Positions 1 to 61,290 of a DNA stretch of 61,290 nucleotides are shown here, piece by piece. The notes beneath the pieces were generated by a model that made no database searches, was not told the origin of the DNA, and worked only from the letters and a program-made list of their open reading frames with translations. A program made the translations under genes and the position numbers. How positions within the stretch are numbered: the first letter of the stretch is position 1; each line of letters opens with the position of its first letter. Source of the stretch: an uncultured archaeon (GTDB lineage: Archaea; Thermoproteota; Bathyarchaeia; 40CM-2-53-6; CALIRQ01); contig CALIRQ010000015.1 in assembly GCA_938042195.1 (NCBI GenBank), forward strand, positions 1 to 61,290. Direction: 5' to 3'.

Positions 1-1
1 G

Positions 2-190
2 GCGGGCCTCAGGGCATTGTTCGGCAAGGGGGCCGATATAATCCTTAGGTGGGCCCTGGAGGCCCTATACGCGAGGCTCGGCTTGGCCCTCGAGGAGAGG
101 CCGGGTTGGGGGTTCGCCGATTACGTGGGCCATGCGAGGGATTCTCCCCGGGCGGCGCCCTCGGGAGGGTTTTCGAATAGATATGAATGA
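2..190 (+). CDS. C-terminal end of an unknown protein (cut by window edge)
   Basis: An open frame enters from the left edge and stops at TGA 188-190, giving 62 residues. The visible part has an amphipathic helical segment (around ADIILRWALEALYARLGLAL) followed by a polar tail rich in G, R, S and P. I do not recognise the family. The frame is uninterrupted and its codon choice looks like neighbouring genes, but with no start visible and no motif this is only a probable gene end. The noncoding repeat at 321-467 lies about 130 bases downstream. Confidence 0.35.
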   Translation, partial: AGLRALFGKGADIILRWALEALYARLGLALEERPGWGFADYVGHARDSPRAAPSGGFSNRYE

Positions 191-320
191 AGGCACCCGT
201 TCCCGATCGCGATTAGACCCGGCAAGGGGGCTAAAAGCCTCGACCCCCCATCCCCCTCAATCCATCCCAGCCCAAATATCCGATCCATTCGGCCCCCCTC
301 TTCCTCCAGAATCTCGATTT

Positions 321-467
321 TCTTCGATTTTTGAGCCCCTTTTGCCGAAGCTATGCCGGAAATGGGCTCCATTAAGCCCGATCTCGATTTATTCGATTTC
401 ATTTGATTTTATTCAAGACGTTCTTTTTCGGGCCCTCCCCCTAGGGGCTACGGCGTTATAATCGCTC
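321..467. repeat. Dispersed noncoding repeat, copy A
   Basis: This stretch closely resembles 56241-56409. Both copies contain an AT-rich block with TTTTTGAGCCC, a purine/pyrimidine dyad around GGGCNCC, a CATTTGATTT.ATTCAAGA block, a short G/C palindrome (CCCCCTAGGGG here, CCCCCCTATAGGGGGG in copy B), and an identical end GGGGCTACGGCGTTATAAT followed by NNCTCC. No reading frame is conserved between the copies. Its nature is unknown: it could be a miniature element, a conserved small RNA or a regulatory region. Confidence 0.6.
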
Positions 468-582
468 CTTGGCCCGTCAAAACAATGCCGCGGCCCTCTC
501 GCCATTTCGCCCAGGTTAGGACTCGCGTAGCGATAGAGTAAAAAGCGCGGCCGAGGGAAGGGGACCGGGAGGTGATCGAAGG

Positions 583-834
583 ATGTCCGTGGGGAAGACG
601 GAGATAGGAAGGGTTACCAATTTCTACTCCAAGATAGGCGTGGCCGTGATAGAGCTATCGGCCCCGCTCAGCGTCGGGGATAGGATCCTGTTCAGGGGCA
701 AGAATACGAACTTCGAGCAAATCGCCGAATCGATGCAGATCGAGCATAAGCCCGTTCAAATGGCCGAGGCCGGCCAATCGATCGGGCTCAAGGTCAAGGA
801 GCGCGTGCGCCCCGGCGACGTCGTCTACAAGTGA
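583..834 (+). CDS. Stand-alone EF-Tu domain-2-like beta-barrel protein
   Basis: An 83-residue protein matching translation-factor domain 2: it opens with an IGRVTNFYSKIGVAVIEL strand pair, continues with LSVGDRILFRGKNTNF and a QSIGLKVKERVRPGDVVYK C-terminus. In full GTPases this beta-barrel contacts tRNA or the ribosome. Here there is no GTPase domain, so its role is unknown. Short stand-alone members are known in archaea and some bacteria, sometimes near U32 peptidases. The ATG is preceded by a very strong ribosome-binding site, GGGAGGTGATC, 5-6 bases upstream, which fixes the start. Confidence 0.8.
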   Translation: MSVGKTEIGRVTNFYSKIGVAVIELSAPLSVGDRILFRGKNTNFEQIAESMQIEHKPVQMAEAGQSIGLKVKERVRPGDVVYK

Positions 835-854
835 GCCGGATATCTCTCCCCGCA

Positions 855-1598
855 TCATAGATCCAACTCCATTCCATCCGCGGCCGCGATCGCATCCGAG
901 AATATCTCCCTCGCCCTCTCACTCGCCTCCTCCCTCTCCTCCATCGTCCTATACTCGGCCGCGTTGAAATGGGTCAGGATCAGCAGCTTCGCATTGGCCA
1001 TCTTAGCGAACCTCGCCGCCTCCTCCGGATTCATATGGGGCCATTCGGCGCTCGATCTGCCCGACCTCAGAGCGCATTCTAATATTAGGACGTCAGCATC
1101 CCTGGCGAGCTCCAGAATATTCTCGTGAGGGCCCGTATCGGTACAATACGCGATCGCCTTGCCATCCAGCTCGAGCCTATAACCAAGCGATGGATCCCTG
1201 TGGGGCAGGAGCCTGCACCGGAAGCGGAAGGGGTATTCGCGCCATCCCTCGTCCAGCTCCTCTATGACGACCTCGTACGGCAGCTCCGCCAAAGGCCTCG
1301 AGAACGGTTCATTGATCACCAGGTTCAGGGCCCTTCTCGCCCCCCTCTTCCCATATATGCGCAATGGTCCCTCGAACCTGAACTCGTCGAGGAGATGGAG
1401 GCCAATGATGTGGTCCAAGTGGAAATGGCTCAGGAAGATATGGGCGGGCTTTGGATCCCTCAAATATCCCTTGGCCCTGTGGATCCCGTCGCCCGCGTCG
1501 AGGATGGCATAGCATCCCTTCGCATCGATTAGTACGCATGAGGTATTGCCGGTTTTCGTGGAATACACCCCATTGGTCCCGAGGATCGCAATCCTCAT
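855..1598 (-). CDS. Metallo-beta-lactamase-fold hydrolase, RNase Z-like
   Basis: A 247-residue MBL-fold protein. Signature features in order: N-terminal MRIAILGTNG, a DAGDG turn, the zinc-binding SHFHLDHIIGL motif (HxHxDH) about a third of the way in, a PHRDPSLGYRL segment, CTDTGP with the bridging Asp, and a late LTHFNA histidine. The order matches the RNase Z/ElaC-like branch, so tRNA 3' processing is possible, but a second and more typical RNase Z lies at 39279-40157. The ATG at 1598 was chosen because the consensus fold starts there and a TATA box lies at 1638-1649. The frame is open further upstream but runs through that promoter. Confidence 0.82.
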   Translation of the reverse strand: MRIAILGTNGVYSTKTGNTSCVLIDAKGCYAILDAGDGIHRAKGYLRDPKPAHIFLSHFHLDHIIGLHLLDEFRFEGPLRIYGKRGARRALNLVINEPFSRPLAELPYEVVIEELDEGWREYPFRFRCRLLPHRDPSLGYRLELDGKAIAYCTDTGPHENILELARDADVLILECALRSGRSSAEWPHMNPEEAARFAKMANAKLLILTHFNAAEYRTMEEREEASERAREIFSDAIAAADGMELDL

Positions 1599-1637
1599 CC
1601 CTCTCAACCCCCGGATGGCCGTGGGCGCTGGGTATGG

Positions 1638-1649
1638 GGTTTGATATAA
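1638..1649 (-). promoter_or_regulatory. TATA box for the MBL-fold gene
   Basis: Read on the minus strand the site is CGTTTATATCAA, a good archaeal TATA element. It lies about 45 bases before the ATG at 1598, predicting transcription start near 1615 and a short leader. Confidence 0.55.
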
Positions 1650-1825
1650 ACGCTCCCAGGGCCCCATGCGCAACGGCGGGACCCCATTAGGAAAGGCGCT
1701 CGGCTTCAACTCCTATAATATCTCGATGCCCAATAGTTCGGAATCCGATGGATCGCGATATTGAACAATTCCTTTAAAGAACGCTGATATTCGATTGGGC
1801 TTAGGCGTTGACGTCAAAGGAGGAG

Positions 1826-1921
1826 ATGGCATTGAACAGGAGGACGATGATCGCGGGGGTCTTGGGCACCATATTGGCGGCGGTCCTGATATCGGTCCTC
1901 GTGGCCAAGAGGAGGAAATAG
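1826..1921 (+). CDS. Small single-pass membrane peptide
   Basis: A 31-residue open frame: a short basic start (ALNRRTM), one hydrophobic helix (IAGVLGTILAAVLISVLVA) and a basic end KRRK, the usual pattern of a tiny inner-membrane protein. A strong AAAGGAGG site at 1816-1823 precedes it. ATG 1826 is very close to that site, so TTG 1832 may be the real start (29 residues). A CTTTAAAG element near 1770-1778 would serve as the promoter. I do not recognise the family; the translation signals and TM pattern are the evidence. Confidence 0.5.
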   Translation: MALNRRTMIAGVLGTILAAVLISVLVAKRRK

Positions 1922-2357
1922 CCCAGGACCCTTCCTCGCGCCCATTGGGCGGAAGACCCCTTTTTTGATAAGTCCAACTCGCGGCAGGGGATCGCAGCGA
2001 TCGCTAAGCGATGGGAATGACCTCCAGAGGGTCCCATTTTCTGGGAAACGGCACCGGTCAAATTCGCTTTTGGCATGTCGATGGCTTTGAACTACTTGAA
2101 CATCCTCCCCATCCCTAGGAATGGTGTCGAAATGCGTATCGTTGGAGTATTATCCCCTCGACCCCTAATCGATCCAAGATGGGATGAAAATATTCCCCTA
2201 CTTCAGAACCGCAGGGCCACAAGCCTTTTCTCTAGGTGCCGCTCCTCCACCCTGGCCGTCCCCATTCCCTCAAGAAGGTTCGCTCACTTCAATTCCAACG
2301 ATTCTGGCGAGCCGAACGCAAGCCCGACCTCCGGGCGGAATCCGGATAGGGTAAGGA
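1922..2357. other. Intergenic region without a convincing gene
   Basis: No supported gene. On the minus strand a frame stops at TGA 2284-2286 and resumes in the same frame for 26 codons (2203-2283, containing MGTARVEERHLEKRLVALRF), which might be the tail of a decayed gene or a very short ORF. The open frames on the other strand are low-complexity and have no ribosome-binding site. Confidence 0.4.
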
Positions 2358-2549
2358 TTAATCGGAGCTGGTGCGGATGCCCTTGAGATCGCTTGGGGCC
2401 CTCTTCCCCGGGATCTCGTAGAGGATCCCCTCCTCCGATAAGACCAATACGTTCCCGCACCTCAGGCATCTATAGTATTTATTAGTCCCCCTCTCGCCCT
2501 TCTGCTCGCCCAGCAATTCCGTTTCGCCGTGGGAGCACTCCGTTCCCAT
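2358..2549 (-). CDS. Small zinc-finger-like protein, unknown function
   Basis: A 63-residue protein with a likely zinc site: a C-x-H pair near the N-terminus (TECSHGE) and a CxxC pair in YYRCLRCGNVLVL, followed by a short beta-like C-terminus (EGILYEIPGKRA). Zinc binding is inferred from spacing. The ATG at 2549 is chosen because an AGGGAG ribosome-binding site lies just upstream and the frame further upstream runs into the tRNA-Leu gene. It lies directly downstream of that tRNA on the same strand and could be co-transcribed with it. Confidence 0.6.
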   Translation of the reverse strand: MGTECSHGETELLGEQKGERGTNKYYRCLRCGNVLVLSEEGILYEIPGKRAPSDLKGIRTSSD

Positions 2550-2671
2550 ACGCTCCCTATGGCTCCTCAACGATTTTAGCTTTCCCCCTCCTTTTGTCTC
2601 CTGGCCGGCGATCGCTAGGGCATTCGGGATCGACGATCGAACCCAAGCCTTCATATTGAGAAACCATCGAA

Positions 2672-2782
2672 TGGTGCGGGGGGTGGGATTTGAACCCACG
2701 AAGGCCTGCGCCGCAGGGGCTCTCCGCCGGTGCGCCGCGGCTCCTGAACCCTGCCCCTTAGACCTGGCTCGGGTACCCCCGC
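2672..2782 (-). tRNA. tRNA-Leu(CAG) with anticodon-loop intron
   Basis: Minus strand. Acceptor stem GCGGGGG/CCCCCGC, D arm with CCAGG, anticodon stem CAGGG/CCCTG around loop TTCAGG-C (anticodon CAG), a 14-base variable arm as expected for Leu, T arm GTGGG-TTCAAAT-CCCAC, discriminator A at 2675 and an encoded CCA at 2672-2674. A 23-base intron (about 2720-2742) sits at the canonical 37/38 position. All helices pair once it is removed. Confidence 0.93.
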
Positions 2783-2827
2783 ATTGCATCGGCTTGGGCC
2801 CGATTCGGAAACCAGCTCCAATCGATC

Positions 2828-3133
2828 CTAATCCTTTATCGCTTCGAGTAAGCTGATGACGTTCCAGATCTTGACCCGCGTATACGGCGGCATGTTCGGA
2901 TCCTGCGAGATCTCTTCGAGCATCGATGTGGTGTTGGCCGCTCTGACCGCCAAGCTATACTTATCGGAGTTCAGCATGGCGATCGAATCCTTCGCGACCT
3001 TCCTTATGTTCCTCGGCGTCGTAGTATCTTGGGAAACATCATCCAATACAGCGATCGCCTGCTTGATCCGCGCTTCGTACTCCTCCCTCCTCTTTGCCTT
3101 CTTCGCCGACAAGCTGGGCCCGCCCTCCGACAC
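2828..3133 (-). CDS. UPF0147 family protein
   Basis: A 101-residue all-helical protein of the archaeal UPF0147 family. Recognisable segments are IKQAIAVLDDVSQDTTTPRN, IRKVAKDSIAMLNS and LEEISQDPNMPPYTRVKIWN, two related helical hairpins. The function is unknown; the family is widely conserved in archaea. The start is GTG at 3133. It is transcribed divergently from the zinc-ribbon gene at 3191, with T/A-rich elements (CTTTATAG, CCTATATTTT) in the 57-base gap serving as the two promoters. Confidence 0.88.
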   Translation of the reverse strand: MSEGGPSLSAKKAKRREEYEARIKQAIAVLDDVSQDTTTPRNIRKVAKDSIAMLNSDKYSLAVRAANTTSMLEEISQDPNMPPYTRVKIWNVISLLEAIKD

Positions 3134-3190
3134 CGATCTACGTGAAGGCTTTATAGAACGAGCCTATATTTTTTCTTCTCGGGACCCCGT

Positions 3191-3544
3191 TTGGCTGAAG
3201 ACGTCAAAAGGATGGCCGAGCTCCTCAAGTCTGGTGCTACGATGATCTCCAAGTCCTGCCCCGTTTGCGCCTCGCCCCTATTTAAGGTTGGTAAGGATAT
3301 AATATGTCCCAAATGCAATCGCCCGGTAGTGATCGTGGGGATCGCCGAGGATGAGCAAAGGGCCCTCGGCGGGAAGATCCTGGAGATGGTCGAATCGACG
3401 ATCCTCGGGAAGATAGGGGAGCTGAACGAGCTCATGAGGGCGGAGAGCGACCCGGAGCGATCGAGGGCCCTTGGGGAAGCGCTCTCGGTTTGGCTCTCGG
3501 CCTTGGAGAGGCTCAGGAGGCTCTCCGAGGGGAGGGGGACCTAG
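3191..3544 (+). CDS. Autoantigen p27 (Sjogren's/scleroderma)-type zinc-ribbon protein
   Basis: A 117-residue protein with a short N-terminal helix (MAELLKSGATMIS), a zinc ribbon SCPVCASPLFKVGKDIICPKC with two CxxC knuckles, and a C-terminal helical region. The pattern matches the Sjogren's syndrome/scleroderma autoantigen 1 family, common as an uncharacterised archaeal protein and of uncertain function. The start is TTG 3191. The stop overlaps the convergent hef stop by four bases. Confidence 0.8.
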   Translation: MAEDVKRMAELLKSGATMISKSCPVCASPLFKVGKDIICPKCNRPVVIVGIAEDEQRALGGKILEMVESTILGKIGELNELMRAESDPERSRALGEALSVWLSALERLRRLSEGRGT

Positions 3545-5808
3545 TCATTCGCCCCTGACTTGTTATTCGCCTCATATCTGCTCGATAGGACCCTCCTTAT
3601 GGCTTCAGATATCTTCTCCCCCACACCCGGCACCTCCCTCAGCTCCGATTGGGAGGCGGTGAAGACCCTCTCCGGCGATCCGAACCTCTCCAATAGCCTC
3701 CTCGCCCTGATCGAATCCACATATGGCAAGCCGGCCACCAAGTACTCCTGCATCTCCTTGAGGCTTACGGGCCTCTTCTCGCTCCTCAACCTAACGGCCC
3801 TGCCCCCCTCCACCTGCTCCCTCTTGGCGAGCGAATAAATGAAGAGCGCGGACTCCGCCGCGTCCCTGGTCCACATGATCTTGATGCCGTAATCCACCAG
3901 CAGGCTCGATATGGCGCCCATGATGGCCTCAGCCCCGACGTCCCTGCCGGTGTAGAGGTACTCGCCCTCGACGAGCATTATGGGCGCTTCGTAGGCCGAC
4001 CTCAGCTCCGCCGCTTGGCTGAAGAGCCTCCCATCGATTAGGGATGAGGCGAAATCATCGCCTCTCTTCCTCTCGATCGCGACCTTATCCGAGACGAGGT
4101 AATCTCCTATCTCGAGCGATCTGCACTCCAGCCTAGCGCCCAGCCTCGATAGCTCCCTCACGACGCCCGAGCCCATCTCCCTCGAATCTACGACCACCTT
4201 GACCTCAAGCCCCCCGCCGCTGGGCCCCCTCCCAGCCTCAGCGAATCCCTCCAAAGTGAATTGGCCTCTCGGCGAGGTCGCCGATGCCATCCTGGCCAGC
4301 GTTCGGCCCATCTCACCCTCCTTCCTCTTGGCTATCCAATAATAGGCCTCATCGCTGGTCCCCTTGGTCACGAGCATTATCGCCCTGCCCGGCCCCCTCC
4401 TTCCAGTCCTCCCCCTCCTTTGGATAGACCTTATGGCGCTGGGGACGCAATCGTATAGGATGACCGCGCCGCACTCCGATATATCCAACCCCTCCTCGCC
4501 TATCTGAGTAGCCACTAGGACATTATACTCCCCGGACCTGAAGCCCTCTAGGATGGTGGCCTGCTCCCTTTGGGTCATCCCCTTATCCCCGCCCTTGCTG
4601 AGCTGCCCTACCAGCCTAGCGACCTTGATTCCGCTCCCGGCCGCGGTCAAGCCCTCCGCAAGCCTTCTGGCAGTTGAGCGATAATTGGCGAAGACCATTA
4701 TCCTCTCGGCCCCGTCCTCGAGCTCCCTCTTGACGACTTCGATAGCCTTGGAGATCTTTGGGTGTTCCTCCCCCCTTTCCAAAAGCTCCTCGACGAGCCC
4801 CACAGCCCTGAGGATGGAGCCGTCCTCGAAGAAGGCCCTAAGGGACCTCGCCCTTCTGATCCTGTATTTGGCCTTAAGGCCATCGATGTACTCCTTAAAG
4901 GACGCCAAGCTCTGGGTTTCAAGGAGCTCCAAGGCTTTCAGGGCATGGAGCGATGCGTACAGGCCAGTTATGGCCTCCTTGAGCTTAGGATCCGCCTTCC
5001 CTCCGGCCGCCGATTTGCGCAATTCCTCGCAAAGGCCGAGGATCCTCTTCGCGGTCGGCTTGCTCAAATCCCAGTCCCCAAAGAGGCCAAGCTCCTTGGC
5101 GCCCCCCAAGGCCCTCCTGACGAAGTCCGATAGGAGGGATCGGATCCTCAGGAAGCCATCGGGCAGCTTGACCTCCTCCCGCTCCACCCTGATTCCCCCA
5201 ATATATGGCCTGACATCCGGGCTGGAGAGGGTCCTGACCTCCACATTCTTCGCGCGGATGTTTTTGCATACCTCTTCTATCGCCTCCCTACTCGACCCCG
5301 GGGAGGCCGTGAGCCCGACTATCAATGATTTGGGCTCGGAGGAGTATCGCTCGCAGATGTAAGAATAGGCGTAATCACCGACGGCCCTATGCGCCTCATC
5401 GACTATGAGGATCGCTATCCTGCTCAGATCTATCCTGCCGACTATCAAATCGTTCATGAAGGTCTGGGGGGTGGAGAATACTATTCGCCTCCGCCAAACC
5501 TCCTCTCTCCTCTTGGGCGGGACCTCACCGGTCGCCAGCCCGAACTCCTCCTCGCCCAAATTCAGGATCCTCCTGAAGTTAGCGTAGTGCTGGAGGACGA
5601 GGGGCTTCGTTGGGGCGAGGACGACGGCCCCGCCCTCGGACCCCTCAAGCCTCTTGGCTATGGCCAGCGCCGCTATCACGGATTTGCCCAAGCCCGTTGG
5701 GAGGCAGACGAGGGTATTTTCCCTGGCGCAGGCCTCCGCTATCCTCTCCTGGTACTCCCTCCTCTCGACGGCGCCTTCCTTTATCAAGGGATGCCTCAGG
5801 AACTCCAA
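3541..5808 (-). CDS. hef: Hef-type helicase/structure-specific nuclease (XPF/FANCM family)
   Basis: A 755-residue protein with full archaeal Hef architecture. The N-terminal SF2 helicase has Walker A LPTGLGKS (residues 36-43), DEAH box (VDEAHRAVGDYAY) and a C-terminal RecA domain with GEEGLDISECG and QRRGRTGRRG. The XPF nuclease carries VDSREMGSGV, then the ERK motif in AIERKRGDDF (ERKxxxD). Tandem helix-hairpin-helix repeats end it (VPGVGEKISEAI). Family members unwind and cleave stalled forks and branched DNA. The start is TTG 5808, 28 bases after the Lrp-family regulator stop, so the two may be co-transcribed. Confidence 0.95.
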   Translation of the reverse strand: MEFLRHPLIKEGAVERREYQERIAEACARENTLVCLPTGLGKSVIAALAIAKRLEGSEGGAVVLAPTKPLVLQHYANFRRILNLGEEEFGLATGEVPPKRREEVWRRRIVFSTPQTFMNDLIVGRIDLSRIAILIVDEAHRAVGDYAYSYICERYSSEPKSLIVGLTASPGSSREAIEEVCKNIRAKNVEVRTLSSPDVRPYIGGIRVEREEVKLPDGFLRIRSLLSDFVRRALGGAKELGLFGDWDLSKPTAKRILGLCEELRKSAAGGKADPKLKEAITGLYASLHALKALELLETQSLASFKEYIDGLKAKYRIRRARSLRAFFEDGSILRAVGLVEELLERGEEHPKISKAIEVVKRELEDGAERIMVFANYRSTARRLAEGLTAAGSGIKVARLVGQLSKGGDKGMTQREQATILEGFRSGEYNVLVATQIGEEGLDISECGAVILYDCVPSAIRSIQRRGRTGRRGPGRAIMLVTKGTSDEAYYWIAKRKEGEMGRTLARMASATSPRGQFTLEGFAEAGRGPSGGGLEVKVVVDSREMGSGVVRELSRLGARLECRSLEIGDYLVSDKVAIERKRGDDFASSLIDGRLFSQAAELRSAYEAPIMLVEGEYLYTGRDVGAEAIMGAISSLLVDYGIKIMWTRDAAESALFIYSLAKREQVEGGRAVRLRSEKRPVSLKEMQEYLVAGLPYVDSIRARRLLERFGSPERVFTASQSELREVPGVGEKISEAIRRVLSSRYEANNKSGAND

Positions 5809-5836
5809 TGGCCCCGCCTACCCAATCGAGGGGATC

Positions 5837-6259
5837 CTACCACTCCCTCAATATTATGAGGGTGTTGGTGTTCATTACGCCCTTCACCTGCCTGACTTCC
5901 TCGAGGCAATGATCGACGTCCGTTATGCTGGCCCCGGAGATGAAGACCGCTATGTCGTATTGACCCGTGACCTCATACACCATTTGGACCCCCTCTATCT
6001 TCTTGAGGGCCTTTGAAACCTCGGAGGTGGGCAGCGGGGTATTAACTGAGATAAGGACTACGGCCTTCGTCCCCCGCGTGAACTCCCTTTGGATCGTGAA
6101 CTTCTTTATTATCCCCTCATTTACGAGATTCTGCACCCTCCTCCTCACGGCCCCTTCCGAAAGGCGTAGCTTTTTTCCGATATCCACATAAGAGGCTCTG
6201 GCATCCTCCTCCAGGATCTTCAGGATCTTCTCATCTATCTCGTCCATTTCGATCGCCAT
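5837..6259 (-). CDS. lysM: Lrp/AsnC family regulator, probable LysM
   Basis: A 140-residue Lrp/AsnC protein: N-terminal HTH (DEIDEKILKILEEDARASYV ... GAVRRRVQNLVNEGIIKKF) and a C-terminal RAM/ligand-binding ferredoxin-like domain (VYEVTGQYDIAVFISG). It is divergent from lysW. In Sulfolobus the Lrp-type LysM activates the lysW-linked lysine operon and responds to lysine, so position makes the same role likely here; the ligand is inferred. A TATA-like element (read on minus, GGCTTTTATAGC) at about 6322-6333 fits its promoter. Hef follows on the same strand. Confidence 0.85.
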   Translation of the reverse strand: MAIEMDEIDEKILKILEEDARASYVDIGKKLRLSEGAVRRRVQNLVNEGIIKKFTIQREFTRGTKAVVLISVNTPLPTSEVSKALKKIEGVQMVYEVTGQYDIAVFISGASITDVDHCLEEVRQVKGVMNTNTLIILREW

Positions 6260-6432
6260 CCATATATCGAACTATTTTAACGATTTTTGAAACATATTTC
6301 CGGAGTTTTTATCGAAATCCGAGCTATAAAAGCCTTTTGCTCGACGCAAAGTTACGGGACCCTTATGGCCCTCCGGATGGGGTAAGCCTCCGCGCGCGGG
6401 AGAATTGGGCGCCATATCCTCAAATCCAGAAT

Positions 6433-6442
6433 CTTTATATAT
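6433..6442 (+). promoter_or_regulatory. TATA box of the lysine operon
   Basis: CTTTATATAT is the clearest archaeal TATA element in the lysM-lysW intergenic region. It predicts transcription start near 6465, so the lysW message has almost no leader. No second convincing plus-strand promoter is seen before lysK, which suggests a single lysWXYZJK transcript. Confidence 0.65.
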
Positions 6443-6471
6443 GGTTCGAATTACGTAGTAAGCGCCCTAGG

Positions 6472-6660
6472 ATGGGGATGAGCATGCCAAAAATAAAGTG
6501 CCCGGATTGCGGAGCGGAGTTCGACGCCCCCCAAGACGCCTCCACGGGGGAAATAGTAAGTTGCCCGGATTGCGGCTTGGAGCTGGAGATCAAGAAGATA
6601 GAGGGCGACGAGGTGGAGGTCAGGGAGCTGGCCGTGGAGGGCGAGGATTGGGGGGAGTGA
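6472..6660 (+). CDS. lysW: LysW amino-group carrier protein
   Basis: A small acidic carrier whose C-terminal Glu holds the alpha-amino group of the intermediate during lysine (and in some archaea ornithine) synthesis. It has a zinc ribbon (KCPDCGAEFDAP ... VSCPDCGLELEI) and the diagnostic C-terminus GEDWGE. Three in-frame ATGs occur (6472, 6478, 6484). The first is given because the same 15-base initiation sequence precedes or starts lysX; 6484 would give 58 residues, closer to the usual length. First gene of the lysine operon. Confidence 0.93.
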   Translation: MGMSMPKIKCPDCGAEFDAPQDASTGEIVSCPDCGLELEIKKIEGDEVEVRELAVEGEDWGE

Positions 6661-6696
6661 GGGAGCCCTCCAGCCCCTCCGGGGCTCGCGGGATAG

Positions 6697-7881
6697 ATGG
6701 GGATGAGCATCGCCATACTCTACGAGCATCCGGAGACGGATGAGCTCGGGATAAAGGCCACTGCCCAAGCGATGGGCGTGGAGCTGGTCCACATACCGTT
6801 CCGCCTCGTCTCCGTTAGCGTTGGCAACGATGCCTTCAGGATAAGGAGCAAGGTCAAGGAATATACCGGGGCACTTGAGGGCGCCATCGCGGTCCTTAAC
6901 AGGGCCCAGAGCAAGAACAGGAGGCTTTACGCCTCATCGATCATGGAGGCCTTGGGCAAGCCTGTGATAAACTCCTCAAGGGTGGAGTACATATGCTTCA
7001 GCAAGCTGAGGACCCTTTTGGAGTTCAGGAGGGCCGGGGTCAAGATACCGAAGAGCGTCTTCGTCCCCTGCAACTCGCACGAGTTCCTCGAGAACATGGC
7101 GAAGATACATAACGAGGTCAGCATCGCCGACCTCCTCCAGGGGGAGCTCGATGGGACGATGGTGATAAAGCCAGATAGCGGGACCCATGGGAGGGACGTC
7201 AGGTTGGTCAAGAGCAAGGAGGGATTGATCCAGCTCTTGGAGGATACGCAGCCATCGATAATAAACCCGGTCGGCATATTCGCGCAGGAGTTCGTCGATA
7301 AATGGTTTTATGACCTTAGGATAGTGGTCAGCAAGGAGCGCGGCAAGCCCCCCTCCTGCCACCCCCTCGCCCTAGCCAGGGCCGGGTTCAAGGACTTCAG
7401 AACAAACACCTTCTTGGGCAACATGGTGTTCGGGGTTAAGCTGCCCGGTTCCATCATTGAGGCAGCCGAGAGGTGCGGCACCGCTATAGGGGGGGATTCG
7501 GCTTGGATCCTCGCCCTCGATGCCATGCCGCGCGTTGAGGGATCCAAGCCTACCGATGACGAATACATCCGGTCCGACCTCGAGAAGCTGGAGCCGTACT
7601 TCGAAAACATAAAGAAGGTCAAGAGGAACCCAGCGAAGACTAAGGACTTCCCGACTTGGAACAGGAGGCTGGAGGAGGCCTTCGACCTTTATAAGAGGAC
7701 CGAGCCCTACGAGAGGGTTAGGAAGGTGATAGAGGAGAACTTGGAAAGGGTAAAGGATAGTGTGATGTTCCACGAGGCCAACTCGTGCCCCGAGTTCTGG
7801 GAGCAAACGAGGTTAATGACCGGGGCGAACTTGGCCGAGCATATGATAAGATGCGCCCTTAGCATGGCGAACGCCGGTTGA
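6697..7881 (+). CDS. lysX: LysX-type ATP-grasp ligase, unusually long
   Basis: A RimK-like ATP-grasp enzyme joining LysW C-terminal Glu to the amino group of 2-aminoadipate (or glutamate). Supporting features: N-terminal IAILYEHPETDELGIKAT, KPDSGTHGRDVRLV (phosphate-binding loop), AQEFVDKWFYDLRIVV, FRTNTFLGN and the metal/substrate end FHEANSCPEFWEQTRLMTG. At 394 residues it is about 110 longer than typical LysX. The extra sequence lies mostly between NTFLGN and HEAN and is charged and helical. Its place between lysW and lysY leaves little doubt about the pathway. The start may be ATG 6697 or 6703. Confidence 0.88.
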   Translation: MGMSIAILYEHPETDELGIKATAQAMGVELVHIPFRLVSVSVGNDAFRIRSKVKEYTGALEGAIAVLNRAQSKNRRLYASSIMEALGKPVINSSRVEYICFSKLRTLLEFRRAGVKIPKSVFVPCNSHEFLENMAKIHNEVSIADLLQGELDGTMVIKPDSGTHGRDVRLVKSKEGLIQLLEDTQPSIINPVGIFAQEFVDKWFYDLRIVVSKERGKPPSCHPLALARAGFKDFRTNTFLGNMVFGVKLPGSIIEAAERCGTAIGGDSAWILALDAMPRVEGSKPTDDEYIRSDLEKLEPYFENIKKVKRNPAKTKDFPTWNRRLEEAFDLYKRTEPYERVRKVIEENLERVKDSVMFHEANSCPEFWEQTRLMTGANLAEHMIRCALSMANAG

Positions 7882-7903
7882 GGGGTTCTGGGGCGATCGG
7901 GAT

Positions 7904-8956
7904 TTGAAGGTTGGGATAATAGGGGGTTCGGGATATGGCGGCGGGGAACTGCTGAGGATATTGCTATTCCACCAAAACGTGGAGGTCTCCGCCGTCACCT
8001 CCAGGCCGTACGCCGGGGAGTTCGTCTTCAGGGTTCATCCGAACCTCAGGGGATTGACCCAGCTCAAATTCGTGAAGCCGGATCCGGAGGCGATCGCGAA
8101 TACATGCGATCTGGTCTTCACCTCGTTGCCCCATGGCGCCTCGGTGAAATTCGTCCCCCTGCTCCTCGAGCTCGGCCTGAAGGTCATAGACTTGGGGGCG
8201 GACTTCAGGCTAAAGGATCCCAAGGATTACGAGATCTGGTACGGATGGAAGCACGAGCGCCCGGAGCTCTTGGAAAGGGCCGTCTTCGGCCTCCCGGAGC
8301 TCCACAGGGATGAGATAAAGAATGCCGATCTGGTTGCATGCCCCGGCTGCATGGCCAACGCCTCGATCTTGGGCTTGGCACCCCTCATCAAGGCCGGGGT
8401 CGTGGATAGGGATAGGATCGTCGTCGATGCGAAGATGGGCACATCGGGTGCTGGCGCGAAGCCCACGCCGGCCGGGCATCACCCGGAAAAATATAACAGC
8501 ATTAGGGCCTACAAGCCCGTGGGGCATAGGCATACGGCCGAGATAATCCAAGAGCTGAGCTCCTTGGGGGGTAAGAGGGTCTCCGTGTCTTTCTCAGCGC
8601 ACTCCGTCAATATGGCCAGGGGGATATTGGCGACGATCCACGCCTTCCACCCGGGAGATCTAAAGGAACCGGACATTTGGAGGATCTATAGATCCGCCTA
8701 TCAAGGGGAGCCGTTCATAAGGCTCGTGAAGGATAGGAAGGCGCTCCACGGGCTCCCGGATCCCAAGAACGTCATGGGATCGAACTTCTGTGACATAGGG
8801 TTCGAATTGGACCCCCATTCGAATAGGCTGGTCGTCCTATCGGCCATAGATAACTTGGTGAAGGGGGCGGCCGGGACGGCGGTGCATTGCATGAACATAA
8901 TGATGGGATTCGATGAGCGCGAGGGCTTGATGCTCCCACCGCTCCGCCCGCTGTGA
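7904..8956 (+). CDS. lysY: LysW-aminoadipyl-phosphate reductase (ArgC-like)
   Basis: A 350-residue NADPH-dependent acyl-phosphate reductase, reducing LysW-gamma-aminoadipyl phosphate to the semialdehyde. It has the N-terminal dinucleotide fold VGIIGGSGYGGGELLRILL, FTSLPHGAS, the active-site cysteine in VACPGCMANA, and a catalytic His region (GHRHTAEI). Length and order match ArgC/LysY. The start is TTG 7904, 22 bases after lysX. In Sulfolobus LysY also acts on the LysW-glutamate route to ornithine; the argF gene in this window suggests the same, by inference. Confidence 0.93.
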   Translation: MKVGIIGGSGYGGGELLRILLFHQNVEVSAVTSRPYAGEFVFRVHPNLRGLTQLKFVKPDPEAIANTCDLVFTSLPHGASVKFVPLLLELGLKVIDLGADFRLKDPKDYEIWYGWKHERPELLERAVFGLPELHRDEIKNADLVACPGCMANASILGLAPLIKAGVVDRDRIVVDAKMGTSGAGAKPTPAGHHPEKYNSIRAYKPVGHRHTAEIIQELSSLGGKRVSVSFSAHSVNMARGILATIHAFHPGDLKEPDIWRIYRSAYQGEPFIRLVKDRKALHGLPDPKNVMGSNFCDIGFELDPHSNRLVVLSAIDNLVKGAAGTAVHCMNIMMGFDEREGLMLPPLRPL

Positions 8957-8962
8957 TCTCCG

Positions 8963-9769
8963 ATGCTGATCGTCGTAAAGATCGGCGGGAGCCTCTTGGA
9001 ATCCTCGATCCCGGAGGGGTTCCTCGGGGACGTTAAGAACGCCCTCGAGAGGTCCCGCTTGATCTTGGTCCACGGCGGGGGGAAGATCGTGACGAACCTC
9101 GCCGCTAAGCTCGGCAAGGAGCAATTATTCGTCACATCGCCCCAGGGCTTCAGGAGCCGATATACGGATAAGGAGACGGTGGAGATATACGCCATGGGCA
9201 TGGCGGGGCTCGCGAACAAGGGCCTCGTTTCGGCCCTGGCGAGCAAAGGGATCCCCGCGGTCGGCATAAGCGGGCTCGATGGGCTCTTGATAAGGGCTAG
9301 GAGGAAGAAGGACCTAATAATAGTGGATGAGAGGGGGAGGAAGAAGCGCATAGATGGAGGTTATACGGGCACCATAGTGGAGGTTAATGCCAAGCTCCTC
9401 GAGGCCCTCCTCGATGGCGGCTTCCTCCCGGTCGTGGCGCCCTTGGCCATTGGGGAGGAATTCGAGTTCTTGAATGTGGATGGGGATAGGGCGGCGGCCC
9501 AGATAGCGGGGGCCATGGGGGCCGACCTCTTGGTTCTGCTGACGGACGTGAAGGGCCTCATGTTGGATGGAGAATTGATTCCCAAGCTCACCAAGGACGA
9601 GGCTGAGGAGATCCTGGGGAGGATCGGTCCGGGCATGATAACCAAGGTACACGCAGCGATACAAGCGATCGAGAAGGGGGTCGGGAAGGTCGTTATCGGA
9701 TCCGGCCAGGAGCCGGAACCGATAAGAGCCGCTGTGGAACTGGGCATGGGCACGGTGATCGTTCGTTGA
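8963..9769 (+). CDS. lysZ: LysW-aminoadipate kinase (ArgB-like)
   Basis: A 268-residue amino-acid kinase family member phosphorylating LysW-gamma-aminoadipate. N-terminal VVKIGGSLLE and LVHGGGKIV glycine loops, ATP-site segment LTDVKGLMLDGELIPKL, and GMITKVHAA near the C-terminus match ArgB/LysZ. It starts with ATG six bases after lysY, and its TGA overlaps the TTG start of lysJ, a sign of coupled translation. Confidence 0.93.
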   Translation: MLIVVKIGGSLLESSIPEGFLGDVKNALERSRLILVHGGGKIVTNLAAKLGKEQLFVTSPQGFRSRYTDKETVEIYAMGMAGLANKGLVSALASKGIPAVGISGLDGLLIRARRKKDLIIVDERGRKKRIDGGYTGTIVEVNAKLLEALLDGGFLPVVAPLAIGEEFEFLNVDGDRAAAQIAGAMGADLLVLLTDVKGLMLDGELIPKLTKDEAEEILGRIGPGMITKVHAAIQAIEKGVGKVVIGSGQEPEPIRAAVELGMGTVIVR

Positions 9770-10995
9770 AGGCGGATGAAGCCATCTCCATCGAACAAAG
9801 GCTCATGGCGAGCGTGTATTCGAAGAGGCCCGTGGTGGCAGTTAGGGGAAAGGGGGCGAGGATATGGGATTCGGAGGGCAGGGAGTACATAGATTGCATG
9901 GGCAGCTACGGCGTGAGCATAATAGGCCATTGCCATCCGAAGCTCGTCGAGGCCATATGCCGCCAAGCCAGCGAGCTGATCTCCTGTCACGGCTCGCTAT
10001 ACAACGACAAGAGGTCGGAATTTCTGGAGAAGCTCTCGAGGGTGACCCCAAAGGGAGTCGATAGGGCGTTCCTTGGGAACAGCGGGGCCGAGGCGGTCGA
10101 ATGCGCCCTGAAGCTCGCGAGGAAGTATACCGGGAGGAAGGAGATAATCGCCATGATGGGCGCCTTCCACGGGAAGACCATGGGAGCGCTCTCGGCCACA
10201 TGGGATAAGAAATACAGGGCCCCATTCGAGCCCCTCGTCCCGGGCATAAGGCATGTACCATTCGGCAACTTGGAGAGGTTAAGGGAGGCGATCTCGCCCG
10301 AAACGGCGGCGGTCATAGTCGAGCCGATCCAAGGGGAGGGGGGGATCAAGCTCCCGCCGGAGGGATATCTGAAGGGCGTTAGGGATCTATGCGATGAGAA
10401 GGGCATCCTGCTCATCTTGGACGAGATCCAAACGGGGCTCGGCAGGACCGGGAGGATGTTCGCCTGCGAGCATTGGTCCGTCGTGCCGGATATAATGTGC
10501 ATAGGGAAGGCGATCGCGGGCGGGATCCCGATGGGCGTTACGGTCGCTAAGGAGGAGGTCATGTCGGCCCTTAAAAGGGGAGAGCACACCAGCACGTTCG
10601 GCGGCAACCCCCTCGCCTGCGCCGCCGCATCGGCCACCTTGGACATAATAACCGGCGAGGGATTGCCGGAGAGGGCCTCCCGCTTGGGGCCCCGCCTGAT
10701 GGAGGGACTCCTCGCCCTCAAGGAGAGGCATAACGCCATCCGCGAGGTTAGGGGGATGGGATTAATGATCGGCATCGAGATGAAGCACGACGTCTATAAT
10801 GTGATAATGAAATCCTTGGAGAAGGGCCTCCTCATCCTCGACGCCGGCAGGAACGTGCTGCGCTTCCTCCCGCCTTTGGTGATCGAGGAGGCCCAGCTGG
10901 ATAGGGCCATTGGGATATTGGACGAGGCCATGGGGGATGTCGCCGGCGGAGAAACGGGCGGTAGAGTTCCTGATAGAGCTGCTGAGGGAATATAG
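9766..10995 (+). CDS. lysJ: LysW-aminoadipate semialdehyde transaminase (ArgD-like)
   Basis: A 409-residue class III PLP aminotransferase. Signature segments are VRGKGARIWDSEGREYIDCM, GNSGAEAVECALKLARK, MMGAFHGKTMGALSAT, the PLP Asp in LILDEIQTGLGRTG and the Schiff-base lysine in MCIGKAIAGGIPMG. It transfers an amino group from glutamate to LysW-aminoadipate semialdehyde. The TTG start overlaps the lysZ stop as TTGA. Its 3' end overlaps the lysK start by about 59 bases. Confidence 0.94.
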   Translation: MKADEAISIEQRLMASVYSKRPVVAVRGKGARIWDSEGREYIDCMGSYGVSIIGHCHPKLVEAICRQASELISCHGSLYNDKRSEFLEKLSRVTPKGVDRAFLGNSGAEAVECALKLARKYTGRKEIIAMMGAFHGKTMGALSATWDKKYRAPFEPLVPGIRHVPFGNLERLREAISPETAAVIVEPIQGEGGIKLPPEGYLKGVRDLCDEKGILLILDEIQTGLGRTGRMFACEHWSVVPDIMCIGKAIAGGIPMGVTVAKEEVMSALKRGEHTSTFGGNPLACAAASATLDIITGEGLPERASRLGPRLMEGLLALKERHNAIREVRGMGLMIGIEMKHDVYNVIMKSLEKGLLILDAGRNVLRFLPPLVIEEAQLDRAIGILDEAMGDVAGGETGGRVPDRAAEGI

Positions 10996-12070
10996 CCCAT
11001 TCGGGCAAGAGGGCCCGGCATCGGACCTGATCTTGGGCGAGATGGCGGAGCTCGGGATCAGGGCCAAAAGGGATGAGGTCGGGAACGTAATAGGGGAGGT
11101 GGGCAGCGGGGCGCACCCGGCCCTGCTCCTCTGCGGCCATATGGACACGGTCCCTGGCTTCATACCGGTGAGGATGGAGGGGGGAGCCTTATACGGCAGG
11201 GGGGCGGTCGATGCGAAATCCTCGTTGGCATCGATGATCCTATCTGCCGGGGCCCTGGCGGAGGAGGGAATCGATGGCCGGATAATCGTGGCCTGCGTTG
11301 TGGACGAGGAGGGAGAGGGGAGGGGAATAAAGAACCTCATGAAGGGCCGATTGGACGTGGATTACGCGATCTTCGGCGAGCCGAGCGGGGTTTCGAACGT
11401 GACGATAGGCTATAAGGGGAGCATGAGGATAATCCTCAGGGTCGGGACGGAGCCCGGCCATTCATCGGCCCCTTGGTTATTCGAGAACGCCATAGAGAGG
11501 GCGTTCGAGCTGTGGGGGGCCTTTAAGGACTTCCACCTCCCGGGCGAGGACTTGGGCAGCAAGTTCTACTCAATCACCTCATGCCTCATGAAGATCCGGG
11601 GGGGCTCCGATTCCACGTCGGTCCCATCGGAATGCGACCTGACCATAGACCTGAGGTTTCCGCCCCAGATATCGATCGAGGCGATATTTTCGAAGGCCGA
11701 GGAGCTAGTGGATAAGTTCGAGGGGGAGCACCCGAGGGTTAGCGTCGATTTGGAATTTGGGGATATAACCAAGCCCTTCGAGGCCGATAGGAGATCCCCG
11801 CTCGTTAGGGCCCTATCTTGGGCCATAAGGACCACATTGGGGAAGCAACCCACCCTGCTCAGGAAGACGGGCACCGCGGACCTCAACGTCCTCGCGGAGA
11901 TCCTTAGGATCCCCATGGTCGCCTATGGCCCCGGGGATTCCCGATTGGATCATACGCCGCATGAGCGCATAGATATACGGGAGTATTTGGATAGCATCAA
12001 GGTATACAAGGCGGCGATCAGGAGGCTATTCGAATTACATCATGCCGAATCGGGAGAGGGCGTCCCTTAG
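10937..12070 (+). CDS. lysK: LysW-lysine carboxypeptidase (M20 family)
   Basis: A 377-residue M20-family zinc hydrolase that releases lysine (or ornithine) from LysW. Metal-site segments are LCGHMDTVPGF, GRGAVDAKSSLASMI with catalytic Asp, VVDEEGEGRGIKN and FGEPSG; the C-terminal metal His is in DHTPHERIDI. The ATG at 10937 is chosen because the enzyme fold begins there; an in-frame ATG at 10910 lies deeper inside lysJ. It is the last gene of the operon and overlaps the convergent protease gene by 36 bases. Confidence 0.92.
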   Translation: MSPAEKRAVEFLIELLREYSPFGQEGPASDLILGEMAELGIRAKRDEVGNVIGEVGSGAHPALLLCGHMDTVPGFIPVRMEGGALYGRGAVDAKSSLASMILSAGALAEEGIDGRIIVACVVDEEGEGRGIKNLMKGRLDVDYAIFGEPSGVSNVTIGYKGSMRIILRVGTEPGHSSAPWLFENAIERAFELWGAFKDFHLPGEDLGSKFYSITSCLMKIRGGSDSTSVPSECDLTIDLRFPPQISIEAIFSKAEELVDKFEGEHPRVSVDLEFGDITKPFEADRRSPLVRALSWAIRTTLGKQPTLLRKTGTADLNVLAEILRIPMVAYGPGDSRLDHTPHERIDIREYLDSIKVYKAAIRRLFELHHAESGEGVP

Positions 12071-12526
12071 GATTTCGACCAAGCGCCAGAGGGATGCCCG
12101 GAGCTCATCGCTTAACCCCTCCCCAAGCCCCAAGTCCTTCGGCTGTACGGCCAACACGGCGACCTTGGCCCCGGTCTCCATCTCCAAGTACTTCGATAGG
12201 ACCTTAAGGGGCAGGGAATGGGTGGATATGGGGGTCCCAACGGTTTCGCCCGCGCCGAACAGCCTCGCCTCCCCCGGATCCCCTTGGAAATCCGCGGCGT
12301 CCACCAATAGTATATGCGTGGGGCGGAACTCGGCCACCTTCCAAGCGAAGCTCTCCGGGATCGTTTCGCAATTCAGGACGAGGACCCGCCCCGGGACCTT
12401 GCCCTCCAGGGCCTTCGCGACCTCGACGCCTATGGCATCATCCCTCCTTATCGGGTTCCCGATCCCGAGGATCGCGACCCCCTTGGCCCCCTCGAGCCAT
12501 TTAGCCAGATCCGAGCGCAACCCCAC
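12035..12526 (-). CDS. Hydrogenase maturation-type endopeptidase (M52, HycI/HyaD family)
   Basis: A 163-residue M52-family protease. It has AILGIGNPIRRDDAIGVEVA (nickel-binding Asp after GNP), ILLVDAADFQGDPGEA (second metal Asp) and STHSLPLKVLSKYL with a conserved His. Members trim the C-terminus of NiFe-hydrogenase large subunits after nickel insertion. No hydrogenase large subunit lies in the window, but an FrhB-type gene is divergent from it. The GTG start at 12526 follows GAGGGGAGG, with an AATTTATTG promoter element about 25 bases further upstream. Confidence 0.85.
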   Translation of the reverse strand: MGLRSDLAKWLEGAKGVAILGIGNPIRRDDAIGVEVAKALEGKVPGRVLVLNCETIPESFAWKVAEFRPTHILLVDAADFQGDPGEARLFGAGETVGTPISTHSLPLKVLSKYLEMETGAKVAVLAVQPKDLGLGEGLSDELRASLWRLVEILRDALSRFGMM

Positions 12527-12594
12527 GGCCCTCCCCTCAGCAATCAATAAATTTGTAGTTGCCGGAAGATAAGGGCTTCCAAGGGGGATCCGCC

Positions 12595-13650
12595 TTGCAA
12601 GCGAGGCCAAAGATCTGGGGGAATTTGTTGGCGGAGGTCGTTAGGGCGGGGCTATGCACCCGATGCAGCGCCTGCGCTGCATCGTGTCCCGTGGATGCCC
12701 TGGACATGGCCGGCCCAAACGGGGATCCTATTCTGACCGGGCGTTGCGTGCTTTGCCAAATATGCTATCACGTCTGCCCTAGGACCGGGATATCGATCTC
12801 CGAGATCGAGAGGAGGATATTCGGCAGGAATAGGAAGCCGGAGGAGGAGTTAGGCATCTACATGAGCGCCTATTCGATGAGGGCTAGGGATAGGGAGCTG
12901 TTGCACAGCTGCCAGGACGGCGGGGCCGCCAGCGCCCTCTTGGGATACGCGCTCAGCTCCGGGATCATCGAGGAGGCGATTGTCGTGGATAGGGACGAGA
13001 GCTGGACCCCGATCCCGAGGATCGCCACCGGGCCCGCGGATGCGTCGACCTGCGCGGGATCGAAGTTCGTCGTAGCGCCGACGATCTTCAAGGCCAAGGA
13101 GGCCTTTCTGGGATTTCCCAACTCCAAGATAGCCATAGTCGCCCTGCCCTGCCAAATCCAATCAATAAGGAAGATGCAGACCTCCCATTTCACATACGCC
13201 AAGCTATCGGAGAGGATCGCCCTCACCTTCGGCCTTTTCTGCACGAGGGCCTTCACCCGGGATGGGCTCCCGAGGGCGCTCTCCGAGGCCGGGATAGATC
13301 CCAGAAGCGCCTCAAGGATTATCGCGAGGGGCTCGGAGCTCAAGATCCGGGTTAGCGATGGCGAGGTTTCTTTGCCGATCGCGAGAATCGGCCCCCACCT
13401 CATGGGCTCCTGCGATTACTGCATAGATTTCGCCTCGGAGTTGGCCGACGTTTCCCTCGGATCGACCGGCTCGGAGATCGGCTGGACGACCGTCATCGCG
13501 AGATCCAAGCTCGGCGATGAGCTCGTTAGGGGGGCCATCGAATCCGGCGCGGTCGAATTCAAGCCCTTGGGCGAGGAGGGGTTGCGGGCGATAATGGAGA
13601 GATCGCGAAAGAAGAGGGAAAGGGACGCGAGCAAATACATCAGGGATTAG
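12595..13650 (+). CDS. FrhB/FdhB-type F420-dependent oxidoreductase beta subunit
   Basis: A 351-residue iron-sulfur flavoprotein of the coenzyme F420 hydrogenase/dehydrogenase beta subunit family. The N-terminus holds two 4Fe-4S motifs: CTRCSACAASCPVDAL and CVLCQICYHVCPRTG. Then come FrhB segments ALPCQIQSIRKMQ, LTFGLFCTRAF and a C-terminal CDYCIDFASELADVSLG motif. It probably shuttles electrons between FeS clusters, FAD and F420. The partner is unknown because no hydrogenase subunit adjoins it. TTG 12595 is preferred for its AAGGGGG ribosome-binding site; TTG 12559 is in frame upstream. Confidence 0.88.
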   Translation: MQARPKIWGNLLAEVVRAGLCTRCSACAASCPVDALDMAGPNGDPILTGRCVLCQICYHVCPRTGISISEIERRIFGRNRKPEEELGIYMSAYSMRARDRELLHSCQDGGAASALLGYALSSGIIEEAIVVDRDESWTPIPRIATGPADASTCAGSKFVVAPTIFKAKEAFLGFPNSKIAIVALPCQIQSIRKMQTSHFTYAKLSERIALTFGLFCTRAFTRDGLPRALSEAGIDPRSASRIIARGSELKIRVSDGEVSLPIARIGPHLMGSCDYCIDFASELADVSLGSTGSEIGWTTVIARSKLGDELVRGAIESGAVEFKPLGEEGLRAIMERSRKKRERDASKYIRD

Positions 13651-14090
13651 CCCGTCCCCATCGCCCCTATGGCCAAGGAATACTGCGTCGAGGTCCTAAG
13701 CGCCCTCCTGAGGGCGGCTACCTGCGGCCTATAGAGGATTATCCTCCCATTCCGAACCGTTGGCTCCATCCCCAAGGCGCGCCTAACGACCTTCAGCTCG
13801 GCGCCGCTGCTGAGAGCGATTGAGGCCTCGCTCGACGAAGGCGTAAGCTCTATCAAGATGGGCAGTAGGAGACCATCCGCCTCATCGGCCCCGAGGATGC
13901 CGGCGAGGTATTCGAGCTCCCTCCTCTTGAAATGGTGCGCCGTTCCATCGTTGCAGATCACGTGGGGGCGCCCCTCCGCCAAGAGCTGGCGGAGGCTCTT
14001 CCTCTCCCTGGGCAGGTGGGAGCTCAAGATCCCCAACTCCCTCCTCAAGCGCTCGTAGATCCCCTCCCCATGAGCATCGATCGCCTCCAA
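13647..14090 (-). CDS. UPF0216 (DUF61) family protein
   Basis: A 147-residue protein of the archaeal UPF0216 family. Conserved blocks are LSSHLPRERKSLRQLL, VICNDGTAHHFKRRELEYLA, LPILIEL and IILYRPQVAALRRALRTST near the C-terminus. Function is unknown. TTG 14090 starts three bases after the A-ATPase subunit D stop, so it appears to be the last gene of the ATPase transcript. Confidence 0.85.
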   Translation of the reverse strand: MEAIDAHGEGIYERLRRELGILSSHLPRERKSLRQLLAEGRPHVICNDGTAHHFKRRELEYLAGILGADEADGLLLPILIELTPSSSEASIALSSGAELKVVRRALGMEPTVRNGRIILYRPQVAALRRALRTSTQYSLAIGAMGTG

Positions 14091-14093
14091 ACC

Positions 14094-14735
14094 TCATCGC
14101 CTCGAGAGGATTATCTTGAGCCTCTTCAGCCTGACCTTCTCCTCCCTTTCCCTCTCCTCGAACTTCATCTGGAGGTATTTTATCGATGCCATTATCCTCG
14201 GGATCAATATATGCTCCAGGGCGTTCGTGATCCTCTTCGCCCGGCCTATCTCGAAGCCCAAAAGGTCCAAGGTCTTCTTCATCTCGCCGAGCTCCACCAT
14301 TATCTCCAAGGACTCCTCGAAGAGCCTCGCCGCCTCATCCAGGTAGGCCGATGTATCGAATAGCGAATAGCCCCTCTCCGATGCCCTCCTCCTGATGCCC
14401 TCCGCCTCCAGCATGGGGCAGCGTACTCCCATCACGTTCTTGGTGGAGGCGGAGATCTTCAGATCCCTCTCAGCGACCAGGCACTCCCTATCCAGCTGCT
14501 CACTCCCGTGCTGGCCCAAGGCCAGCCCGAGCGCCCTATAGGCCTCCCCCATCTTCTCAACCAACCTCTCCCTGAGCTCCACGTTCTCCTTGGCCACCTG
14601 TAGGAACTCCATGGTGAGGATCAATAGCCTATCCTTGACTATGCTATGGACCCTCTTGGCCAAGGAGAGCCTCCGCTTCAGCCTTATGAGCTCTATCTTG
14701 GTCGGCCTTACCCTAATGAGCCTCTGTTGCGACAC
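14094..14735 (-). CDS. atpD: A-type ATPase subunit D
   Basis: A 213-residue central-stalk coiled-coil subunit. The N-terminal [20 protein letters not shown] is the family hallmark, followed by a long helix and a C-terminal helix [20 protein letters not shown]. It forms the rotor axle with subunit F inside the A3B3 hexamer. Its start overlaps the end of atpB by 23 bases. Confidence 0.95.
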
Positions 14736-16140
14736 GCCCCCTTCCGCCGTAAGCCGGATGATACTTCCCTATGAACTCCTCGGGTATTAGCTTGAGGTCC
14801 CCCTCGGGCAACATGGAGAGGATATCCCAAGCGATTCCCAATGTCGTCTCTATATCCCTCCTCTCGAACTCGCCTTGGGATATGAACCTCCTCTCGAACT
14901 CGTCCGCGAACTTCAGGTATACCCTATCCCTCTCGGTGAGGCTCTCCGTCCCGACGATCGTGGAGATCTCCCTGAGGTAGTTCCCCTCCGAATAGGCGGC
15001 ATAGAGTTGCATGAAGACGCCCCTATGATCCTCCCTCGTCTTGCCGGGCCCGATCCCCTCCTTCATCATCCTCGACAGCGATAGGAATACGTCCATCGGC
15101 GGGTAGATGCCCTTCCTCTCGAGCCCCCTGGATAGGACCAGCTGCCCCTCGGTTATATACCCGGTCAGGTCCGGTATGGGATGGGTTATGTCGTCGTCGG
15201 GCATCGTTATGACGGGCATTATGGTAACCGAGCCCCTCTTCCCGCTTATCCTCCCGGCCCTCTCGTACATGGTAGCGAGGTCCGTATACATATAGCCCGG
15301 ATACCCCCTCCTGCCCGGTACCTCCTCCCTCATGGCCGAGAGCTCCCTAAGGGCCTCGCAATAATTCGTCATGTCCGCCAATATCACGAGCGCCTGTAAC
15401 CCCTCCCTCCAAGCCAAGAACTCAGCGGCGGTCAGCGCTAGCCTCGGCGTTATCACCCTCTCTATGGTCGGATCCGATGCCGTATTTATGAAGGCCACGG
15501 TCCTCTCGAGCCCGCCGGTGCTCTCCAAGCTCCTCATGAAGAAGGCCGCGTCGTCGTAGCTGATGCCGACCGCCCCGAACACGACCGCGAACCCCTCTCC
15601 CCCTCCCCTTACAGAGGCCTGCCTTATTATCTGGGCCACAACTCTGTTATGCGGAAGGCCGGATCCGCTGAAGATGGGGAGCTTCTGCCCTCTCACGAGC
15701 GAGTTCAGTCCGTCTATCGTGGAGATTCCGGTTTCTATGAACTCCGACGGCGGCTCCCTCGCGGCCGGATTTATCGGCTCGCCGTTTATGTCCAAGTAAT
15801 CCTCCGGCACTATCCTCGGCCCGCCGTCGATCGGATCCCCCCTGCCGTTGAATATCCTGCCGAGCATATCGTTGGAGACGGGTAGCTTCAGGGTTTCGCC
15901 CTTGAACCTGACCCTACAGCCCGTTAGATCGACCTCGCTGACCCCGCCGAAGACTTGGATCACGGTGAACTCCTTGGCGACCTCTATGACCCTCCCGAGC
16001 TTCTCCTCACCGCTTGCGAGGACGACCTCAACGACCTCATCAAACTTGGCGCCCGGGACGCCACCAGTCACCAAGATCGAACCCCTAGCCTCGCGGAGGG
16101 CCCTCGTTTCGACGACGTAGAGCTGCCGCCCTTCCATCAT
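14713..16140 (-). CDS. atpB: A-type ATPase subunit B
   Basis: A 475-residue non-catalytic nucleotide-binding subunit. It carries [35 protein letters not shown] (degenerate P-loop, as expected for B), [15 protein letters not shown] and [16 protein letters not shown]. It alternates with subunit A in the catalytic head. Two adjacent ATGs (16140, 16137) overlap the atpA stop as ATGA; 16140 is used. Confidence 0.96.
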
Positions 16141-17870
16141 GCCCTCACCAGCCCCTCCTCCATCTCGGTCCATATCTCCTCGACCTCCTCCTCGAAGACT
16201 TCATTCGGTATCTCCTTCATCCTCGCGATCCTCGTTACCACTGGCAAGCCCTGTATCTCCTTCGCCTGCGCGCCCGCCTCCATGAGCCTTTGGGCCTTAT
16301 CGTAGAAGGCCATTATGGTCTTCATCATCAAATGCGCCTTCCTCGGGGAGCAATATGTATCAACGCTATAGGTGCTCTGCATCAAGAAGTCCTCCCTGAT
16401 CATCCTGGCGATCAGGAGAGTAAGCTTATCCTTCTCCGGTAGGGCCTCGGGCCCAATGAGCCTAACGATCTCTTGGAGCTCCGCCTCCTCCTGCAGGATC
16501 TTGAGGGCCCTATTGCGCATCTCCTTCCACTCCGGCCCTACGTTTTCCTTCCACCACTCCTCCACCTCGTCGGCGTAGAGGCTGTAGCTCGATAGCCAGC
16601 TTATCGCCGGGAAATGCCTCCTATTCGCCAAGGCGACGTCCAAGGCGTATAGGGCCTCCACTATCCTGAGCGTATTCTGGGTCACGGGCTCGCTGAAGTC
16701 GGCCCCAGGCGGGCTCACGGCCCCGACCACCGTCACCGAGCCGACCCTCTCAGGATCGCCGAGGCATTTGACCCTCCCGCTCCTCTCGTAGAAGGACGAT
16801 AGGCTAGAGCCCAGATAGGCTGGGAAACCCTCCTCGCCCGGCATCTCCTCGAGCCTGCCGCCTATCTCCCTCATCGCCTCGGCCCACCTGGATGTGGAAT
16901 CCGCGACGAGGAGGACGTGGTAGCCCATATCCCTGAAGTACTCCGCCATAGTGATCCCGAGGAAGACGCTCGCCTCCCTAGCCACGACGGGCATGTTGGA
17001 CGTATTCGCTATGAATATCTCCTTCTCCATCAGCGGTCTGCCGGTCCTGGGCTCCTTCAGCTCGAGGAAGCTCTTCAGGACGTCCGCCATTTCGTTCCCC
17101 CTCTCCCCGCACCCGATGTATATGTTGACGTGGGTCTGCGCCCATCTCGCGAGCTGCTGCAGCGCCACCGTTTTCCCAGTCCCAAAGCCTCCGGGTATGG
17201 CCCCCTTGCCGCCCAGCGCCATCGGGAACATGTAGTCCATTATCCTCATTCCGGTGACGAGGAGATCGGATGGGTCAAGCCTAGAGGCATAGGGCCTCGG
17301 CCTTCTGACGGGCCATTCATGCATCATCCTTATTTCTCGGCCGCCCTCTAGGATGGCGATCCGTTCCTCAACGGTATAATCGCCCTCCCCCCTCACCTCC
17401 TCGACGACGCCTCGCAGGTTCGGGGGGACTATTATCCTATGCTCAACCAGGGGCGTCTCCTGGACCGTCCCGATGATATCGCCCCCCTTCACCGGATCTC
17501 CCCTCTTGACCCTTGGGACGAAATGCCACTTCTTGTTCCTATCAAGGGCCTTCGCCTTCAGCCCCCTCTTCAGGAACGGACCGATCCCCTCCTTTAGCGT
17601 CATCAGGGCCTTTTGGAGGCCGTCGTAGATGGATCCGATCAAGCCCGGGCCCAGCTCGGCGGTCAAAGGCTTGCCGGAGCCTAGGACCTCGTCTCCGACC
17701 CTCAGTCCCGACGTATCCTCATAAACCTGTATGGTGGCCCTTTCGCCCTCAAGCCCTATGATCTCGCCGAGCAGGGCCTGCTCTCCGACCTCAACCACCT
17801 CGTAGATCTTCGACCCCCTCATCCCATCCGCTATAACTATGGGGCCGGAGACCCTCCATATCTTGCCCAT
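16137..17870 (-). CDS. atpA: A-type ATPase catalytic subunit A
   Basis: A 577-residue catalytic subunit. It has the N-terminal barrel ([16 protein letters not shown]), the A-type insertion near residues 110-190, P-loop [10 protein letters not shown] (227-234 core; the more usual form is GPFGSGKT), [10 protein letters not shown], and [20 protein letters not shown] with the catalytic arginine region. With B it hydrolyses or makes ATP coupled to the membrane rotor. Confidence 0.97.
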
Positions 17871-17892
17871 TCCTAGCGCGCCCCCCGAGCCA

Positions 17893-18252
17893 TCAGATCT
17901 CGACCTCGAACCCTATTAGCCTCCTGATGTAGCTTCTGTAAAAGGATTTCACATCGGGCCGCCTCGCCCCGAGCTTGCTGGGGACCTCGAGCACCACCGG
18001 CAGTCCCCTCCTCGCGCTTTCGCTCAATAGGTCAGAAACGTACTTGGCGTAATCCTCGAGCAATATGATCATGCCAACCCCTGGATCCTGCAAGGCCTCC
18101 TTGAGGGCACCCCTCATGCCCTCGATCCCCTCCTCGGTCGGCTCGAACTCGTGGCACCTCTTGAGGCCGGCCAGCCTCAATCCGCGGATCAGGTCGCGAT
18201 CCCCGATCGCGACTAAATCCAATCCCTCGCGGGCGTAATATGCCAACCTCAA
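17893..18252 (-). CDS. atpF: A-type ATPase subunit F
   Basis: A 119-residue Rossmann-like stalk subunit. It starts LAYYAREGLDLVAIGDRDLI and contains LRLAGLKRCHEFEPT and VGMIILLEDYAKYVSDLL. It binds subunit D at the base of the head. The TTG at 18252 is selected because it overlaps the atpC TGA as TTGA and matches the family N-terminus; the frame is open further upstream only because it runs antiphase to atpC. Confidence 0.9.
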   Translation of the reverse strand: MRLAYYAREGLDLVAIGDRDLIRGLRLAGLKRCHEFEPTEEGIEGMRGALKEALQDPGVGMIILLEDYAKYVSDLLSESARRGLPVVLEVPSKLGARRPDVKSFYRSYIRRLIGFEVEI

Positions 18253-19286
18253 TGCGCCTCTTGGATCCCCTCGAACATCTTTGCGAAGGCCATCCTGACC
18301 CTCCTGATCTCGAACTCCTTTTGGACCAAATACCAGTAGATCGTCGATGGGAGGAAGAGCCTCCGGGATAGGAGTTCGTATAACATCGCCTCCTCCCATT
18401 TATCGAATACGGGTTCGACCTCCAAGAGACCCCCCTTCGCACGCGCCAAGAGCGCCTCCTTGAGCATGGCCCCGTAGCCGGATCCCTCGAAGAAGCGGGG
18501 CATATCCTCGAGCCTTATGGAATCGAGGGCTTCGGTAAGACCGGAGGGAAGCGAATGCCATAGCACCAAGCCGCCCCCAAAGCCCGCGCCGCCCTCCGAG
18601 AGCGTCCTGAAGATGGCCTTTAGATTGAAAATGATCGCCGATGTCCTCACAGCCTCGGCCAAACCGGGATCGCGGAGCCCCTTGGCGATCGATAGGAGCT
18701 CCGAATAATAGGCCTCCCAAAGCTCCCCCTCAATGGCCGCCCTCTTGTCCTCCAGTTCCTCTGCGCTGAACTTGGAATATTTCGAGAGGACATCCCCATA
18801 GCGCTTCAGCCCGCATTCCCATAGGAGACTGCATAGGCCATCTAAGCTTCCAACACTTTCGAGCTCAGCCAATAAGCCCCTTTCCCCCATCCTTCCCAAG
18901 GGCAGGAAGCTCGCGGATGGCCCTGCGCCGCGGATGACCCTCCTAAGGGCGAATATCATATTGAATAGGTCGTACTTCGTCGAGTAAGCCCTTATCATCT
19001 CGATGAGGCCCCTCGGAACCGTTGCCAAGGAGAGGAGCTCACCGATGCAATCCGAAAGATGCCTCCAGAGGGCCCCCTCGACCTCCCTTAAGGAATCCGT
19101 TTTTGAGGCCAGCAGATGATCGCCCAAGCGAGTCCCCCTAAGGGCCTCCTTCGCCTCCAAAGCGGTCCCCCTCCTCAAGGCCTCCTCGAGCTGGGCCTCG
19201 GATATCAGCTTCGATTCCTCGCCCTTGGCCAGGGCCGTTAAGAAGTAGAGCCAAGAATCCAGGCTCCTCATGGAGGGCTTACGCAC
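18249..19286 (-). CDS. atpC: A-type ATPase subunit C
   Basis: A 345-residue all-helical subunit C, which links the rotor to the membrane ring in place of V-type d. Features are repeated helical bundles with LARLLREL-like segments, LFNMIFALRRVIRGAG and a C-terminal VRMAFAKMFEGIQEAH. Identity rests mainly on length and position between E and F. The GTG start at 19286 overlaps the atpE stop; ATG 19271 is an alternative. Confidence 0.88.
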   Translation of the reverse strand: MRKPSMRSLDSWLYFLTALAKGEESKLISEAQLEEALRRGTALEAKEALRGTRLGDHLLASKTDSLREVEGALWRHLSDCIGELLSLATVPRGLIEMIRAYSTKYDLFNMIFALRRVIRGAGPSASFLPLGRMGERGLLAELESVGSLDGLCSLLWECGLKRYGDVLSKYSKFSAEELEDKRAAIEGELWEAYYSELLSIAKGLRDPGLAEAVRTSAIIFNLKAIFRTLSEGGAGFGGGLVLWHSLPSGLTEALDSIRLEDMPRFFEGSGYGAMLKEALLARAKGGLLEVEPVFDKWEEAMLYELLSRRLFLPSTIYWYLVQKEFEIRRVRMAFAKMFEGIQEAH

Positions 19287-19881
19287 CCTTTGGGAGCTCC
19301 TTGCCGATCATCGGCAAAAGGCGGGGGATTAGCATCGCTAGCCTAGCCTCGTAGGTATTATCGATCCTAACCCCCCCATCGACCTCCTCCACCATGACCC
19401 CGCCCGAGCACTCCGCTTCAGCGATCTCCTCCACCCTCTTGGAAAGCTCCCCATCCCCCTGAATCAACCTCTTCGCGATCTCCAAGTCCCCCCTTGAGAC
19501 CATGACCCTGAGCCTGCTCCCGCCGAGGCCCCTTGCGGATTCCCTCAAGAGGCGCGCGAGGGATGCCTCCCTTCCCAGCGAATGGCCGCTCAAGGATCTC
19601 TTGGCGGATTCGATGACCTCCTCGATGACCCTATTCTTTGCCTCCAATACGATATTCTTGGCCCTTATGCGCGCCCGCGCAATTATCCTAGCGGCCTCCA
19701 CTTCGGCCTCCTTAAGGAGCTTCTCCCTAAGGACCCTCGCCTCCTCCTCCTTGGCCCTCTTGGCACTCTCCACCTCCGCCTTAGCCTCCTCCTCAGCCCC
19801 CCTCAAGATCCGATCCGCCTCTTCCCTAGCCCTCTCCATGATCGCATCGCGAAGGCCCTCTAGCCCTCGGCGCTCGCTCAA
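19279..19881 (-). CDS. atpE: A-type ATPase subunit E (peripheral stalk)
   Basis: A 200-residue subunit with a long Ala/Glu/Lys-rich N-terminal coiled coil (residues about 10-85) and a globular C-terminal domain with LRVMVSRGDLEIAKRLI and GGVMVEEVDGGVRIDNT, the conserved E-subunit end. It pairs with the H coiled coil to make the stator stalk. Confidence 0.93.
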   Translation of the reverse strand: MSERRGLEGLRDAIMERAREEADRILRGAEEEAKAEVESAKRAKEEEARVLREKLLKEAEVEAARIIARARIRAKNIVLEAKNRVIEEVIESAKRSLSGHSLGREASLARLLRESARGLGGSRLRVMVSRGDLEIAKRLIQGDGELSKRVEEIAEAECSGGVMVEEVDGGVRIDNTYEARLAMLIPRLLPMIGKELPKGA

Positions 19882-19895
19882 TTCGGATCACTTCG

Positions 19896-20369
19896 CTATA
19901 GGAAGCCCAAGAGGGATAGGGCCAATATCGAGAAGACCATCCCGAGCACGCCGAAGAGCTCCAAGTAGACGGCCAGCATCATGGAGGGCATCATTATCCT
20001 GCCCTTGGATTTCGGCAATAGGGATATCCCGCAAGCGCAGACCTTGCCTTGATAGGCAGCCGATATCAATTCGGCGGCGGCGGCTATAAGGGCGCAGAAA
20101 AGGATCGGCGCGCCATCGCCCCCGCCGGGCGCAGCGCCGAGCTTCGGCAAGGCCCTCGTTAGGATCATCAGAAGGACTATGAAGCCATAGAAGGTCTGGG
20201 TCATCGGCAGGGAGGCGAGCACCAATACGTTCCTGAACTGCCCCGGCTCCTCGGTGATTGTGGCCACTCCGGCCGATGCGGCGATCAATATGCCTATGGA
20301 GGAGCCGATTATCCCCCCTATAAGGGCCAGCGCCCCGCCGAGCATCGCCAAAGCGGTCGCATCCAACAA
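19896..20369 (-). CDS. atpK: A-type ATPase proteolipid subunit K (duplicated c subunit)
   Basis: A 157-residue protein with four TM helices in two hairpins. The second hairpin holds the ion-binding carboxylate E137 in MMLAVYLELFGVLGMV. In the first hairpin the equivalent place reads LPMTQTFYGF with Gln, so only one carboxylate per four helices is expected, as in many V-type rings. The start is TTG 20369 or 20366, just after GGAGGG. It overlaps nothing and sits between I and E as in typical archaeal operons. Confidence 0.93.
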   Translation of the reverse strand: MLDATALAMLGGALALIGGIIGSSIGILIAASAGVATITEEPGQFRNVLVLASLPMTQTFYGFIVLLMILTRALPKLGAAPGGGDGAPILFCALIAAAAELISAAYQGKVCACGISLLPKSKGRIMMPSMMLAVYLELFGVLGMVFSILALSLLGFL

Positions 20370-20396
20370 CCCTCCACATCCCCCCTGATCCTTTCC

Positions 20397-22391
20397 TCAT
20401 CCTCTTGTGAGCGTTGCCGCCCCACTCAACTTGGCCTTGAATGGAGAATAGGGCCTACCCCCTCCATTATAAAATTTTGGCAGGAACTCCACGAAGCAAA
20501 GCCTCATGGAATGTATGAAGGCCCCCAAGCAGCTCAGCGCCAAGTTCAGGAGGTGCGCGAACGATGCCACTAGGATCGAGAGGGCCGTGCCGAGTGCAAC
20601 CCCCGCGATCCCTGGGATCGCCCCCGAGATCCCCTTGAACGCCATCGCGGCCATTTGGTTGAAGGCCGAGGCCAAGAAGAAGGATGCCATCCCAACGCCG
20701 GCCAGCCTCGAGTAGGATAATACATCGCCCATCAGGCCCGTCAGCTCGAATATCCATAGCATGCCGCCGAGCCCTCCATTTTGCTTGATCAAGGATGCCG
20801 CCAAGATCGCTATCCCGATCAGCGCGGGATAAATCATTTGGGAATGGAGATCCGCGGAAAAGGGCAGAAGTTTTATGTCGAAGAATTTATGCATGATGTA
20901 TATTATGCCGAAGAGCTCTGCTGTGAACAATCCCGCCTTTCCAATGGCGAAGGCCCTATCCCCTTCCCTGATCCCCCTGACCGCGGAGAGCGCATGAGCC
21001 ACGTTCACGTGGATAAGGCCTATGCCGAGCGATACCACTATCAGCGAGAAGGGCTCGGATAGTTGCCTCACAATCGGCCCGAGGACTCCCCTTAGGCCGA
21101 AGAACTCGTACGCATCCCCCAGATACGAGCCAGCCAAGATACCAAAGGCCATGGCGGTCCCGCCGCATATGTAGAGCAGGTTCCTGAAGAGCTTGAAGCC
21201 CTCCGCGCTGGGATCATCGACCAGCTTTTCCAAGAGTAGCTCCGCGGCGAGGATGAGGCCCAAGCCGTATATGAAATCGCCGAGCATCATGCCGTAGAAA
21301 ATGGCGAAGGAATAGGCCGTTATGGGCGTTGGATCCCATTCCGTGTATTTTGGGGTCCCGAAGAAATTGATTATGACCTCGAAGGGCCTCGTGCCGATCC
21401 AATTCCTCAACTTCGTCGGTGGCTCCTCGCCCGGATCCGCCTCCTCATAATCATAATATGCATATCCCAGCGGCTCAAGTTCTCCCGAGGTTGCCCTCAA
21501 GCCGGACTCGGGGATCCAGCCCTCTATGGCCGTCAAATGGCCCGTCTCCAGCGCCCGCGCGAGGACCGAGAGCCTATCCAGCTCCCACGCCATCGCCGAC
21601 TTGAGAATCAATGCCTCCGACCAATCGGGCACGAGGGCCTTGAACTCTTCTTCGATCTTAGAGATCTCCCTCCGCAGGGCCTCGATCCTCTCCCCAAGCC
21701 TCAGGAGGAAATCCCCAGCGCTGAGGTCCTCCTTGGGCAATCGCAGGATCTCCACGCCCTTAGCCTCCAGCTCAGGCAGTAGCCTCCACCTCGCGCTGGC
21801 CTTGGCCAAGATATACGCCGTCGCGCCGCCCTCCGGATCCTCGAAGGATTCGTGGAGTAGCAAATCCCCGCCCAAGCCATCGAGGACCCCACTCAAGGTT
21901 TCGGCCTTTGCCGCGATGAGCATTGAGAATAGGTACTCGCCCTCGTACGAGAGGTCCCTCAGCTTTAGCCCGAGGAGGCCCCTCGCCCGAGCCAGATGCG
22001 CATGTAGCCCTTCGAGCTCCCTTAATTCCCCCTCCAGGGCCGATATGCGATCCAAGCGCTCCTTGAACTCGGCCGCCAATTCGGCCGCCCGGCTCTTGAG
22101 CTCCTCAAAGGGCCTCGAGAGGATCGTTTCAAGCCCACCCGGGGGCACGGGGGGCTGGGCGGCCGGGCTGGGCATGGCCCGGGATAGGATTTCGTCAAGG
22201 GCCTTTGCCAGCCCCTCGATCTCCCGGATCCTCATCTCCACGGCGGGCTTCTCTAAAGCGGCCTCAATCCCCTTCACGTGGAGGGTCCCAGCCCTTTGCA
22301 GGGCCGCCAGCACCTCATCGGCCCTCCACTTGGGGGCCACGACCCTTACCCTGTACATCCTCTCCGGGCTACTGAGTAATAGAGCCGACAT
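20397..22391 (-). CDS. atpI: A-type ATPase subunit I (a subunit)
   Basis: A 664-residue stator subunit. The cytoplasmic half (about 1-340) is coiled-coil rich; the C-terminal half has about eight TM segments. The essential channel arginine is expected in LSYSRLAGVGMASFFLASAF. The motif AHLLNLALSCLGAFIHSMRL and FVEFLPKFYNGGGRPYSPF end are typical. ATG 22391 overlaps the atpH stop; a TTG three bases upstream is also in frame. Confidence 0.94.
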   Translation of the reverse strand: MSALLLSSPERMYRVRVVAPKWRADEVLAALQRAGTLHVKGIEAALEKPAVEMRIREIEGLAKALDEILSRAMPSPAAQPPVPPGGLETILSRPFEELKSRAAELAAEFKERLDRISALEGELRELEGLHAHLARARGLLGLKLRDLSYEGEYLFSMLIAAKAETLSGVLDGLGGDLLLHESFEDPEGGATAYILAKASARWRLLPELEAKGVEILRLPKEDLSAGDFLLRLGERIEALRREISKIEEEFKALVPDWSEALILKSAMAWELDRLSVLARALETGHLTAIEGWIPESGLRATSGELEPLGYAYYDYEEADPGEEPPTKLRNWIGTRPFEVIINFFGTPKYTEWDPTPITAYSFAIFYGMMLGDFIYGLGLILAAELLLEKLVDDPSAEGFKLFRNLLYICGGTAMAFGILAGSYLGDAYEFFGLRGVLGPIVRQLSEPFSLIVVSLGIGLIHVNVAHALSAVRGIREGDRAFAIGKAGLFTAELFGIIYIMHKFFDIKLLPFSADLHSQMIYPALIGIAILAASLIKQNGGLGGMLWIFELTGLMGDVLSYSRLAGVGMASFFLASAFNQMAAMAFKGISGAIPGIAGVALGTALSILVASFAHLLNLALSCLGAFIHSMRLCFVEFLPKFYNGGGRPYSPFKAKLSGAATLTRG

Positions 22392-22714
22392 CAACGGGCA
22401 CCGATCACCAATTCGACCAGCGCCTTAGCCAGTTCCTCGATCCTCTCCCTCGGGATCCTAAGGATCCTATCGCGCTCGCGCTCCGCCTCCCTGATGAGCT
22501 CCTCGGCCCTCCTCTTGGCGCCCTCTAGGATCCTCTCTTTCTCCTCCTCGGCGCCGCCCAGATCGGGCTTCGACCCCAATATCCTGCTCGCCTCGGCACG
22601 CCCCATCTTTATGATCTCCTTGGCCTTGGCCCTCGCCTCCTCTATTATCCTAGAGGCCTCCCTGTCGACCTCCTCTACGAGCCCACCGGTGCTGGTGGAC
22701 ATCTCGACCGCCAT
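22391..22714 (-). CDS. atpH: A-type ATPase subunit H-like coiled coil
   Basis: About 107 residues, nearly all a single charged coiled coil (VEEVDREASRIIEEARAKA and EEKERILEGAKRRAEELIRE), as expected for the H (or G-like) half of the peripheral stalk. It is the first gene of the ATPase operon, which reads H-I-K-E-C-F-A-B-D. The start at ATG 22714 (or 22702) is chosen by position; the upstream continuation is proline- and arginine-rich and unlike the family. Confidence 0.82.
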   Translation of the reverse strand: MAVEMSTSTGGLVEEVDREASRIIEEARAKAKEIIKMGRAEASRILGSKPDLGGAEEEKERILEGAKRRAEELIREAERERDRILRIPRERIEELAKALVELVIGAR

Positions 22715-22795
22715 CCTTGGGCCTTGGGGCCACCCCCTTCCTTTTAACCTTTCTAGGCGAGCCAACCGTTGAAATCCGGAGATGCGCATCGGTTA

Positions 22796-23413
22796 TTATG
22801 GAATAATGGGCACGAGCTTCGAGGCCGCCTTCCAAACCCCCTCCGAGACCTCCTCGAGGCTCCCCCGCCCATCCACGACCGGCCAGCCCATCTCCTCGGC
22901 CATGGCCAAATAATTTCGCCTGACATTCGCCAAGAACTCCAAGTCCGCCTCATGGACGTCCCTCGCCCCGGCCTTCCTCCGCATGGACTCCTCCGGCGGG
23001 ATATCGATCAGGACCGTCAGATCCGCCTCCGGCAAATCGGCCTCCAAATTGGCCAGCCAGCCCCGATCCAGCCCCCGGGCCATTCCATAGGCTATGTTCG
23101 ATGCCTTGTAGCGATCTATTATGACGAACGCCCCATTCCCCAATAGCTCCAATAGCTCCTCCGCCCTCTCCCATTTGTTCGCCGCGTATAGCAAATGCCT
23201 GACCTTGGGGCCATAGCGCCTCTCGCCCCGGAGGAAGGCCCTTATCTCCTTCCCCAATTCGGTCGAATAATCCGGGAAGGAGATTATGGCGGTCCTCAGC
23301 CCCAAACCCCGGAGGCGATCCCCCAAGATTTGGGCTTGCGTCCTCTTCCCGGCTTGGTCGATGCCCTCAAGGGCAATCAAGATCCCGGGGCGCGATCCTT
23401 CTCCCGTCGACAT
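22796..23413 (-). CDS. tmk: Thymidylate kinase
   Basis: A 205-residue dTMP kinase: P-loop region ALEGIDQAGKRTQAQIL (residues 15-31; the second conserved Gly of GxDGxGK is replaced by Ala-Gly spacing), DRYKASNIAYGMARGLDRGW (the DR and TMP-binding site) and VLIDIPPEESMRRK. It makes dTDP for DNA synthesis. It lies upstream of the ATPase operon on the same strand but 80 bases away, so co-transcription is uncertain. Confidence 0.92.
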   Translation of the reverse strand: MSTGEGSRPGILIALEGIDQAGKRTQAQILGDRLRGLGLRTAIISFPDYSTELGKEIRAFLRGERRYGPKVRHLLYAANKWERAEELLELLGNGAFVIIDRYKASNIAYGMARGLDRGWLANLEADLPEADLTVLIDIPPEESMRRKAGARDVHEADLEFLANVRRNYLAMAEEMGWPVVDGRGSLEEVSEGVWKAASKLVPIIP

Positions 23414-23489
23414 ACATCGGCCCTCGATCTATCGGTTACATGAGCATTGGTTAAAATATACCGGTGCATAATGCTACCCGGTGAGGTAA

Positions 23490-23591
23490 ATGATGGCGAT
23501 TGAATTAAGGATTAAGCATGAAGAGTGCTTGGACGATGAATTGGCTTATTTCGATCTGATGGGCTTCTGGTACGAAGAGGACCCAGCCTGA
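23490..23591 (+). CDS. Possible 33-residue small acidic protein
   Basis: A short frame starting with two ATGs right after GGTGAGG (23480-23486), a good ribosome-binding site. The product is acidic at its end (CLDDELAYFDLMGFWYEEDP). I do not recognise it. A perfect 9-bp stem (23616-23649) and a T6 tract (23696-23701) follow, as if a small transcript ends there. Confidence 0.4.
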   Translation: MMAIELRIKHEECLDDELAYFDLMGFWYEEDPA

Positions 23592-24085
23592 GCGGCCGGA
23601 ACCCCATGCCACTACCGAAGATCGATGGGCAACCAGCGGCCGATCTTCGAGAGTTCGCGGCCCATAGCATTATCTGAGCTCCGGATTAAACCACCTTTTT
23701 TATTCAAAGGCTCATCCTTTGTGATGGCGTTGGACGAAGGTCAGCCGAAATCCATTGTCCATTGATTGCTCGCAATTCGCACCATTTTGATAACAAAGTT
23801 TTATACATCGGGGACCTCTTCCTAAGGCCCACTTAATTTCCCGACTTATAATTGAGGGATCAAACGAAGATCCGCGACTTTCCAAGGCGTCCTTGGATGA
23901 TTCGGGAGATTTTTGGATTTACCATTCGCGGGACCCCGCCCCCGCATCCCCCTTAAGATACCCAAAGATTTATAGATATGGCATCGGACCTCATAGGAAA
24001 TGCCCGCGCTTGATGGGGGCCTCCTAACCTCAGACCTCGGATGGGGAGAAACGATTGAACAACGCCTAAGGGGGGCACGATTTAA
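23592..24085 (+). other. Intergenic region with hairpin and PEPCK promoter
   Basis: About 490 bases with no supported gene. It holds the perfect dyad CGAAGATCG/CGATCTTCG (23616-23624 and 23641-23649), a T6 run at 23696-23701, TTTTATACAT near 23810, and a TATA element at 23967-23975. The long leader before the PEPCK start is unexplained. Confidence 0.5.
23967..23975 (+). promoter_or_regulatory. Candidate TATA box for PEP carboxykinase
   Basis: GATTTATAG, preceded by A/C-rich sequence that could act as BRE. It would start transcription near 24000 and leave an 85-base leader before TTG 24086, longer than usual here. Confidence 0.45.
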
Positions 24086-25976
24086 TTGTCGGGATTCGGC
24101 TCTGAGGCATTGGAAGCGCTGAAGGCCAAGTTCGGGGAAAAGGGATATGAAAAACTCATGGCCATAGATAACCCAATTTTACATGGCTTCATAGACAAGT
24201 ACATAAACCTTTGCGAGCCGGAGGCGGTCTTTGTTTCGACGGGCTCTCCCGAGGACATTGGGTACATACGCGAGGCGGCCATAAGGAACGGCGAGGAGAG
24301 GGAGCTCGCCATCGATGGCCATACGGTACACTTCGATGGCTATGACGATCAGGCGCGAGATAGGGAGAATACGCTGATATTGGTCCCGAAGGGAACCCCA
24401 ATGCCTTACGTGAGGACCGGGGATAGGGAGGAAAAGCTGAAGGAGATCCATGAGATCATGAGGGGGATAATGAGGGGCCATGAGATGTATATTTGCTTCT
24501 ATTCTCTCGGGCCCCCCTCCTCCGAGTTCGCCATACCCTGCATCCAAATAACCGATTCAAGCTACGTGGCGCATAGCGAGAACATACTCTATAGACAAGG
24601 CTACGAGATGTTCAAGAGGCTGGGCCGAGGGGCTAGGTTCTTCAAATTCGTCCATTCTCAAGGGGAGCTCGATGAGAGGAAATGCTCGAAGAATATATCT
24701 AAGCGCAGGGTTTACATCGACTTGGAGGATGAAACCGTCTATAGCATAAATACCCAATACGGCGGGAACTCGATAGGCCTCAAGAAGCTCTCCTTGCGCT
24801 TGGCGATCAATAGGGCCTCCAAGGAGGGCTGGCTGGCGGAGCATATGCCGATAATGGGTATTGGGGGCCCCGGAGGCAGGAGGACATATTTCACCGGCGC
24901 ATTCCCATCGTTATGCGGCAAAACCTCCACGGCCATGCTCGAGGGCGAGACGATAGTCGGGGACGACATAGCCTATCTCCATAAGAGAGATGATGAGGTG
25001 AGGGCGATCAACGTGGAGAAGGGCATATTCGGCATAATCATGGACATCAATAGCAGGGACGACCCCCGGATATGGAAGGTGCTCCATAGCCCCGGCGAAG
25101 TCATCTTCTCCAACGTATTGGTCGCGGAGGATGGAAGCGTTTATTGGATCGGGAAGGATGGCCCGCCGCCCCCTAGGGGTTATAACCATTCCGGGGAATG
25201 GTGGATCGGGAAAAGGGACGCGAGGGGCAAGGAGATCCCGCCATCCCATCCGAACGCCAGGTTCACCGTTGGGCTGGAGAGGTTCGAAAACATCGATCCG
25301 ATGTGGGACGATCCGAGAGGGGTCCCGGTGAGGGCCATAGTATACGGCGGAAGGGACTCGGGTGCCGGTGGAGGAGGCATTCGATTGGGAGCATGGGATA
25401 GTGACGAAGGGCGCCTCGCTCGAATCCGAAACCACCGCTGCCGTCTTGGGGAAGGAGGGCATTAGGGAATTTAACCCCATGTCCAACCTCGACTTTTTAT
25501 CAATCCCGCTTGGAAGATACATACAAAACAACTTGGATTTCGGGAAGGGGTTGAGGAACCCCCCGAGGATATTTTCCGTCAACTACTTCCTCCGAGGGGC
25601 TGACGGCGCCTTCCTCAACGATAGGGGGGATAAGAGGGTTTGGTACAAATGGATGGAGCTCCGGGTCAATGGGGAAGTGAACGCCTTAGAAGCGCCGACC
25701 GGAAGGATACCGCTTTATGAGGACCTTAGGAGGCTTTTCAGGGAGATCCTCGGCAAGGATTACTCCGAACGGGACTACGCCGAGCAATTCAAGATAAGGG
25801 TTCGCGAAAACTTGGCCAAGATCGACAGGGTCATCGAGATCTATAGGTCCGTCCCAGATGCGCCGAGGAGGCTCTTCGAATTGTTCGAGGAGCAGAGGCA
25901 TAGGTTGATCGAGGCCCAGGAGAGGCACGGATATTATATATCGCCCTTCGATCTATCCGCAAACCAATCCCGTTAG
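24086..25976 (+). pseudogene. pckG: GTP-dependent PEP carboxykinase, frameshifted in this sequence
   Basis: Together two overlapping frames encode a complete GTP-type PEPCK of about 625 residues. Frame 1 (24086-25465) carries the N-terminus, the kinase-1a region in TGAFPSLCGKTSTAML and the metal/nucleotide segment GDDIAYL, and the KRDARGKEIPPSHPNARFT region. At 25360-25376, just after VYGGRDS, homology switches to the next frame (VPVEEAFDWEHGIVTKGASL) and runs to 25976. Frame 1 otherwise ends in a nonsense tail. A one-base insertion or two-base deletion explains it. The enzyme normally converts oxaloacetate to PEP. The codon use of both halves looks intact, so a sequence error or very recent mutation is likelier than an old pseudogene. 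Confidence 0.88.
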
Positions 25977-26018
25977 CCCGGGTCAATTCGGAATCGGCAT
26001 CGATCGCCTCAACCCTCC

Positions 26019-26028
26019 AAAAATTTAA
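26019..26028 (+). promoter_or_regulatory. Candidate TATA box for the micro-ORF
   Basis: AAAAATTTAAG lies about 40 bases before a strong GGGAGGTGGGGG ribosome-binding site. The spacing fits a short-leader transcript starting near 26050. Confidence 0.4.
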
Positions 26029-26066
26029 GAGGGGGGATCGGGGATATCGAAGGGAGGTGGGGGTTT

Positions 26067-26123
26067 TTGGGGAAGCCGAGAATGGTTAGAAAGCCGAAGA
26101 AGAAGGCGGAGAAGGCTAAATAG
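26067..26123 (+). CDS. Possible 18-residue lysine-rich micropeptide
   Basis: TTG 26067 follows GGGAGGTGGGGG by four bases and opens an 18-codon frame reading MGKPRMVRKPKKKAEKAK, ending at TAG 26121-26123. TATA box, strong ribosome-binding site and a compact highly basic product argue for a real gene; its length alone does not. No family recognised. A basic peptide like this could bind RNA or DNA (inference). T-rich sequence follows at 26157-26175. Confidence 0.45.
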   Translation: MGKPRMVRKPKKKAEKAK

Positions 26124-26349
26124 AAGGGTTAAAATCCGCCGGCCCTCAAGCCAACTATTTACAATCCTCTTTTAATATCGAAATAAGAGCGCGGAAGATC
26201 CTCCCCGGATTGGATGGGCAACAATCAAAGATAGGTTTCGGTCCCAGCTCCCGGAGGCCGTCGGAAGGGCGCTTGCGAGGGATGGGCCACTTGGGCCCAT
26301 ATGGGAAAACAGCTCGCGCGGGCCGGACGCGTCGAAAATCCGCCGAATT

Positions 26350-26457
26350 TGGAGCCCCGGGCGGGGTTTGAACCCGCGACCTTTGGCTCTTTGAGGCCCC
26401 CTTACCAAGCCAACGCTATCCGTTGCAAAGCAACTAACCAGGCTGAGCCACCGGGGC
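26350..26457 (-). tRNA. tRNA-Thr(GGT) with two introns
   Basis: Minus strand. Acceptor GCCCCGG/CCGGGGC, discriminator T and encoded CCA (26350-26352). Removing a 16-base insert at 26418-26433 restores the standard D arm GCTC-AGCCTGGTTA-GAGC; the insert itself contains a GTTGC/GCAAC hairpin. A second, 14-base intron (26389-26402) lies at 37/38; after removal the anticodon arm is TTGGC-TTGGTAA-GCCAA (anticodon GGT). T arm GCGGG-TTCAAAC-CCCGC. A TTATAA-containing promoter element lies just upstream. Confidence 0.93.
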
Positions 26458-26591
26458 AGGCGGAATATAGGACATCCGGGCTCGTTATAAGCTTTATCGC
26501 AACCTATGAGGCCCAAAAAAGCTCCCAACTGCTTAGGAAAGGCTTAAGAAGTGTACCGCTATCACTTCATTTTAAGACTCAATGAGCGGAG

Positions 26592-27368
26592 ATGGAAAGA
26601 TTGGTTAAGAAATGCCCGTCCTGCGGTTACAGTAACAGGGACGATGCTGCCTTCTGCGCGAGTTGCGGCTTGCCCCTTCCATCGGCAGTCCCCCCTCCAG
26701 CGGTGAAACCCGTCCCATCTGTGCGAGTCGTCACGCCAGTTGCGCCAGCTGCCCCGGCGAGGGTTCCCGCGCCGGGAATGTGCTACTATCACCCCCACTT
26801 GCCAGCGGTGAACATTTGTAGCAGATGCGGCAGATCGATATGCAGGTACGACTCGATACCTTACGATAACCTAATCCTCTGCCCTCCATGCTATCAGACG
26901 ATAGCCCAGATAGTTCCGGCACCTGCGGCTCCAGCGATCGGCCCCGTTCCGGTGGCTCCGCCGGCCATTGGCGTGCCTCCGACCCCGGCGCCGGGATATG
27001 CCATGGTGGCCCCGGTGGTCCCCCCCGCTAGGGCCCTTTGGGGCTTCATCCTCTCGATAATAGCGGGGATAATGGTCCTGATCAATGCGGCCGGGCTGAC
27101 GAGCGCGTGGCTCTACCTGACTCTGGCCAGCATATTCCCATGGATAGGCACGATAGCCCCATTCCCGCCTTGGATGCTTATAGGCATCGGGGTCATCTTG
27201 GGCATAATAATGATAATAGGCTCGCTGCTCATGATAATGGGGTATGGGACGATAGGCTCCATAGTGGTCTTCGTGCCCGCGATAATAAGCCTGATAATGG
27301 GCGGGGGCTTCGTCGCCGGATTCATATTGGGCATAGTAGGCGGCATAATGGCCATGCTGGGGAGGTAG
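26592..27368 (+). CDS. Membrane protein with zinc ribbon and B-box-like zinc finger
   Basis: A 258-residue protein. Residues 8-25 form a zinc ribbon (CxxC ... CxxC). Residues 64-100 form a second module with spacing C-x2-H-x8-C-x2-C-x4-C-x2-D-x9-C-x2-C, which follows the B-box type 2 pattern closely apart from the last pair. Proline/alanine/valine-rich linkers surround it, and about four TM helices fill residues 149-255. It would place a zinc-binding, possibly E3-like, domain at the cytoplasmic membrane face. A nearly identical module without TM segments follows the E1 gene. E3 function is inference. A TTTTTT tract ends the gene. Confidence 0.82.
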   Translation: MERLVKKCPSCGYSNRDDAAFCASCGLPLPSAVPPPAVKPVPSVRVVTPVAPAAPARVPAPGMCYYHPHLPAVNICSRCGRSICRYDSIPYDNLILCPPCYQTIAQIVPAPAAPAIGPVPVAPPAIGVPPTPAPGYAMVAPVVPPARALWGFILSIIAGIMVLINAAGLTSAWLYLTLASIFPWIGTIAPFPPWMLIGIGVILGIIMIIGSLLMIMGYGTIGSIVVFVPAIISLIMGGGFVAGFILGIVGGIMAMLGR

Positions 27369-27371
27369 GCC

Positions 27372-27400
27372 CTAGGGCCCCCTCAAACCCCCCTTTTTTA
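27372..27400 (+). terminator. Probable terminator after the B-box membrane protein
   Basis: CCCTAGGG dyad followed by pyrimidine-rich sequence and T6 (27394-27399), a usual archaeal T-tract termination signal. It separates this gene from the JAMM gene 26 bases later. Confidence 0.45.
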
Positions 27401-27425
27401 GAACCCATTTCGCCGGTGGGGATCG

Positions 27426-28937
27426 TTGCCCTACATCAGCATATCTAGGGATTGTAGGAGGAAGGTCCTAGATCACGCGAAGTCATCCGAGGGCGGTGAG
27501 GTCATAGGCCTACTCTTGGGGAGATTGGTTGGCCAATCTTTGGTGATCGAGGACGCGATGCCCGGGAGGGGGGAGAGGGATGGGGAGCGCATCATCCTCA
27601 CGGGCGAGGAATTGGCCAAGATGGCCGACGATGTAATGAGCGGCAGGGTGAAGGGCAACATAATCGGCTGGTACCATTCGCATCCGGGGCGCGGGGCCTT
27701 CCTATCGGACGTCGATATCTGGACGCAATTGAAGCTCCAGCAGTTCTCCCCCCATGTCGTCAGCATGGTAGTGGACCCCGAAAGGGAGGAGGTCGGCTTC
27801 TTCTTCGTCGACCCGATCAGCCGCGAACCCCGTCGCGTGAGCGATGGCGAGATATTCGAGTTCAGCCCCGGCGAGCGCCCCATGCCCGGAGCGCCTCCCC
27901 AGCGCCCCACCTCCTACAGGATTCCATCCGCGAGATCTATAGCCATCGTGGCACTCCTAATGGCTTTGATAGGCAGCTCGATGCTTTTCCTCATGATTCC
28001 CCCTTCTCAAGTAAAGCAACCGGCCGTCCAAATCCTGCCAATCCCCGGGGCGCTCATAGGCGAGGAGCTGGAGATCTCCGCCGAGATCGCCGAGGGTAGC
28101 TTTGGGCTAAAGAACGTGATCCTTTTTTATAAGACTAAGGAGCAAACGGATTGGGCCCAGGTCAAGATGGAGAGGCGAAGCGGGTCCGTCTTCTCCGCCA
28201 AGGTGCCTCCATCCAAAATTACGGGCGATGTGGTCTATTTTATATCGGTGGAGGACGAGGCTGGGAACATCGTCAAAAGCCCCTTGGCCCTCGTTAGCTT
28301 GAAGGGCTTCGAGCTGGTTGGGACGAGGACCATCGCGAAGCTTTATTGGGATTCCCACTCCGAGATGCGCCTCCAAGTGATCCCCGCGAATGGGTTCTCG
28401 TCTTGGGTGAGCTTCGAGGTCTTGGGCCTCCCGGAGGGCATCGGCGCGGAGTTCGAGCCCGCGACGGCGACGCTACAAGGGGGCGAGCCGATGGAGGTCC
28501 TGCTCAAGCTGAGCCCACTTGGCCCATCCCGCCCGACACCTGGGGAATATAGGCTATTGATAAGGGGCATCCATGGGGCATTCTGCCGAGAGCTCCCGGC
28601 CGATCTCATGATACCGACATTCGACCTCTCGATCCAGCCCCCCTCCCTAACGGTCCTATACGGCGGTGTCGCCAAATTCAACATTTCCATACTCCGTAAG
28701 TACGGCTTCGATCGCGAGCTCAAGTTAGAGGTGAAGGGATTGCCACCGGATCAATTCGAAGCGAAGATCATAGTGCCTAGCGGGATCATGTCGGCCCCGG
28801 AGTCCACTTTGGCCCTAGAGGTTCACGTTAATCCCTATGCGAAGATTGGCGCATATGATTTCAAATTGATCGCGACCGGCGGCGGGATTGAAAGGGAGGT
28901 GTCAGCGAACCTTAAAGTTTCTCGAACGAGGGTTTAA
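27426..28937 (+). CDS. Membrane-anchored JAMM/MPN+ (Rpn11-like) isopeptidase
   Basis: A 503-residue protein. Residues 1-150 are an MPN+ domain with complete JAMM metal site: E25 in GGEVIGLLLG, H84 and H86, S94 and D97 in GWYHSHPGRGAFLSDVD. Such domains cleave after the di-glycine of ubiquitin-like proteins. A TM helix follows (171-191, SIAIVALLMALIGSSMLFLM), then about 310 residues of beta-sandwich-like repeats that should face outside the cell. Rpn11 homologues in the Caldiarchaeum operon process the ubiquitin precursor; here the anchor and exterior part are notable. The TTG start follows GGTGGGGA. It heads the Ubl-E2-E1 cluster. Confidence 0.9.
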   Translation: MPYISISRDCRRKVLDHAKSSEGGEVIGLLLGRLVGQSLVIEDAMPGRGERDGERIILTGEELAKMADDVMSGRVKGNIIGWYHSHPGRGAFLSDVDIWTQLKLQQFSPHVVSMVVDPEREEVGFFFVDPISREPRRVSDGEIFEFSPGERPMPGAPPQRPTSYRIPSARSIAIVALLMALIGSSMLFLMIPPSQVKQPAVQILPIPGALIGEELEISAEIAEGSFGLKNVILFYKTKEQTDWAQVKMERRSGSVFSAKVPPSKITGDVVYFISVEDEAGNIVKSPLALVSLKGFELVGTRTIAKLYWDSHSEMRLQVIPANGFSSWVSFEVLGLPEGIGAEFEPATATLQGGEPMEVLLKLSPLGPSRPTPGEYRLLIRGIHGAFCRELPADLMIPTFDLSIQPPSLTVLYGGVAKFNISILRKYGFDRELKLEVKGLPPDQFEAKIIVPSGIMSAPESTLALEVHVNPYAKIGAYDFKLIATGGGIEREVSANLKVSRTRV

Positions 28938-28940
28938 TTA
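28932..28940 (+). promoter_or_regulatory. TATA box before the ubiquitin-like gene
   Basis: GTTTAATTA lies about 47 bases before the Ubl ATG, with GGAGGTGAGAAGGG as ribosome-binding site. It suggests that Ubl, E2 and E1 can be expressed independently of the JAMM gene. Confidence 0.5.
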
Positions 28941-28983
28941 TGCCATATTCATGGGTAATAACTCGGGACGGAGGTGAGAAGGG

Positions 28984-29244
28984 ATGAGGCTATTCATACA
29001 AGCCCCCATCGGGCCCCAGACCGGGCTGGCGGAGATAGAAGTGATACCGGATCATACGATCGGGGAGATAAAACAGCAGGTGTGCGCCTCATTCGGTGTC
29101 GACCCCTCCACGGTCGCCTTGATGTACGGCGGCTCGATCTTGGATGAGAACTCGACCGTGGCTCAAGCGGGAATCCCAGAGAATGCCCAGTTGGCGCTGA
29201 TGCCCTACAACATAATAGGCGGGCGGCCTTGGATTACGCCCTGA
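28984..29244 (+). CDS. Ubiquitin-like modifier precursor
   Basis: An 86-residue beta-grasp protein. Pattern matches ubiquitin: strand 1-2 hairpin, TIGEIKQQVCASFGVDPSTV helix, LMYGGSILDENSTVAQAGI (compare LIFAGKQLEDGRTLSDYNI), and a C-terminus IIGG at 77-80 followed by a removable tail RPWITP. Cleavage after G80, presumably by the adjacent JAMM enzyme, would expose the di-glycine. The only lysine is K30, aligning with ubiquitin K27. The tail codons overlap the E2 start by 16 bases. Strong ribosome-binding site GGAGGTGAGAAGGG. Confidence 0.93.
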   Translation: MRLFIQAPIGPQTGLAEIEVIPDHTIGEIKQQVCASFGVDPSTVALMYGGSILDENSTVAQAGIPENAQLALMPYNIIGGRPWITP

Positions 29245-29810
29245 TCTATAGGGAGAAATCGATATTGAACCATCAATTCCCCACGGTTAGCGCATTGGGG
29301 GATCCCCCGGTCGTATATGAGGGGCTACTCAGATGCGAAAAGGGCCCAGTGAAGAAATTGGCCGAGAAGGGGAAATGGCCATTCGTGGAATATGTGAAAT
29401 GGAACAGGTTCAGGATGGAGTTGCCGATGGAGTATCCCCTGAGGCCCCCCATCGTCACTTGGCTAACGGAGATCCCCCACCCCAACATAGTGCCCGGGAT
29501 CCCCGGGGCCGTTTGCGTATCGGTCCTCGGGGAGGGGTGGAAGCCAAAGCTCGGGCTGGTCACGGTAGTCAATTCCCTCTCCTACCTATTGACGGATCCC
29601 AACCCGGAGAATGTATTCGATCACCCGATCTGCATGAAGGCGGCTAACGTTTGCCGATCCTATGGATTCCCCAGGATGGCCCAGGGCTCCAGCAAGGAAG
29701 TTGTGAGGTTCAACGTAGTGCCGATCCCGAGGCCGATGCCAAAGGCCGGGCGGGAGGATGCGCCCCGATTCAAAATGGGACAGAGTTGGGGAATTGAAGA
29801 TAAGGGCTAG
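29229..29810 (+). CDS. Ubiquitin-conjugating enzyme E2-like protein
   Basis: A 193-residue UBC-fold protein. Canonical E2 features are visible: MELPMEYPLRPPIVTWLTEI, the HPN motif at 84-86, catalytic C96 in GAVCVSVLGEGWKPKLGL, and LLTDPNPENVFDHP after it. It would carry the activated Ubl as a thioester. A basic/proline-rich C-terminal extension (about 160-193) has no obvious domain. The TTG start is inside the last codons of the Ubl gene; the end overlaps the E1 start. Confidence 0.93.
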   Translation: MDYALIYREKSILNHQFPTVSALGDPPVVYEGLLRCEKGPVKKLAEKGKWPFVEYVKWNRFRMELPMEYPLRPPIVTWLTEIPHPNIVPGIPGAVCVSVLGEGWKPKLGLVTVVNSLSYLLTDPNPENVFDHPICMKAANVCRSYGFPRMAQGSSKEVVRFNVVPIPRPMPKAGREDAPRFKMGQSWGIEDKG

Positions 29811-31044
29811 ATTGCCATCAGTCGAGGAGATCGAGCTGGAGCTGGCGGAGGGCTCTAGGGCATCCGATCTGAAATCGCTCGTATGCGGCCGGCTCGGCAT
29901 AGAGCCCGAGGCCACAGAAATATTGGGCCCCCGCGGCGCTCTCGCGGAGGGGGATTCCTTGGAGGGCTTGGATTCGGTCGTCGTGGACTACCTCTGGGCT
30001 AGGCAGATGATGCTGTGGGGAAGGGAGGGCCAATCCAGGATAAGGAATTTGAGGGTGGTGGTGGCCGGCGCCGGGGCGATAGGCAATGAGCTGGCCAAGA
30101 ACTTGGCCATGCTGGGCGTCGGGGAACAGGTGATAATAGATTACGATCGGGTTGAGGAATCAAACCTCAACAGGGCGATCTTCTTCAGGGAGGAGGATAT
30201 CGGCAGGAACAAGGCGGAGGCTCTCGCGGAGAGGCTGAAGGAGGCTTTCCCGCTCACTAGGACCTTGGCCATAAACGATCGATTGGAAGCGATCCCCCTT
30301 GGGATATTCTTGAATTCCGATGCGATCCTATCGGGCTTGGACAACGCCATATCGAGGATCTATCTATCGCAGATTTCTAGGAAGTATCTAATCCCACTCA
30401 TCGACGGCGGCATAATCGGCTCCCAAGTCAGGGTTCAGACCTACATCCCGCCAGATTCCCCATGTCCGGCTTGCGCCCTGCCGCCCGGGAATTACAAGGA
30501 CCTAGCGGGGCTGAGGAACCCATGCGCGCCCGCTGGGGAGGAGGCAAAGATCCCCTCGCTCCCGACCTCGGCCTCCCTAGCCGCCTCGATCCAAGCCCAA
30601 GAGCTCGTTAAGATCGCCCTTGGCTATGAGGAGTTCCTTGGGAGCGGATCTTGGCCTAAGGCCCATGGGAAACCGCTCGAGGGGGTCCTGATAGTGGATC
30701 TTGACCATAATCGCTATAGCGTAATGGATCTGAAGAGGAATGAGCGCTGCTTGGTTTGCGGGAAGGGTGGGCTCGCCGAGAAGGTCGCGAGGAGGTTGAA
30801 GATAGCATTGAAGGGTCTGAAGGGCATCTGGGACCTCGAGGCCGCCCTAAAATCCGAGCTGGATGCGGAGGAGTTGATCCGCCTCGAAACGCTCCCCTCA
30901 AGTGCTTGGGGGTCCCTCGACCCCATCGAGCATTTGAGATCCGGCGGGAAGGCCTTAGCTATATTTAAAAATCGCGCCGGCGATTATGAAGAGGCCGTGA
31001 TCGAGTCGGAATGGCGAGATGGAATCCATGCCAAACTGTCCTAG
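29794..31044 (+). CDS. Ubiquitin-activating E1-like enzyme with N-terminal beta-grasp region
   Basis: A 416-residue ThiF/E1-family adenylating enzyme. Residues about 1-68 resemble a ubiquitin fold (KIRARLPSVEEIELELAEG, then a helix, then GLDSVVVDYLW). The Rossmann core has GAGAIGNELAK, IIDYDRVEESNLNRAIFF and DNAISR. Zinc is probably held by C224/C227 (CPAC) and C319/C322 (CLVC). C244 in LRNPCAPAG, before IPSLPTSASLAASIQAQE, is the best thioester candidate. The TTG at 29794 starts exactly at the beta-grasp region; ATG 29758 adds 12 residues. The C-terminal about 80 residues are of unknown fold. Confidence 0.9.
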   Translation: MKIRARLPSVEEIELELAEGSRASDLKSLVCGRLGIEPEATEILGPRGALAEGDSLEGLDSVVVDYLWARQMMLWGREGQSRIRNLRVVVAGAGAIGNELAKNLAMLGVGEQVIIDYDRVEESNLNRAIFFREEDIGRNKAEALAERLKEAFPLTRTLAINDRLEAIPLGIFLNSDAILSGLDNAISRIYLSQISRKYLIPLIDGGIIGSQVRVQTYIPPDSPCPACALPPGNYKDLAGLRNPCAPAGEEAKIPSLPTSASLAASIQAQELVKIALGYEEFLGSGSWPKAHGKPLEGVLIVDLDHNRYSVMDLKRNERCLVCGKGGLAEKVARRLKIALKGLKGIWDLEAALKSELDAEELIRLETLPSSAWGSLDPIEHLRSGGKALAIFKNRAGDYEEAVIESEWRDGIHAKLS

Positions 31045-31330
31045 CTGCGGGGCGGAGAACCCGCCGAACGCGAAATATTGCGATCGTTGCGGCAAGCCCA
31101 TGATAATCACCAAGATCATAACACCGCTTCAAGCCGGGCCTGCCCAGCAAGCCCAGCCTTGGGCCGGGACCGCGATACCGCCCATAGGATCTTGCTTCTA
31201 TCACCCTTCCCTGCCGGCCTCTGCCATCTGCGGCAGATGCGGCAGATCCATTTGCGCCTACTGCTCAATCCAGTTCTCCACAATGCGGTTGTGCCCTGAC
31301 TGCTATGAGATATTCGCCAAGAGGCTCTGA
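31019..31330 (+). CDS. Small zinc-ribbon plus B-box/RING-like protein (candidate E3)
   Basis: A 103-residue protein with a zinc ribbon (C7, C10, C21, C24) and a two-zinc module of spacing C59-x2-H62-x8-C71-x2-C74-x4-C79-x2-C82-x9-C92-x2-C95. It occupies the place of the small RING finger protein (srfp) that follows E1 in Ca. Caldiarchaeum. The His in the first pair and the short spacing fit B-box type 2 better than a classical RING. It shares the core with the membrane protein at 26592, e.g. ICGRCGRSICAYCS versus ICSRCGRSICRYDS. Starts at 31019 or 31028, overlapping E1. E3 activity is inferred. Confidence 0.85.
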   Translation: MESMPNCPSCGAENPPNAKYCDRCGKPMIITKIITPLQAGPAQQAQPWAGTAIPPIGSCFYHPSLPASAICGRCGRSICAYCSIQFSTMRLCPDCYEIFAKRL

Positions 31331-31338
31331 ATCCCCTT

Positions 31339-32997
31339 TCAGCCCTCCTGCTTTATCCTGCCCGATCCCTTCAACCTCTCGATCGACGCCTTTATCGCGT
31401 CTATCGGAAGACCCAGATCCTCGGAGGCCTCGGCCCAGGATATCCTCCCCCCTTTCTCCGCAAGATATCTATATACTTCCTCGTCCACGTCCCTAGGCGC
31501 CCTGACCCCCTCGACCATCTCGCCGCATCTATCGCAGTATTTCGCCCCGATCGGGATCATGGCTCCGCACCTCGGGCAGGATTTCAAGGCCTCCGGCGGG
31601 GGGACCATCGCCACGGGAGTTTCCCCCCGAATCCCCGGGCCCCGCCTAGGCCCAACGCCCCTTTTGAGGCGGAGCAGGAGGACCGAGAAGAGGGCGAGTA
31701 GCGCGGCGATCAGGATAGCCAAGATGACCACGAGGCCCGTATAGTCAGCCCTCCATACGGCCCTTATGGCCTTTGGCCGATCCATGGTCAAGGTGCCGCT
31801 CGCGGTTTCTCCCTCGAAATCCCCGCTCCACCTCTGAAAGACGTACTTCACCAGCCAATCGCCCACCTCCCTATCCACGGAGAAGTTCGCCGTGGACCCC
31901 GCGTCGTACCATCCCCCGCCCCTAGCCCTACCGTGCTCCGTTTCAATAGATAGATAGTATTGGGTTTTGTAAATGACCTCGAGAGAATGCGGTGAATCCA
32001 TCTCCACTCGGAGGGGCCCGGCCCCAACGCCCCTCCCATTCAAGACCCAGCCGTCGAACACAAACCTCGTCCCCTTGTCCCAATCTATAGGGCTCCTCGG
32101 GGGGGCGAGCTCCACAACTGAGCCGGCATCGTACCAATCGCTCCGCTTGACCTCAGCCCCCTTCTCGATCAAGCTTGGCTTGACTTGGACCTCTAATAAG
32201 TATTGGAGCTTATAATTGGCAACGAGATGCTTGGGCCCATCCATCGTCAACGTCCCGTTGGGGGACGATCCAATGAAATCCCCGCTCCAATTCTTGAAGG
32301 CATAGCGGGCGCTCGGCCCGGCGCCTATGGCTGGGGGGACCGAGAACTCCCCCTTCGCACCCTCATCGTACCACCTCACGGACTCCAAATAGCTGAGGTT
32401 CGATGGGGTGGCGCTCACCCTCAGCGCGACTTGCCTCCTCCAGTTGGCTATGGCCGTCTTCGGCCCATCCATCCTTATCGGATTCGACCTTTCGCCTTGA
32501 CCGCTTGCATCGCCGCCCCAGCCCGCAAATATGTAGCGTTCGTCCCCGCTCTCCCCCGCGACGATCCTCGAAACGACCCTCACCGTGGCCGTTTCGCCCT
32601 CGTCGTACCATCCACCGCCCTCCACTACCCCCCTCTCGGATCTTACTTGAAGATAGAATTGCCTCCTATAGAAGAACTTCAGGTCCGAGCCCCCGGAAAC
32701 TAGGAAGGCGTTTTGGGGGCAATAGTATCTAGCGCCCCTCTCCCCCGACTTGCTTGGAACATAGGGATCGACGGATACCTGCCGCTCTCCGGTTAGATTT
32801 AGGATGTAATAGCCGCCCCCCATCGCCTCCCCAACTTGCGCTCCATCCACGTAGATCCGCGTGGAATAGGAGGATGGGAGGCCGATCGGCTTTACGATTA
32901 CGGCATATGGGGCCTGGGCCATGGCCGGGCCTATCGCGGAGGAGAGGAGGAGCAGGATGAGCATCGGGAGGGGTGGGCCGAGGGCGGCGGCTTTCAT
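31339..32997 (-). CDS. Secreted-repeat, single-pass, zinc-ribbon/winged-helix protein
   Basis: A 552-residue protein. Signal peptide 1-28 (hydrophobic core, AMAQA site). Four outside repeats of about 75 residues, each with a WYDEG/WYDAG motif and a W-G/S-G-D or similar and MDGPK-like end; these resemble divergent InlB B-type repeats. TM helix about 423-443, a basic stop-transfer (LRLKRG), then a cytoplasmic zinc ribbon (CPRCG ... CDRCG, near 474-491) and a C-terminal winged-helix-like segment (YRYLAEKGGRISWAEASEDL). The layout suggests an outside sensor with an inside nucleic-acid-binding end. It converges on the small B-box gene, 8 bases away. Confidence 0.8.
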   Translation of the reverse strand: MKAAALGPPLPMLILLLLSSAIGPAMAQAPYAVIVKPIGLPSSYSTRIYVDGAQVGEAMGGGYYILNLTGERQVSVDPYVPSKSGERGARYYCPQNAFLVSGGSDLKFFYRRQFYLQVRSERGVVEGGGWYDEGETATVRVVSRIVAGESGDERYIFAGWGGDASGQGERSNPIRMDGPKTAIANWRRQVALRVSATPSNLSYLESVRWYDEGAKGEFSVPPAIGAGPSARYAFKNWSGDFIGSSPNGTLTMDGPKHLVANYKLQYLLEVQVKPSLIEKGAEVKRSDWYDAGSVVELAPPRSPIDWDKGTRFVFDGWVLNGRGVGAGPLRVEMDSPHSLEVIYKTQYYLSIETEHGRARGGGWYDAGSTANFSVDREVGDWLVKYVFQRWSGDFEGETASGTLTMDRPKAIRAVWRADYTGLVVILAILIAALLALFSVLLLRLKRGVGPRRGPGIRGETPVAMVPPPEALKSCPRCGAMIPIGAKYCDRCGEMVEGVRAPRDVDEEVYRYLAEKGGRISWAEASEDLGLPIDAIKASIERLKGSGRIKQEG

Positions 32998-33101
32998 GGC
33001 TCGGCAAATCCCTCGGAGGAAACGATCTTAAAACCTTTTGTAATCTCCCGACTACCCCTCGAAGGGAGGCGCGGAGGCGGACAGGCGCCATGAGGGGGGG
33101 C

Positions 33102-33431
33102 GTGAGCAGGTATTACAAGGGTAGGAGCAGGGAATACCGGGCCATGGGGAGCCTGAAGGCCGATGGCTGGTTATGCAGCAGGAGCGCCGCCTCGCATGGC
33201 CCGGTGGATATATTCGCCGGGAAGGATGGCCGAGTCCTCTTGTTGCAGGTCAAGGGGGATAGGGCCGTGAGGGAAGAGGAGAGGATGGAGCTCGTTAAAT
33301 GGGCCAAGGCCTATGGGGCCAGGGCGGAGGTATGGTACTTTGGGCGAAGCGGGATCGAGAAGGAGGTCGTCTACGAACCCGGCCCCAAAGGGGAGCCCCG
33401 GGACGGGCCGATCCGCCCGGGCGGATCTTGA
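33102..33431 (+). CDS. Hjc-like Holliday-junction resolvase / restriction-fold nuclease
   Basis: A 109-residue protein with the archaeal Hjc pattern: N-terminal YYKGRSREYRAMGSLKADGW with catalytic Glu, RSAASHGPVDIFAGKDG (conserved Asp) and LLLQVKGD (Q-x-K), then an Ala-rich helix. These match the PD-(D/E)xK core of Hjc. The GTG at 33102 follows GGGGGG; ATG 33090 is an alternative. The C-terminal tail is rich in Gly and Pro. Whether it resolves junctions or acts elsewhere cannot be told from sequence. Confidence 0.82.
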   Translation: MSRYYKGRSREYRAMGSLKADGWLCSRSAASHGPVDIFAGKDGRVLLLQVKGDRAVREEERMELVKWAKAYGARAEVWYFGRSGIEKEVVYEPGPKGEPRDGPIRPGGS

Positions 33432-33465
33432 TGCCATACGGATCCCGGCCCGCCCCTCCGATGCC

Positions 33466-34569
33466 TCAATAGCGCTCCAACACCCGATGCCCCCTCTTGC
33501 CCATTAACCTCAAGGGCTTCAGCACGACCTTCCTCTCCGGATCCCTGACCGCCTTGCCCAGGATGAAGGCCTCAAACCCGCTCCCCTCAGCTATCGAGAT
33601 CGCGCGATCCACATCATCCTTTGGCAGGGCCACGCAGAACCCAATCCCCATATTGAACACCTTATACATCTCGCCATCCCAGAGGGATCCCAGCTCTTGG
33701 ATTATCCGGAAGATGGGCTGCGGCTCCGGCAACTCCTCGATCACGAACCCGAATTCCGCCTCGGCTCTGCAAAGGTTCAATATCCCCTCCCCGGTTATGT
33801 TCGCCATGAACTTTATGCCCAGCCCCTCTCGCAGCATCCGGAGGATTGGCTCCACGTATATGGCGGTCGGCTCCAATAGCTCCTCCCCCAAACTCCTCTC
33901 CAACCCTTCCGGTTGGGCATCGAGGCTCAACTTAGCCCTCTCCAAAAGGACCCTCCTGGCCAAGCTGAGCCCATTGCTGTGGATCCCGGAGCTGCGGAGG
34001 CCTATGAGCGCATCCCCCTCCGAAAGCCCGCCCCCGGTCACGACCCTCTCTAAATCCACTATTCCGGCGCACATGCCAACGAGATCGAAAGCCCTCCCCT
34101 CGGCCTTGCCCTTTATCATATCCGGGACCTGAGCGATCTCCCCCCCCACTATGCTTACGCCCGCCATCTCCGCCCCCTTGGCGAGCCCCCTCGCCAGCTC
34201 CCTCAGGAGATCTGGATCGATCCTCTCGACCGCTATGTAATCCAAGAACGATATCGGCTCGGCCCCCACGCATATGATATCGTTGGCGCACATCGCGACG
34301 CAATCTATCCCTATGGTATCGTATTTGTCCATGAGCTGCGCGATGAGGATCTTCGTCCCAACCCCATCCGTCTTCAGAGCGATCCCCCGCTTCGCATCGA
34401 TCCTCACTATCCCGGCGAAGTGGCCAATTGGGATCGCGGGGGACCCGACCCCCTTCTTGAAGGAGAAGGTGGCCTCGAATATGGGCCTGAGCCAACTCAT
34501 GGCCTCCTCCTCCTTACTCGAATCAACGCCCGCCTCCGCGTAGCTATCCCTTTCCCTATTCCGCCCCAT
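33466..34569 (-). CDS. purM: Phosphoribosylaminoimidazole synthetase (AIR synthase)
   Basis: A 367-residue PurM. Signature segments are ALKTDGVGTKILIA, CVAMCANDIICVGAEPISFL, GGEIAQVPDM, LIGLRSSGIHSNGLSLAR, KFMANITGEGI and NMGIGFCVAL. It converts FGAM to AIR in purine synthesis. ATG 34569 begins eight bases after the guaA stop on the same strand, so the two purine genes form one unit. Confidence 0.95.
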   Translation of the reverse strand: MGRNRERDSYAEAGVDSSKEEEAMSWLRPIFEATFSFKKGVGSPAIPIGHFAGIVRIDAKRGIALKTDGVGTKILIAQLMDKYDTIGIDCVAMCANDIICVGAEPISFLDYIAVERIDPDLLRELARGLAKGAEMAGVSIVGGEIAQVPDMIKGKAEGRAFDLVGMCAGIVDLERVVTGGGLSEGDALIGLRSSGIHSNGLSLARRVLLERAKLSLDAQPEGLERSLGEELLEPTAIYVEPILRMLREGLGIKFMANITGEGILNLCRAEAEFGFVIEELPEPQPIFRIIQELGSLWDGEMYKVFNMGIGFCVALPKDDVDRAISIAEGSGFEAFILGKAVRDPERKVVLKPLRLMGKRGHRVLERY

Positions 34570-34577
34570 AGCTCCCC

Positions 34578-36122
34578 CTACTCCCATTCTATCGTGGCGG
34601 GAGGCTTATGCGTTATATCGTAGACGACCCTCGCCACCTTCGGTATCTCGTTCACGATCCTGGTGGATAGCTTCTCTAGGACCCGATAAGGTATCCTGGC
34701 GAACTTGGCGGTCATTGCGTCGGAGCTCTCCACGGCCCTTATGGCCACCACGTAACCATAGGCCCTAGAATCGCCCCTGACCCCGGTGCTCTTAGTATCC
34801 ATTAGAACGGCGAAGTATTGCCAAAGGCCTTCCGCGAGCCCGCTCGCCTCCAGCTCCTCCCGTACTATGGCATCGGCCCGCCTGAGGACCTCCAACTTCT
34901 CCTCCGTTACCTCCCCAATTATCCTAACGGCCAAGCCGGGGCCGGGGAAGGGCTGCCTCCTAACGAACCCCTCCGGCAACCCCAAGGCCTTGGCCACCTC
35001 CCTCACCTCGTCCTTATAGAGGTCCTTCAATGGCTCAACGATGCCCTCGAACTCCATGCTCGATGGCAGGCCGCCCACGTTATGATGCGTCTTTATCTTC
35101 TCGGAGCGCCTGCTCAATCCCGACTCGATCCTATCGGGGTATATCGTCCCTTGTATCAAGTACTTCGCATCCCCCTCCTTGGCGACCTCCTCGAAGATCC
35201 TCACGAACTCCTCCCCGATGACCCTCCTCTTCTCCTCCGGGTCGGTGATGCCCTTAAGCCTCCGGAGGAACCTATCCCTCTCCTCCCTAACGATCAGCTC
35301 TATGTCGAATTCTTCGAAGGCCCTCCTTATCTCCTCCGGCTCCCCCTCCCTCATAAACCCATGGTCGACGAAGACGGCCGTGAGGCGCCTCCCCAGCGCC
35401 CTCGAGGCCAGGACGGCCGCGGTGCTGGAATCTATGCCACCGCTCAGGGCTATTATCGCCCTCTTTCCCCCAACGGCCTCCCTAACGTGCTCCATGGCCT
35501 TGGCCGCGAAACTCTCCGGCCTCCAATTCGGCTCGCAGCCGCATATGCGGAATAGGAAATTCTTGATTATTAACCGACCCCGATCCGTATGGATAACCTC
35601 CGGGTGCCATTGGATGCCGAAAATCCTTCGCTTGAAATGGGCAAAGGAGGCTATGGGGCAATCCCTAGTGTAGGCCAGCACCTCGAAGCCCTTGGGGGCC
35701 TCCACGACGGAGTCCCTATGGCTCATCCAAACCCTCTCCCGCCTCTTGAGGCCCCTCAATATGCCCACCCGCCTCCTTATCGTGGCGTAGGCGATCCCGA
35801 ACTCCCCAATCCCGAGCGTTTCCACCCTTCCGCCGAACATCTTGGCTATTAACTGATGGCCATAGCATATGCCGAGGATGGGCCTCAAGAGATCGAAGAT
35901 GGCCGGAGCGCAGGAAGGCGCTCCAGCCTCGATGACGCTCGAAGGCCCGCCCGAGAGTATCAAACCCTTCACATTGTACTTTCCCTCTAGGGCCTTTATG
36001 TCCTCCTCGTCGATGTCGCACGGCAACATTTCGGAATAAACCCCGAACTCCCTGACTCTCCTGACGATCAGGTGGGAATATTGCCCTCCAAAATCCAATA
36101 CCGGGACGGCGTCGAACTTCAT
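34578..36122 (-). CDS. guaA: GMP synthase, single-chain
   Basis: A 514-residue glutamine-hydrolysing GMP synthetase in one polypeptide; many archaea split it. The amidotransferase half has [16 protein letters not shown] with catalytic Cys and [12 protein letters not shown] with His/Glu. The ATP-PPase half has [20 protein letters not shown] and [13 protein letters not shown], with the conserved KPPATIEWE end. The ATG at 36122 matches the family N-terminus [15 protein letters not shown]; the frame upstream runs into the nadE promoter. Confidence 0.96.
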
Positions 36123-36210
36123 AGCGAACCCTTGGCGATGGCTTGAATAAAAGGATGCGAGGCAAAAAATTTTATCCGATGGGACGCGGGGCCCCAAAGC
36201 GGTCTGCGGC

Positions 36211-37023
36211 ATGCGAAATGTCCTGATGGAGGAATTATCCGGGATAGATCTCCGCAGCGCGGAGTCCGAGATAGTCGCCTTCATAAGGGAGGTGGTGAGG
36301 GCCTCGGGGGCCGAGGGGGTCGTGCTCGGCCTCAGCGGGGGGGTCGACAGCGGCGTCGCCGCGGCCCTTTGCGCCAAGTCCTTAGGGGGAGATCGGGTCC
36401 TATCGCTCATAATGCCCACATACTTCACGCCGAGGAGCGATTTGGAGGACGCGGAGGTGCTAGCCGACGGTTTGGGGACGAAGCGCAGGACCATTGGCAT
36501 AGATGCCATATGCGATCGGATCTATGAATCGGTTGGCGCGAACCACTCGAATCCGGCCCATAGGATTCCAATGGCGAACGTCAGGGCGAGGGCGAGGATG
36601 GTCCTGCTCTATTATTTCGCTAACTCCGAGAACCGATTGGTAGTTGGCACCGGGGATAGGAGCGAGATATTGCTCGGATATTTCACCAAATACGGCGACG
36701 GCGGGGCGGACCTTTTGCCAATAGCCCACCTTTACAAGACGCAGGTGAGGATGATGGCGGCGCATTTGGGCTTGCCGAGCCGGATCGCGGAGAAGGAGGC
36801 GAGCCCCCAACTATATCCGGGCCATAGGGCCATCGATGAGCTTCCCCTGGGCTACGATGGATTGGATCCCATCCTCTACGGCCTCTTCGACCGCAGGCTT
36901 GGGCCCGAGGAGGTGGCCGAGCTCTCCGGAACGCCCTTGGAGATCGTGAAGGAGGTTCTCCGCAGGCATTCCGCCTCCCATCACAAGCGCCGTTTGCCGC
37001 TCACCGTTAGGCCGATCGATTGA
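36211..37023 (+). CDS. nadE: NAD synthetase (ammonia-dependent type)
   Basis: A 270-residue NadE. PP-loop [34 protein letters not shown], and [20 protein letters not shown] are diagnostic. The absence of a nitrilase domain implies ammonia as nitrogen donor. The gene is divergent from guaA, with AAAATTTTATCC between them as a promoter element. Confidence 0.95.
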
Positions 37024-37112
37024 TCCGCCCCTTAGCCATCGGATGGGCATCCGCGCAAACGCTATATTCCCCGCTCGCGGAGAGCAAAGGAGCATGATGA
37101 GGCAGGGGATCC

Positions 37113-38408
37113 TTGAAGCTCCTGTATATAGTGCTCGATGGCCTCGGGGATAGGCCCGTCGAGGTGCTGGGCGGGAGGACCCCGTTGGAGGCAGCCGAAA
37201 CCCCGAGCTTGGATTGGTTGGCCAAGCGCGGGATCAACGGGGCCATGTACACGGTCGGCAGGGGGATAGCCCCGGAGAGCGATGCCGCCGTGATCTCCAT
37301 ACTTGGCTACGATCCGTTCCGACATCACCCCGGTAGGGGGGTCGTGGAGGCGATCGGGTCCGATATGGCGTTCGAAGAGGGATGGCTAGCGTTGAGGTGC
37401 AACTTCGCGACGATTGGATCGGATCTGGAGATAGTGGATAGGAGGTGCGGGAGGGATTTGACGAGCCATGAGGCGGCGGAGCTCAGCAGGGCCATCAACG
37501 AAGCCGTGAAGCTCGAATCCCATCCGGCCGCATTCGAGTTCAAGAGCACGATAGGCCATAGGGCCGTTTTGGTCATAAGGCCAAAGTCCGGCAGGCTGTC
37601 GGCCAATATAACCAATACGGATCCGGCCTATGCGAAAATTAAGGGGCTCGGCGCCGCGGTCGCCGGGGGGAACAGGGTCCTCCCCTGCGAGCCCCAAGAT
37701 TCAAGCGAGGAGGCGAGGGCATCGGCCGATCTGGTGAACGAGTTCTTCAGGAAATCCCACGAGGTCCTCGAGAACCACCCGGTGAACTTGGGGCGGAAGG
37801 GGCAGGGCAAACTCAAGGCCAACGCCATCCTGATGAGGGACGCGAGCGATTCGCTTCCCAAGTTCTACGACATAAATGGGGCATTCGGCAAGAGGTTCGC
37901 GAGCTTGGTAGATATGCCCGTTGAAAGGGGGATAGCCAAGGCCGCCGGCATGGGCATCATACCCCTGCCCCCGCCCACTGAGGACTTGGAAGGGGACCTA
38001 AGGGTTAGGTTGGAGGCCATTCTGAGCGCCATGCCCGCATACGATTGCCTTTACATCCACATAAAGGGGCCTGATCTGCCCGGCCACGATGGGGATTGCG
38101 AGCTCAAAAAGGCAGTTATAGAGGCGATAGATGCGCACTTCTTCGCGAAACTATTGCCGAGTATAGACCTCTCGAGGACCATAATATGCGTCACCTCCGA
38201 TCATTCCACTCCCTGCTCCCTGAAGGCCCACAGCGATGACCCGGTGCCCATAGTGATCGCCGGGGACGATATCGAAGGGGACGGCGTCGAGAAGTTCGGG
38301 GAAACCTATTGCAGGGCGGGCAGGCTGGGGCTCTTGGAGCGCGGCACCGAACTCCTCCCGAGGCTAATATCCCTAATGGGGCCCGGCCAAGCGGCTAAAA
38401 GGCCTTGA
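37113..38408 (+). CDS. apgM: Cofactor-independent phosphoglycerate mutase, archaeal type
   Basis: A 431-residue member of the alkaline-phosphatase superfamily: metal motif YIVLDGLGDRP, PESDAAVISILGYDP with the catalytic Ser region, HIKGPDLPGHDGD and TSDHSTPC. It interconverts 3- and 2-phosphoglycerate, so it can take the product of the RuBisCO route into glycolysis or gluconeogenesis. The start is TTG 37113. The end overlaps the convergent aldolase by 14 bases. Confidence 0.94.
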   Translation: MKLLYIVLDGLGDRPVEVLGGRTPLEAAETPSLDWLAKRGINGAMYTVGRGIAPESDAAVISILGYDPFRHHPGRGVVEAIGSDMAFEEGWLALRCNFATIGSDLEIVDRRCGRDLTSHEAAELSRAINEAVKLESHPAAFEFKSTIGHRAVLVIRPKSGRLSANITNTDPAYAKIKGLGAAVAGGNRVLPCEPQDSSEEARASADLVNEFFRKSHEVLENHPVNLGRKGQGKLKANAILMRDASDSLPKFYDINGAFGKRFASLVDMPVERGIAKAAGMGIIPLPPPTEDLEGDLRVRLEAILSAMPAYDCLYIHIKGPDLPGHDGDCELKKAVIEAIDAHFFAKLLPSIDLSRTIICVTSDHSTPCSLKAHSDDPVPIVIAGDDIEGDGVEKFGETYCRAGRLGLLERGTELLPRLISLMGPGQAAKRP

Positions 38409-39207
38409 CTTCCTTGAGGGCCTCATCGACGCTTTGATTCCTGAAGACTATTCTCCTTATGGCGTTTAGCATACCGATCGGGTCGGCGCTCGCCCAAACG
38501 TTCCTCCCTATCGTGACCCCGATCGCGCCCGCCTCCATTACGGATTTGACCATGGAGAGGACCTCGCGGGCCGTTTCCATCTTTGGCCCCCCGGCTACGA
38601 CAACCGGCGCTTGAGCCGCCTTCACGACCTCCCTGAAAGTCTCGGCGCTGCCGGTGTAATAGGTCTTTATCACATCCGCTCCCAGCTCCCCGCCGAGCCT
38701 AGCCGCGTATTTGACGTACTCAACGCCGTGTTTTTCCTTTATCTTCGGGCCCCTTGGATACATGAGGGCCAGCATGGGCATCCCGAGTTCCGAGCACCTC
38801 CTGACTAAAGCGCCGAAATCCCTAAGCATTTGGGGCTCATCGGCTGCCCCTACGTAAACGGTTGCGGCGACGCCATCGGCCCCCAACGCAACGGCCTCCT
38901 CCACGCCCCCAACGACCGCTTGGATGGCCGATTCATCAGGCGCTAGGGCAGTCCTGCCCGTTACCTTGAGGATCAGCGGGATCTTCCCAGCCCATTCCCC
39001 CCTCGTCCTAATGGCCAAGCCCTTATGCATCATTATGGCATTCGCCCCTCCCTTGACGGCCTCCCGCACTATGACCTTTGCGTCCAAAACCCTTTCGGGA
39101 AAATCCGAGGGGCCATGCTCGACGCCGTGATCGAGGGCCAATATAACGGTCCTTCCGCCCCTGCCGAAGATCCTCCCGAGCCTAACCCCCTTCCCTATAT
39201 CCGACAA
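38395..39207 (-). CDS. DhnA-family class I aldolase (FBP aldolase or ADH synthase)
   Basis: A 270-residue TIM-barrel. LALDHGVEHGPSDF, MMHKGLAIRTRG, LMYPRGPKIKEKHG, and GADVIKTYYTGSAE with the Schiff-base lysine, then VVAGGPKMET and GVTIGRNVWA. These are shared by archaeal class I fructose-bisphosphate aldolase and by AroA' (2-amino-3,7-dideoxy-threo-hept-6-ulosonate synthase); sequence alone does not separate them for me. The neighbouring apgM gene favours a glycolytic role. A GCTTTATATC promoter element lies about 35 bases before TTG 39207. Confidence 0.88.
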   Translation of the reverse strand: MSDIGKGVRLGRIFGRGGRTVILALDHGVEHGPSDFPERVLDAKVIVREAVKGGANAIMMHKGLAIRTRGEWAGKIPLILKVTGRTALAPDESAIQAVVGGVEEAVALGADGVAATVYVGAADEPQMLRDFGALVRRCSELGMPMLALMYPRGPKIKEKHGVEYVKYAARLGGELGADVIKTYYTGSAETFREVVKAAQAPVVVAGGPKMETAREVLSMVKSVMEAGAIGVTIGRNVWASADPIGMLNAIRRIVFRNQSVDEALKEVKAF

Positions 39208-39278
39208 TCGATTTCACCGATTTGCTCTTCTGATGGACGGGATATAAAGCAATGACCCCTCCGGCCGCCCCAAATAGC

Positions 39279-40157
39279 CTACAGCTCGAACTCCGAACCT
39301 CCAACGAATATCCTCATGGACGCAGACCCCGGGACGACCTTGGCCACCTCCTCCCTGACCTCATCTTCGGTATGGCGCATCGAGATATGGGTCAACAGGA
39401 GATTGCCGACCCCAGCCTCTAGGGCGATGCCCACGGCGTCCCCAATGGTCATGTGGCCCCTCTGGTCGGCCAAATCCCTTAGCGATTCGTTCAGGTAAGT
39501 GGACTCGGCGATGAGGAGATCCGCCCCCCGCGCGGCCTCCAGGAGGCCATCGCATTTCCTAGTATCCCCGCTATAAACCAACTTGGTCCTCTTTACATAA
39601 ACGAAGTCCCTTGGATCCGCCCATCCGCTCCCCATTGAAACCCTCTCCATTCTCGCGAGCCTCCCCCATTCCGACTCCGGTATCCCCCTGCTCCTCAATT
39701 CCTCCACCCTCAGCCTCGCCTTACCGAGATCCTCCATGGCGTATCCGAGCGCCATCCTGCCCCTTTCATGGTCCACCTCGAAGGCCCTCACCTTAAGGCC
39801 CGATAGGGCGCATCCCTCCCCTGGGCCGATGGGGCGGATCTCCGCCAGCTCAGGCGCGCCTGATACCTCAGCGCACCATTGGAACAGCTCCAAGTCCGCC
39901 CTCGGGCAAATCACCGTCAGCGCTCGCCTCTGCCCCCATAGGTGCCTTATCCACAGCAGCGGGACCAAATCCCAGAAGTGGTCTATGTGGGAATGGGATA
40001 TCAGGACCGCCCTGAGCTTGGTTGGGCTCAGGTTGCGCCTGAGCATTTCGCTGACAGATCCTGGTCCGACATCCAGGAGGAATCTGAGGCCGTTCCATTC
40101 CACATAGGTCGATGTCGACAGTATGGCCCTGCCCTGCAGCGGGAATACCCTGATCAC
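39279..40157 (-). CDS. rnz: RNase Z (tRNA 3' endonuclease)
   Basis: A 292-residue MBL-fold protein closer to RNase Z than the one at 855: STSTYVEWNGLRFLLDVGPG, SHSHIDHFWDLVPLLWI (HxHxDH), YSGDTRKCDGLLEAARGADL, and MTIGDAVGIALEAGVGNLLLTHIS. It would trim 3' trailers from tRNA precursors. GTG 40157 after GGAGGGGGG overlaps the TGA of the upstream membrane gene, which decides the start. Confidence 0.88.
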   Translation of the reverse strand: MIRVFPLQGRAILSTSTYVEWNGLRFLLDVGPGSVSEMLRRNLSPTKLRAVLISHSHIDHFWDLVPLLWIRHLWGQRRALTVICPRADLELFQWCAEVSGAPELAEIRPIGPGEGCALSGLKVRAFEVDHERGRMALGYAMEDLGKARLRVEELRSRGIPESEWGRLARMERVSMGSGWADPRDFVYVKRTKLVYSGDTRKCDGLLEAARGADLLIAESTYLNESLRDLADQRGHMTIGDAVGIALEAGVGNLLLTHISMRHTEDEVREEVAKVVPGSASMRIFVGGSEFEL

Positions 40158-41260
40158 CCCCCCTCCCCTTTCGCGGCCCCCTCGCCGCATTCCGGCGGGC
40201 CCTTCCATTTGCCCAAGTTCCTGAAAACGTAGACGGTCACGACCCCCCCGATCAACAGCTTGCTCCAGAACATCGGTATCCTGATCAATATAGCCGCCGA
40301 GGCGGCCTCCGCTGGCGAGAGGTTCAATATGGAGAAGAGCGCCGTCATGGCGGCCTCCGTGACGCCCATCATGCCGGGTATGAAGAGGGGCATCGATTGG
40401 ATAGTCATTCCTATGACGTAGACGCTCACGATGGCCAATAACGGGAGATCCTTCCCCAGGGAGATCAGCACCAAGATCGGGATCGATAGCTCCAAGAGGA
40501 AGCTGGCGGAGCAGAGCGATAGCGATGCCAAGCAGGCGATCGGCCCGGATGAGATCGCTTGGATGCCCTCCTTGTATTGGGCTATAAGGCTTAACCCCCT
40601 CTCCCTCATCAGGGAGGCTTTGGTCCTCCACCTCCCACCCAATAATAACATGATCCCCGTGAGCCCCTCGAGCCCCCTCCTCGCCAGTCCATCGTTCACC
40701 GTTAGGAGCGCGAGGGAGCCGGATATTATGAATGGCGGCGTCACCAAGGCCACTATGGCGGCCCCCATGGGGGGGCTTATGCGCGCCTTATCGAATAAAT
40801 ATATGAGGCCGATGCAACAGGTCACTAGGAAGGGAAGTATGCTGAACAGCCTATGGACTATGATGGTCGCCCAGCTCACGCCTATTTGCTTTATGGTGTT
40901 CTTGGTGGTCAGGTAGATCCTCATGGCCTCCCCGCTGAACGAGCCGGCGGGGAGGGCTTGGTCGAGGAAGATATCGGACCACATTATCCCGAACGTCCTC
41001 CCTAGGTCGCAGCTCAAATTCGCCCTCCTCAGCAGGACCCACCAGCCCAATATGTACAGGTTGGAGCCGATCAAGGAGGCGAGGATGGAGAGGAAGAGGA
41101 TCCAGGCGTTGACCTTGGAGATCTCCCTGGCAATCTCCCCAAATCCTATGAGGAAGAGGATCGCCGCATATGAGAATAGTCCCACCGATGCCAAGAGCAT
41201 GATCCTGAATATGGAGGCCCTCGGGATCCCCTTGGCCCTGCAAATCCATCCATATTCCAT
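40154..41260 (-). CDS. UPF0104 / LPG-synthase-TM family integral membrane protein
   Basis: A 368-residue polytopic protein with about eight TM helices. Family-typical stretches include WWVLLRRANLSCDLGRTFGI, DQALPAGSFSGEAMRIYL, and PLFIPGMMGVTEAAMTALF. This fold resembles the flippase half of MprF and the YbhN/AglD-associated proteins; the substrate is probably a lipid-linked molecule, unknown here. Translation of RNase Z seems coupled to it (GTGA overlap). Confidence 0.85.
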   Translation of the reverse strand: MEYGWICRAKGIPRASIFRIMLLASVGLFSYAAILFLIGFGEIAREISKVNAWILFLSILASLIGSNLYILGWWVLLRRANLSCDLGRTFGIMWSDIFLDQALPAGSFSGEAMRIYLTTKNTIKQIGVSWATIIVHRLFSILPFLVTCCIGLIYLFDKARISPPMGAAIVALVTPPFIISGSLALLTVNDGLARRGLEGLTGIMLLLGGRWRTKASLMRERGLSLIAQYKEGIQAISSGPIACLASLSLCSASFLLELSIPILVLISLGKDLPLLAIVSVYVIGMTIQSMPLFIPGMMGVTEAAMTALFSILNLSPAEAASAAILIRIPMFWSKLLIGGVVTVYVFRNLGKWKGPPECGEGAAKGEGG

Positions 41261-41320
41261 GAGGCCAGCCCCTTTCGCCTAGCGCGCGGCTGCCCCCTCC
41301 AGGCCATTAGATCGGCCGGA

Positions 41321-41332
41321 CGTTTATATTAA
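41321..41332 (-). promoter_or_regulatory. TATA box for the UPF0104-rnz unit
   Basis: On the minus strand TTAATATAAACG, 60-70 bases before the ATG at 41260. The reverse reading CGTTTATATTAA is also TATA-like, but no gene follows on the plus strand. Confidence 0.5.
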
Positions 41333-41361
41333 GGTGAGGATCGAACGCGCAAGCCCGAGTC

Positions 41362-41378
41362 ATCGGGCCTCAAGCCCT
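41362..41378 (-). terminator. Hairpin downstream of moaD
   Basis: Perfect stem GCCCGA/TCGGGC with a four-base loop in the 70-base gap between moaD and the next promoter. It may end the HD-moaE-moaD transcript. No strong T tract follows, so this is tentative. Confidence 0.35.
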
Positions 41379-41398
41379 TTGAACCCCCTCCCTCGGGA

Positions 41399-41680
41399 TC
41401 AGCCCCCGCCCACTGGGGGGAATACGGAGATCTCGTCCCCGTCCCTTATGATCGTCTTCAGATCGTCGAGTTGTTTGATGTTCCTTCCGTTCACCATGAT
41501 CACCACATTATCCTTAACTCGATCCCCTTCGATGACCTCCCTCTGGAGATCCCCCCTGCAGCGCCCGAACGCCTCCCGGAGCGCCTCCTCTAGGGTCAGC
41601 GGCCCCTCCGCCTCCAAGGCGAGCTCCCTCTCGCCGCATATCTCCCGGAAGGAAGCGAAAAGAGTGACCTTGAATTTCAT
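41399..41680 (-). CDS. moaD: MoaD-like sulfur carrier
   Basis: A 93-residue beta-grasp protein: KVTLFASFREICGERELALE, GDRVKDNVVIMVNGRNI and a C-terminus ISVFPPVGGG, with GG exposed at the end. It would carry thiocarboxylate sulfur to molybdopterin synthase (with MoaE next door). It is a different branch from the ubiquitin-like protein at 28984, which needs processing. Confidence 0.9.
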   Translation of the reverse strand: MKFKVTLFASFREICGERELALEAEGPLTLEEALREAFGRCRGDLQREVIEGDRVKDNVVIMVNGRNIKQLDDLKTIIRDGDEISVFPPVGGG

Positions 41681-41741
41681 GGGATATCGCTCTCCATCGG
41701 ATCGGCATAAAGGCCCTTGGCCGAAGGGCTGGGCCCCGCCA

Positions 41742-42203
41742 TCATTTCGAATGGACCCATCTGCCGCCAAATTCCAGAAGCTCCTTCTTCCATATCGGAA
41801 CCTCCTTCTTGATCCGCTCTATTATCATCTCCATGGTTTCGAACAACTCGCGCCTGTGGGAGGCGGAGACTATGACATACATTATATCCTCGCCCGGCCC
41901 CAACTCCCCTATCTTGTGGTATATCCGAACGTCCGCTATGCCGGGCCTCCCCATAGCCCAATCGGCTATCTCCTGGAGGGCCCTTTCGGCCATCTCCCTC
42001 TCGGCTTCGAACCAAATCCCCTTGACCCTCGAGCCATCATCCGCTACCTCCCTTACGATCCCTATGAAGCAACCTATGGCGCCCGCCCTCGAGACGTTAG
42101 GGCTCTTGCGGATGTCGAGGAGCGCCTCGGACAGCGATATCCCGCCCCCCTCGAAGATCCCGACCCTCCTCATCCCAATCGAACCCGCCAATACGGAAGC
42201 CAT
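41742..42203 (-). CDS. moaE: Molybdopterin synthase catalytic subunit MoaE
   Basis: A 153-residue MoaE: GAIGCFIGIVREVADDGSRV, WFEAEREMAERALQEIADWA, VRIYHKIGELGPGEDIMYV, and VPIWKKELLEFGGRWV with the conserved IWKKE. Partner of MoaD. ATG 42203 or 42173 are both possible starts. Confidence 0.92.
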   Translation of the reverse strand: MASVLAGSIGMRRVGIFEGGGISLSEALLDIRKSPNVSRAGAIGCFIGIVREVADDGSRVKGIWFEAEREMAERALQEIADWAMGRPGIADVRIYHKIGELGPGEDIMYVIVSASHRRELFETMEMIIERIKKEVPIWKKELLEFGGRWVHSK

Positions 42204-42222
42204 GCGCGGATCTCGATCCCAG

Positions 42223-42798
42223 CTACTTCTCCAAAGCCAACTCCATTCGAAGCCTATCCACGAAATCCCTCATGAACTCCAGCCTAGCCCTCGCGATCTC
42301 TTGGGCCCTTTTGGTGTGGAGCTTCGCAGCGTATCTTTCAACGGCCCCGAGCAGGAACTCGGGCGCCTTCCCAACGTCCCCATCGAACTCCCCGCTTAAG
42401 AGGCCCCTCCCTATGGCCCTGACTATGCCTATGGCCCCGATGAAGTCCAGCAGGTCCGCATCGTAGAGGATCCTAGCCTCCAAGGTCCTGGGCTCCGGGC
42501 CCCCGAACCTGCTATGGGCCTCTATGGCGTGGGCTATAGCCTCCACGCGTTCGGGCGGGAGGCCCTTTTCGGCTAGGAACCGTCTCGCGATCATCGCGCC
42601 CTCCTCATAATGCCTCGCCCTCCCAACGAGCGGGACGGCTATGTCGTGGAGCAGGGATGCGGCCTTGAGGACCTCCAGATCTCCCCCCTCGTCCCTCGCC
42701 AATATCTCGCACCATCCGTAAACCCTATCCGAGTGATCCAATCCGGAGACCCTCTCCCCCCTCAACATTCCCTCGGCGAAATCCCGAATCTCTTCCAT
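42223..42798 (-). CDS. HD-domain phosphohydrolase
   Basis: A 191-residue HD protein: SGLDHSDRVYGWCEILA (first His), AASLLHDIAVPLVGR (HD pair), and LYDADLLDFIGAIGIVRAI (late Asp). These are the metal ligands of small archaeal/bacterial HD hydrolases acting on nucleotides or phosphoesters. Substrate unknown. It is the first gene of the unit ending in moaE-moaD. Confidence 0.85.
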   Translation of the reverse strand: MEEIRDFAEGMLRGERVSGLDHSDRVYGWCEILARDEGGDLEVLKAASLLHDIAVPLVGRARHYEEGAMIARRFLAEKGLPPERVEAIAHAIEAHSRFGGPEPRTLEARILYDADLLDFIGAIGIVRAIGRGLLSGEFDGDVGKAPEFLLGAVERYAAKLHTKRAQEIARARLEFMRDFVDRLRMELALEK

Positions 42799-42882
42799 TA
42801 TCGACGAAGCCCCTCACCCCCCTAAGCCCATTCGGAAAACCTATTTATTAATTGCCTTCCTCCCCAAGCCCGATCGCTGGAG

Positions 42883-43077
42883 ATGGCCGTGGTAAGGACG
42901 TACAGGGTTTCGGGGGCCGTAAGGAAGCCCGGATCCGAGATGAGGTTCGAGAAGGAGGTAAGGGCAATCAAGCCGGAGGATGCCCTGGAGAAGGTTTACT
43001 GCGAAGTGGGAAGCCATCATAAGGCCAAGAGGTTCGAGATAAGGATAACGCGGCTCGAGGAGTTGCCCGAGGATTGA
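42883..43077 (+). CDS. rpl18a: Ribosomal protein L18Ae/LX
   Basis: A 64-residue archaeal LX protein: TYRVSGAVRKPGSEMRFEKE, AIKPEDALEKVYCEVGSHH and KRFEIRITRLEEL. Its TGA overlaps the TTG start of prefoldin alpha. The order LX-pfdA-ftsY is classical for archaea. Confidence 0.93.
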   Translation: MAVVRTYRVSGAVRKPGSEMRFEKEVRAIKPEDALEKVYCEVGSHHKAKRFEIRITRLEELPED

Positions 43078-43532
43078 GCAAGGCATCGGAGGACCGCCCC
43101 AAGCTGGATGAGGAGCTTAGGCAGCTTCTAGCCGAGATCAGGTTGCTCGAGGGCTCTGCCCAGACGTTGCAGTTGCGGCTCGAGATAATAAACTCCTCGC
43201 TCAACGAGGCCACGGTCGCCAAGGCAACCCTGGAGGGGATGAAGGGCAAGCCCCCCGGCACGGAGATATTGATCCCCATCGGATCCGGCTCCTTCCTCAG
43301 GGCATCACTTTTGGATGGGGATAGGCTCATAATGGGCATAGGGGCCAACGTCTCGATGGAGCGCTCCTTTGATGAATCCATATCCGAGCTGGCGAGGAGG
43401 ATCGAGGAGCTCGAGAAGGCTAGGGCATCGGTCCAAGAGCAATTGGCCCAAATCCTGACTAGGGCCGAGCAGGATCGGGGCAGGATAAGGGAGATATTGA
43501 GCGAAAGGGGCGGATACCTGGAGGTTGTTTGA
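43074..43532 (+). CDS. pfdA: Prefoldin alpha subunit
   Basis: A 152-residue two-helix coiled coil with central beta hairpins (GTEILIPIGSGSFLRASL and IGANVSMERSFDES). It forms a hexameric holdase with prefoldin beta (not in the window). TTGA overlap with L18a upstream and eight-base overlap with ftsY. Confidence 0.9.
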   Translation: MSKASEDRPKLDEELRQLLAEIRLLEGSAQTLQLRLEIINSSLNEATVAKATLEGMKGKPPGTEILIPIGSGSFLRASLLDGDRLIMGIGANVSMERSFDESISELARRIEELEKARASVQEQLAQILTRAEQDRGRIREILSERGGYLEVV

Positions 43533-44433
43533 GAACCTTAGGTCGCGCTTCGAGGGGCTGGCGGAGGCCCTCACGACCTCTGAGCTGAAGGGCCGGGACC
43601 TGGATAGGATCTTGGACGACTTCAGGATATCCCTCCTCGAAAACGACGTCGCCCTCTCGGTCGCCGAGGAACTTTGCGAGGAGCTCAGGAGGAGGTTCGC
43701 TGGCGGGATCAAGGTCCCTAGGTTCGGCGAGAAGGGAAAGGCCGTCAAGCCGATCCTGAGGGAGCTGTTGCTAGAGGCCTTGAGGATCGATGGGGGGGTC
43801 GATCTGTTGGGCTTGGCGAGGGAGAAGAGGGCTAAGGGCGAGCCTTTGGTTTTGGTATTCATGGGGATAAACGGGACCGGGAAGACCACTACCATAGCGA
43901 AGGTCGCTAGGTATTTCGCCAAGAACGGCTTCTCGGTCGTGCTGGCGTGCAGCGATACCTATAGGACGGGATCCATTGAACAATTGGAGGAGCATGGGAA
44001 GAGGCTGGGCATCCCAACGATCAAGCATGAATATGGGGCCGACGCCGCGGCCGTGGCCTACGATGCCATAAACCACGCTAGGGCGAGGGGCATAAACGCG
44101 GTCCTTATAGATACGGCGGGGAGGATGCAGACCAATAAGAACTTATTGGAGGAGATGAAGAAAATAGTGAGGGTTTCGAATCCGGATCTGGCGATCCTGG
44201 TGGCCGATGCCTTGGCCGGAAACGATGCCGTAGATCAGGGGAAGACGTTCTCGGGGGCCGTCAGGGTGGACGGCATAATCCTGACGAAGTTGGATGCGGA
44301 CGCGAAGGGCGGAAACGCGATATCCTTGGCGAGGGCCGTCGGGAAGCCCATCCTCTTCTTCGGGATCGGCCAAGGTTACGACGACCTGATCCCCTTCGAT
44401 CCGGAGTTCGTTGTTAGAAACATAATAGGCTAG
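43525..44433 (+). CDS. ftsY: Signal recognition particle receptor FtsY
   Basis: A 302-residue SRP-family GTPase: N domain, then G1 FMGINGTGKTTTIAKVA, G2 CSDTYRTGSIEQLEEHGKR, G3 LIDTAGRMQTNKNLLEEMKK, G4 LTKLDADAKGG, and C-terminal GIGQGYDDLIPFDPEFVV, typical for FtsY rather than SRP54 (no M domain). TTG start. It is short, without the acidic A domain, as in many archaea. Confidence 0.95.
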   Translation: MFENLRSRFEGLAEALTTSELKGRDLDRILDDFRISLLENDVALSVAEELCEELRRRFAGGIKVPRFGEKGKAVKPILRELLLEALRIDGGVDLLGLAREKRAKGEPLVLVFMGINGTGKTTTIAKVARYFAKNGFSVVLACSDTYRTGSIEQLEEHGKRLGIPTIKHEYGADAAAVAYDAINHARARGINAVLIDTAGRMQTNKNLLEEMKKIVRVSNPDLAILVADALAGNDAVDQGKTFSGAVRVDGIILTKLDADAKGGNAISLARAVGKPILFFGIGQGYDDLIPFDPEFVVRNIIG

Positions 44434-44443
44434 GTCGTGGCGG

Positions 44444-45391
44444 ATGAAATCCTTATTCGGCAGGGATATGTTGACGCTCATCGATTATTCAAGGGAGGAG
44501 ATCGAGGCGATCCTCGAGGTTTCGAGGCGGATGAAGCGGAACCCCCCGCGGAAGGCCCTCGAGGGGAAGAGCCTAGCCCTACTATTCCAAAAGCCATCTA
44601 CGAGGACGAGGGTCTCCCTTGAAGTCGCGGCCAATCAACTCGGTTGCCATTCGATATACCTCGGTTGGGGCGACCTCCAACTCGGGAGAGGGGAGCCCAT
44701 ATCGGATACCGCTAGGGCCCTCTCCAGGTATGTGGATTGCATAGCGGCAAGGGTCCACGAGCATTCGATATTGGAGGAGCTCGCTGAGTTCAGCTCCATA
44801 CCGGTCGTGAACGCCCTATCGGCGCTATGCCATCCGATGCAATCCCTCGCGGATCTCCTGACGATATTTGAGAAGAAGGGCAGGTTCTCAGGCGTGAAAT
44901 TGGCTTACGTGGGGGATGGCAATAACGTATGCAATTCCCTGCTCGTAGCCTGCGCCAAGGTGGGGATCGAGATCGGCGTGGCCTGCCCACCCGGCTACGA
45001 GCCGGATCCAAGGTTCATAGAGGCGGCGGAGGAGGCCTCCGAGGAAAGCGGGGCTTCGGTCCTAATATCCCACGAGCCCGAGGAGGTCGTGAGGGGTGCG
45101 CACTTCGTTTATACGGACGTAATAGTGAGCATGGGCTACGATGCCGAGCGCGAAGAGAGGCTGAGGGCCTTCCTCCCGAAGTACAGGGTGACGAGGGAAT
45201 TGTTCGAGATGGCATCGAAGGATGCGTATTTCATGCACGATCTCCCATGCCATAGGGGGGAGGAGGTCGCCCCCGAGGTCGTGGATGGGGAGCGATCGAT
45301 AATCTGGGATCAAGCGGAGAATAGGCTTCATACGGCGAAGGCCATCCTATATCTTCTGTTGAGGCCCCCCGCCAAGCGAAGATCGCGATGA
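44444..45391 (+). CDS. argF: Ornithine carbamoyltransferase
   Basis: A 315-residue transcarbamylase: carbamoyl phosphate site FQKPSTRTRVSLEVAANQLG, HSILEELAEFSSIPVVNALS, HPMQSLADLLTIFEK, YVGDGNNVCNSLL, SMGYDAE (ornithine loop) and HDLPCHRGEEV. It makes citrulline. Its presence supports use of the LysW pathway for ornithine too, since no argB/C/D set is visible here. It lies between ftsY and dtdA. Confidence 0.96.
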   Translation: MKSLFGRDMLTLIDYSREEIEAILEVSRRMKRNPPRKALEGKSLALLFQKPSTRTRVSLEVAANQLGCHSIYLGWGDLQLGRGEPISDTARALSRYVDCIAARVHEHSILEELAEFSSIPVVNALSALCHPMQSLADLLTIFEKKGRFSGVKLAYVGDGNNVCNSLLVACAKVGIEIGVACPPGYEPDPRFIEAAEEASEESGASVLISHEPEEVVRGAHFVYTDVIVSMGYDAEREERLRAFLPKYRVTRELFEMASKDAYFMHDLPCHRGEEVAPEVVDGERSIIWDQAENRLHTAKAILYLLLRPPAKRRSR

Positions 45392-46185
45392 TAGCCATAA
45401 TCGCCTCGAGATCCGACCCAGCCGCCATGAACATAGCTAGGGCCCTCATAGGGGGATATGGATTCCGGGAGGCGAATGGGAGCGGGGCTCGCTACGATAG
45501 GGGGGATATCTCGCTCTTCCTAATCGACGGCGAAGCGACAGAATGCGAAGGGATCGATGAGAGGCTTGGCGCGGACGCGATGATATTCGCATCTAGGCAT
45601 CGGAGCGCTACCCGATTGCCCTGCCTCACGATCCACGCCACGGGGGATCCGAGGGGCTGCGGGGCCGGTGCCAAGGGCTTGGCGATGGCGGATCCCATAC
45701 GGATGAAGATCGCCCTCAGGGCCTTGAGCGAGGCCAAGTCAGAGCTGGGGTTGGAGGGGTTCCTCGTCTCCTTGGAGGCCACCCATCACGGCCCGGCGGG
45801 CTTGGACGCGCCCTCCTTTTTCGCGGAGATAGGGAGCTCCGAAGAGGATTGGTTGAATCCCGAGGCGGCCGAGGCCGTTTCGAGGGCCATATTCTCGGCC
45901 GCCTCCCTAGGGGGATCGGGGATCCCCTCTGTGGGCTTTGGAGGGGGCCATTATTCCATGAAGCATACGCGCGCGGAGCTCGATAGCGAATACGCGATAG
46001 GCCACATATTCCCCAAGTATTTCTTCGAGGGGGACTTCTCCAAGGCGGCGATCGAGCTCGCCTTCAAAAGGACCGCTGGGAATTGTTCCACGGCCCTTCT
46101 GGATTGGAAGGGGATGAAGGGTCAACATAGGAAGGCCCTCTTGGAAGTCTTGGATGAGATGGGCATCGAGGCGGTAAGGATCTGA
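45388..46185 (+). CDS. dtdA: D-aminoacyl-tRNA deacylase
   Basis: A 265-residue archaeal DtdA (GEK1 family): IASRSDPAAMNIARAL, DAMIFASRHRSATRLPCLTI, LEATHHGPAGLDAPSFFAEI, and FGGGHYSMKHTRAEL. It hydrolyses D-amino acids from mischarged tRNAs. ATG overlaps the argF TGA. Confidence 0.94.
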   Translation: MIAIIASRSDPAAMNIARALIGGYGFREANGSGARYDRGDISLFLIDGEATECEGIDERLGADAMIFASRHRSATRLPCLTIHATGDPRGCGAGAKGLAMADPIRMKIALRALSEAKSELGLEGFLVSLEATHHGPAGLDAPSFFAEIGSSEEDWLNPEAAEAVSRAIFSAASLGGSGIPSVGFGGGHYSMKHTRAELDSEYAIGHIFPKYFFEGDFSKAAIELAFKRTAGNCSTALLDWKGMKGQHRKALLEVLDEMGIEAVRI

Positions 46186-46209
46186 AGGAGGGAAACGAAA
46201 CCTTCATAA

Positions 46210-46437
46210 ATGCCGGCGATCCGGCCCCTCTTGGAGGAAAGGACGTTCGGGGGGTTAAGGCTGGGCCTTTCGGATTTCATCGAATCCACTAGGAGGCTCG
46301 CGAAGGTCCTCACGAAGCCCTCGAGGAAGGAGACGATGCTAGTGCTCAAGATAACCCTGCTCGGGGTCACAATATTGGGGGGCGTGGCCTTCGCAATAAC
46401 CCTGCTTTTCTACTTCATAGGGCTCTCCCCCCGATAG
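46210..46437 (+). CDS. secE: SecE/Sss1 translocon subunit
   Basis: A 75-residue protein with an amphipathic N-terminal part (FIESTRRLAKVLTKPSRKE) and one C-terminal TM helix (ITLLGVTILGGVAFAITLLF YF without the space), the shape of archaeal SecE. Position before Spt5 is conserved. The exact N-terminus is uncertain. Confidence 0.88.
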   Translation: MPAIRPLLEERTFGGLRLGLSDFIESTRRLAKVLTKPSRKETMLVLKITLLGVTILGGVAFAITLLFYFIGLSPR

Positions 46438-46448
46438 CCGAAGGTGCG

Positions 46449-46928
46449 TTGGATTTGGCGGAAGAGGAAAAGGCCTCGGTATACGCGGTCCGAACTACGA
46501 CCGGCCAAGAGAAGACGGTGGCCGATATGATAGCCTCTAGGGCCGCATCGAGGAAGATACCGATCGCGAGCGTATTCGTTTCGGAGGCGATCAAGGGCTA
46601 TATATTCGTGGAGGCGCCTCGCCCGCAGTTCGTGGACGAGGCCATATCGGGCATGAGGCACGTCAGGGCGCGCACGAGGGGGGCCATCCCCCTCTCCAGC
46701 TTGCGAAAGTTCATAGAGACGAAGCCCGTGATAGAGGGCCTCAAGGTGGGAGATATGGTCGAGGTCGTTGGGGGTCCGTTCAGGGGGATGAGGGCGAAGA
46801 TAACGAGCATCGATAGGGTCAAAGAGGAGGCCACCATCGAATTGCTGGAGGAGGGCTTCGCCACGCTGCCCATAACGGTCCATGCAGATTATCTGAAGCC
46901 CGTCGAGGAGAGGGAGAGATCGGGTTGA
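46449..46928 (+). CDS. spt5: Transcription elongation factor Spt5/NusG
   Basis: A 159-residue protein with NGN domain (VYAVRTTTGQEKTVADMIA, FVSEAIKGYIFVEA) and KOW motif (GDMVEVVGGPFRGMRAKITS). Works with Spt4 (absent here) as RNA polymerase clamp factor. The start is TTG 46449. Its TGA overlaps the L11 ATG. Confidence 0.94.
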   Translation: MDLAEEEKASVYAVRTTTGQEKTVADMIASRAASRKIPIASVFVSEAIKGYIFVEAPRPQFVDEAISGMRHVRARTRGAIPLSSLRKFIETKPVIEGLKVGDMVEVVGGPFRGMRAKITSIDRVKEEATIELLEEGFATLPITVHADYLKPVEERERSG

Positions 46929-47401
46929 TGGGGAAGAAGAAGGAGATAGAGGTCCTCGTGAGCGGGGGGCAAGCGACCGCCGGCCCGCCCTTGGGGCCGG
47001 CCCTGGGCCCGCTCGGCGTCAACGTGCTCCAAGTCGTCAATAGGATAAACGAGCTCACGAAACCCTACTCGGGCATGAAGGTATCCGTGAAGGTAATAGT
47101 GGATTTGGAGACGAAGGGGTTTGAGGTAGTAGTCGGGACTCCTAGCACCGCGGCGCTGATAGTCAAGGAATTGGGCATCGAGAAGGGATCGGGCAACCCA
47201 AAGGCCGAGAAGGTCGGCGACATAGGCCTTGAGAGCGTTAGGAGGATCGCTGAGATCAAGATGGCGGACGGCTATGCCAAGGATCTGAAGGGCGCCATGA
47301 AGGAGGTCCTCGGCACATGCCTCAGCATGGGGGTCACGGTGGGCGGCAAGGATCCGAGGGAAGTTCAAAGGGAATTGGAGAGGGGCGGGGTGCCCGCTTA
47401 A
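46928..47401 (+). CDS. rpl11: Ribosomal protein L11
   Basis: A 157-residue L11: KKKEIEVLVSGGQATAGPPL, GPALGPLGVNVLQVVNRIN and the C-terminal rRNA-binding part with LKGAMKEVLGTCLSMGVTV. In most archaea L1, L10 and L12 follow; here the next genes are on the other strand and unrelated, so the cluster is broken. ATG 46928 chosen over TTG 46925. Confidence 0.95.
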   Translation: MGKKKEIEVLVSGGQATAGPPLGPALGPLGVNVLQVVNRINELTKPYSGMKVSVKVIVDLETKGFEVVVGTPSTAALIVKELGIEKGSGNPKAEKVGDIGLESVRRIAEIKMADGYAKDLKGAMKEVLGTCLSMGVTVGGKDPREVQRELERGGVPA

Positions 47402-47445
47402 TCCATCCCGCTCGGCAAATCCTTTTCAGATATCCTCGCCGGGCC

Positions 47446-47724
47446 TCAGACCAAGATCCTTCTGCAGCATATATGCCTCTTGGACCTTTTGACGAATTTG
47501 GGGCATCCGCCGCATTCCGCCAATAGGACCGGTTGGCGATCCTCGGGGCAAACGGCCAGCTCGAGCTCCAGGATCCTGTACCTAGGCGATGAAGGGGGAA
47601 CCCCGTTAAGCCTAATGAACTCGTTCAGGGTCAGCTCCGGCGAAAGGGGATCCTCGAGATCGATCACTAAGTTCACGGACCTTATCGGCCCATATACGTA
47701 CTTCTCGACGGCGCTAGCCGACAT
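47446..47724 (-). CDS. Unknown Cys-containing protein, last gene of crenactin operon
   Basis: A 92-residue protein with a beta-rich N-terminus (VYGPIRSVNLVIDLEDPLSP) and a C-terminal Cys cluster (AECGGCPKFVKR, then HICC), possibly a metal site with C58 upstream (LAVCPEDRQP). No family recognised. Its ATG overlaps the preceding gene by 11 bases, so it is translated with the crenactin operon and may be a cytoskeletal accessory (inference). Confidence 0.65.
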   Translation of the reverse strand: MSASAVEKYVYGPIRSVNLVIDLEDPLSPELTLNEFIRLNGVPPSSPRYRILELELAVCPEDRQPVLLAECGGCPKFVKRSKRHICCRRILV

Positions 47725-48373
47725 ATCTATCGGGGCCCTCCCTACCCCTCTTGGCTAGGATCTCCAGCCATGGGTTGTCCTTGAAGTATGAGGGGAGTTC
47801 CCCGCCTTGGAGGGGTGAGGGGGATGCCGGCGGCGCGGGCCTGCTCGGCAAGGGCTCCATGGAAACGTCTTGGGCAGGCTGGATCGCGATCGGCGCCCTC
47901 CTCAGGGACCTCAGCTCCCGATCCAAGGATTTCACCAAGGCCTCGAGCTCCAATATCTTCGCCCTTAAGCCCCTCAGTTCCTCCTCATCCACCCCGGGGC
48001 GCGCCGCTTGGGCCTTGGCCGGCTCCGACTCCTTGGCCCTTATTACCTCATCGAGGCGCCTCTCATCGAACGTTATGAGGCCCAAGCCCCTCTCCTCGAA
48101 TATCTCTCCATCTATCATTGAGGCGTAGAGCTTCGGGAGGGCCAAGTATACCATATGGGCCGACCTCTTGAGCTCCAGCGCTCCCATGGCGGCCGAGAGG
48201 ATCGAGGTCCTGTTTCCCACGGGGCTAAAGGGCATTACGACCACTTGGACCAATCGCTCCCCATCGCGGAAGGAGAGGATCGGAAACCCCAGATCGCCCG
48301 ACCCCCCATCCGAGGGGGTGAAGCCCCTCGCCGCGAAGTATTGCCTAATCCTCTCCTCCGGGGGTGAGCTCAT
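47714..48373 (-). CDS. Arcadin-2-like crenactin partner (candidate)
   Basis: A 219-residue protein in three parts: an N-terminal globular alpha/beta domain (1-120), a coiled coil (EEELRGLRAKILELEALVKS, about 127-160), and a Pro-rich linker ending in a short amphipathic helix (SYFKDNPWLEILAKRG). Arcadin-2 of Thermoproteales is coiled-coil-rich and docks its C-terminal helix in the crenactin groove; this layout and the position directly after crenactin make a similar role plausible. Overlaps crenactin stop by four bases. Homology itself is unproven. Confidence 0.7.
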   Translation of the reverse strand: MSSPPEERIRQYFAARGFTPSDGGSGDLGFPILSFRDGERLVQVVVMPFSPVGNRTSILSAAMGALELKRSAHMVYLALPKLYASMIDGEIFEERGLGLITFDERRLDEVIRAKESEPAKAQAARPGVDEEELRGLRAKILELEALVKSLDRELRSLRRAPIAIQPAQDVSMEPLPSRPAPPASPSPLQGGELPSYFKDNPWLEILAKRGREGPDRYVG

Positions 48374-49632
48374 GGCTTCATCCAGCCCTCCATCCTATCC
48401 CAATCCCATTCGTAATCCTCCGGGACCACATAGCCGTAGATTATGCAACCCCGCCAGACCGAGTACTGGGGGCTATCCGCGACGGTCACCTTGACGTTCG
48501 TTATCCCCCTCCTCTTCAAGAGCGCCTTAATCTTGGCCTTGGAATCGATCGCCAGCCCCTCGAGCTCCTTCGGGGCCTGCCAGCTGAAGTTCCCCCCGGA
48601 GAGCAATATCTGCCTATATAGGTGGGGTTGGAGCTCGACCGGACAGCGCTCCACGGATCTCGCGATGCCCTCCCCGAAGTCGAGCATGCCCAAGAAGGTC
48701 GTGTCGCCGATCTTCACATCCCTCGGCCTCGGCATTCCCCTCCTGAAGTAGCTCTGGAATATCTCGTGGTTCGGGTCGAATACGAACTCCCCTATGAGAA
48801 ACCGCCTCCACGGCTCTTCCTCGAGCTCCACCGTTATCCTCGTCCCCGGGACCTTGAACTTGGTCCTGAGCTTCCTCGGGTTCCTCTTCCCCTCCTCTAT
48901 GGCCTTATCCAGATCGGCGGGCACGAGGCCAATGCCCTCCTTCACCCTCCTCACCAGCGATTCCTCCCTCGCCAAATCCCCATAGCCCGCGTCCTTCATT
49001 ATCTCGGCCGTCAGCGCATTCGCGTCGCCGCCTCCCCTGTTTATGGTGACGACGGCGTTCCGGATGGGGTATCTGGATATGGGGCAGATCTGCGTGTTCC
49101 CATGCCCCGACTCTATCACAACGCAGGTCGTTATCTTATGGGCTATCGCGACCGCGAACGGTTGCGCGATCACCGTCGATGCCGCCACTAGGCCCTCCTG
49201 GCCAAGCTCCCCGTAGATCTTGAACAACCTCTCATACATGTACTTCGGGGCTATGGAGGAGAGGGAGGCTACGACATAGAAGCCCCTGAACTCCGGCTCG
49301 GGGGGCTTGAATGAGGATAGACCGTACCTGCTTATCTCCCTCACTACCGCCCATGCCTTTTCATCGTCCTTTGCTATAACTCCGTTCTTCATTGGATATA
49401 TCAGCCTGAGCGCCAAATCTTCACTGGATTGGAGATAGAGCGGGACCTCCTCGCCGACGACGACCTCCCTTGCCCGATCGAAGGCCCTATACATTATGGA
49501 TCCGGAATCCGGGAAGTACCCCCTGTTCTCTATTATCTGAGGCACCTCGCCGCATGATATCGGGCCGAACTTGAAATCGCTCGTCCCGTAATCCATCCCG
49601 AAGGCGTATGCCCTCTTATATTCCTCGGCCAT
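48370..49632 (-). CDS. Crenactin (archaeal actin homologue)
   Basis: A 420-residue actin-superfamily ATPase. Phosphate-1 loop FGMDYGTSDFKFG, VVGEEVPLYLQSSEDLALRL with YPMKNGVIAKDDEKAWAVV (subdomain 2/1 boundary), phosphate-2 VIESGHGNTQICPI, GGGDANALTAEIMKDAG, adenosine loop LLSGGNFSW, and a C-terminal SVWRGCIIYG (actin: AWRGG). Crenactins form double-helical filaments and occur in Thermoproteales, Korarchaeota and Caldiarchaeum. Overlapping genes on both sides mark a tight operon. Confidence 0.92.
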   Translation of the reverse strand: MAEEYKRAYAFGMDYGTSDFKFGPISCGEVPQIIENRGYFPDSGSIMYRAFDRAREVVVGEEVPLYLQSSEDLALRLIYPMKNGVIAKDDEKAWAVVREISRYGLSSFKPPEPEFRGFYVVASLSSIAPKYMYERLFKIYGELGQEGLVAASTVIAQPFAVAIAHKITTCVVIESGHGNTQICPISRYPIRNAVVTINRGGGDANALTAEIMKDAGYGDLAREESLVRRVKEGIGLVPADLDKAIEEGKRNPRKLRTKFKVPGTRITVELEEEPWRRFLIGEFVFDPNHEIFQSYFRRGMPRPRDVKIGDTTFLGMLDFGEGIARSVERCPVELQPHLYRQILLSGGNFSWQAPKELEGLAIDSKAKIKALLKRRGITNVKVTVADSPQYSVWRGCIIYGYVVPEDYEWDWDRMEGWMKP

Positions 49633-50170
49633 TCGGCATCCCCTCCTTCAGGATCGATGCCAAGACCTCGCTCGGCCTGCCCTTGCCGCGCTTGAAGATC
49701 CCCCGCAGGCTCAATATCCCGTGTTTGGGATGGGCCGTCAATGAGGCCCTCTGCCCCTTGAGGGTCAGCTTCGAGCTGAAGGATCCCTCGCGGTCCGAGC
49801 TGAACTCCTCCCCGACCCTCGATGCCCATTCCCTGAGCTTGGAGAAATCGAGCCCCTCTGGCCTGAGCGTCAGCGAGAGGCCGCACTCCTTCACATCGCG
49901 GCAGGCCCCCTCGAAGAGGGCATCGACGAACCAAGGCCTCGCCCCCTCCAGCTCCACCGCCACGTGAAGATCCCCGCGTACCTGAGGCGGGGACGGCATC
50001 GGGGAGAGGGCGCCGCCCGAGAAGACGTATCGCATGCCCTCCCTTTTCTTGAGCTTGCTGGCGCTCCCCATGTAATCCACGAGCTTGGCCCAGGGCTCCT
50101 CCTCCGAACCCTCCTCGACCCTCATATCATACCACATCCGCCCGGAGAGCTTAATGGCTTTGGGCCTCAA
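49616..50170 (-). CDS. Unknown protein encoded directly before crenactin
   Basis: A 184-residue protein, mostly predicted alpha/beta with no recognised motif. Segments such as GDLHVAVELEGARPWFVDAL and SSKLTLKGQRASLTAHPKHG suggest a compact beta-rich domain. TTG 50170 lies inside the end of the small gene before it, and its stop lies 17 bases inside the crenactin gene. Likely part of the crenactin machinery by position only; it could be an arcadin-1/3 counterpart, but I cannot show homology. Confidence 0.65.
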   Translation of the reverse strand: MRPKAIKLSGRMWYDMRVEEGSEEEPWAKLVDYMGSASKLKKREGMRYVFSGGALSPMPSPPQVRGDLHVAVELEGARPWFVDALFEGACRDVKECGLSLTLRPEGLDFSKLREWASRVGEEFSSDREGSFSSKLTLKGQRASLTAHPKHGILSLRGIFKRGKGRPSEVLASILKEGMPNGRGI

Positions 50171-50351
50171 GGCCGGGCCTCCTCTCCACTATGAGCTTAT
50201 CATCCGCTATCCTGACGGTGACCTCTTCGTTCGGCTTGAAGGGGAAAGAGGAATCCTTCATGAGGTCCGCGGCTATGTACAGGACCCCGGTCTTGCTGCC
50301 CTTGCTGGAGTACTTTATCCTCCCCCTTCCCTCCAACACCAAGCGATTCAC
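50151..50351 (-). CDS. Small beta-rich protein, first gene of crenactin operon
   Basis: A 66-residue protein: RLVLEGRGRIKYSSKGSKTG, VLYIAADLMKDSSFPF, and EEVTVRIADDKLIVERRP. The strand pattern and ending look AbrB-like, but this is uncertain. GTG 50351 is chosen because a TATA element (CTTATATT on minus, 50388-50396) would start transcription near 50365; the in-frame TTG at 50390 lies inside that box. Confidence 0.55.
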   Translation of the reverse strand: MNRLVLEGRGRIKYSSKGSKTGVLYIAADLMKDSSFPFKPNEEVTVRIADDKLIVERRPGLEAQSH

Positions 50352-50463
50352 CGCGCGAAATCTTGGATGGAGCATCGCGCGAAGCGCCAATATAAGCGAT
50401 GAGGGGGGAAGCCGAAATCGGGTGCTCGGTAAAAGTATTCATGCGAAAGCCGGGACGAAGGGC

Positions 50464-50778
50464 TCATAGTAAGCCCGCCTCTTTGAAGAGGGCCAAGAGG
50501 CCCTTCGTCAAAGGGCCCTCGAGGAGCGAGTAAAGCGATATCCTCCCATAGGCCCTCTTCCTCACCAAGCCCCGCTCCACGAGCATCGGCAAATGCTTCG
50601 TCACCGAAGCCCTCCCGAGCCCGCTGAACTTGGCGATCTTGTAAACGCTGAGCTCCTCCCGATGCCTCGCCAATGCCAATAATATCCTCAGCCTGCAGGG
50701 GTTCCCTAGGAGATCCGATATCGCCTTCTCGTACTCCCTCCCGCGCCTCGTCGGACCCACCCATCCCTCGGATCGCAA
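50464..50778 (-). CDS. ArsR-family winged-helix regulator
   Basis: A 104-residue protein: LLGNPCRLRILLALARHREE, VYKIAKFSGLGRASVTKHL (recognition helix), MLVERGLVRKRAYGRISLYS (wing). No metal-binding Cys pair typical of ArsR/SmtB sensors is seen. TTG 50778 would be leaderless relative to an AATAAAACC element at about 50803-50813. Confidence 0.85.
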   Translation of the reverse strand: MRSEGWVGPTRRGREYEKAISDLLGNPCRLRILLALARHREELSVYKIAKFSGLGRASVTKHLPMLVERGLVRKRAYGRISLYSLLEGPLTKGLLALFKEAGLL

Positions 50779-50910
50779 GCCGACCCTCGCCTCGCTTGGG
50801 CGGGTTTTATTGCTTTCCGCGGAACCGGGATATGGGCCGGCCTTTTCGAGCCGAGCGGCTTTCGACTCCTAATATCCGCGGCGGCCCTTTTTGGTAATCC
50901 ATTTAGTAAA

Positions 50911-50918
50911 CTTTATAG
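50911..50918 (+). promoter_or_regulatory. TATA box of vapBC
   Basis: CTTTATAG, with AGTAAA before it as possible BRE. It predicts transcription start about 50940, so the vapB message would be leaderless at ATG 50940. Confidence 0.6.
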
Positions 50919-50939
50919 AAAACTTACTGGCCCCTCCAA

Positions 50940-51185
50940 ATGGAGACGATGTCGAAAACCGTGAGCTTCAAAGTGCCCGCATCCGTCAAGGGCGAAATGG
51001 AGAAGCTCGAAGGCGAGATAGATTGGCCCGAGGAGTTGAGGAGGTTCGTGATCGAGAGGATCGAGCGCGTAAGGAGGGAGAAGGCCCTCGATGAGGTGCT
51101 CAAGGACTTGAGAAGGCTCGGCCCTGCCAAGGTGCCGCCGGGCTTCTCAAGGAAGTCGGTGAGGGAAGATCGCGATAGTTATTGA
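50940..51185 (+). CDS. vapB: VapB-type antitoxin
   Basis: An 81-residue protein of archaeal VapB type: KTVSFKVPASVKGEMEKLEG (ribbon-helix-helix-like start), DWPEELRRFVIERIERVRRE and a flexible C-terminus for toxin binding. It overlaps the VapC frame by about 11 bases. ATG 50940 or 50949. Confidence 0.85.
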   Translation: METMSKTVSFKVPASVKGEMEKLEGEIDWPEELRRFVIERIERVRREKALDEVLKDLRRLGPAKVPPGFSRKSVREDRDSY

Positions 51186-51567
51186 TGCGTCGGCCCTAGC
51201 GAGCTTATTGATGATGGAGCGCGGCCACGAGGAGATCGCCGGCTATTTGAAGGATTCCATAAGCGTGGATCACATCGCTAAGGAAGTTGGGAACACCATC
51301 TGGAAGGCCTATGCGAAGGGCCTCATAACTAGGGATGACGCCCTTGGGAGGTTTTCGAACAAGCTCACTAGGCTGGTGATAAGGCTATTCGGCGAAATGG
51401 ACCTGATCGAGGATGCGATCGGGATCGCGATCGATGAGGGCATCACCCTTTACGATTCATTATATGTGGCCTTGGCCTCGAGGGAGGGGGCCGCATTGCT
51501 CACGCTGGATAGCGCTCAAGCCCGAGCGGCGGAGAAGCGCGGGGTGAAGGCCATCCAAATACGTTAA
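51175..51567 (+). CDS. vapC: VapC PIN-domain toxin with noncanonical start
   Basis: A PIN-domain RNase of about 130 residues. Acidic residues: D in VIDASALASLL, E in DHIAKEVGNTIWKAY, D in TLYDSLYVALA, and D in LLTLDSAQA. The essential first Asp lies before any ATG, GTG or TTG: after TGA 51160-51162 the frame has only ATC, ATA and ATT. GAGGG at 51161-51165 is 9 bases before ATA 51175. The first standard start (51208) would lose the Asp. Either a rare start codon, coupling from vapB or a disabled toxin. Confidence 0.8.
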   Translation: MVIDASALASLLMMERGHEEIAGYLKDSISVDHIAKEVGNTIWKAYAKGLITRDDALGRFSNKLTRLVIRLFGEMDLIEDAIGIAIDEGITLYDSLYVALASREGAALLTLDSAQARAAEKRGVKAIQIR

Positions 51568-51925
51568 CCCATCGCGCGAAATCGATTGGGGCCCTTCGAA
51601 TTTCGATAGAGGCATTGGATCCTACCTAATAGGGTCCCTCGCAAACCCTCGTTAAATTCCATCATGGCGCTCGCTTATTTGGATCGAAGCGGACCATCGC
51701 CAATCCCTCTATGGGATCGCGGCTAGCGCGATCGCTCCGATGAGCCCCGTCAAGACCATATATGGGTCAAGATCGCAAGCCCCTCGGCGGGAATAATGGG
51801 CCCGCTATTCCTCGGCTCCGGTTGGGGCGCATCGCCGAAACGTTCCTTCGCAGGCGGATCCTACTCCCTTCGTCCCACCGAAGCCGCGCTTCGGAGCTAA
51901 ATGGCTTGGATTTTTGATTATTTGA
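51568..51925. other. Intergenic region between vapC and tRNA-Thr(TGT)
   Basis: About 358 bases with no supported gene. It contains the imperfect dyad GGATCCTACC/GGTCC (near 51620-51637), a GATCGCGGCTAGCGCGATC palindrome (51716-51734) and a GAAGC-rich stem near 51878-51897. The frames here have no ribosome-binding sites. Confidence 0.45.
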
Positions 51926-52011
51926 AGCCCCGGGCGGGACTCGAACCCGCGACCCGCGGCTTGCCCGCTAGGATACAAGGCCGCTGCTCCGCCGGGCTGA
52001 GCCACCGGGGC
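51926..52011 (-). tRNA. tRNA-Thr(TGT) with anticodon-loop intron
   Basis: Minus strand. Acceptor GCCCCGG/CCGGGGC, D arm GCTC-AGCCCGGCG-GAGC, anticodon arm GCGGC-CTTGTA-A-GCCGC (anticodon TGT), T arm GCGGG-TTCGAGT-CCCGC, discriminator T. A 12-base intron (51962-51973) at 37/38. CCA is not encoded (TTCA follows), unlike the other three tRNAs here. A TTTTAAAAT promoter element lies upstream near 52051-52062. Confidence 0.93.
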
Positions 52012-52158
52012 ATTGGGAATCCTTTTTCCCAGCGCTAGCTTATCGACCCTGGATTTTAAAATATGTCAGCTTAATTGGAACGCCCTTCGAAGCCATCGGC
52101 CAAATCAATTTAATAGCCTCGGAGGCCCCTTGGGCATGGCCCAAGGAGGTGCTAGGGC

Positions 52159-53355
52159 TTGGAGGACCCGCGGGGGAAGGCCATGAGGTTCATCCTGATG
52201 CTCGGCCTCGTGAGCCTGTTCGGCGATATAACCTATGAGGGCGCCAGGAGCGTCACCGGCCCCTACTTGGCCATCCTGGGCGCGAGCGCGGCCGCGGTCG
52301 GCTTGGCGAGCGGCCTAGGCGAGTTCGCGGCCTATGCCCTCCGCTTGGCCTCCGGTTACCTAGCCGACCGCACTGGGCGTTACTGGCCATTGGCGGCCAT
52401 TGGCTATGGGCTTATTCTCTCGATCCCCCTGCTGGCGGTCGTTGGCAACTGGCAACTAGCCGCAGCCCTCATAATATTGGAACGGTTGGGGAAGGCCATC
52501 AGGAGCCCAGCCAGGGACGCCATGCTATCCCATGCGACGAAACTTGTGGGCAGGGGCTGGGGGTTCGGGATCCACGAGGCCCTCGATCAAGTGGGAGCCC
52601 TCCTAGGCCCCATGATCCTCTTCGCGGCCTTTTCCCTAAGGGGCGGATATCGAGAGGGTTTCGCCATCCTCCTAGCGCCGGCCGCTTTGGCCTTGGCGGC
52701 TCTCTTGGCGGCGAGGGCCAAGGTCCCTTCGCCGGAGGAGCTCGAAGCCCCGAGCGCGGCGGCCGAGCCCATCCCCAAGGACCAACTCCCAAAGGCCTTC
52801 TGGCTCTACACCCTGTTCACCTTCCTCAGCGCGGCGGGCTTCGCCAGCTTCCAGCTGATCTCGTATCACTTCAAGGTCCGCTCAATCGTCCAAGAGGGCC
52901 AGATCCCGGCCCTCTACGCGGTCGCTATGGGCATCGATGCCTTAGTGGCCCTCGCCGCCGGCAGGGCCTACGATAGGATCGGGTTGGCATCCCTGATGGC
53001 GATCCCCCTGCTGACCGCCCCGATATCCTTCCTCGCGTTCTCCCATGGCTACTGGTTCGCGTTGGCCGCCGCCATCCTCTGGGGCGCCGTGATGGGGATC
53101 CACGAAACGATCATGCGGGCCGCGATCGCGGACTTGACGCCAGCGAAGCGCAGGGGCTCCGCCTATGGGATCTTCAACTCCGCCTACGGGCTCTCTTGGT
53201 TCTTCGGGGGCGCGCTCATGGGCCTCCTCTACGAGCGCTCGATCTCCGCCCTGATGGCATTCGCGGTCCTGATGGAGCTCGCCTCCATCCCGGCGCTCCT
53301 GCTTGTGGGAAGGGCGATCCGCGGGGCCCGCGATGGCCCGGATAGGGTTATTTAG
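52159..53355 (+). CDS. Major facilitator superfamily transporter
   Basis: A 398-residue protein with 12 TM helices. MFS signatures are ASGYLADRTGRYWPLAAIGY (loop 2-3, Asp and Arg conserved) and GRAYDRIGLASLMAIPLL (loop 8-9). Related archaeal and bacterial members are uncharacterised; substrate not predictable. TTG 52159 follows AAGGAGGTG with good spacing, and a CAATTTAATAG promoter sits at 52105-52115. moeA follows 28 bases later. Confidence 0.88.
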   Translation: MEDPRGKAMRFILMLGLVSLFGDITYEGARSVTGPYLAILGASAAAVGLASGLGEFAAYALRLASGYLADRTGRYWPLAAIGYGLILSIPLLAVVGNWQLAAALIILERLGKAIRSPARDAMLSHATKLVGRGWGFGIHEALDQVGALLGPMILFAAFSLRGGYREGFAILLAPAALALAALLAARAKVPSPEELEAPSAAAEPIPKDQLPKAFWLYTLFTFLSAAGFASFQLISYHFKVRSIVQEGQIPALYAVAMGIDALVALAAGRAYDRIGLASLMAIPLLTAPISFLAFSHGYWFALAAAILWGAVMGIHETIMRAAIADLTPAKRRGSAYGIFNSAYGLSWFFGGALMGLLYERSISALMAFAVLMELASIPALLLVGRAIRGARDGPDRVI

Positions 53356-53383
53356 GGCCAATCCCAATCGAAGGGGGCGAGGG

Positions 53384-54646
53384 ATGTCCCGAAGCGGAGA
53401 TAGGATCTTCAAGAGGCTCAAGGGCGCGGACGAGGCCTTGAGGATTTTCTTGAACAGCGTTCCAATGGCGCCCTTGGATGCGGAGGAGGTCCCAATAGAG
53501 GATTGCCTGAATAGGGTCCTCGCGAGGGATATCGTGGCCCATCGAGACATACCGGATTTCGATAGGGCGGCGATGGATGGCTACGCGGTTATATCGGCGG
53601 ACGTCCTGGGGGCATCCCAGATCAATCCGGCCCTCCTGAGGGTCGTGGGGAGGGCGGAGGCCGGCTCTCGGCCGGGCTTGAGGATCTCGGAGGGCGAGGC
53701 CGTGGCCGTGGCGACGGGCGCCCCATTGCCCGAGGGCGCCGATGCGGTCGTCATGGTTGAGGATACGAGGGCCATATCGGATTCGGAGATAGAGGTTTAC
53801 TCGCCGGTTACCCCGGGAGAGAACGTCCAAGCCGCCGGCGAGGACGTCAGGGCCGGGGAGGTAATCCTGAAGCGGGGGACGAGGCTCAGGCCTTGGGACA
53901 TAGGCATGCTAGCGGCCTTGGAGATCGCGAGCGTGGAGGTCGTCCGCAAGCCCAAGGTGGCCATAATATCGACGGGCGATGAGCTCGCGGAGCCCGGCGA
54001 GGCGAGGCCCGGGTCGATCGTAAACTCGAGCCGGTTCATCCTGTCGGCAATGTTGGAGGAGCTGGGATGCCTCCCGCTCTACCTCGGCTTGGCCGGGGAT
54101 TCGCTCGAGGAGATAAGGGCCAAGATCGAGGAGGGCCTGAGGTCCTGCGATGCGATCCTGATCACGGGCGGGACATCGGTCGGCGAAAGGGACCTCGTGC
54201 CGGAGGCGATAAACTCCTTGGGGAAGCCGGGGATGCTGATCCACGGCATCGCCATCAGGCCCGGGATGCCGACGGGCCTCGCGGCCGTGGATGGCAAACC
54301 CATAATATCGTTATCCGGCTACACGGTCGCCGCGATGATGGGGTTCATGGCCCTCGCCCGCCCCCTGATCCTCAGGCTCCTCGGCTCCAAGATGAATCCC
54401 GCCCCTATGATCCGGGCCAAGATGGCTCGGAGGGTCGCCTCGCCCGCTGGGATGAGGACCTTCGTAAGGGTCTTGGTCAAGGCCGATGGGAAGGGCGGTT
54501 ACGTGGCCGAGCCGATCAGATCCTCGGGCTCCGGCATCCTCTCCAGCGTCGTTAAGGCGAACGGGCTGGTCGCTATACCGGAGTGGAAGGAGGGGATCGA
54601 GGAGGGGGAGGAGGTCGAGGTCGAGCTCCTAAGGCCTCCGGATTGA
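53384..54646 (+). CDS. moeA: Molybdopterin molybdenumtransferase MoeA
   Basis: A 420-residue MoeA: EDCLNRVLARDIVAHRDIPD, FDRAAMDGYAV, VATGAPLPEGADAVVMVEDT, VAIISTGDELAEPGEARPG, ITGGTSVGERDLV, SLSGYTVAAMMGFMAL. It inserts molybdenum (or tungsten) into adenylylated molybdopterin. Together with moaD/moaE it implies molybdo- or tungstoenzymes. ATG 53384 follows GGGGGCGAGGG. Confidence 0.94.
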   Translation: MSRSGDRIFKRLKGADEALRIFLNSVPMAPLDAEEVPIEDCLNRVLARDIVAHRDIPDFDRAAMDGYAVISADVLGASQINPALLRVVGRAEAGSRPGLRISEGEAVAVATGAPLPEGADAVVMVEDTRAISDSEIEVYSPVTPGENVQAAGEDVRAGEVILKRGTRLRPWDIGMLAALEIASVEVVRKPKVAIISTGDELAEPGEARPGSIVNSSRFILSAMLEELGCLPLYLGLAGDSLEEIRAKIEEGLRSCDAILITGGTSVGERDLVPEAINSLGKPGMLIHGIAIRPGMPTGLAAVDGKPIISLSGYTVAAMMGFMALARPLILRLLGSKMNPAPMIRAKMARRVASPAGMRTFVRVLVKADGKGGYVAEPIRSSGSGILSSVVKANGLVAIPEWKEGIEEGEEVEVELLRPPD

Positions 54647-54719
54647 AGCCCGGCCGGGGGATTTTGTACAAAGATTTATACAGGGCGTTGAATCCGGCGC
54701 CGATATGGCCCAGGCCCCA

Positions 54720-54960
54720 AGGGCCTTAATCCAGCGAATTTAAGATCAAATAAGGAAATTCCATTAAAAAATAGGTCATTTTGGAAAAAAAACCTATTTT
54801 ACCTAGTTATATTTAAAATTTGATGAAATTTTAGTTCTTTTTGCATTTGGTCCATATTTTTTAGATTATAAAAATATATCTTGAAATTTCTTGGAAGTCG
54901 GACGTTTTGGGTCAAATAATAAACTTTAAATTATAGTCCAGCGTAAAGTATCGGAAATTG
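54720..54960. other. AT-rich island with perfect inverted repeat
   Basis: About 240 bases much richer in A and T than everything around. AAAATAGGT (near 54767) pairs perfectly with ACCTATTTT (near 54790), loop about 15. The short sequence TCCAGCG occurs at both ends (near 54731 and 54937). ATAAACTTTAAATTATAG near 54918-54935 could be the promoter for the AdoMetDC-like gene. No coding potential. Confidence 0.6.
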
Positions 54961-54991
54961 AAAGGAAAAGCCCCAGATCCAGATCGGGAAG

Positions 54992-55351
54992 ATGTACAAA
55001 TACAAGCAAATCTTGGCGACGTTCCACGGTTGCAAGGCCGATCTAACGGATGAAGCGGGCTTTCTCAAAACCTCCTTGGAGGCCATAAAGAGGGCGAAGA
55101 TGGAGCTGGCGAAGACCAGCGGCGAGAACCCGCTGCATTACAGGGTCGATGACGACGCCATGGGAGGGGGCGTTAGCATCAACGCCCTCATAGTGACCAG
55201 CCATTTGACGATCCATACCTCGAAGAAGTACAACAGCGTTGAGTTCGATTGCGCCACCTGCGGCGAGGATTCCGAGCCCGAGGAGGCCCTTAAGGCCTTC
55301 ATGGACTTCCTGAAGGCCGAGAGGGTGGAGATAAGATACAAGAACTTCTAA
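54992..55351 (+). CDS. AdoMet decarboxylase-like protein with altered cleavage site
   Basis: A 119-residue homologue of the short prokaryotic S-adenosylmethionine decarboxylase: ILATFHGCKADLTDEAGFLK, LHYRVDDDAMGGGVSINALI, TSHLTIHTSKKYNSVEFDC, ATCGEDSEPEEALKAFMDFL. Active Ser (in TSH), His (in IHT) and Cys (TCG) align. The Glu before the cleaved Ser (ESHLTIHTWPE in the family) is Thr here, and the WPE that follows is SKK. Pyruvoyl formation is thus doubtful; it may be a non-catalytic paralogue or bind another ligand. ATG start in an AT-rich promoter context. Confidence 0.82.
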   Translation: MYKYKQILATFHGCKADLTDEAGFLKTSLEAIKRAKMELAKTSGENPLHYRVDDDAMGGGVSINALIVTSHLTIHTSKKYNSVEFDCATCGEDSEPEEALKAFMDFLKAERVEIRYKNF

Positions 55352-55448
55352 TCCCGCCCCGCCTTTTCTTTACCCATCCATCCGGGCGAGCGGCGACCAT
55401 CGCGATGGGGATTGGGGGCCCATCCTCGAAAATCGCCATCGGGATTTT

Positions 55449-55571
55449 TGGTGGGGCCGGTGAGATCTATCCTGCGCCGAGGGGCGCATTTGAACTCACG
55501 ATCACGTGGGGTCTTTGGCCCGGTGGGACCACCCAAGCCACGTAGCGTAGACCAGGCTAGCCCACGGCCCC
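55449..55571 (-). tRNA. tRNA-Pro(TGG) with anticodon-loop and T-loop introns
   Basis: Minus strand. Acceptor GGGGCCG/CGGCCCC, discriminator A, encoded CCA (55449-55451). Anticodon arm CGTGG-CTTGGG-C-CCACG (anticodon TGG) after removing a 21-base intron (about 55511-55531). T arm GTGAG-TTCAAA-T-CTCAC only forms after removing a second insert of 23 bases (about 55466-55488), which contains a GCGCC/GGCGC hairpin. Both stem pairings are perfect after removal. A GGAATAAAAGG promoter element lies upstream near 55598-55608. Confidence 0.9.
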
Positions 55572-55679
55572 ACCCAATGTGGACCGCATGATAGGCCTTT
55601 TATTCCTTTTGGCAGGTAAACCTCAAATGGGATCCCGCGTTAGGCATTTCTCCAAAGCCCGCCCCCCAAAGTTTTCCCT

Positions 55680-56064
55680 ATGCTGGGGTTTGAGGGGATG
55701 GGAAGAGGATCGGGGATCGTTTCGCCCCGAGCCCTCGGATGGCCAAAAGATTATGCGGAGGCATTCGCGCAGTTCGTGGAATTTGTCAACAAAACCATCG
55801 CCGAGCTCGCTAAGCCGGATCATGAAACGGCCTACGGCCTTATGAAGAAAGCGCGCCGCGGGGTCGGGGGTTTTTGGGTTTCTCAAGGGGGCGCTAATGG
55901 AGAATCCCTCGGCCATCAAAAATATCCCTGGCCTTGACCTCACGTTGGCTACCGCCCATGGGCCAAAGGGGGCGCTTGCTCGGCGAGCTCGTTTCATCGC
56001 CTTCATGGAAAGGGAGCTTGGCCCTCCCCGGGCTCTTCGAGGAAGATCCGCCATGGGGTTTTGA
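55680..56064 (+). pseudogene. Degraded gene remnant, frameshifted
   Basis: Frame 1 contains a protein-like stretch WPKDYAEAFAQFVEFVNKTI followed by AELAKPDHETAYGLMKKA. Near 55860-55875 (runs of G and T) protein-like sequence continues in another frame: FGFLKGALMENPSAIKNIPG, LDLTLATAHGPKGALARRAR, FIAFMERELG, to a stop at 56062-56064. The flanks do not look coding. A broken gene of unknown family is the simplest reading. Confidence 0.45.
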
Positions 56065-56240
56065 GGAGGGGGCGATGGGCATCGGCATCCAAGGCCCATT
56101 CCCATCGACCTTTCGCCAACGGGGTATGGGTTGTGACGAGGGCGGTGCGATCCCGATAGGCGCGAGCGGCCCCATCGCTCCCTCGGCCGCGGAATGCTTG
56201 GGCGCGGCGCACCGGCATAGCCAAAGAAATAGCCCGCGTT

Positions 56241-56409
56241 TGATTAATTTTGATTTTTTGAGCCCTTTTCGCCGAGATGGGGCCCATTTTGGGCCCCTTT
56301 CGGCCCGGATTCGATTCATTTGATTTATTTTGAATATATTCAAGATTTCAAGATGGCCCCTTCGCGACCACCCCCCCTATAGGGGGGGCTACGGCGTTAT
56401 AATAACTCC
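56241..56409. repeat. Dispersed noncoding repeat, copy B
   Basis: Partner of 321-467, with shared blocks TTTTTTGAGCCCTTTT, GGGCCCATTTTGGGCCC (a longer dyad here), CATTTGATTTATTTTGAA, the CCCCCCTATAGGGGGG palindrome (56380-56396) and the identical end GGGGCTACGGCGTTATAAT. It lies between gene debris and the membrane-protein gene. Confidence 0.6.
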
Positions 56410-56499
56410 GTTTTGGAATGCCATTGGAGGCAAGCCAGGCCATTTGGAGCGATTGCCCGAACCGATTCCAAGGGCATGGCCCCGCCGGGCCAGAGGGCC

Positions 56500-57273
56500 T
56501 CAAAGCCCCCTCGCGTGCTCCGAGAAGCCCAAAGCGATCAGGGAATATCCGTTCATATATATCAGATCGGAAATCAACAAATAATCCTTCGCCTCTATGG
56601 AGGTCGCCAAGTTGAACAATATATCCGCCGAGGATATGGCGGCCAACCCGATCGCCATTATGAGCCACGACCTTGAAAGCCTTCCCCCCTTTAGGATCCT
56701 ATAAAGGATCGATAGAAGGCCCAGGATGGCGACATCCGATATCAGATAATAATCGTAGATGAGGAGCCCGAGGGCCGATGCCTCGTAAATCCTCGGCGCC
56801 AGGATCACGATGAGCGCGGAGGTCGCCGCGACGGCGCATGAGGTTTGGATGAGGGCTCCCCGCCCCAGCGCGGAAGCGGGCCAGAAGATCCTTATGATCG
56901 CGTAAATCCCAAGCCCGATGAATATATAGCCACTCATCCAAAGCGCGTCCATGATCGATGGGAAGGGCATCTCGATTCCCAAGAGCCTCGTATGGATGGG
57001 CCATAGGCACTCCCCCGAGAACCATAGGGCCAAGCCAGCCGCGAGGAGTGCGAAACATTTGCCGAAGGGGGAATCCGGGCCGTATCGCCTCGCCAATAGG
57101 TATCCGGAAGCCGCGGGGAGGAGGGAGAGGATCGCGACGCCGCAATCCGTAAAGGCATCGAGCAGGGCCGCATCGAGGATCGCGATGGCGAAGAAGAGGA
57201 TGGAGCTGGCGATCATGGAGGCGATTATCCCGCGGGAGGCCAGCTCCCAAGAGGCGAATCCCTTCCCTTCCAC
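56500..57273 (-). CDS. Polytopic membrane protein, sensor-like TM domain
   Basis: A 257-residue protein with about eight TM helices and almost no soluble part. Segments such as LALWFSGECLWPIHTRLLGI and PFPSIMDALWMSGYIFIGLG recall the membrane sensor domains fused to GGDEF or histidine kinase proteins in bacteria, but no output domain follows. GTG 57273 is chosen because a TATA-like AAATATTTATGG lies just upstream (about 57327-57340) inside the longer frame. Function unknown. Confidence 0.7.
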   Translation of the reverse strand: MEGKGFASWELASRGIIASMIASSILFFAIAILDAALLDAFTDCGVAILSLLPAASGYLLARRYGPDSPFGKCFALLAAGLALWFSGECLWPIHTRLLGIEMPFPSIMDALWMSGYIFIGLGIYAIIRIFWPASALGRGALIQTSCAVAATSALIVILAPRIYEASALGLLIYDYYLISDVAILGLLSILYRILKGGRLSRSWLIMAIGLAAISSADILFNLATSIEAKDYLLISDLIYMNGYSLIALGFSEHARGL

Positions 57274-57563
57274 CTTCCCACCCTTCGCATCCGCTAGCCC
57301 GATGCGGAACGCCGCGCTTGTTATATGCCATAAATATTTTTCCGATCCTGGGGCGCGCCCGATCGCCATTTCTGGGCGCCTCCGGAATGAGGCGGCGGCC
57401 GCATGGGGATCGCGCGAGCGCAAAGCGGATGGGCAGGGGGTATCAACGGCCAGGGCGCGAATCCATTGGGGCTAGCGGAGCGCCAACCCTCCCGAGGTAG
57501 CTATCACATTTATCAGCCCTTTCGCCGGATTCCCAAGCGAGGGCGCCGGGGTGGGATGGCCGC

Positions 57564-59108
57564 TTGAGGCTCAAGGCGAAGCCCTTGGGATTGGATTCGG
57601 GCGGGAGATCCGTTGTGGTGCTGAACAAGGACGATGCCGGGGAGATGGGCGTCTTGGCTTTGGGCCGGGTCAGGGTCGGATTCGGGGGGAGGGAGCTGAC
57701 GGCCATAGTCAACACGACGACCGCGCTCATAGGGAGCGGGTCCATAGGCGTTTGCGAGGAGGTCAGGAGGGCCCTGGGGATATCGGAGGGCGACGAACTC
57801 GAGGTCGAGCCAACGCCCCCTCCGAAATCCCTCCATTCCATAAGGAGCAAGCTGAGGGGCAAGAAGCTGGCATATGGGGAGCTCCTCGATATAGTCCGGG
57901 ACGTGGTCGAGGGCAACTTGAGCGATATCGAGATCGCCGCCTTCGTGACGGCCCTCCACGCCTTCGGGCTGGACTTGGACGAGGCGACGGGCCTCTCGAT
58001 GGCTATGGTCGAAACGGGCAACACGCTCGACTTGGATAGGCCGCTGATCGTGGATAAGCATTCGATAGGCGGCGTCCCCGGCGATAAGACCACGCTGCTG
58101 GTCGTGCCCATAATCGCGGCATGCGGCTTGACCATCCCGAAATCCTCGTCCAGGGCCATAACCTCGGCCGCGGGCACGGCGGATAGGGCCGAGGCCCTGA
58201 TGCCCGTGAACTTGGGCATCGAGGAGATGAAGGGGGTCGTCGAGAGGACGAATGGCTGCATAGTTTGGGGCGGCTCCCTCCACCTCGCGCCGGCGGATGA
58301 TATATTCATCAAGGTAGAGCACCCGCTATCCATCGATCCCCTCCTTTTGCCCTCCATAATGAGCAAGAAGAAGGCCGTGGGGGCGAACCTCCTCGTGGTC
58401 GATATACCCTGCGGGAGGGGCGCCAAGGTCAAGACGATCGGGGAGGCGGACCTGCTGGCGAATGACTTCATGGAGCTCGGCGGGAGATTGGGGATAAAGG
58501 TCCGATGCGCCGTGACCTACGGGGAGCAGCCGATCGGATATGCCATCGGCCCCTCCCTCGAGGCCAGGGAGGCCCTCGGGGCTCTGATGGGCGATAGGGC
58601 CCCTCCGGACCTGATCGATAAGGCGACCGATATAGCCGGCATCCTTTTGGAGATGGTCGGGAAGGGCGATGGGAAGGCGCTTGCCTTGGAGGCCCTCAGG
58701 TCCGGGAAGGCCGAGGGGAAGCTCAGGGAGATAATAGCGGCCCAAGGGGGCGATCCCGGGGTGAGGCCCGAGGACATAGGGGTCGGGGATCAAAGGTTCA
58801 CGATCCGCTCCGAGGGGAGCGGCTACGTGCTTTGGATCGATAACGCCTCCATGGCCGAGCTGGCTAGGCTAGCGGGCTGCCCGAGGGATAAGGGCGCCGG
58901 AATTTTGCTCCATAGGAAGATAGGCGATCGGGTCAAGCCGGGCGAGCCCTTGTTCACCATATGCGCCGAGAGGGCGACGAAGCTCCAGCAGGCGCTGGAG
59001 GCGCTCGAGGATATGAGGGCCGTTGGGGTCGGAGAGAGGATGGAGATGCTGATCCATGAGGTCAGGGAGAGGGCCTTGGCTAAGAGGGCCGTTCCGTTGG
59101 ATAGATGA
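57564..59108 (+). CDS. deoA: AMP phosphorylase (archaeal DeoA homologue)
   Basis: A 514-residue nucleoside-phosphorylase family enzyme with the archaeal N-terminal extension (about 1-85). Core motifs: DIEIAAFVTALHAFGLDLDE, DKHSIGGVPGDKTTLLVVPI, SSSRAITSAAGTADRAEAL, WGGSLHLAPADDIFI. It splits AMP with phosphate to adenine and ribose-1,5-bisphosphate, the first step feeding the next gene. TTG start 57564. The next gene follows 18 bases later. Confidence 0.94.
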   Translation: MRLKAKPLGLDSGGRSVVVLNKDDAGEMGVLALGRVRVGFGGRELTAIVNTTTALIGSGSIGVCEEVRRALGISEGDELEVEPTPPPKSLHSIRSKLRGKKLAYGELLDIVRDVVEGNLSDIEIAAFVTALHAFGLDLDEATGLSMAMVETGNTLDLDRPLIVDKHSIGGVPGDKTTLLVVPIIAACGLTIPKSSSRAITSAAGTADRAEALMPVNLGIEEMKGVVERTNGCIVWGGSLHLAPADDIFIKVEHPLSIDPLLLPSIMSKKKAVGANLLVVDIPCGRGAKVKTIGEADLLANDFMELGGRLGIKVRCAVTYGEQPIGYAIGPSLEAREALGALMGDRAPPDLIDKATDIAGILLEMVGKGDGKALALEALRSGKAEGKLREIIAAQGGDPGVRPEDIGVGDQRFTIRSEGSGYVLWIDNASMAELARLAGCPRDKGAGILLHRKIGDRVKPGEPLFTICAERATKLQQALEALEDMRAVGVGERMEMLIHEVRERALAKRAVPLDR

Positions 59109-59126
59109 GCGCCCGGGGTCGGGGCC

Positions 59127-60062
59127 ATGCCCTTGGAATCGGTTCGGGCCGTCGCGGATAGGATAAGGCGCCTGGAAATCCGAGGCGCGAGGAACGTCGC
59201 CATAGCGGCGATAAGGGCCATGGAGGCCTTGGCCGAGGAGGCCAAGGGGGCCAGCGGGGAGGAGCTCCTGAAAGCCCTTTCGGAGGCCAAGGGGATCCTC
59301 TTCGCCGCCAGGGAAACGGAGCCGCTCATGAGGAACGCCATACGCTGGATAATTAGCCAAGCCCTGGATCGCGGCGGGACTGATGCGAGGGCCTTGGCCG
59401 AGGCCATTTCATCCGCCTCCAAATCATTCCTAAAAAGCCTTGAGGAATCGAAGGATTCCATAGCCGAGATCGGGGCGAGGAGGATCAGGGATGGATTCGT
59501 CGTCCTAACGCATTGCCACTCCTCCACGGTCACGGAGATCCTCAAGAGGGCCAAGGCCGATGGGAAGCGGTTCGAGGTCATTTGCACGGAGACGAGGCCC
59601 CTATTCCAGGGCCGGACGACCGCGAGGGAGATGCTCGAGGCGGGCATCAAGGCGACCTTGATAGTGGATTCGGCCGCCAGGTCCTTCATCAACTACGCCG
59701 ACCTAGCCATAGTGGGGGCCGATGCGATAACCTCCGAGGGGAACGTCGTCAACAAGATCGGGACGAGCGCCATAGCCCTAATGGCCCAAGAGGCCAGGAC
59801 GCCGTTCTACGTGGCATCGGAGCTCCTCAAATACGACCCGGCGACCGCCTATGGGGATTACGAGGCCATAGAGGAGAGGGGGCCGGAGGAGGTTTGGGAC
59901 GGCGCCCCGGAGGGCCTGATCATAAGGAACCCGGCCTTCGACGTCACCAGGAGGGACTTCATACACGGCATCATATGCGAGGAGGGGATAATCTCCCCCC
60001 ATTCGGTTACGGAGGTAGTCCGAAGGAGATATCCTTGGGTTTTCGATCGGCCTAGCCCTTAG
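59127..60062 (+). CDS. e2b2: Ribose-1,5-bisphosphate isomerase
   Basis: A 311-residue protein of the eIF2B-alpha-like/R15P isomerase family: FVVLTHCHSSTVTEILKRAK, VICTETRPLFQGRTTAREML, IVGADAITSEGNVVNKIGTS, FYVASELLKYDPATAYGD, ending CEEGIISPHSVTEV. It turns ribose-1,5-bisphosphate into ribulose-1,5-bisphosphate for RuBisCO, whose gene is convergent with a four-base overlap. Confidence 0.94.
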   Translation: MPLESVRAVADRIRRLEIRGARNVAIAAIRAMEALAEEAKGASGEELLKALSEAKGILFAARETEPLMRNAIRWIISQALDRGGTDARALAEAISSASKSFLKSLEESKDSIAEIGARRIRDGFVVLTHCHSSTVTEILKRAKADGKRFEVICTETRPLFQGRTTAREMLEAGIKATLIVDSAARSFINYADLAIVGADAITSEGNVVNKIGTSAIALMAQEARTPFYVASELLKYDPATAYGDYEAIEERGPEEVWDGAPEGLIIRNPAFDVTRRDFIHGIICEEGIISPHSVTEVVRRRYPWVFDRPSP

Positions 60063-61282
60063 GCCCGCCAAGCCTCCAAGGCGGCCCTCAATTCCCCGCG
60101 GTCCCTCGCGTACTCGGCCAAGGGGATCCCCTCGATGGCCGCTTCGATGGCCTGCCGCATCGCCCTCGCCCCCTCGACCGTCCCGTTCGGATGGCCGTGG
60201 ATGCCGCCGCCGGCTTGGATGACGACATCGATCCCGAAGAAATCTATTATCGCCGGCACCAGGGCCGGGTGGAGCCCGCCCGAGGCAACGGGCATGACCG
60301 GCTTCAAATGGCCCATCTCCCCCTTCGATGCCTCGAGGTTCTCCGCCACCTCCTCCTTGGATTCGAACATCTTCCCGACGACCGTCCCGATGTGGAGCTG
60401 ATCCACGCCCACGGCCCTCAAAGCCTTCGCTAAGACGCGCATGGAGATCCCATGCCTAGGGTTCCTCGTCAGGGCGGCGTGCCCGGCCCTATGGGCGTGG
60501 ATAACCAGGCCCAGGTCCCGCTCCCGGAGGGTTTGAAGCGCGGCGAAGCCGCAGGTCAGGACGTCAACCATTACATATTCGCCGCCGTGCCCGAGGACGA
60601 ACTCCGCCCTCTCGAGCATCCTCCCCGCATCCGCCGTTATATTGACCATGTAAACCTTCCTCTCCCCCGTCTCCCCTTCGGCCCTATCCCTCGCCTCCAA
60701 GGTCCTAATGACGCGATCCTCGAATGGGTTGAAGGCTTGGCCGCTCAGGTTCTCATCGTCCTTAACGATATCGCAGCCGCCGATCCAGGCCTCGTAGGCG
60801 ACTTGGGCGTGGTCCTCGGCCCTCAGCCCGAGCTTTGGCTTTATTATGGTCCCCACCAGGGGACGGTTGCGGACTCGGAGGAGCTCCCGGATCCCATCTA
60901 TGCCGTATCTCGGGCCCTTGAAGCCCTCCAAGAGCTTCCGGGGGAATCGGACGTCGTTGAGCCTCAGGTTCCTCAAGGCCCTCAGCCCGAAGACATTCCC
61001 CGCTATGCCGCTAAGGATGTTGGGCATGTTGCCCGGCTCGAACAGCTCGATCGGGTAGGCTATCTCGACGAGATTCCCCTCAATCCTGAAGACCCGGGCG
61101 GCGAGCCGCTTGACATAGGGCTTCTCAGTCCCGAGCTCCGTCCAAGTCCCTATGGAGCTCTCGGCGGCGACCCCGCCCGCGGCCTCCTCTATGCTTATCC
61201 CATCCGGCTCGATTCGGAATGCGCAGATCAGGTCCGTTTCATCGGGCTCGTATCCCAAGTCCACGAAGTCCATATATCTCAA
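60059..61282 (-). CDS. rbcL: RuBisCO large subunit, archaeal form III
   Basis: A 407-residue RuBisCO. Catalytic parts: AAESSIGTWTEL, GTIIKPKLGL (K148), DIVKDDENL with carbamylated K174 and metal ligands D176/E177, IHAHRAGHAALTRN (H262, H264), loop-6 lysine K304 in GTVVGKMFESKEE, and PVASGGLHPALVP. It is somewhat shorter than typical form III (about 430-440). It fixes CO2 onto RuBP from the AMP route. The TTG at 61282 or ATG at 61273 fits the family N-terminus; with only eight bases beyond, an upstream start cannot be excluded. Confidence 0.93.
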   Translation of the reverse strand: MRYMDFVDLGYEPDETDLICAFRIEPDGISIEEAAGGVAAESSIGTWTELGTEKPYVKRLAARVFRIEGNLVEIAYPIELFEPGNMPNILSGIAGNVFGLRALRNLRLNDVRFPRKLLEGFKGPRYGIDGIRELLRVRNRPLVGTIIKPKLGLRAEDHAQVAYEAWIGGCDIVKDDENLSGQAFNPFEDRVIRTLEARDRAEGETGERKVYMVNITADAGRMLERAEFVLGHGGEYVMVDVLTCGFAALQTLRERDLGLVIHAHRAGHAALTRNPRHGISMRVLAKALRAVGVDQLHIGTVVGKMFESKEEVAENLEASKGEMGHLKPVMPVASGGLHPALVPAIIDFFGIDVVIQAGGGIHGHPNGTVEGARAMRQAIEAAIEGIPLAEYARDRGELRAALEAWRA

Positions 61283-61290
61283 ATTGGATC

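What the first reader, a model, noticed from the sequence alone, without database searches (positions are those of the whole stretch)
27426..28937. JAMM protease carries a TM helix and a large extracytoplasmic region
The complete JAMM site (E25, H84, H86, S94, D97) is followed by a TM helix at 171-191 and about 310 residues of Ig/FN3-like beta repeats. Rpn11-type enzymes are normally soluble or proteasomal. Topology would keep the protease inside and the sandwich outside, as if an outer signal controlled deconjugation.
Basis: partly seen in the sequence, partly recalled or inferred. Interest (0 to 1): 0.72.

Follow-up and report, generated by a model that had tools for sequence, protein, structure and literature searches.

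The report
Membrane-anchored archaeal deubiquitinase with outer stalk
In one group of archaea, the enzyme predicted to remove ubiquitin from proteins is welded to a membrane helix and a stalk outside the cell, inside a complete ubiquitin gene cluster; related species keep the stalk but have disabled or dropped the enzyme part, so membrane location seems to matter more than catalysis.

Summary
ORF 27426-28937 encodes an Rpn11-type JAMM domain with a complete E25/H84/H86/S94/D97 site. It continues through a disordered linker, one confident transmembrane helix (about 169-190) and three beta-sandwich (Ig-like) domains, with cytoplasm-in, sandwich-out topology. The gene is the second of a Bathyarchaeia ubiquitin operon: zinc-ribbon/B-box/3TM, JAMM-TM-Ig, Ub, E2, E1, zinc-ribbon/B-box.

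Orthologues sit in the same slot in 7 of the 14 ubiquitin-bearing genomes found in the order, so the fusion is real and conserved.

The new result concerns the relatives. In 4 of the 7 membrane JAMMs the catalytic glutamate is gone (A, R, R, K) while the zinc ligands persist. In four other genomes the slot holds the TM-Ig part alone, and the JAMM sits elsewhere behind a coiled coil. All 20 soluble JAMMs checked keep the glutamate. The window's copy looks active: its JAMM domain has dN/dS 0.12, against 0.32 in a pair lacking the glutamate.

Best reading: a membrane-tethered deubiquitinase or ubiquitin-docking protein working at the inner face of the membrane. The stalk is more likely an anchor than a switch; the "outer signal" idea is untested. 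New variant of a known kind.

The parts
27426..28937 (+). JAMM-TM-Ig protein, 503 aa, TTG start
   Evidence: orthologues
27426..27869 (+). JAMM/MPN+ domain (aa 1-148), cytoplasmic
   Evidence: Pfam JAB; CSN5/Rpn11/CsRpn11 by sequence and CSN5/Rpn11 by fold
27498..27500 (+). catalytic glutamate codon (E25); lost in 4 of 7 membrane orthologues
   Evidence: aligned with CsRpn11 Glu24 (PMC6043591)
27675..27716 (+). zinc-site segment H84-x-H86-x7-S94-x2-D97, invariant in all 7
27870..27929 (+). Pro-rich flexible linker (aa 149-168)
   Evidence: pLDDT below 50 at 157-168
27930..27995 (+). single transmembrane helix (aa 169-190)
28014..28922 (+). three Ig-like beta-sandwich domains (aa 197-291, 292-404, 405-499; borders approximate), predicted outside
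26592..27368 (+). zinc ribbon + B-box-like zinc finger + 3 TM protein, candidate membrane E3-like partner; dN/dS 0.03
28984..29244 (+). ubiquitin, 86 aa, pro-form ending GG-RPWITP
   Evidence: Pfam 4.8e-11
29229..29810 (+). E2 (UBC)
   Evidence: Pfam 1.4e-17
29758..31044 (+). E1-like (ThiF) with N-terminal Ub-like stretch; true start probably within the first ~13 codons
   Evidence: Pfam 2e-48; N-terminal Ub matches in orthologues
31019..31330 (+). small zinc ribbon + B-box-like protein (srfp-like, candidate E3)
   Evidence: Pfam DZR 3.3e-8, B-box 4.1e-5
31339..32997 (-). convergent conserved neighbour: signal peptide, InlB-type repeats, TM, zinc ribbon, winged helix; belonging to the system unproven

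Best explanation
The protein is a membrane-anchored Rpn11-type deubiquitinase of a complete archaeal ubiquitin operon. SHOWN by sequence and model: intact JAMM site, flexible linker, one TM helix, three outer Ig-like domains, operon membership, orthology. INFERRED: the JAMM domain hangs on a flexible tether at the cytoplasmic face. There it trims the ubiquitin precursor (GG-RPWITP) and removes ubiquitin from nearby, probably membrane, substrates conjugated by E1, E2 and the zinc-finger proteins, one of which (26592-27368) is itself membrane-embedded. The outer Ig stalk fixes or positions the enzyme in the cell envelope. Ancestrally the protein was probably JAMM-TM fused (operon tree). In sister lineages the membrane form lost its catalytic glutamate or its whole JAMM domain, leaving a ubiquitin-docking or purely structural membrane component while an unlinked soluble JAMM does the chemistry.
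For: Fused protein at the same operon position in 7 genomes of the same order. Active-site spacing identical to CsRpn11, which matures pro-ubiquitin and deconjugates substrates in vitro (PMC5654768). AF2 model: confident JAMM, helix and three sandwiches with a disordered linker; Foldseek gives CSN5/Rpn11 and Ig folds. Topology: positive-inside in 17/17 proteins, no room for a signal peptide, N-glycosylation sequons 69 outside against about 38 expected and 2 inside against about 5. In the pair that keeps E25, the JAMM domain is under strong purifying selection (dN/dS 0.122) and more constrained than its Ig part (0.271; resampling P=0.007). Rpn11-like JAMM genes co-occur with this Ub (13 both, 1 Ub only, 1 JAMM only, 23 neither; Fisher 3.5e-8, genomes not independent). 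Genome-wide 20S proteasome and two Cdc48 ATPases. JAMM loss in f4 is derived on the operon tree (96/95 support for the split that nests f4). f4 genomes carry a coiled-coil JAMM and no membrane JAMM.
Against: No biochemistry. The catalytic Glu is lost in 4 of 7 membrane JAMMs, so deubiquitination is not the conserved role of the family. 7 of 14 Ubs already end in GG, so precursor maturation is not the conserved role either. The substrate class and the function of the Ig part are inference. The membrane E3 role of the 258-aa neighbour rests on weak B-box/zinc-ribbon matches.
Confidence: 0.6

Rival explanations
1. Receptor-type deubiquitinase: ligand binding to the outer Ig domains regulates the inner protease.
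For: Topology fits; the outer part is under purifying selection (dN/dS 0.27).
Against: Single helix with a disordered linker on the JAMM side is poor for transmitting a conformational change unless by clustering. The outer part is kept where the JAMM is dead or absent. A distant relative has a different outer part.
Confidence: 0.13
2. Membrane pseudo-enzyme or scaffold: the membrane JAMM mainly binds Ub (or the soluble JAMM paralogue, as Rpn8 pairs with Rpn11) and catalysis is secondary or vestigial even in the window species.
For: E25 lost at least twice on the operon and JAMM trees (G002; G003/G006/G011) with zinc ligands kept. In the pair lacking E25 the JAMM domain is relaxed (0.323) while the soluble copy is tight (0.096). 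JAMM dropped altogether in four operons.
Against: The window and G001 keep all catalytic residues and show the tightest JAMM constraint (0.122). Eukaryotic MPN- partners lose zinc ligands (PMC4579573), these do not. Nearby acidic residues at -2/-3 could substitute in the variants.
Confidence: 0.2
3. Two unrelated functions joined by operon fusion: a soluble-type JAMM read through into an envelope-structure protein with no functional link.
For: TM-Ig exists as its own gene in f4, in the Ub operon and at a second locus between DNA-repair genes.
Against: The fusion persists across four families and is ancestral on the operon tree. TM-Ig stays in the Ub operon after the JAMM is lost. Membrane attachment of the JAMM also occurs with other designs, a non-Ig outer part (L106) and a C-terminal tail anchor (L107, L108).
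Confidence: 0.05
4. Artefact: misassembly or a hydrophobic core of a soluble domain.
For: None found.
Against: Seven independent genomes; isolated helix between disordered segments in the model.
Confidence: 0.02

Closest known systems
CsRpn11 of Caldiarchaeum subterraneum (PDB 6fjv/6fju; PMC6043591, PMC5654768)
   Same: JAMM fold, identical E/H/H/S/D spacing, encoded beside Ub-E1-E2-E3 genes, accompanies a pro-Ub with a short C-terminal tail
   Different: CsRpn11 is soluble, 202 aa, with C-terminal helices; here the C-terminus is a TM helix plus three outer Ig domains, the JAMM lies inside the operon on the same strand, and several relatives lack the catalytic Glu
Eukaryotic Rpn11/CSN5 (MPN+) and Rpn8/CSN6 (MPN-) pairs
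   Same: Same fold; an active and a degraded JAMM paralogue coexist in some of these genomes (G002, G003, G006, G011)
   Different: Not in a proteasome lid or signalosome; membrane-anchored; degraded copies lose the Glu but keep zinc ligands; no heterodimer shown
Membrane-anchored eukaryotic deubiquitinases such as USP30 (PMC12411550 for USP30; otherwise own knowledge)
   Same: Deubiquitinase held at a membrane by a TM segment
   Different: USP (cysteine protease) family, not JAMM; no outer Ig stalk
Bacterial Bil / E1-E2-JAB anti-phage operons
   Same: Ub-like, E1, E2, JAB gene set
   Different: PADLOC finds only the generic E1 domain; archaeal chromosomal operon, conserved in a vertical pattern
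Haloarchaeal desampylase HvJAMM1
   Same: JAMM isopeptidase
   Different: NCBIfam score 25.6 against a cut-off of 130; works with SAMPs, no E2

Membership tests
Rpn11-type JAMM (MPN+) deubiquitinase | MPN/JAB fold | tested here: met
   Pfam 51 bits against cut-off 22.5; AF2 and Foldseek to CSN5/Rpn11
Rpn11-type JAMM (MPN+) deubiquitinase | E-x(n)-H-x-H-x7-S-x2-D catalytic site with zinc ligands | tested here: met
   E25, H84, H86, S94, D97; spacing as in CsRpn11
Rpn11-type JAMM (MPN+) deubiquitinase | Partner genes Ub, E1, E2 and a zinc-finger E3 candidate | tested here: met
Rpn11-type JAMM (MPN+) deubiquitinase | Zinc-dependent cleavage after Ub Gly-Gly | not testable with these tools
   needs enzyme assay
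CsRpn11 (soluble archaeal Rpn11) | Soluble, no membrane segment | tested here: not met
   TM helix 169-190, positive-inside
MPN- pseudo-deubiquitinase (Rpn8/CSN6/Abraxas type) | Zinc ligands missing | tested here: not met
   H84, H86, D97 present here and in all orthologues; definition from PMC4579573
MPN- pseudo-deubiquitinase (Rpn8/CSN6/Abraxas type) | Heterodimer with an MPN+ partner | not testable with these tools
   no multi-chain prediction offered
Membrane deubiquitinase (works-like, not a sequence family) | Catalytic domain in cytoplasm, TM anchor | tested here: met
   prediction only
Bil/E1-E2 anti-phage system | PADLOC profile matches for the JAB, Ub-like and E2 genes | tested here: not met
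   0 families for JAMM, Ub, E2; E1 matches only over the ThiF core
Haloarchaeal desampylase | NCBIfam equivalog score at or above cut-off | tested here: not met
   25.6 bits against 130

The most novel reading that the evidence does not exclude
In Bathyarchaeia the ubiquitin system is organised on the membrane, and its operon JAMM is turning, at least twice independently, from a deubiquitinase into a membrane-bound zinc-binding ubiquitin receptor while an unlinked soluble paralogue keeps the chemistry. This would be an independent, prokaryotic version of the MPN+/MPN- division of labour seen in the proteasome lid and COP9 signalosome.
Probability: 0.3. Interest if true: 0.78.

Novelty: new variant of a known kind. 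Interest (0 to 1): 0.62.

Why it matters
Archaeal ubiquitin operons are the model for how eukaryotic ubiquitin signalling arose, and the one characterised enzyme (CsRpn11) was read as evidence for a primordial soluble deubiquitinase. Here a close relative is membrane-bound with a large outer part, next to a membrane-embedded zinc-finger protein, in a Bathyarchaeia operon for which I found no description in the held literature. It suggests that some archaeal ubiquitin systems act on membrane or envelope proteins. The set of relatives (intact, Glu-less, JAMM-less) is a ready-made natural experiment on what a JAMM domain does besides catalysis, testable with short recombinant proteins.

Tried and rejected
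1) Chance or assembly artefact: rejected by orthologues in seven genomes.
2) Hydrophobic segment as core of a soluble domain: rejected by the model and by its position between disordered linkers.
3) Signal peptide or reverse topology: rejected, stop codon 9 codons upstream and positive-inside rule.
4) Anti-phage Bil/E1-E2 system: PADLOC gives only E1-domain matches.
5) Precursor maturation as the conserved role: rejected, 7 of 14 Ubs end exactly at GG.
6) ESCRT-coupled sorting: the Snf7 profile finds nothing in the genome, but it barely detects Sulfolobus, and Bathyarchaea are reported to have Cdv genes (PMC10936438), so inconclusive.
7) JAMM domain tree: membrane, soluble and coiled-coil copies each form one group, but the order among them is unresolved. 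The claim that the f4 coiled-coil JAMM is the relocated membrane JAMM therefore rests on mutual exclusivity and on best hits that lean only slightly that way.
8) Relatives of the distant membrane JAMM (G539) with the same protein: none in 80 genomes.
9) Literature for a transmembrane JAMM or a Bathyarchaeia Ub operon: nothing found in the held library.
10) One genome-contig scan with the Ub alignment gave names (Candidatus Bathyarchaeota MAGs) but only 7 loci.

Full report
WHAT IS THERE. The ORF at 27426-28937 (+) is open for 503 codons from a TTG. An in-frame TAG 9 codons upstream fixes the N-terminus within a few residues, and orthologues start at or near the same place. Residues 5-109 match Pfam JAB with 51 bits (cut-off 22.5). 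Against solved structures the best sequence matches are CSN5, CsRpn11 and Rpn11. The active-site residues E25, H84, H86, S94 and D97 have exactly the spacing of CsRpn11 Glu24, His83, His85, Ser93 and Asp96 (PMC6043591). One hydrophobic segment follows (172-190, mean 2.56). An AlphaFold2 model built from 22 session sequences has mean pLDDT 89.4. It shows the JAMM domain to about 148, a low-confidence linker at 157-168, a helix at 169-188 and three beta-sandwich domains to 499. Foldseek finds CSN5/Rpn11 for the first part and Ig-type proteins (HYDIN-like, titin, DIP, S-layer SbsC) for the last.

TOPOLOGY. All 17 membrane proteins compared (JAMM-TM-Ig, TM-Ig, and the two other membrane JAMM designs) have more Lys/Arg in the 20 residues before than after the helix. 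Asn-glycosylation sequons sum to 69 after the helix against about 38 expected from shuffles, and 2 before it against about 5 (related sequences, so only indicative). With no signal peptide possible, the JAMM domain is predicted cytoplasmic, where its ubiquitin is, and the sandwiches outside.

CONTEXT. The window lies in a 1.27-Mb genome. The record titles of related contigs place the lineage in Candidatus Bathyarchaeota. The operon reads: zinc ribbon + B-box-like finger + 3 TM (26592-27368), JAMM-TM-Ig, ubiquitin (GG-RPWITP tail), E2, E1, zinc ribbon + B-box-like protein (31019-31330). A convergent conserved neighbour has a signal peptide, InlB-type repeats, one TM, a zinc ribbon and a winged helix. 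The genome also has a second, soluble JAMM (151 aa, 46% identical) and a third small JAMM near SufS/IscU-like genes, 20S proteasome subunits, two Cdc48-type ATPases and no match for the PAN OB domain.

RELATIVES. This ubiquitin type is found in 14 of 38 genomes of the order and in none of the other genomes searched in the class (257 searched in all). The slot before Ub holds JAMM-TM-Ig in 7 (G000, G001, G002 split over two contigs, G003, G006, G011, G036). It holds TM-Ig without JAMM in 4 (G005, G017, G023, G013; in G013 at a contig end) and nothing in 3 (G010, G021, G015). The TM-Ig-only proteins match the window's C-terminal part over nearly its whole length (down to 5e-26). Six f4 genomes carry an unlinked JAMM behind an N-terminal coiled-coil-like region; genomes with the membrane JAMM lack it. 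Rpn11-like JAMMs co-occur with Ub across the order (Fisher 3.5e-8, genomes not independent).

CATALYTIC GLUTAMATE. Among the 7 membrane JAMMs only G000, G001 and G036 keep the Glu; G002 has Ala (an in-frame 3-base loss, seen in the DNA), G003 Arg, G006 Arg, G011 Lys. The two His, the Ser and the Asp are invariant. All 14 soluble B-type and 6 coiled-coil JAMMs checked keep the Glu. JAMM proteases use Zn and this Glu to polarise the attacking water (PMC6043591). The variants are therefore probably inactive, although acidic residues 2-3 positions upstream could conceivably substitute. Selection agrees. Between G000 and G001 (Glu kept) dN/dS is 0.122 for the JAMM domain and 0.271 for the Ig part (resampling P=0.007). 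Between G006 and G011 (Glu lost) it is 0.323 for the JAMM domain, 0.222 for the Ig part and 0.096 for the soluble JAMM (P=0.997 that membrane exceeds soluble). These are single pairwise comparisons.

POLARITY. A tree of concatenated Ub, E2 and E1, rooted on a distant genome (G539) whose operon also has a membrane JAMM, places G003/G006/G011 outside a group of G036, G000/G001 and f4 (96/95). The JAMM-less f4 operons are therefore nested among JAMM-bearing ones, and JAMM loss is the simpler reading. G539's own protein is JAMM-TM followed by about 370 aa without a Pfam match, next to a zinc-ribbon/B-box gene. Two other genomes (L107, L108) carry Caldiarchaeum-type operons whose JAMM ends in a C-terminal hydrophobic tail anchor. 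Membrane attachment of operon JAMMs thus occurs in at least three designs.

MECHANISM. Shown: architecture, topology by prediction, orthology, operon, conservation. Inferred: in the window species the JAMM is an active deubiquitinase tethered at the inner membrane face. It matures pro-Ub and removes Ub from membrane-proximal conjugates; the very conserved 3-TM zinc-finger neighbour (dN/dS 0.03) is a candidate E3-type partner; the Ig stalk positions the complex in the envelope.

KNOWN VERSUS NEW. By fold and active site this is an Rpn11-type JAMM. It fails the 'soluble' feature of CsRpn11 and the 'zinc ligands missing' feature of MPN- pseudo-deubiquitinases (definition in PMC4579573). I found no paper on a transmembrane JAMM or a Bathyarchaeia ubiquitin operon in the held library; subscription papers and preprints were not searchable. 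Verdict: real, conserved, a new variant of a known kind, with a testable and surprising pattern of catalytic decay.

Noticed in passing
L130:14069-14944 (-), genome G539: Ubiquitin and E2 are fused in one 291-aa frame (..YLIGG-IDVARLLEEY..), so releasing a GG end would need a protease; the JAMM-TM protein lies in the same cluster.
   Followed up: partly
L131:6845-7645 and L132:7062-7853: Caldiarchaeum-type ubiquitin operons whose JAMM (263-266 aa) ends in a C-terminal hydrophobic tail anchor.
   Followed up: partly
window 26592-27368: Zinc ribbon/B-box/3TM protein is, with ubiquitin, one of the two most conserved proteins of the operon (96% identical to G001, dN/dS 0.03), though no enzyme domain is recognised.
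   Followed up: partly
window 31339-32997 (-): Convergent InlB-repeat/TM/zinc-ribbon/winged-helix protein is kept beside nearly all the Ub operons seen; could be a membrane regulator of the system.
   Followed up: no
window about 33060-33431 (+): Small nuclease-like ORF (YYKGRSREYRAM...RSAASHGPVDI) next to the convergent neighbour in several genomes, resembling archaeal Holliday-junction resolvases by eye.
   Followed up: no
window 29758-31044: E1 carries an N-terminal ubiquitin-like stretch; Ub profiles match the start of E1 in orthologues.
   Followed up: no
window 24086-25976: PEP-carboxykinase-like gene is split into two overlapping ORFs (459 and 204 aa) while G001 has one 632-aa ORF: probable frameshift or sequencing error.
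   Followed up: no
L042, L043, L045, L046, L048, L049, L050: In family f4 a second TM-Ig paralogue without JAMM sits outside the Ub operon, usually beside genes that look by eye like FEN1 and Nre.
   Followed up: partly
window genome G000: 20S proteasome and two Cdc48 ATPases but no match for the PAN OB domain (93.6% complete genome).
   Followed up: no
window 51926-52011 (-): Only tRNA call in the window has a four-base anticodon (tgta) and no assigned amino acid.
   Followed up: no

Follow-up and report, generated by a model that had tools for sequence, protein, structure and literature searches.

A non-canonical crenactin gene cluster in a Bathyarchaeia genome, with a divergent arcadin-2 whose predicted docking tail recurs on DNA-binding proteins

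Five overlapping genes surround crenactin

The window, by which we mean the whole 61,290-nucleotide stretch of DNA analysed here (contig 15), belongs to a 1.27-Mb genome that is 93.6% complete. On its minus strand, from position 50351 down to 47446, five genes follow one another with successive overlaps of 20, 17, 4 (ATGA) and 11 nt. The features of this cluster are as follows:

50151..50351, minus strand: P0001, about 66 aa, SpoVT/AbrB-MazE-like through its relatives, first gene; GTG start at 50351
49616..50170, minus strand: P0002 ("UPS"), 184 aa, upstream of crenactin; TTG start
48370..49632, minus strand: P0003, crenactin, 420 aa; ATG start at 49632
47714..48373, minus strand: P0004, arcadin-2-like, 219 aa, with a predicted PD-(D/E)XK-like domain, a coiled coil, a linker and a predicted docking tail; ATG start
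47747..47803, minus strand: C-terminal tail of P0004, predicted to dock on crenactin, GELPSYFKDNPWLEILAKR; tail profile E 2.1e-11
47446..47724, minus strand: P0005 ("ZNR"), 92 aa, with a C-terminal Cys4 (zinc-ribbon-like) module; ATG start at 47724
47461..47568, minus strand: Cys4 module of P0005, common to a wider family of small archaeal proteins

The P0001 reading frame stays open beyond the GTG at 50351, to an ATG at 50375 and a TTG at 50390; the GTG agrees with the N-termini of shorter homologues. Given how tightly the five genes overlap, their products may be co-translated and made in fixed stoichiometry. The order crenactin, arcadin-2-like gene, P0005-like gene, with a P0002-like gene upstream, is seen again in diverged genomes, and because it recurs in this way the cluster represents more than a chance arrangement.

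P0003 is crenactin

Over its full length, P0003 is nearer to crenactin than to any other actin. Residues 2-420 match the solved Pyrobaculum crenactin (4cj7) with an E-value of 6.1e-113 and 380.8 bits, whereas the best non-crenactin actin in the PDB scores 45.7 bits (E 3.1e-11); the protein also matches the actin Pfam family PF00022 (E 1.3e-13). The NCBIfam crenactin profile covers residues 5-418 with 555.5 bits (7e-167), a value under the curated equivalog cut-off of 630 bits. Crenactin is matched in 129 of 398 Thermoproteota genomes (one of them, G342, being counted on a doubtful 18-bit match), and since just 42 of the 129 reach 630 bits, it is the cut-off that is narrow and not P0003 that is odd.

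P0004 is a divergent arcadin-2 homologue

The NCBIfam arcadin-2 profile (NF053561) aligns with residues 32-210 of P0004 along positions 27-196 of its 196, with an E-value of 2e-5. The score of 24.4 bits lies under the 290-bit equivalog cut-off, so that P0004 is to be regarded as a divergent arcadin-2 homologue and not as an NCBI equivalog. Like the equivalogs, it comprises a domain, a coiled coil, a linker and a C-terminal tryptophan helix; its binding to the crenactin groove is a prediction. An iterative profile search joins P0004 with a gene that neighbors crenactin phylum-wide, including, at 110 bits, the arcadin-2 of a Thermoproteaceae locus (L070), which itself adjoins true arcadin-1, -3 and -4. 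Members of this family adjoin crenactin in 48 of 52 distinct loci, usually downstream and in six cases upstream; the 52 are those left after dropping eight loci duplicated between collections, and the count leaves out a minus-strand 160-aa ORF labelled ARC2 in L073.

Alignment of 18 P0004 homologues (A5) shows that the tail residues N, P, W and L are invariant (NPWxxxL). The AlphaFold model of P0004 (mean pLDDT 77) consists of an N-terminal domain, a long coiled-coil-type helix at residues 130-159, a disordered linker and, at residues 201-211, a helix formed by the NPWLEILAKRG segment (pLDDT only about 65-70); alignment, model and tail profile agree on a conserved helix that bears the tryptophan at the C-terminus and is preceded by a linker of variable sequence. 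The original prediction, made from the DNA letters, had proposed five overlapping minus-strand genes around crenactin and, among them, a 219-residue arcadin-2-like partner with a coiled coil and a C-terminal NPWLEILAKRG helix, and each of these elements is borne out here.

Structural comparison of the N-terminal domain of the model returns XisH (2okf; Foldseek E 9e-5; Z 11.0 over 107 residues at 3.2 A), and the PD-(D/E)XK-fold matches also include PaqCI and EndoMS. What sets the arcadin-2 family apart is that the catalytic D..(D/E)xK pattern is not conserved across its alignment, and it is for this reason that we read the domain as a predicted, degenerate PD-(D/E)XK nuclease-like fold. A nuclease activity of arcadin-2 is disfavored on the same grounds.

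In Pyrobaculum, the last 17 residues of arcadin-2 fill the crenactin groove and dissolve the filaments, and the arcadin-2 complex has a Kd of 31 nM (PMC5173319). By analogy with the published Pyrobaculum structure, and given the conservation of the motif, we infer that the P0004 tail docks in the same groove.

The arcadin-2 tail recurs on other proteins

When the arcadin-2 alignment is run against the 398 genomes, extra matches appear that cover only the coiled coil and the tail; all 20 of those fetched, which had been picked for a match running to the end of the model, are other proteins that end in the arcadin-2 tail. A 19-residue tail profile (A6), trained on crenactin-positive genomes only and with extra proteins in 18 of its 53 rows, detects the tail at E <= 1e-3 in 111 of the 129 crenactin-positive genomes versus 4 of the 269 crenactin-negative ones (Fisher p 2.6e-73, genomes being counted without phylogenetic correction). 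Two or more tail matches are present in 51 crenactin genomes, second and later tails being counted up to E 0.1. The tail lies 10-19 residues from the C end in 47 of 47 extra tail proteins, among which Pfam finds HTH_23 in 20, Sigma70_r4_2 in 20 and zf-C2H2_4 in five; AbrB-like and RHH-like tail proteins score weakly, and several extras have no recognisable domain. With a threshold of E <= 1e-5, a profile restricted to arcadin-2 tails recovers all 47 of these proteins, each preselected for its tail; run on 2,230 ORFs from crenactin loci, it hits none of those that are not arcadin-2, even at E <= 1. One HTH-tail gene is seen repeatedly in a conserved chromosomal setting (clusters c2 and c3), next to genes that we take to be ABC-transporter-like and GTPase-like.

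No actin of any kind is detected at E <= 0.1 in the four tail-bearing crenactin-negative genomes (G232, G280, G316 and G327). Two of these, G280 and G316, fall in a family (f37) rich in crenactin genomes and may be incomplete; the tail of G232 is located on a 5.9-kb contig, which leaves G327 as the one exception free of such a qualification.

The presence of the tail on DNA-binding proteins suggests, from sequence and by analogy, that crenactin could be recruited to DNA as ParM is by ParR. Taken further, crenactin would be a DNA-linked actin, held at chromosomal or plasmid sites by proteins joining a DNA-binding N-terminus to a coiled coil and an arcadin-2-type tail, that positions or segregates DNA with arcadin-2 as one adaptor. 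The co-occurrence of tail and crenactin, the C-terminal placement of the tail on proteins of which many have HTH or zinc-finger domains, and the resemblance of the arcadin-2 N-domain to PD-(D/E)XK nucleases are all consistent with such a role, as are two published observations: ParR occupies the same groove on ParM (PMC5173319), and arcadin-2 was reported to lie between segregated nucleoids (PMC9723716). Common to the two systems is an actin-like protein that accepts a C-terminal helix in its groove, and related archaea carry that helix on DNA-binding proteins. They part over the effect on the filament: arcadin-2 dissolves or depolymerises it, the opposite of what ParR does. ParR promotes ParM filament growth. 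A ParR-type adaptor architecture is, moreover, read from sequence and in related genomes only, the genome of the window itself having a single tail, that of arcadin-2; the tail counts are uncorrected for phylogeny, and the tails could instead serve transcription factors to sequester or sense free crenactin. For these reasons, we regard a DNA-linked role as possible, and advance it tentatively.

P0005 and P0001

No Pfam or NCBIfam name attaches to P0005, in which four cysteines (C59, C71, C74 and C87) are invariant throughout an 11-member alignment. Strong matches to it occur in 14 of the 398 genomes, 22 genomes with merely weak matches being excluded, and all 14 carry crenactin. The P0005 Cys4 module also turns up in other small archaeal ORFs away from crenactin, and the weak matches are mostly confined to model positions of about 50-88. 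P0001 has no match to PF04014 itself; two of the four members of its family do (best E 1.3e-4), and it is through these relatives that we describe it as AbrB/MazE-like. The P0001 family is present in 4 of the 52 distinct crenactin loci. Searches of solved structures with the P0001, P0002 and P0005 families returned nothing credible.

One account of these two genes is that they are passengers or regulators retained by local co-transcription and standing outside the filament system, P0001 as an AbrB-type repressor and P0005 as a protein of the zinc-ribbon kind. The MazE/AbrB matches of the P0001 relatives, their confinement to four loci and the membership of the P0005 Cys4 module in a wider family away from crenactin all fit this account, but P0005 lies directly downstream of arcadin-2 in 13 of its 14 genomes (and on a separate contig in the other, G091) despite the members, apart from the nearest relative, being only 39-51% identical to P0005. 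We consider the passenger role somewhat doubtful on balance.

P0002 defines a family found only with crenactin

P0002 likewise has no Pfam or NCBIfam match. A 17-member profile of its family, UPS, detects members in 32 of the 398 Thermoproteota genomes, all 32 of which are among the 129 that are crenactin-positive; a chance match (G031:C55, E 9.2e-4) is excluded from this count. Comparison of coordinates places each genome's best match on the same strand as crenactin and <= 200 nt upstream of it (32/32). The gene upstream of crenactin in a further locus (L011), with an hhalign probability of 89, is probably another, distant member. Judged by this distribution, P0002 appears to represent a new, crenactin-only family that has no name in either database.

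The predicted structure of P0002 (pLDDT 89, pTM 0.83) can be read, from the order of its strands and helices, as two ferredoxin-like halves. A fold search of the PDB yielded no convincing relative (Foldseek E 2.1e-3 and Z 7.8 at best), the matches all being common ferredoxin-like arrangements; TBP and AdoMetDC both surfaced within the noise of this search, and we propose no kinship with either.

The C-termini of UPS proteins differ from one another. Three (L003, L055 and L056) carry an RHH-like extension, for which there is one Pfam hit (E 0.0023), and many others have an amphipathic appearance and contain basic residues, as in GIFDKLLGWIR and GILGKIAKLIKG. Such termini would accord with UPS tethering crenactin to the membrane by means of a short amphipathic helix at its C-terminus, an RHH tail taking its place in some lineages. 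The corresponding moment test is weak, however: 8 of 32 UPS C-termini rank in the top 5%, where 9.4% of the 722 control ORFs also fall, and the C-terminus of the window's own P0002 gives no amphipathic signal (rank 0.26), so that we judge a tether to be unlikely.

A variant of the crenactin/arcadin system

In the Pyrobaculum calidifontis arcade, as here, an arcadin-2 with its tail lies directly downstream of crenactin (order taken from L070); unlike that arcade, which comprises arcadins 1-4, the present cluster has P0001, P0002 and P0005 instead of arcadin-1, -3 and -4. None of the five proteins matches arcadin-1 (PF18653), and the one arcadin-1 match elsewhere in the genome is sub-threshold at 19.8 bits. 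Arcadin-3 and arcadin-4 (NF053562 and NF053563) likewise have no match in the cluster, and arcadin-4 finds just weak, partial SMC/Rad50-type matches across the whole genome. A large gene occupies the arcadin-4 position in 19 of the 52 loci, none of them among the 17 UPS loci; of two such genes tested against the NCBIfam arcadin-4 cut-off, that of L070 lies above it and that of L074 below. A canonical Thermoproteales arcade of four arcadins, with the small ones diverged past recognition, would agree with P0002 and P0005 sitting in the positions of arcadin-1 and arcadin-3, but the failure of all three profiles in the cluster, together with the want of an arcadin-4-sized gene after it or in other UPS loci, makes this reading highly improbable, and we reject it. 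By its gene content, the cluster is instead a new, non-canonical variant of the crenactin/arcadin system.

The arcadin 1-4 profile search that had been proposed as a check therefore recovers arcadin-2 and leaves arcadins 1, 3 and 4 absent from the cluster. The remaining three genes, described in the original prediction as unrecognised, do lack a Pfam or NCBIfam name in the case of P0002 and P0005, whereas the description does not stand for P0001, whose relatives match MazE/AbrB. The suggestion that they may be new components is reasonable for P0002 and P0005, since both belong to crenactin-linked, unnamed families, and linkage to crenactin is conserved in relatives for these two as well as for the arcadin-2-like gene.

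Taken as a whole, the data are probably best explained by a non-canonical crenactin operon in which an arcadin-2 tail docks on crenactin, UPS and P0005 act as accessories and the docking motif is shared with other proteins. Crenactin would polymerise into actin-like double filaments, as it does in Pyrobaculum. P0004, presumably dimeric through its coiled coil, would insert its NPWLEIL helix into the hydrophobic groove of crenactin in competition with the D-loop, as motif conservation implies, and thereby cap or dissolve the filaments, the outcome known for Pyrobaculum. P0002 would be a dedicated crenactin accessory in the upstream slot held by arcadin-1 in Thermoproteaceae and P0005 another accessory, zinc-ribbon-like in type. 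The small, AbrB-like P0001 would either regulate the operon or contact DNA. In related archaea, the arcadin-2 tail could be a general crenactin-docking motif, borne by several DNA-binding proteins.

The tail network is a more surprising result than the cluster itself. A possible, though not favored, extension of the operon model is that the crenactin groove serves as a hub for a docking motif, LPSF/Y..DNPWxxIL, present on arcadin-2 and on HTH, zinc-finger, AbrB-like and RHH-like proteins, in which case crenactin filaments or monomers would be recruited to defined DNA sites. With comparable reserve, we propose that in such a hub the dead-nuclease-like arcadin-2 might act as an adaptor, and UPS and the AbrB-like protein as lineage-specific links. 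The parts of the literature searched contain no description of UPS or of the tail on DNA-binding proteins.

In archaea that have neither FtsZ nor ESCRT, crenactin is a candidate for the machinery of division or of cell shape. The genome of the window, at 93.6% completeness, has no FtsZ/tubulin match and no Snf7 match at E <= 1e-3; the absence of Snf7 is not firm, because the Snf7 model, a weak control, scores Sulfolobus below its own cut-off. With UPS as a partner family confined to crenactin genomes, and with a docking motif that predicts binding partners genome-wide, the role of crenactin can be approached directly by tests of binding and localisation; should the tail-bearing DNA-binding proteins truly dock, an archaeal actin would join ParM as a DNA-tied actin. 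The same cluster is found in the record Bathyarchaeota RSWS8 (L002), where crenactin is 95% identical, and the named relatives of P0003 are Thermoproteota-type archaea.

Genes flanking the crenactin cluster

Three sets of genes border the five-gene crenactin cluster in the window:

50464-50778, minus strand: winged-helix ArsR/IclR-type regulator
50940-51567, plus strand: ORFs of 81 and 119 aa
46449-47401, plus strand: NusG/Spt5 and ribosomal protein L11 genes

The regulator gene directly adjoins the cluster upstream on the same strand, and a relative of it likewise lies upstream of the cluster in the Bathyarchaeota RSWS8 record (L002). By eye, the two short ORFs resemble a VapBC pair; a Pfam search with them returned no match at 1e-3. 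The NusG/Spt5 and L11 genes converge with the cluster at their ends.

Candidate crenactin partners and Cys4 proteins at other loci

At ten arcade-type loci (L016, L017, L019, L075, L076, L077, L081, L082, L088 and L090), the slot directly 5' of crenactin, held by UPS in the window's cluster, encodes a conserved ~75-aa protein of coiled-coil type with the shared pattern KRKKELE..GEISEEE..K..LEREFIEIMDR..Q..Y, possibly another, as yet unnamed, crenactin partner.

A relative of the C-terminal Cys4 module of ZNR (P0005), with the pattern CPV....V.F..C..C..FIRR..G.V.C, ends the members of a 75-116-aa archaeal protein family (L112-L117, L121 and L122); the genes at these loci show no linkage to crenactin, and one member searched against Pfam gave zero matches.

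Elsewhere in the window's own genome, one ORF gave a sub-threshold arcadin-1 match (19.8 bits):

L123 (G000:C9), 1486-1863, minus strand: 125-aa ORF

This may be a divergent arcadin-1 encoded apart from crenactin.

Docking tails at other loci

Three DNA-binding-type proteins bearing the docking tail (L190, L191 and L198; neighbourhood group c17) are each encoded beside a gene that we take, from its sequence, to be a RadA-like recombinase. One crenactin-negative genome has a single docking tail (L196; G232:C4, 5246-5503), on a separate 5.9-kb contig shared with coiled-coil-like genes and perhaps a fragment of a plasmid or virus.
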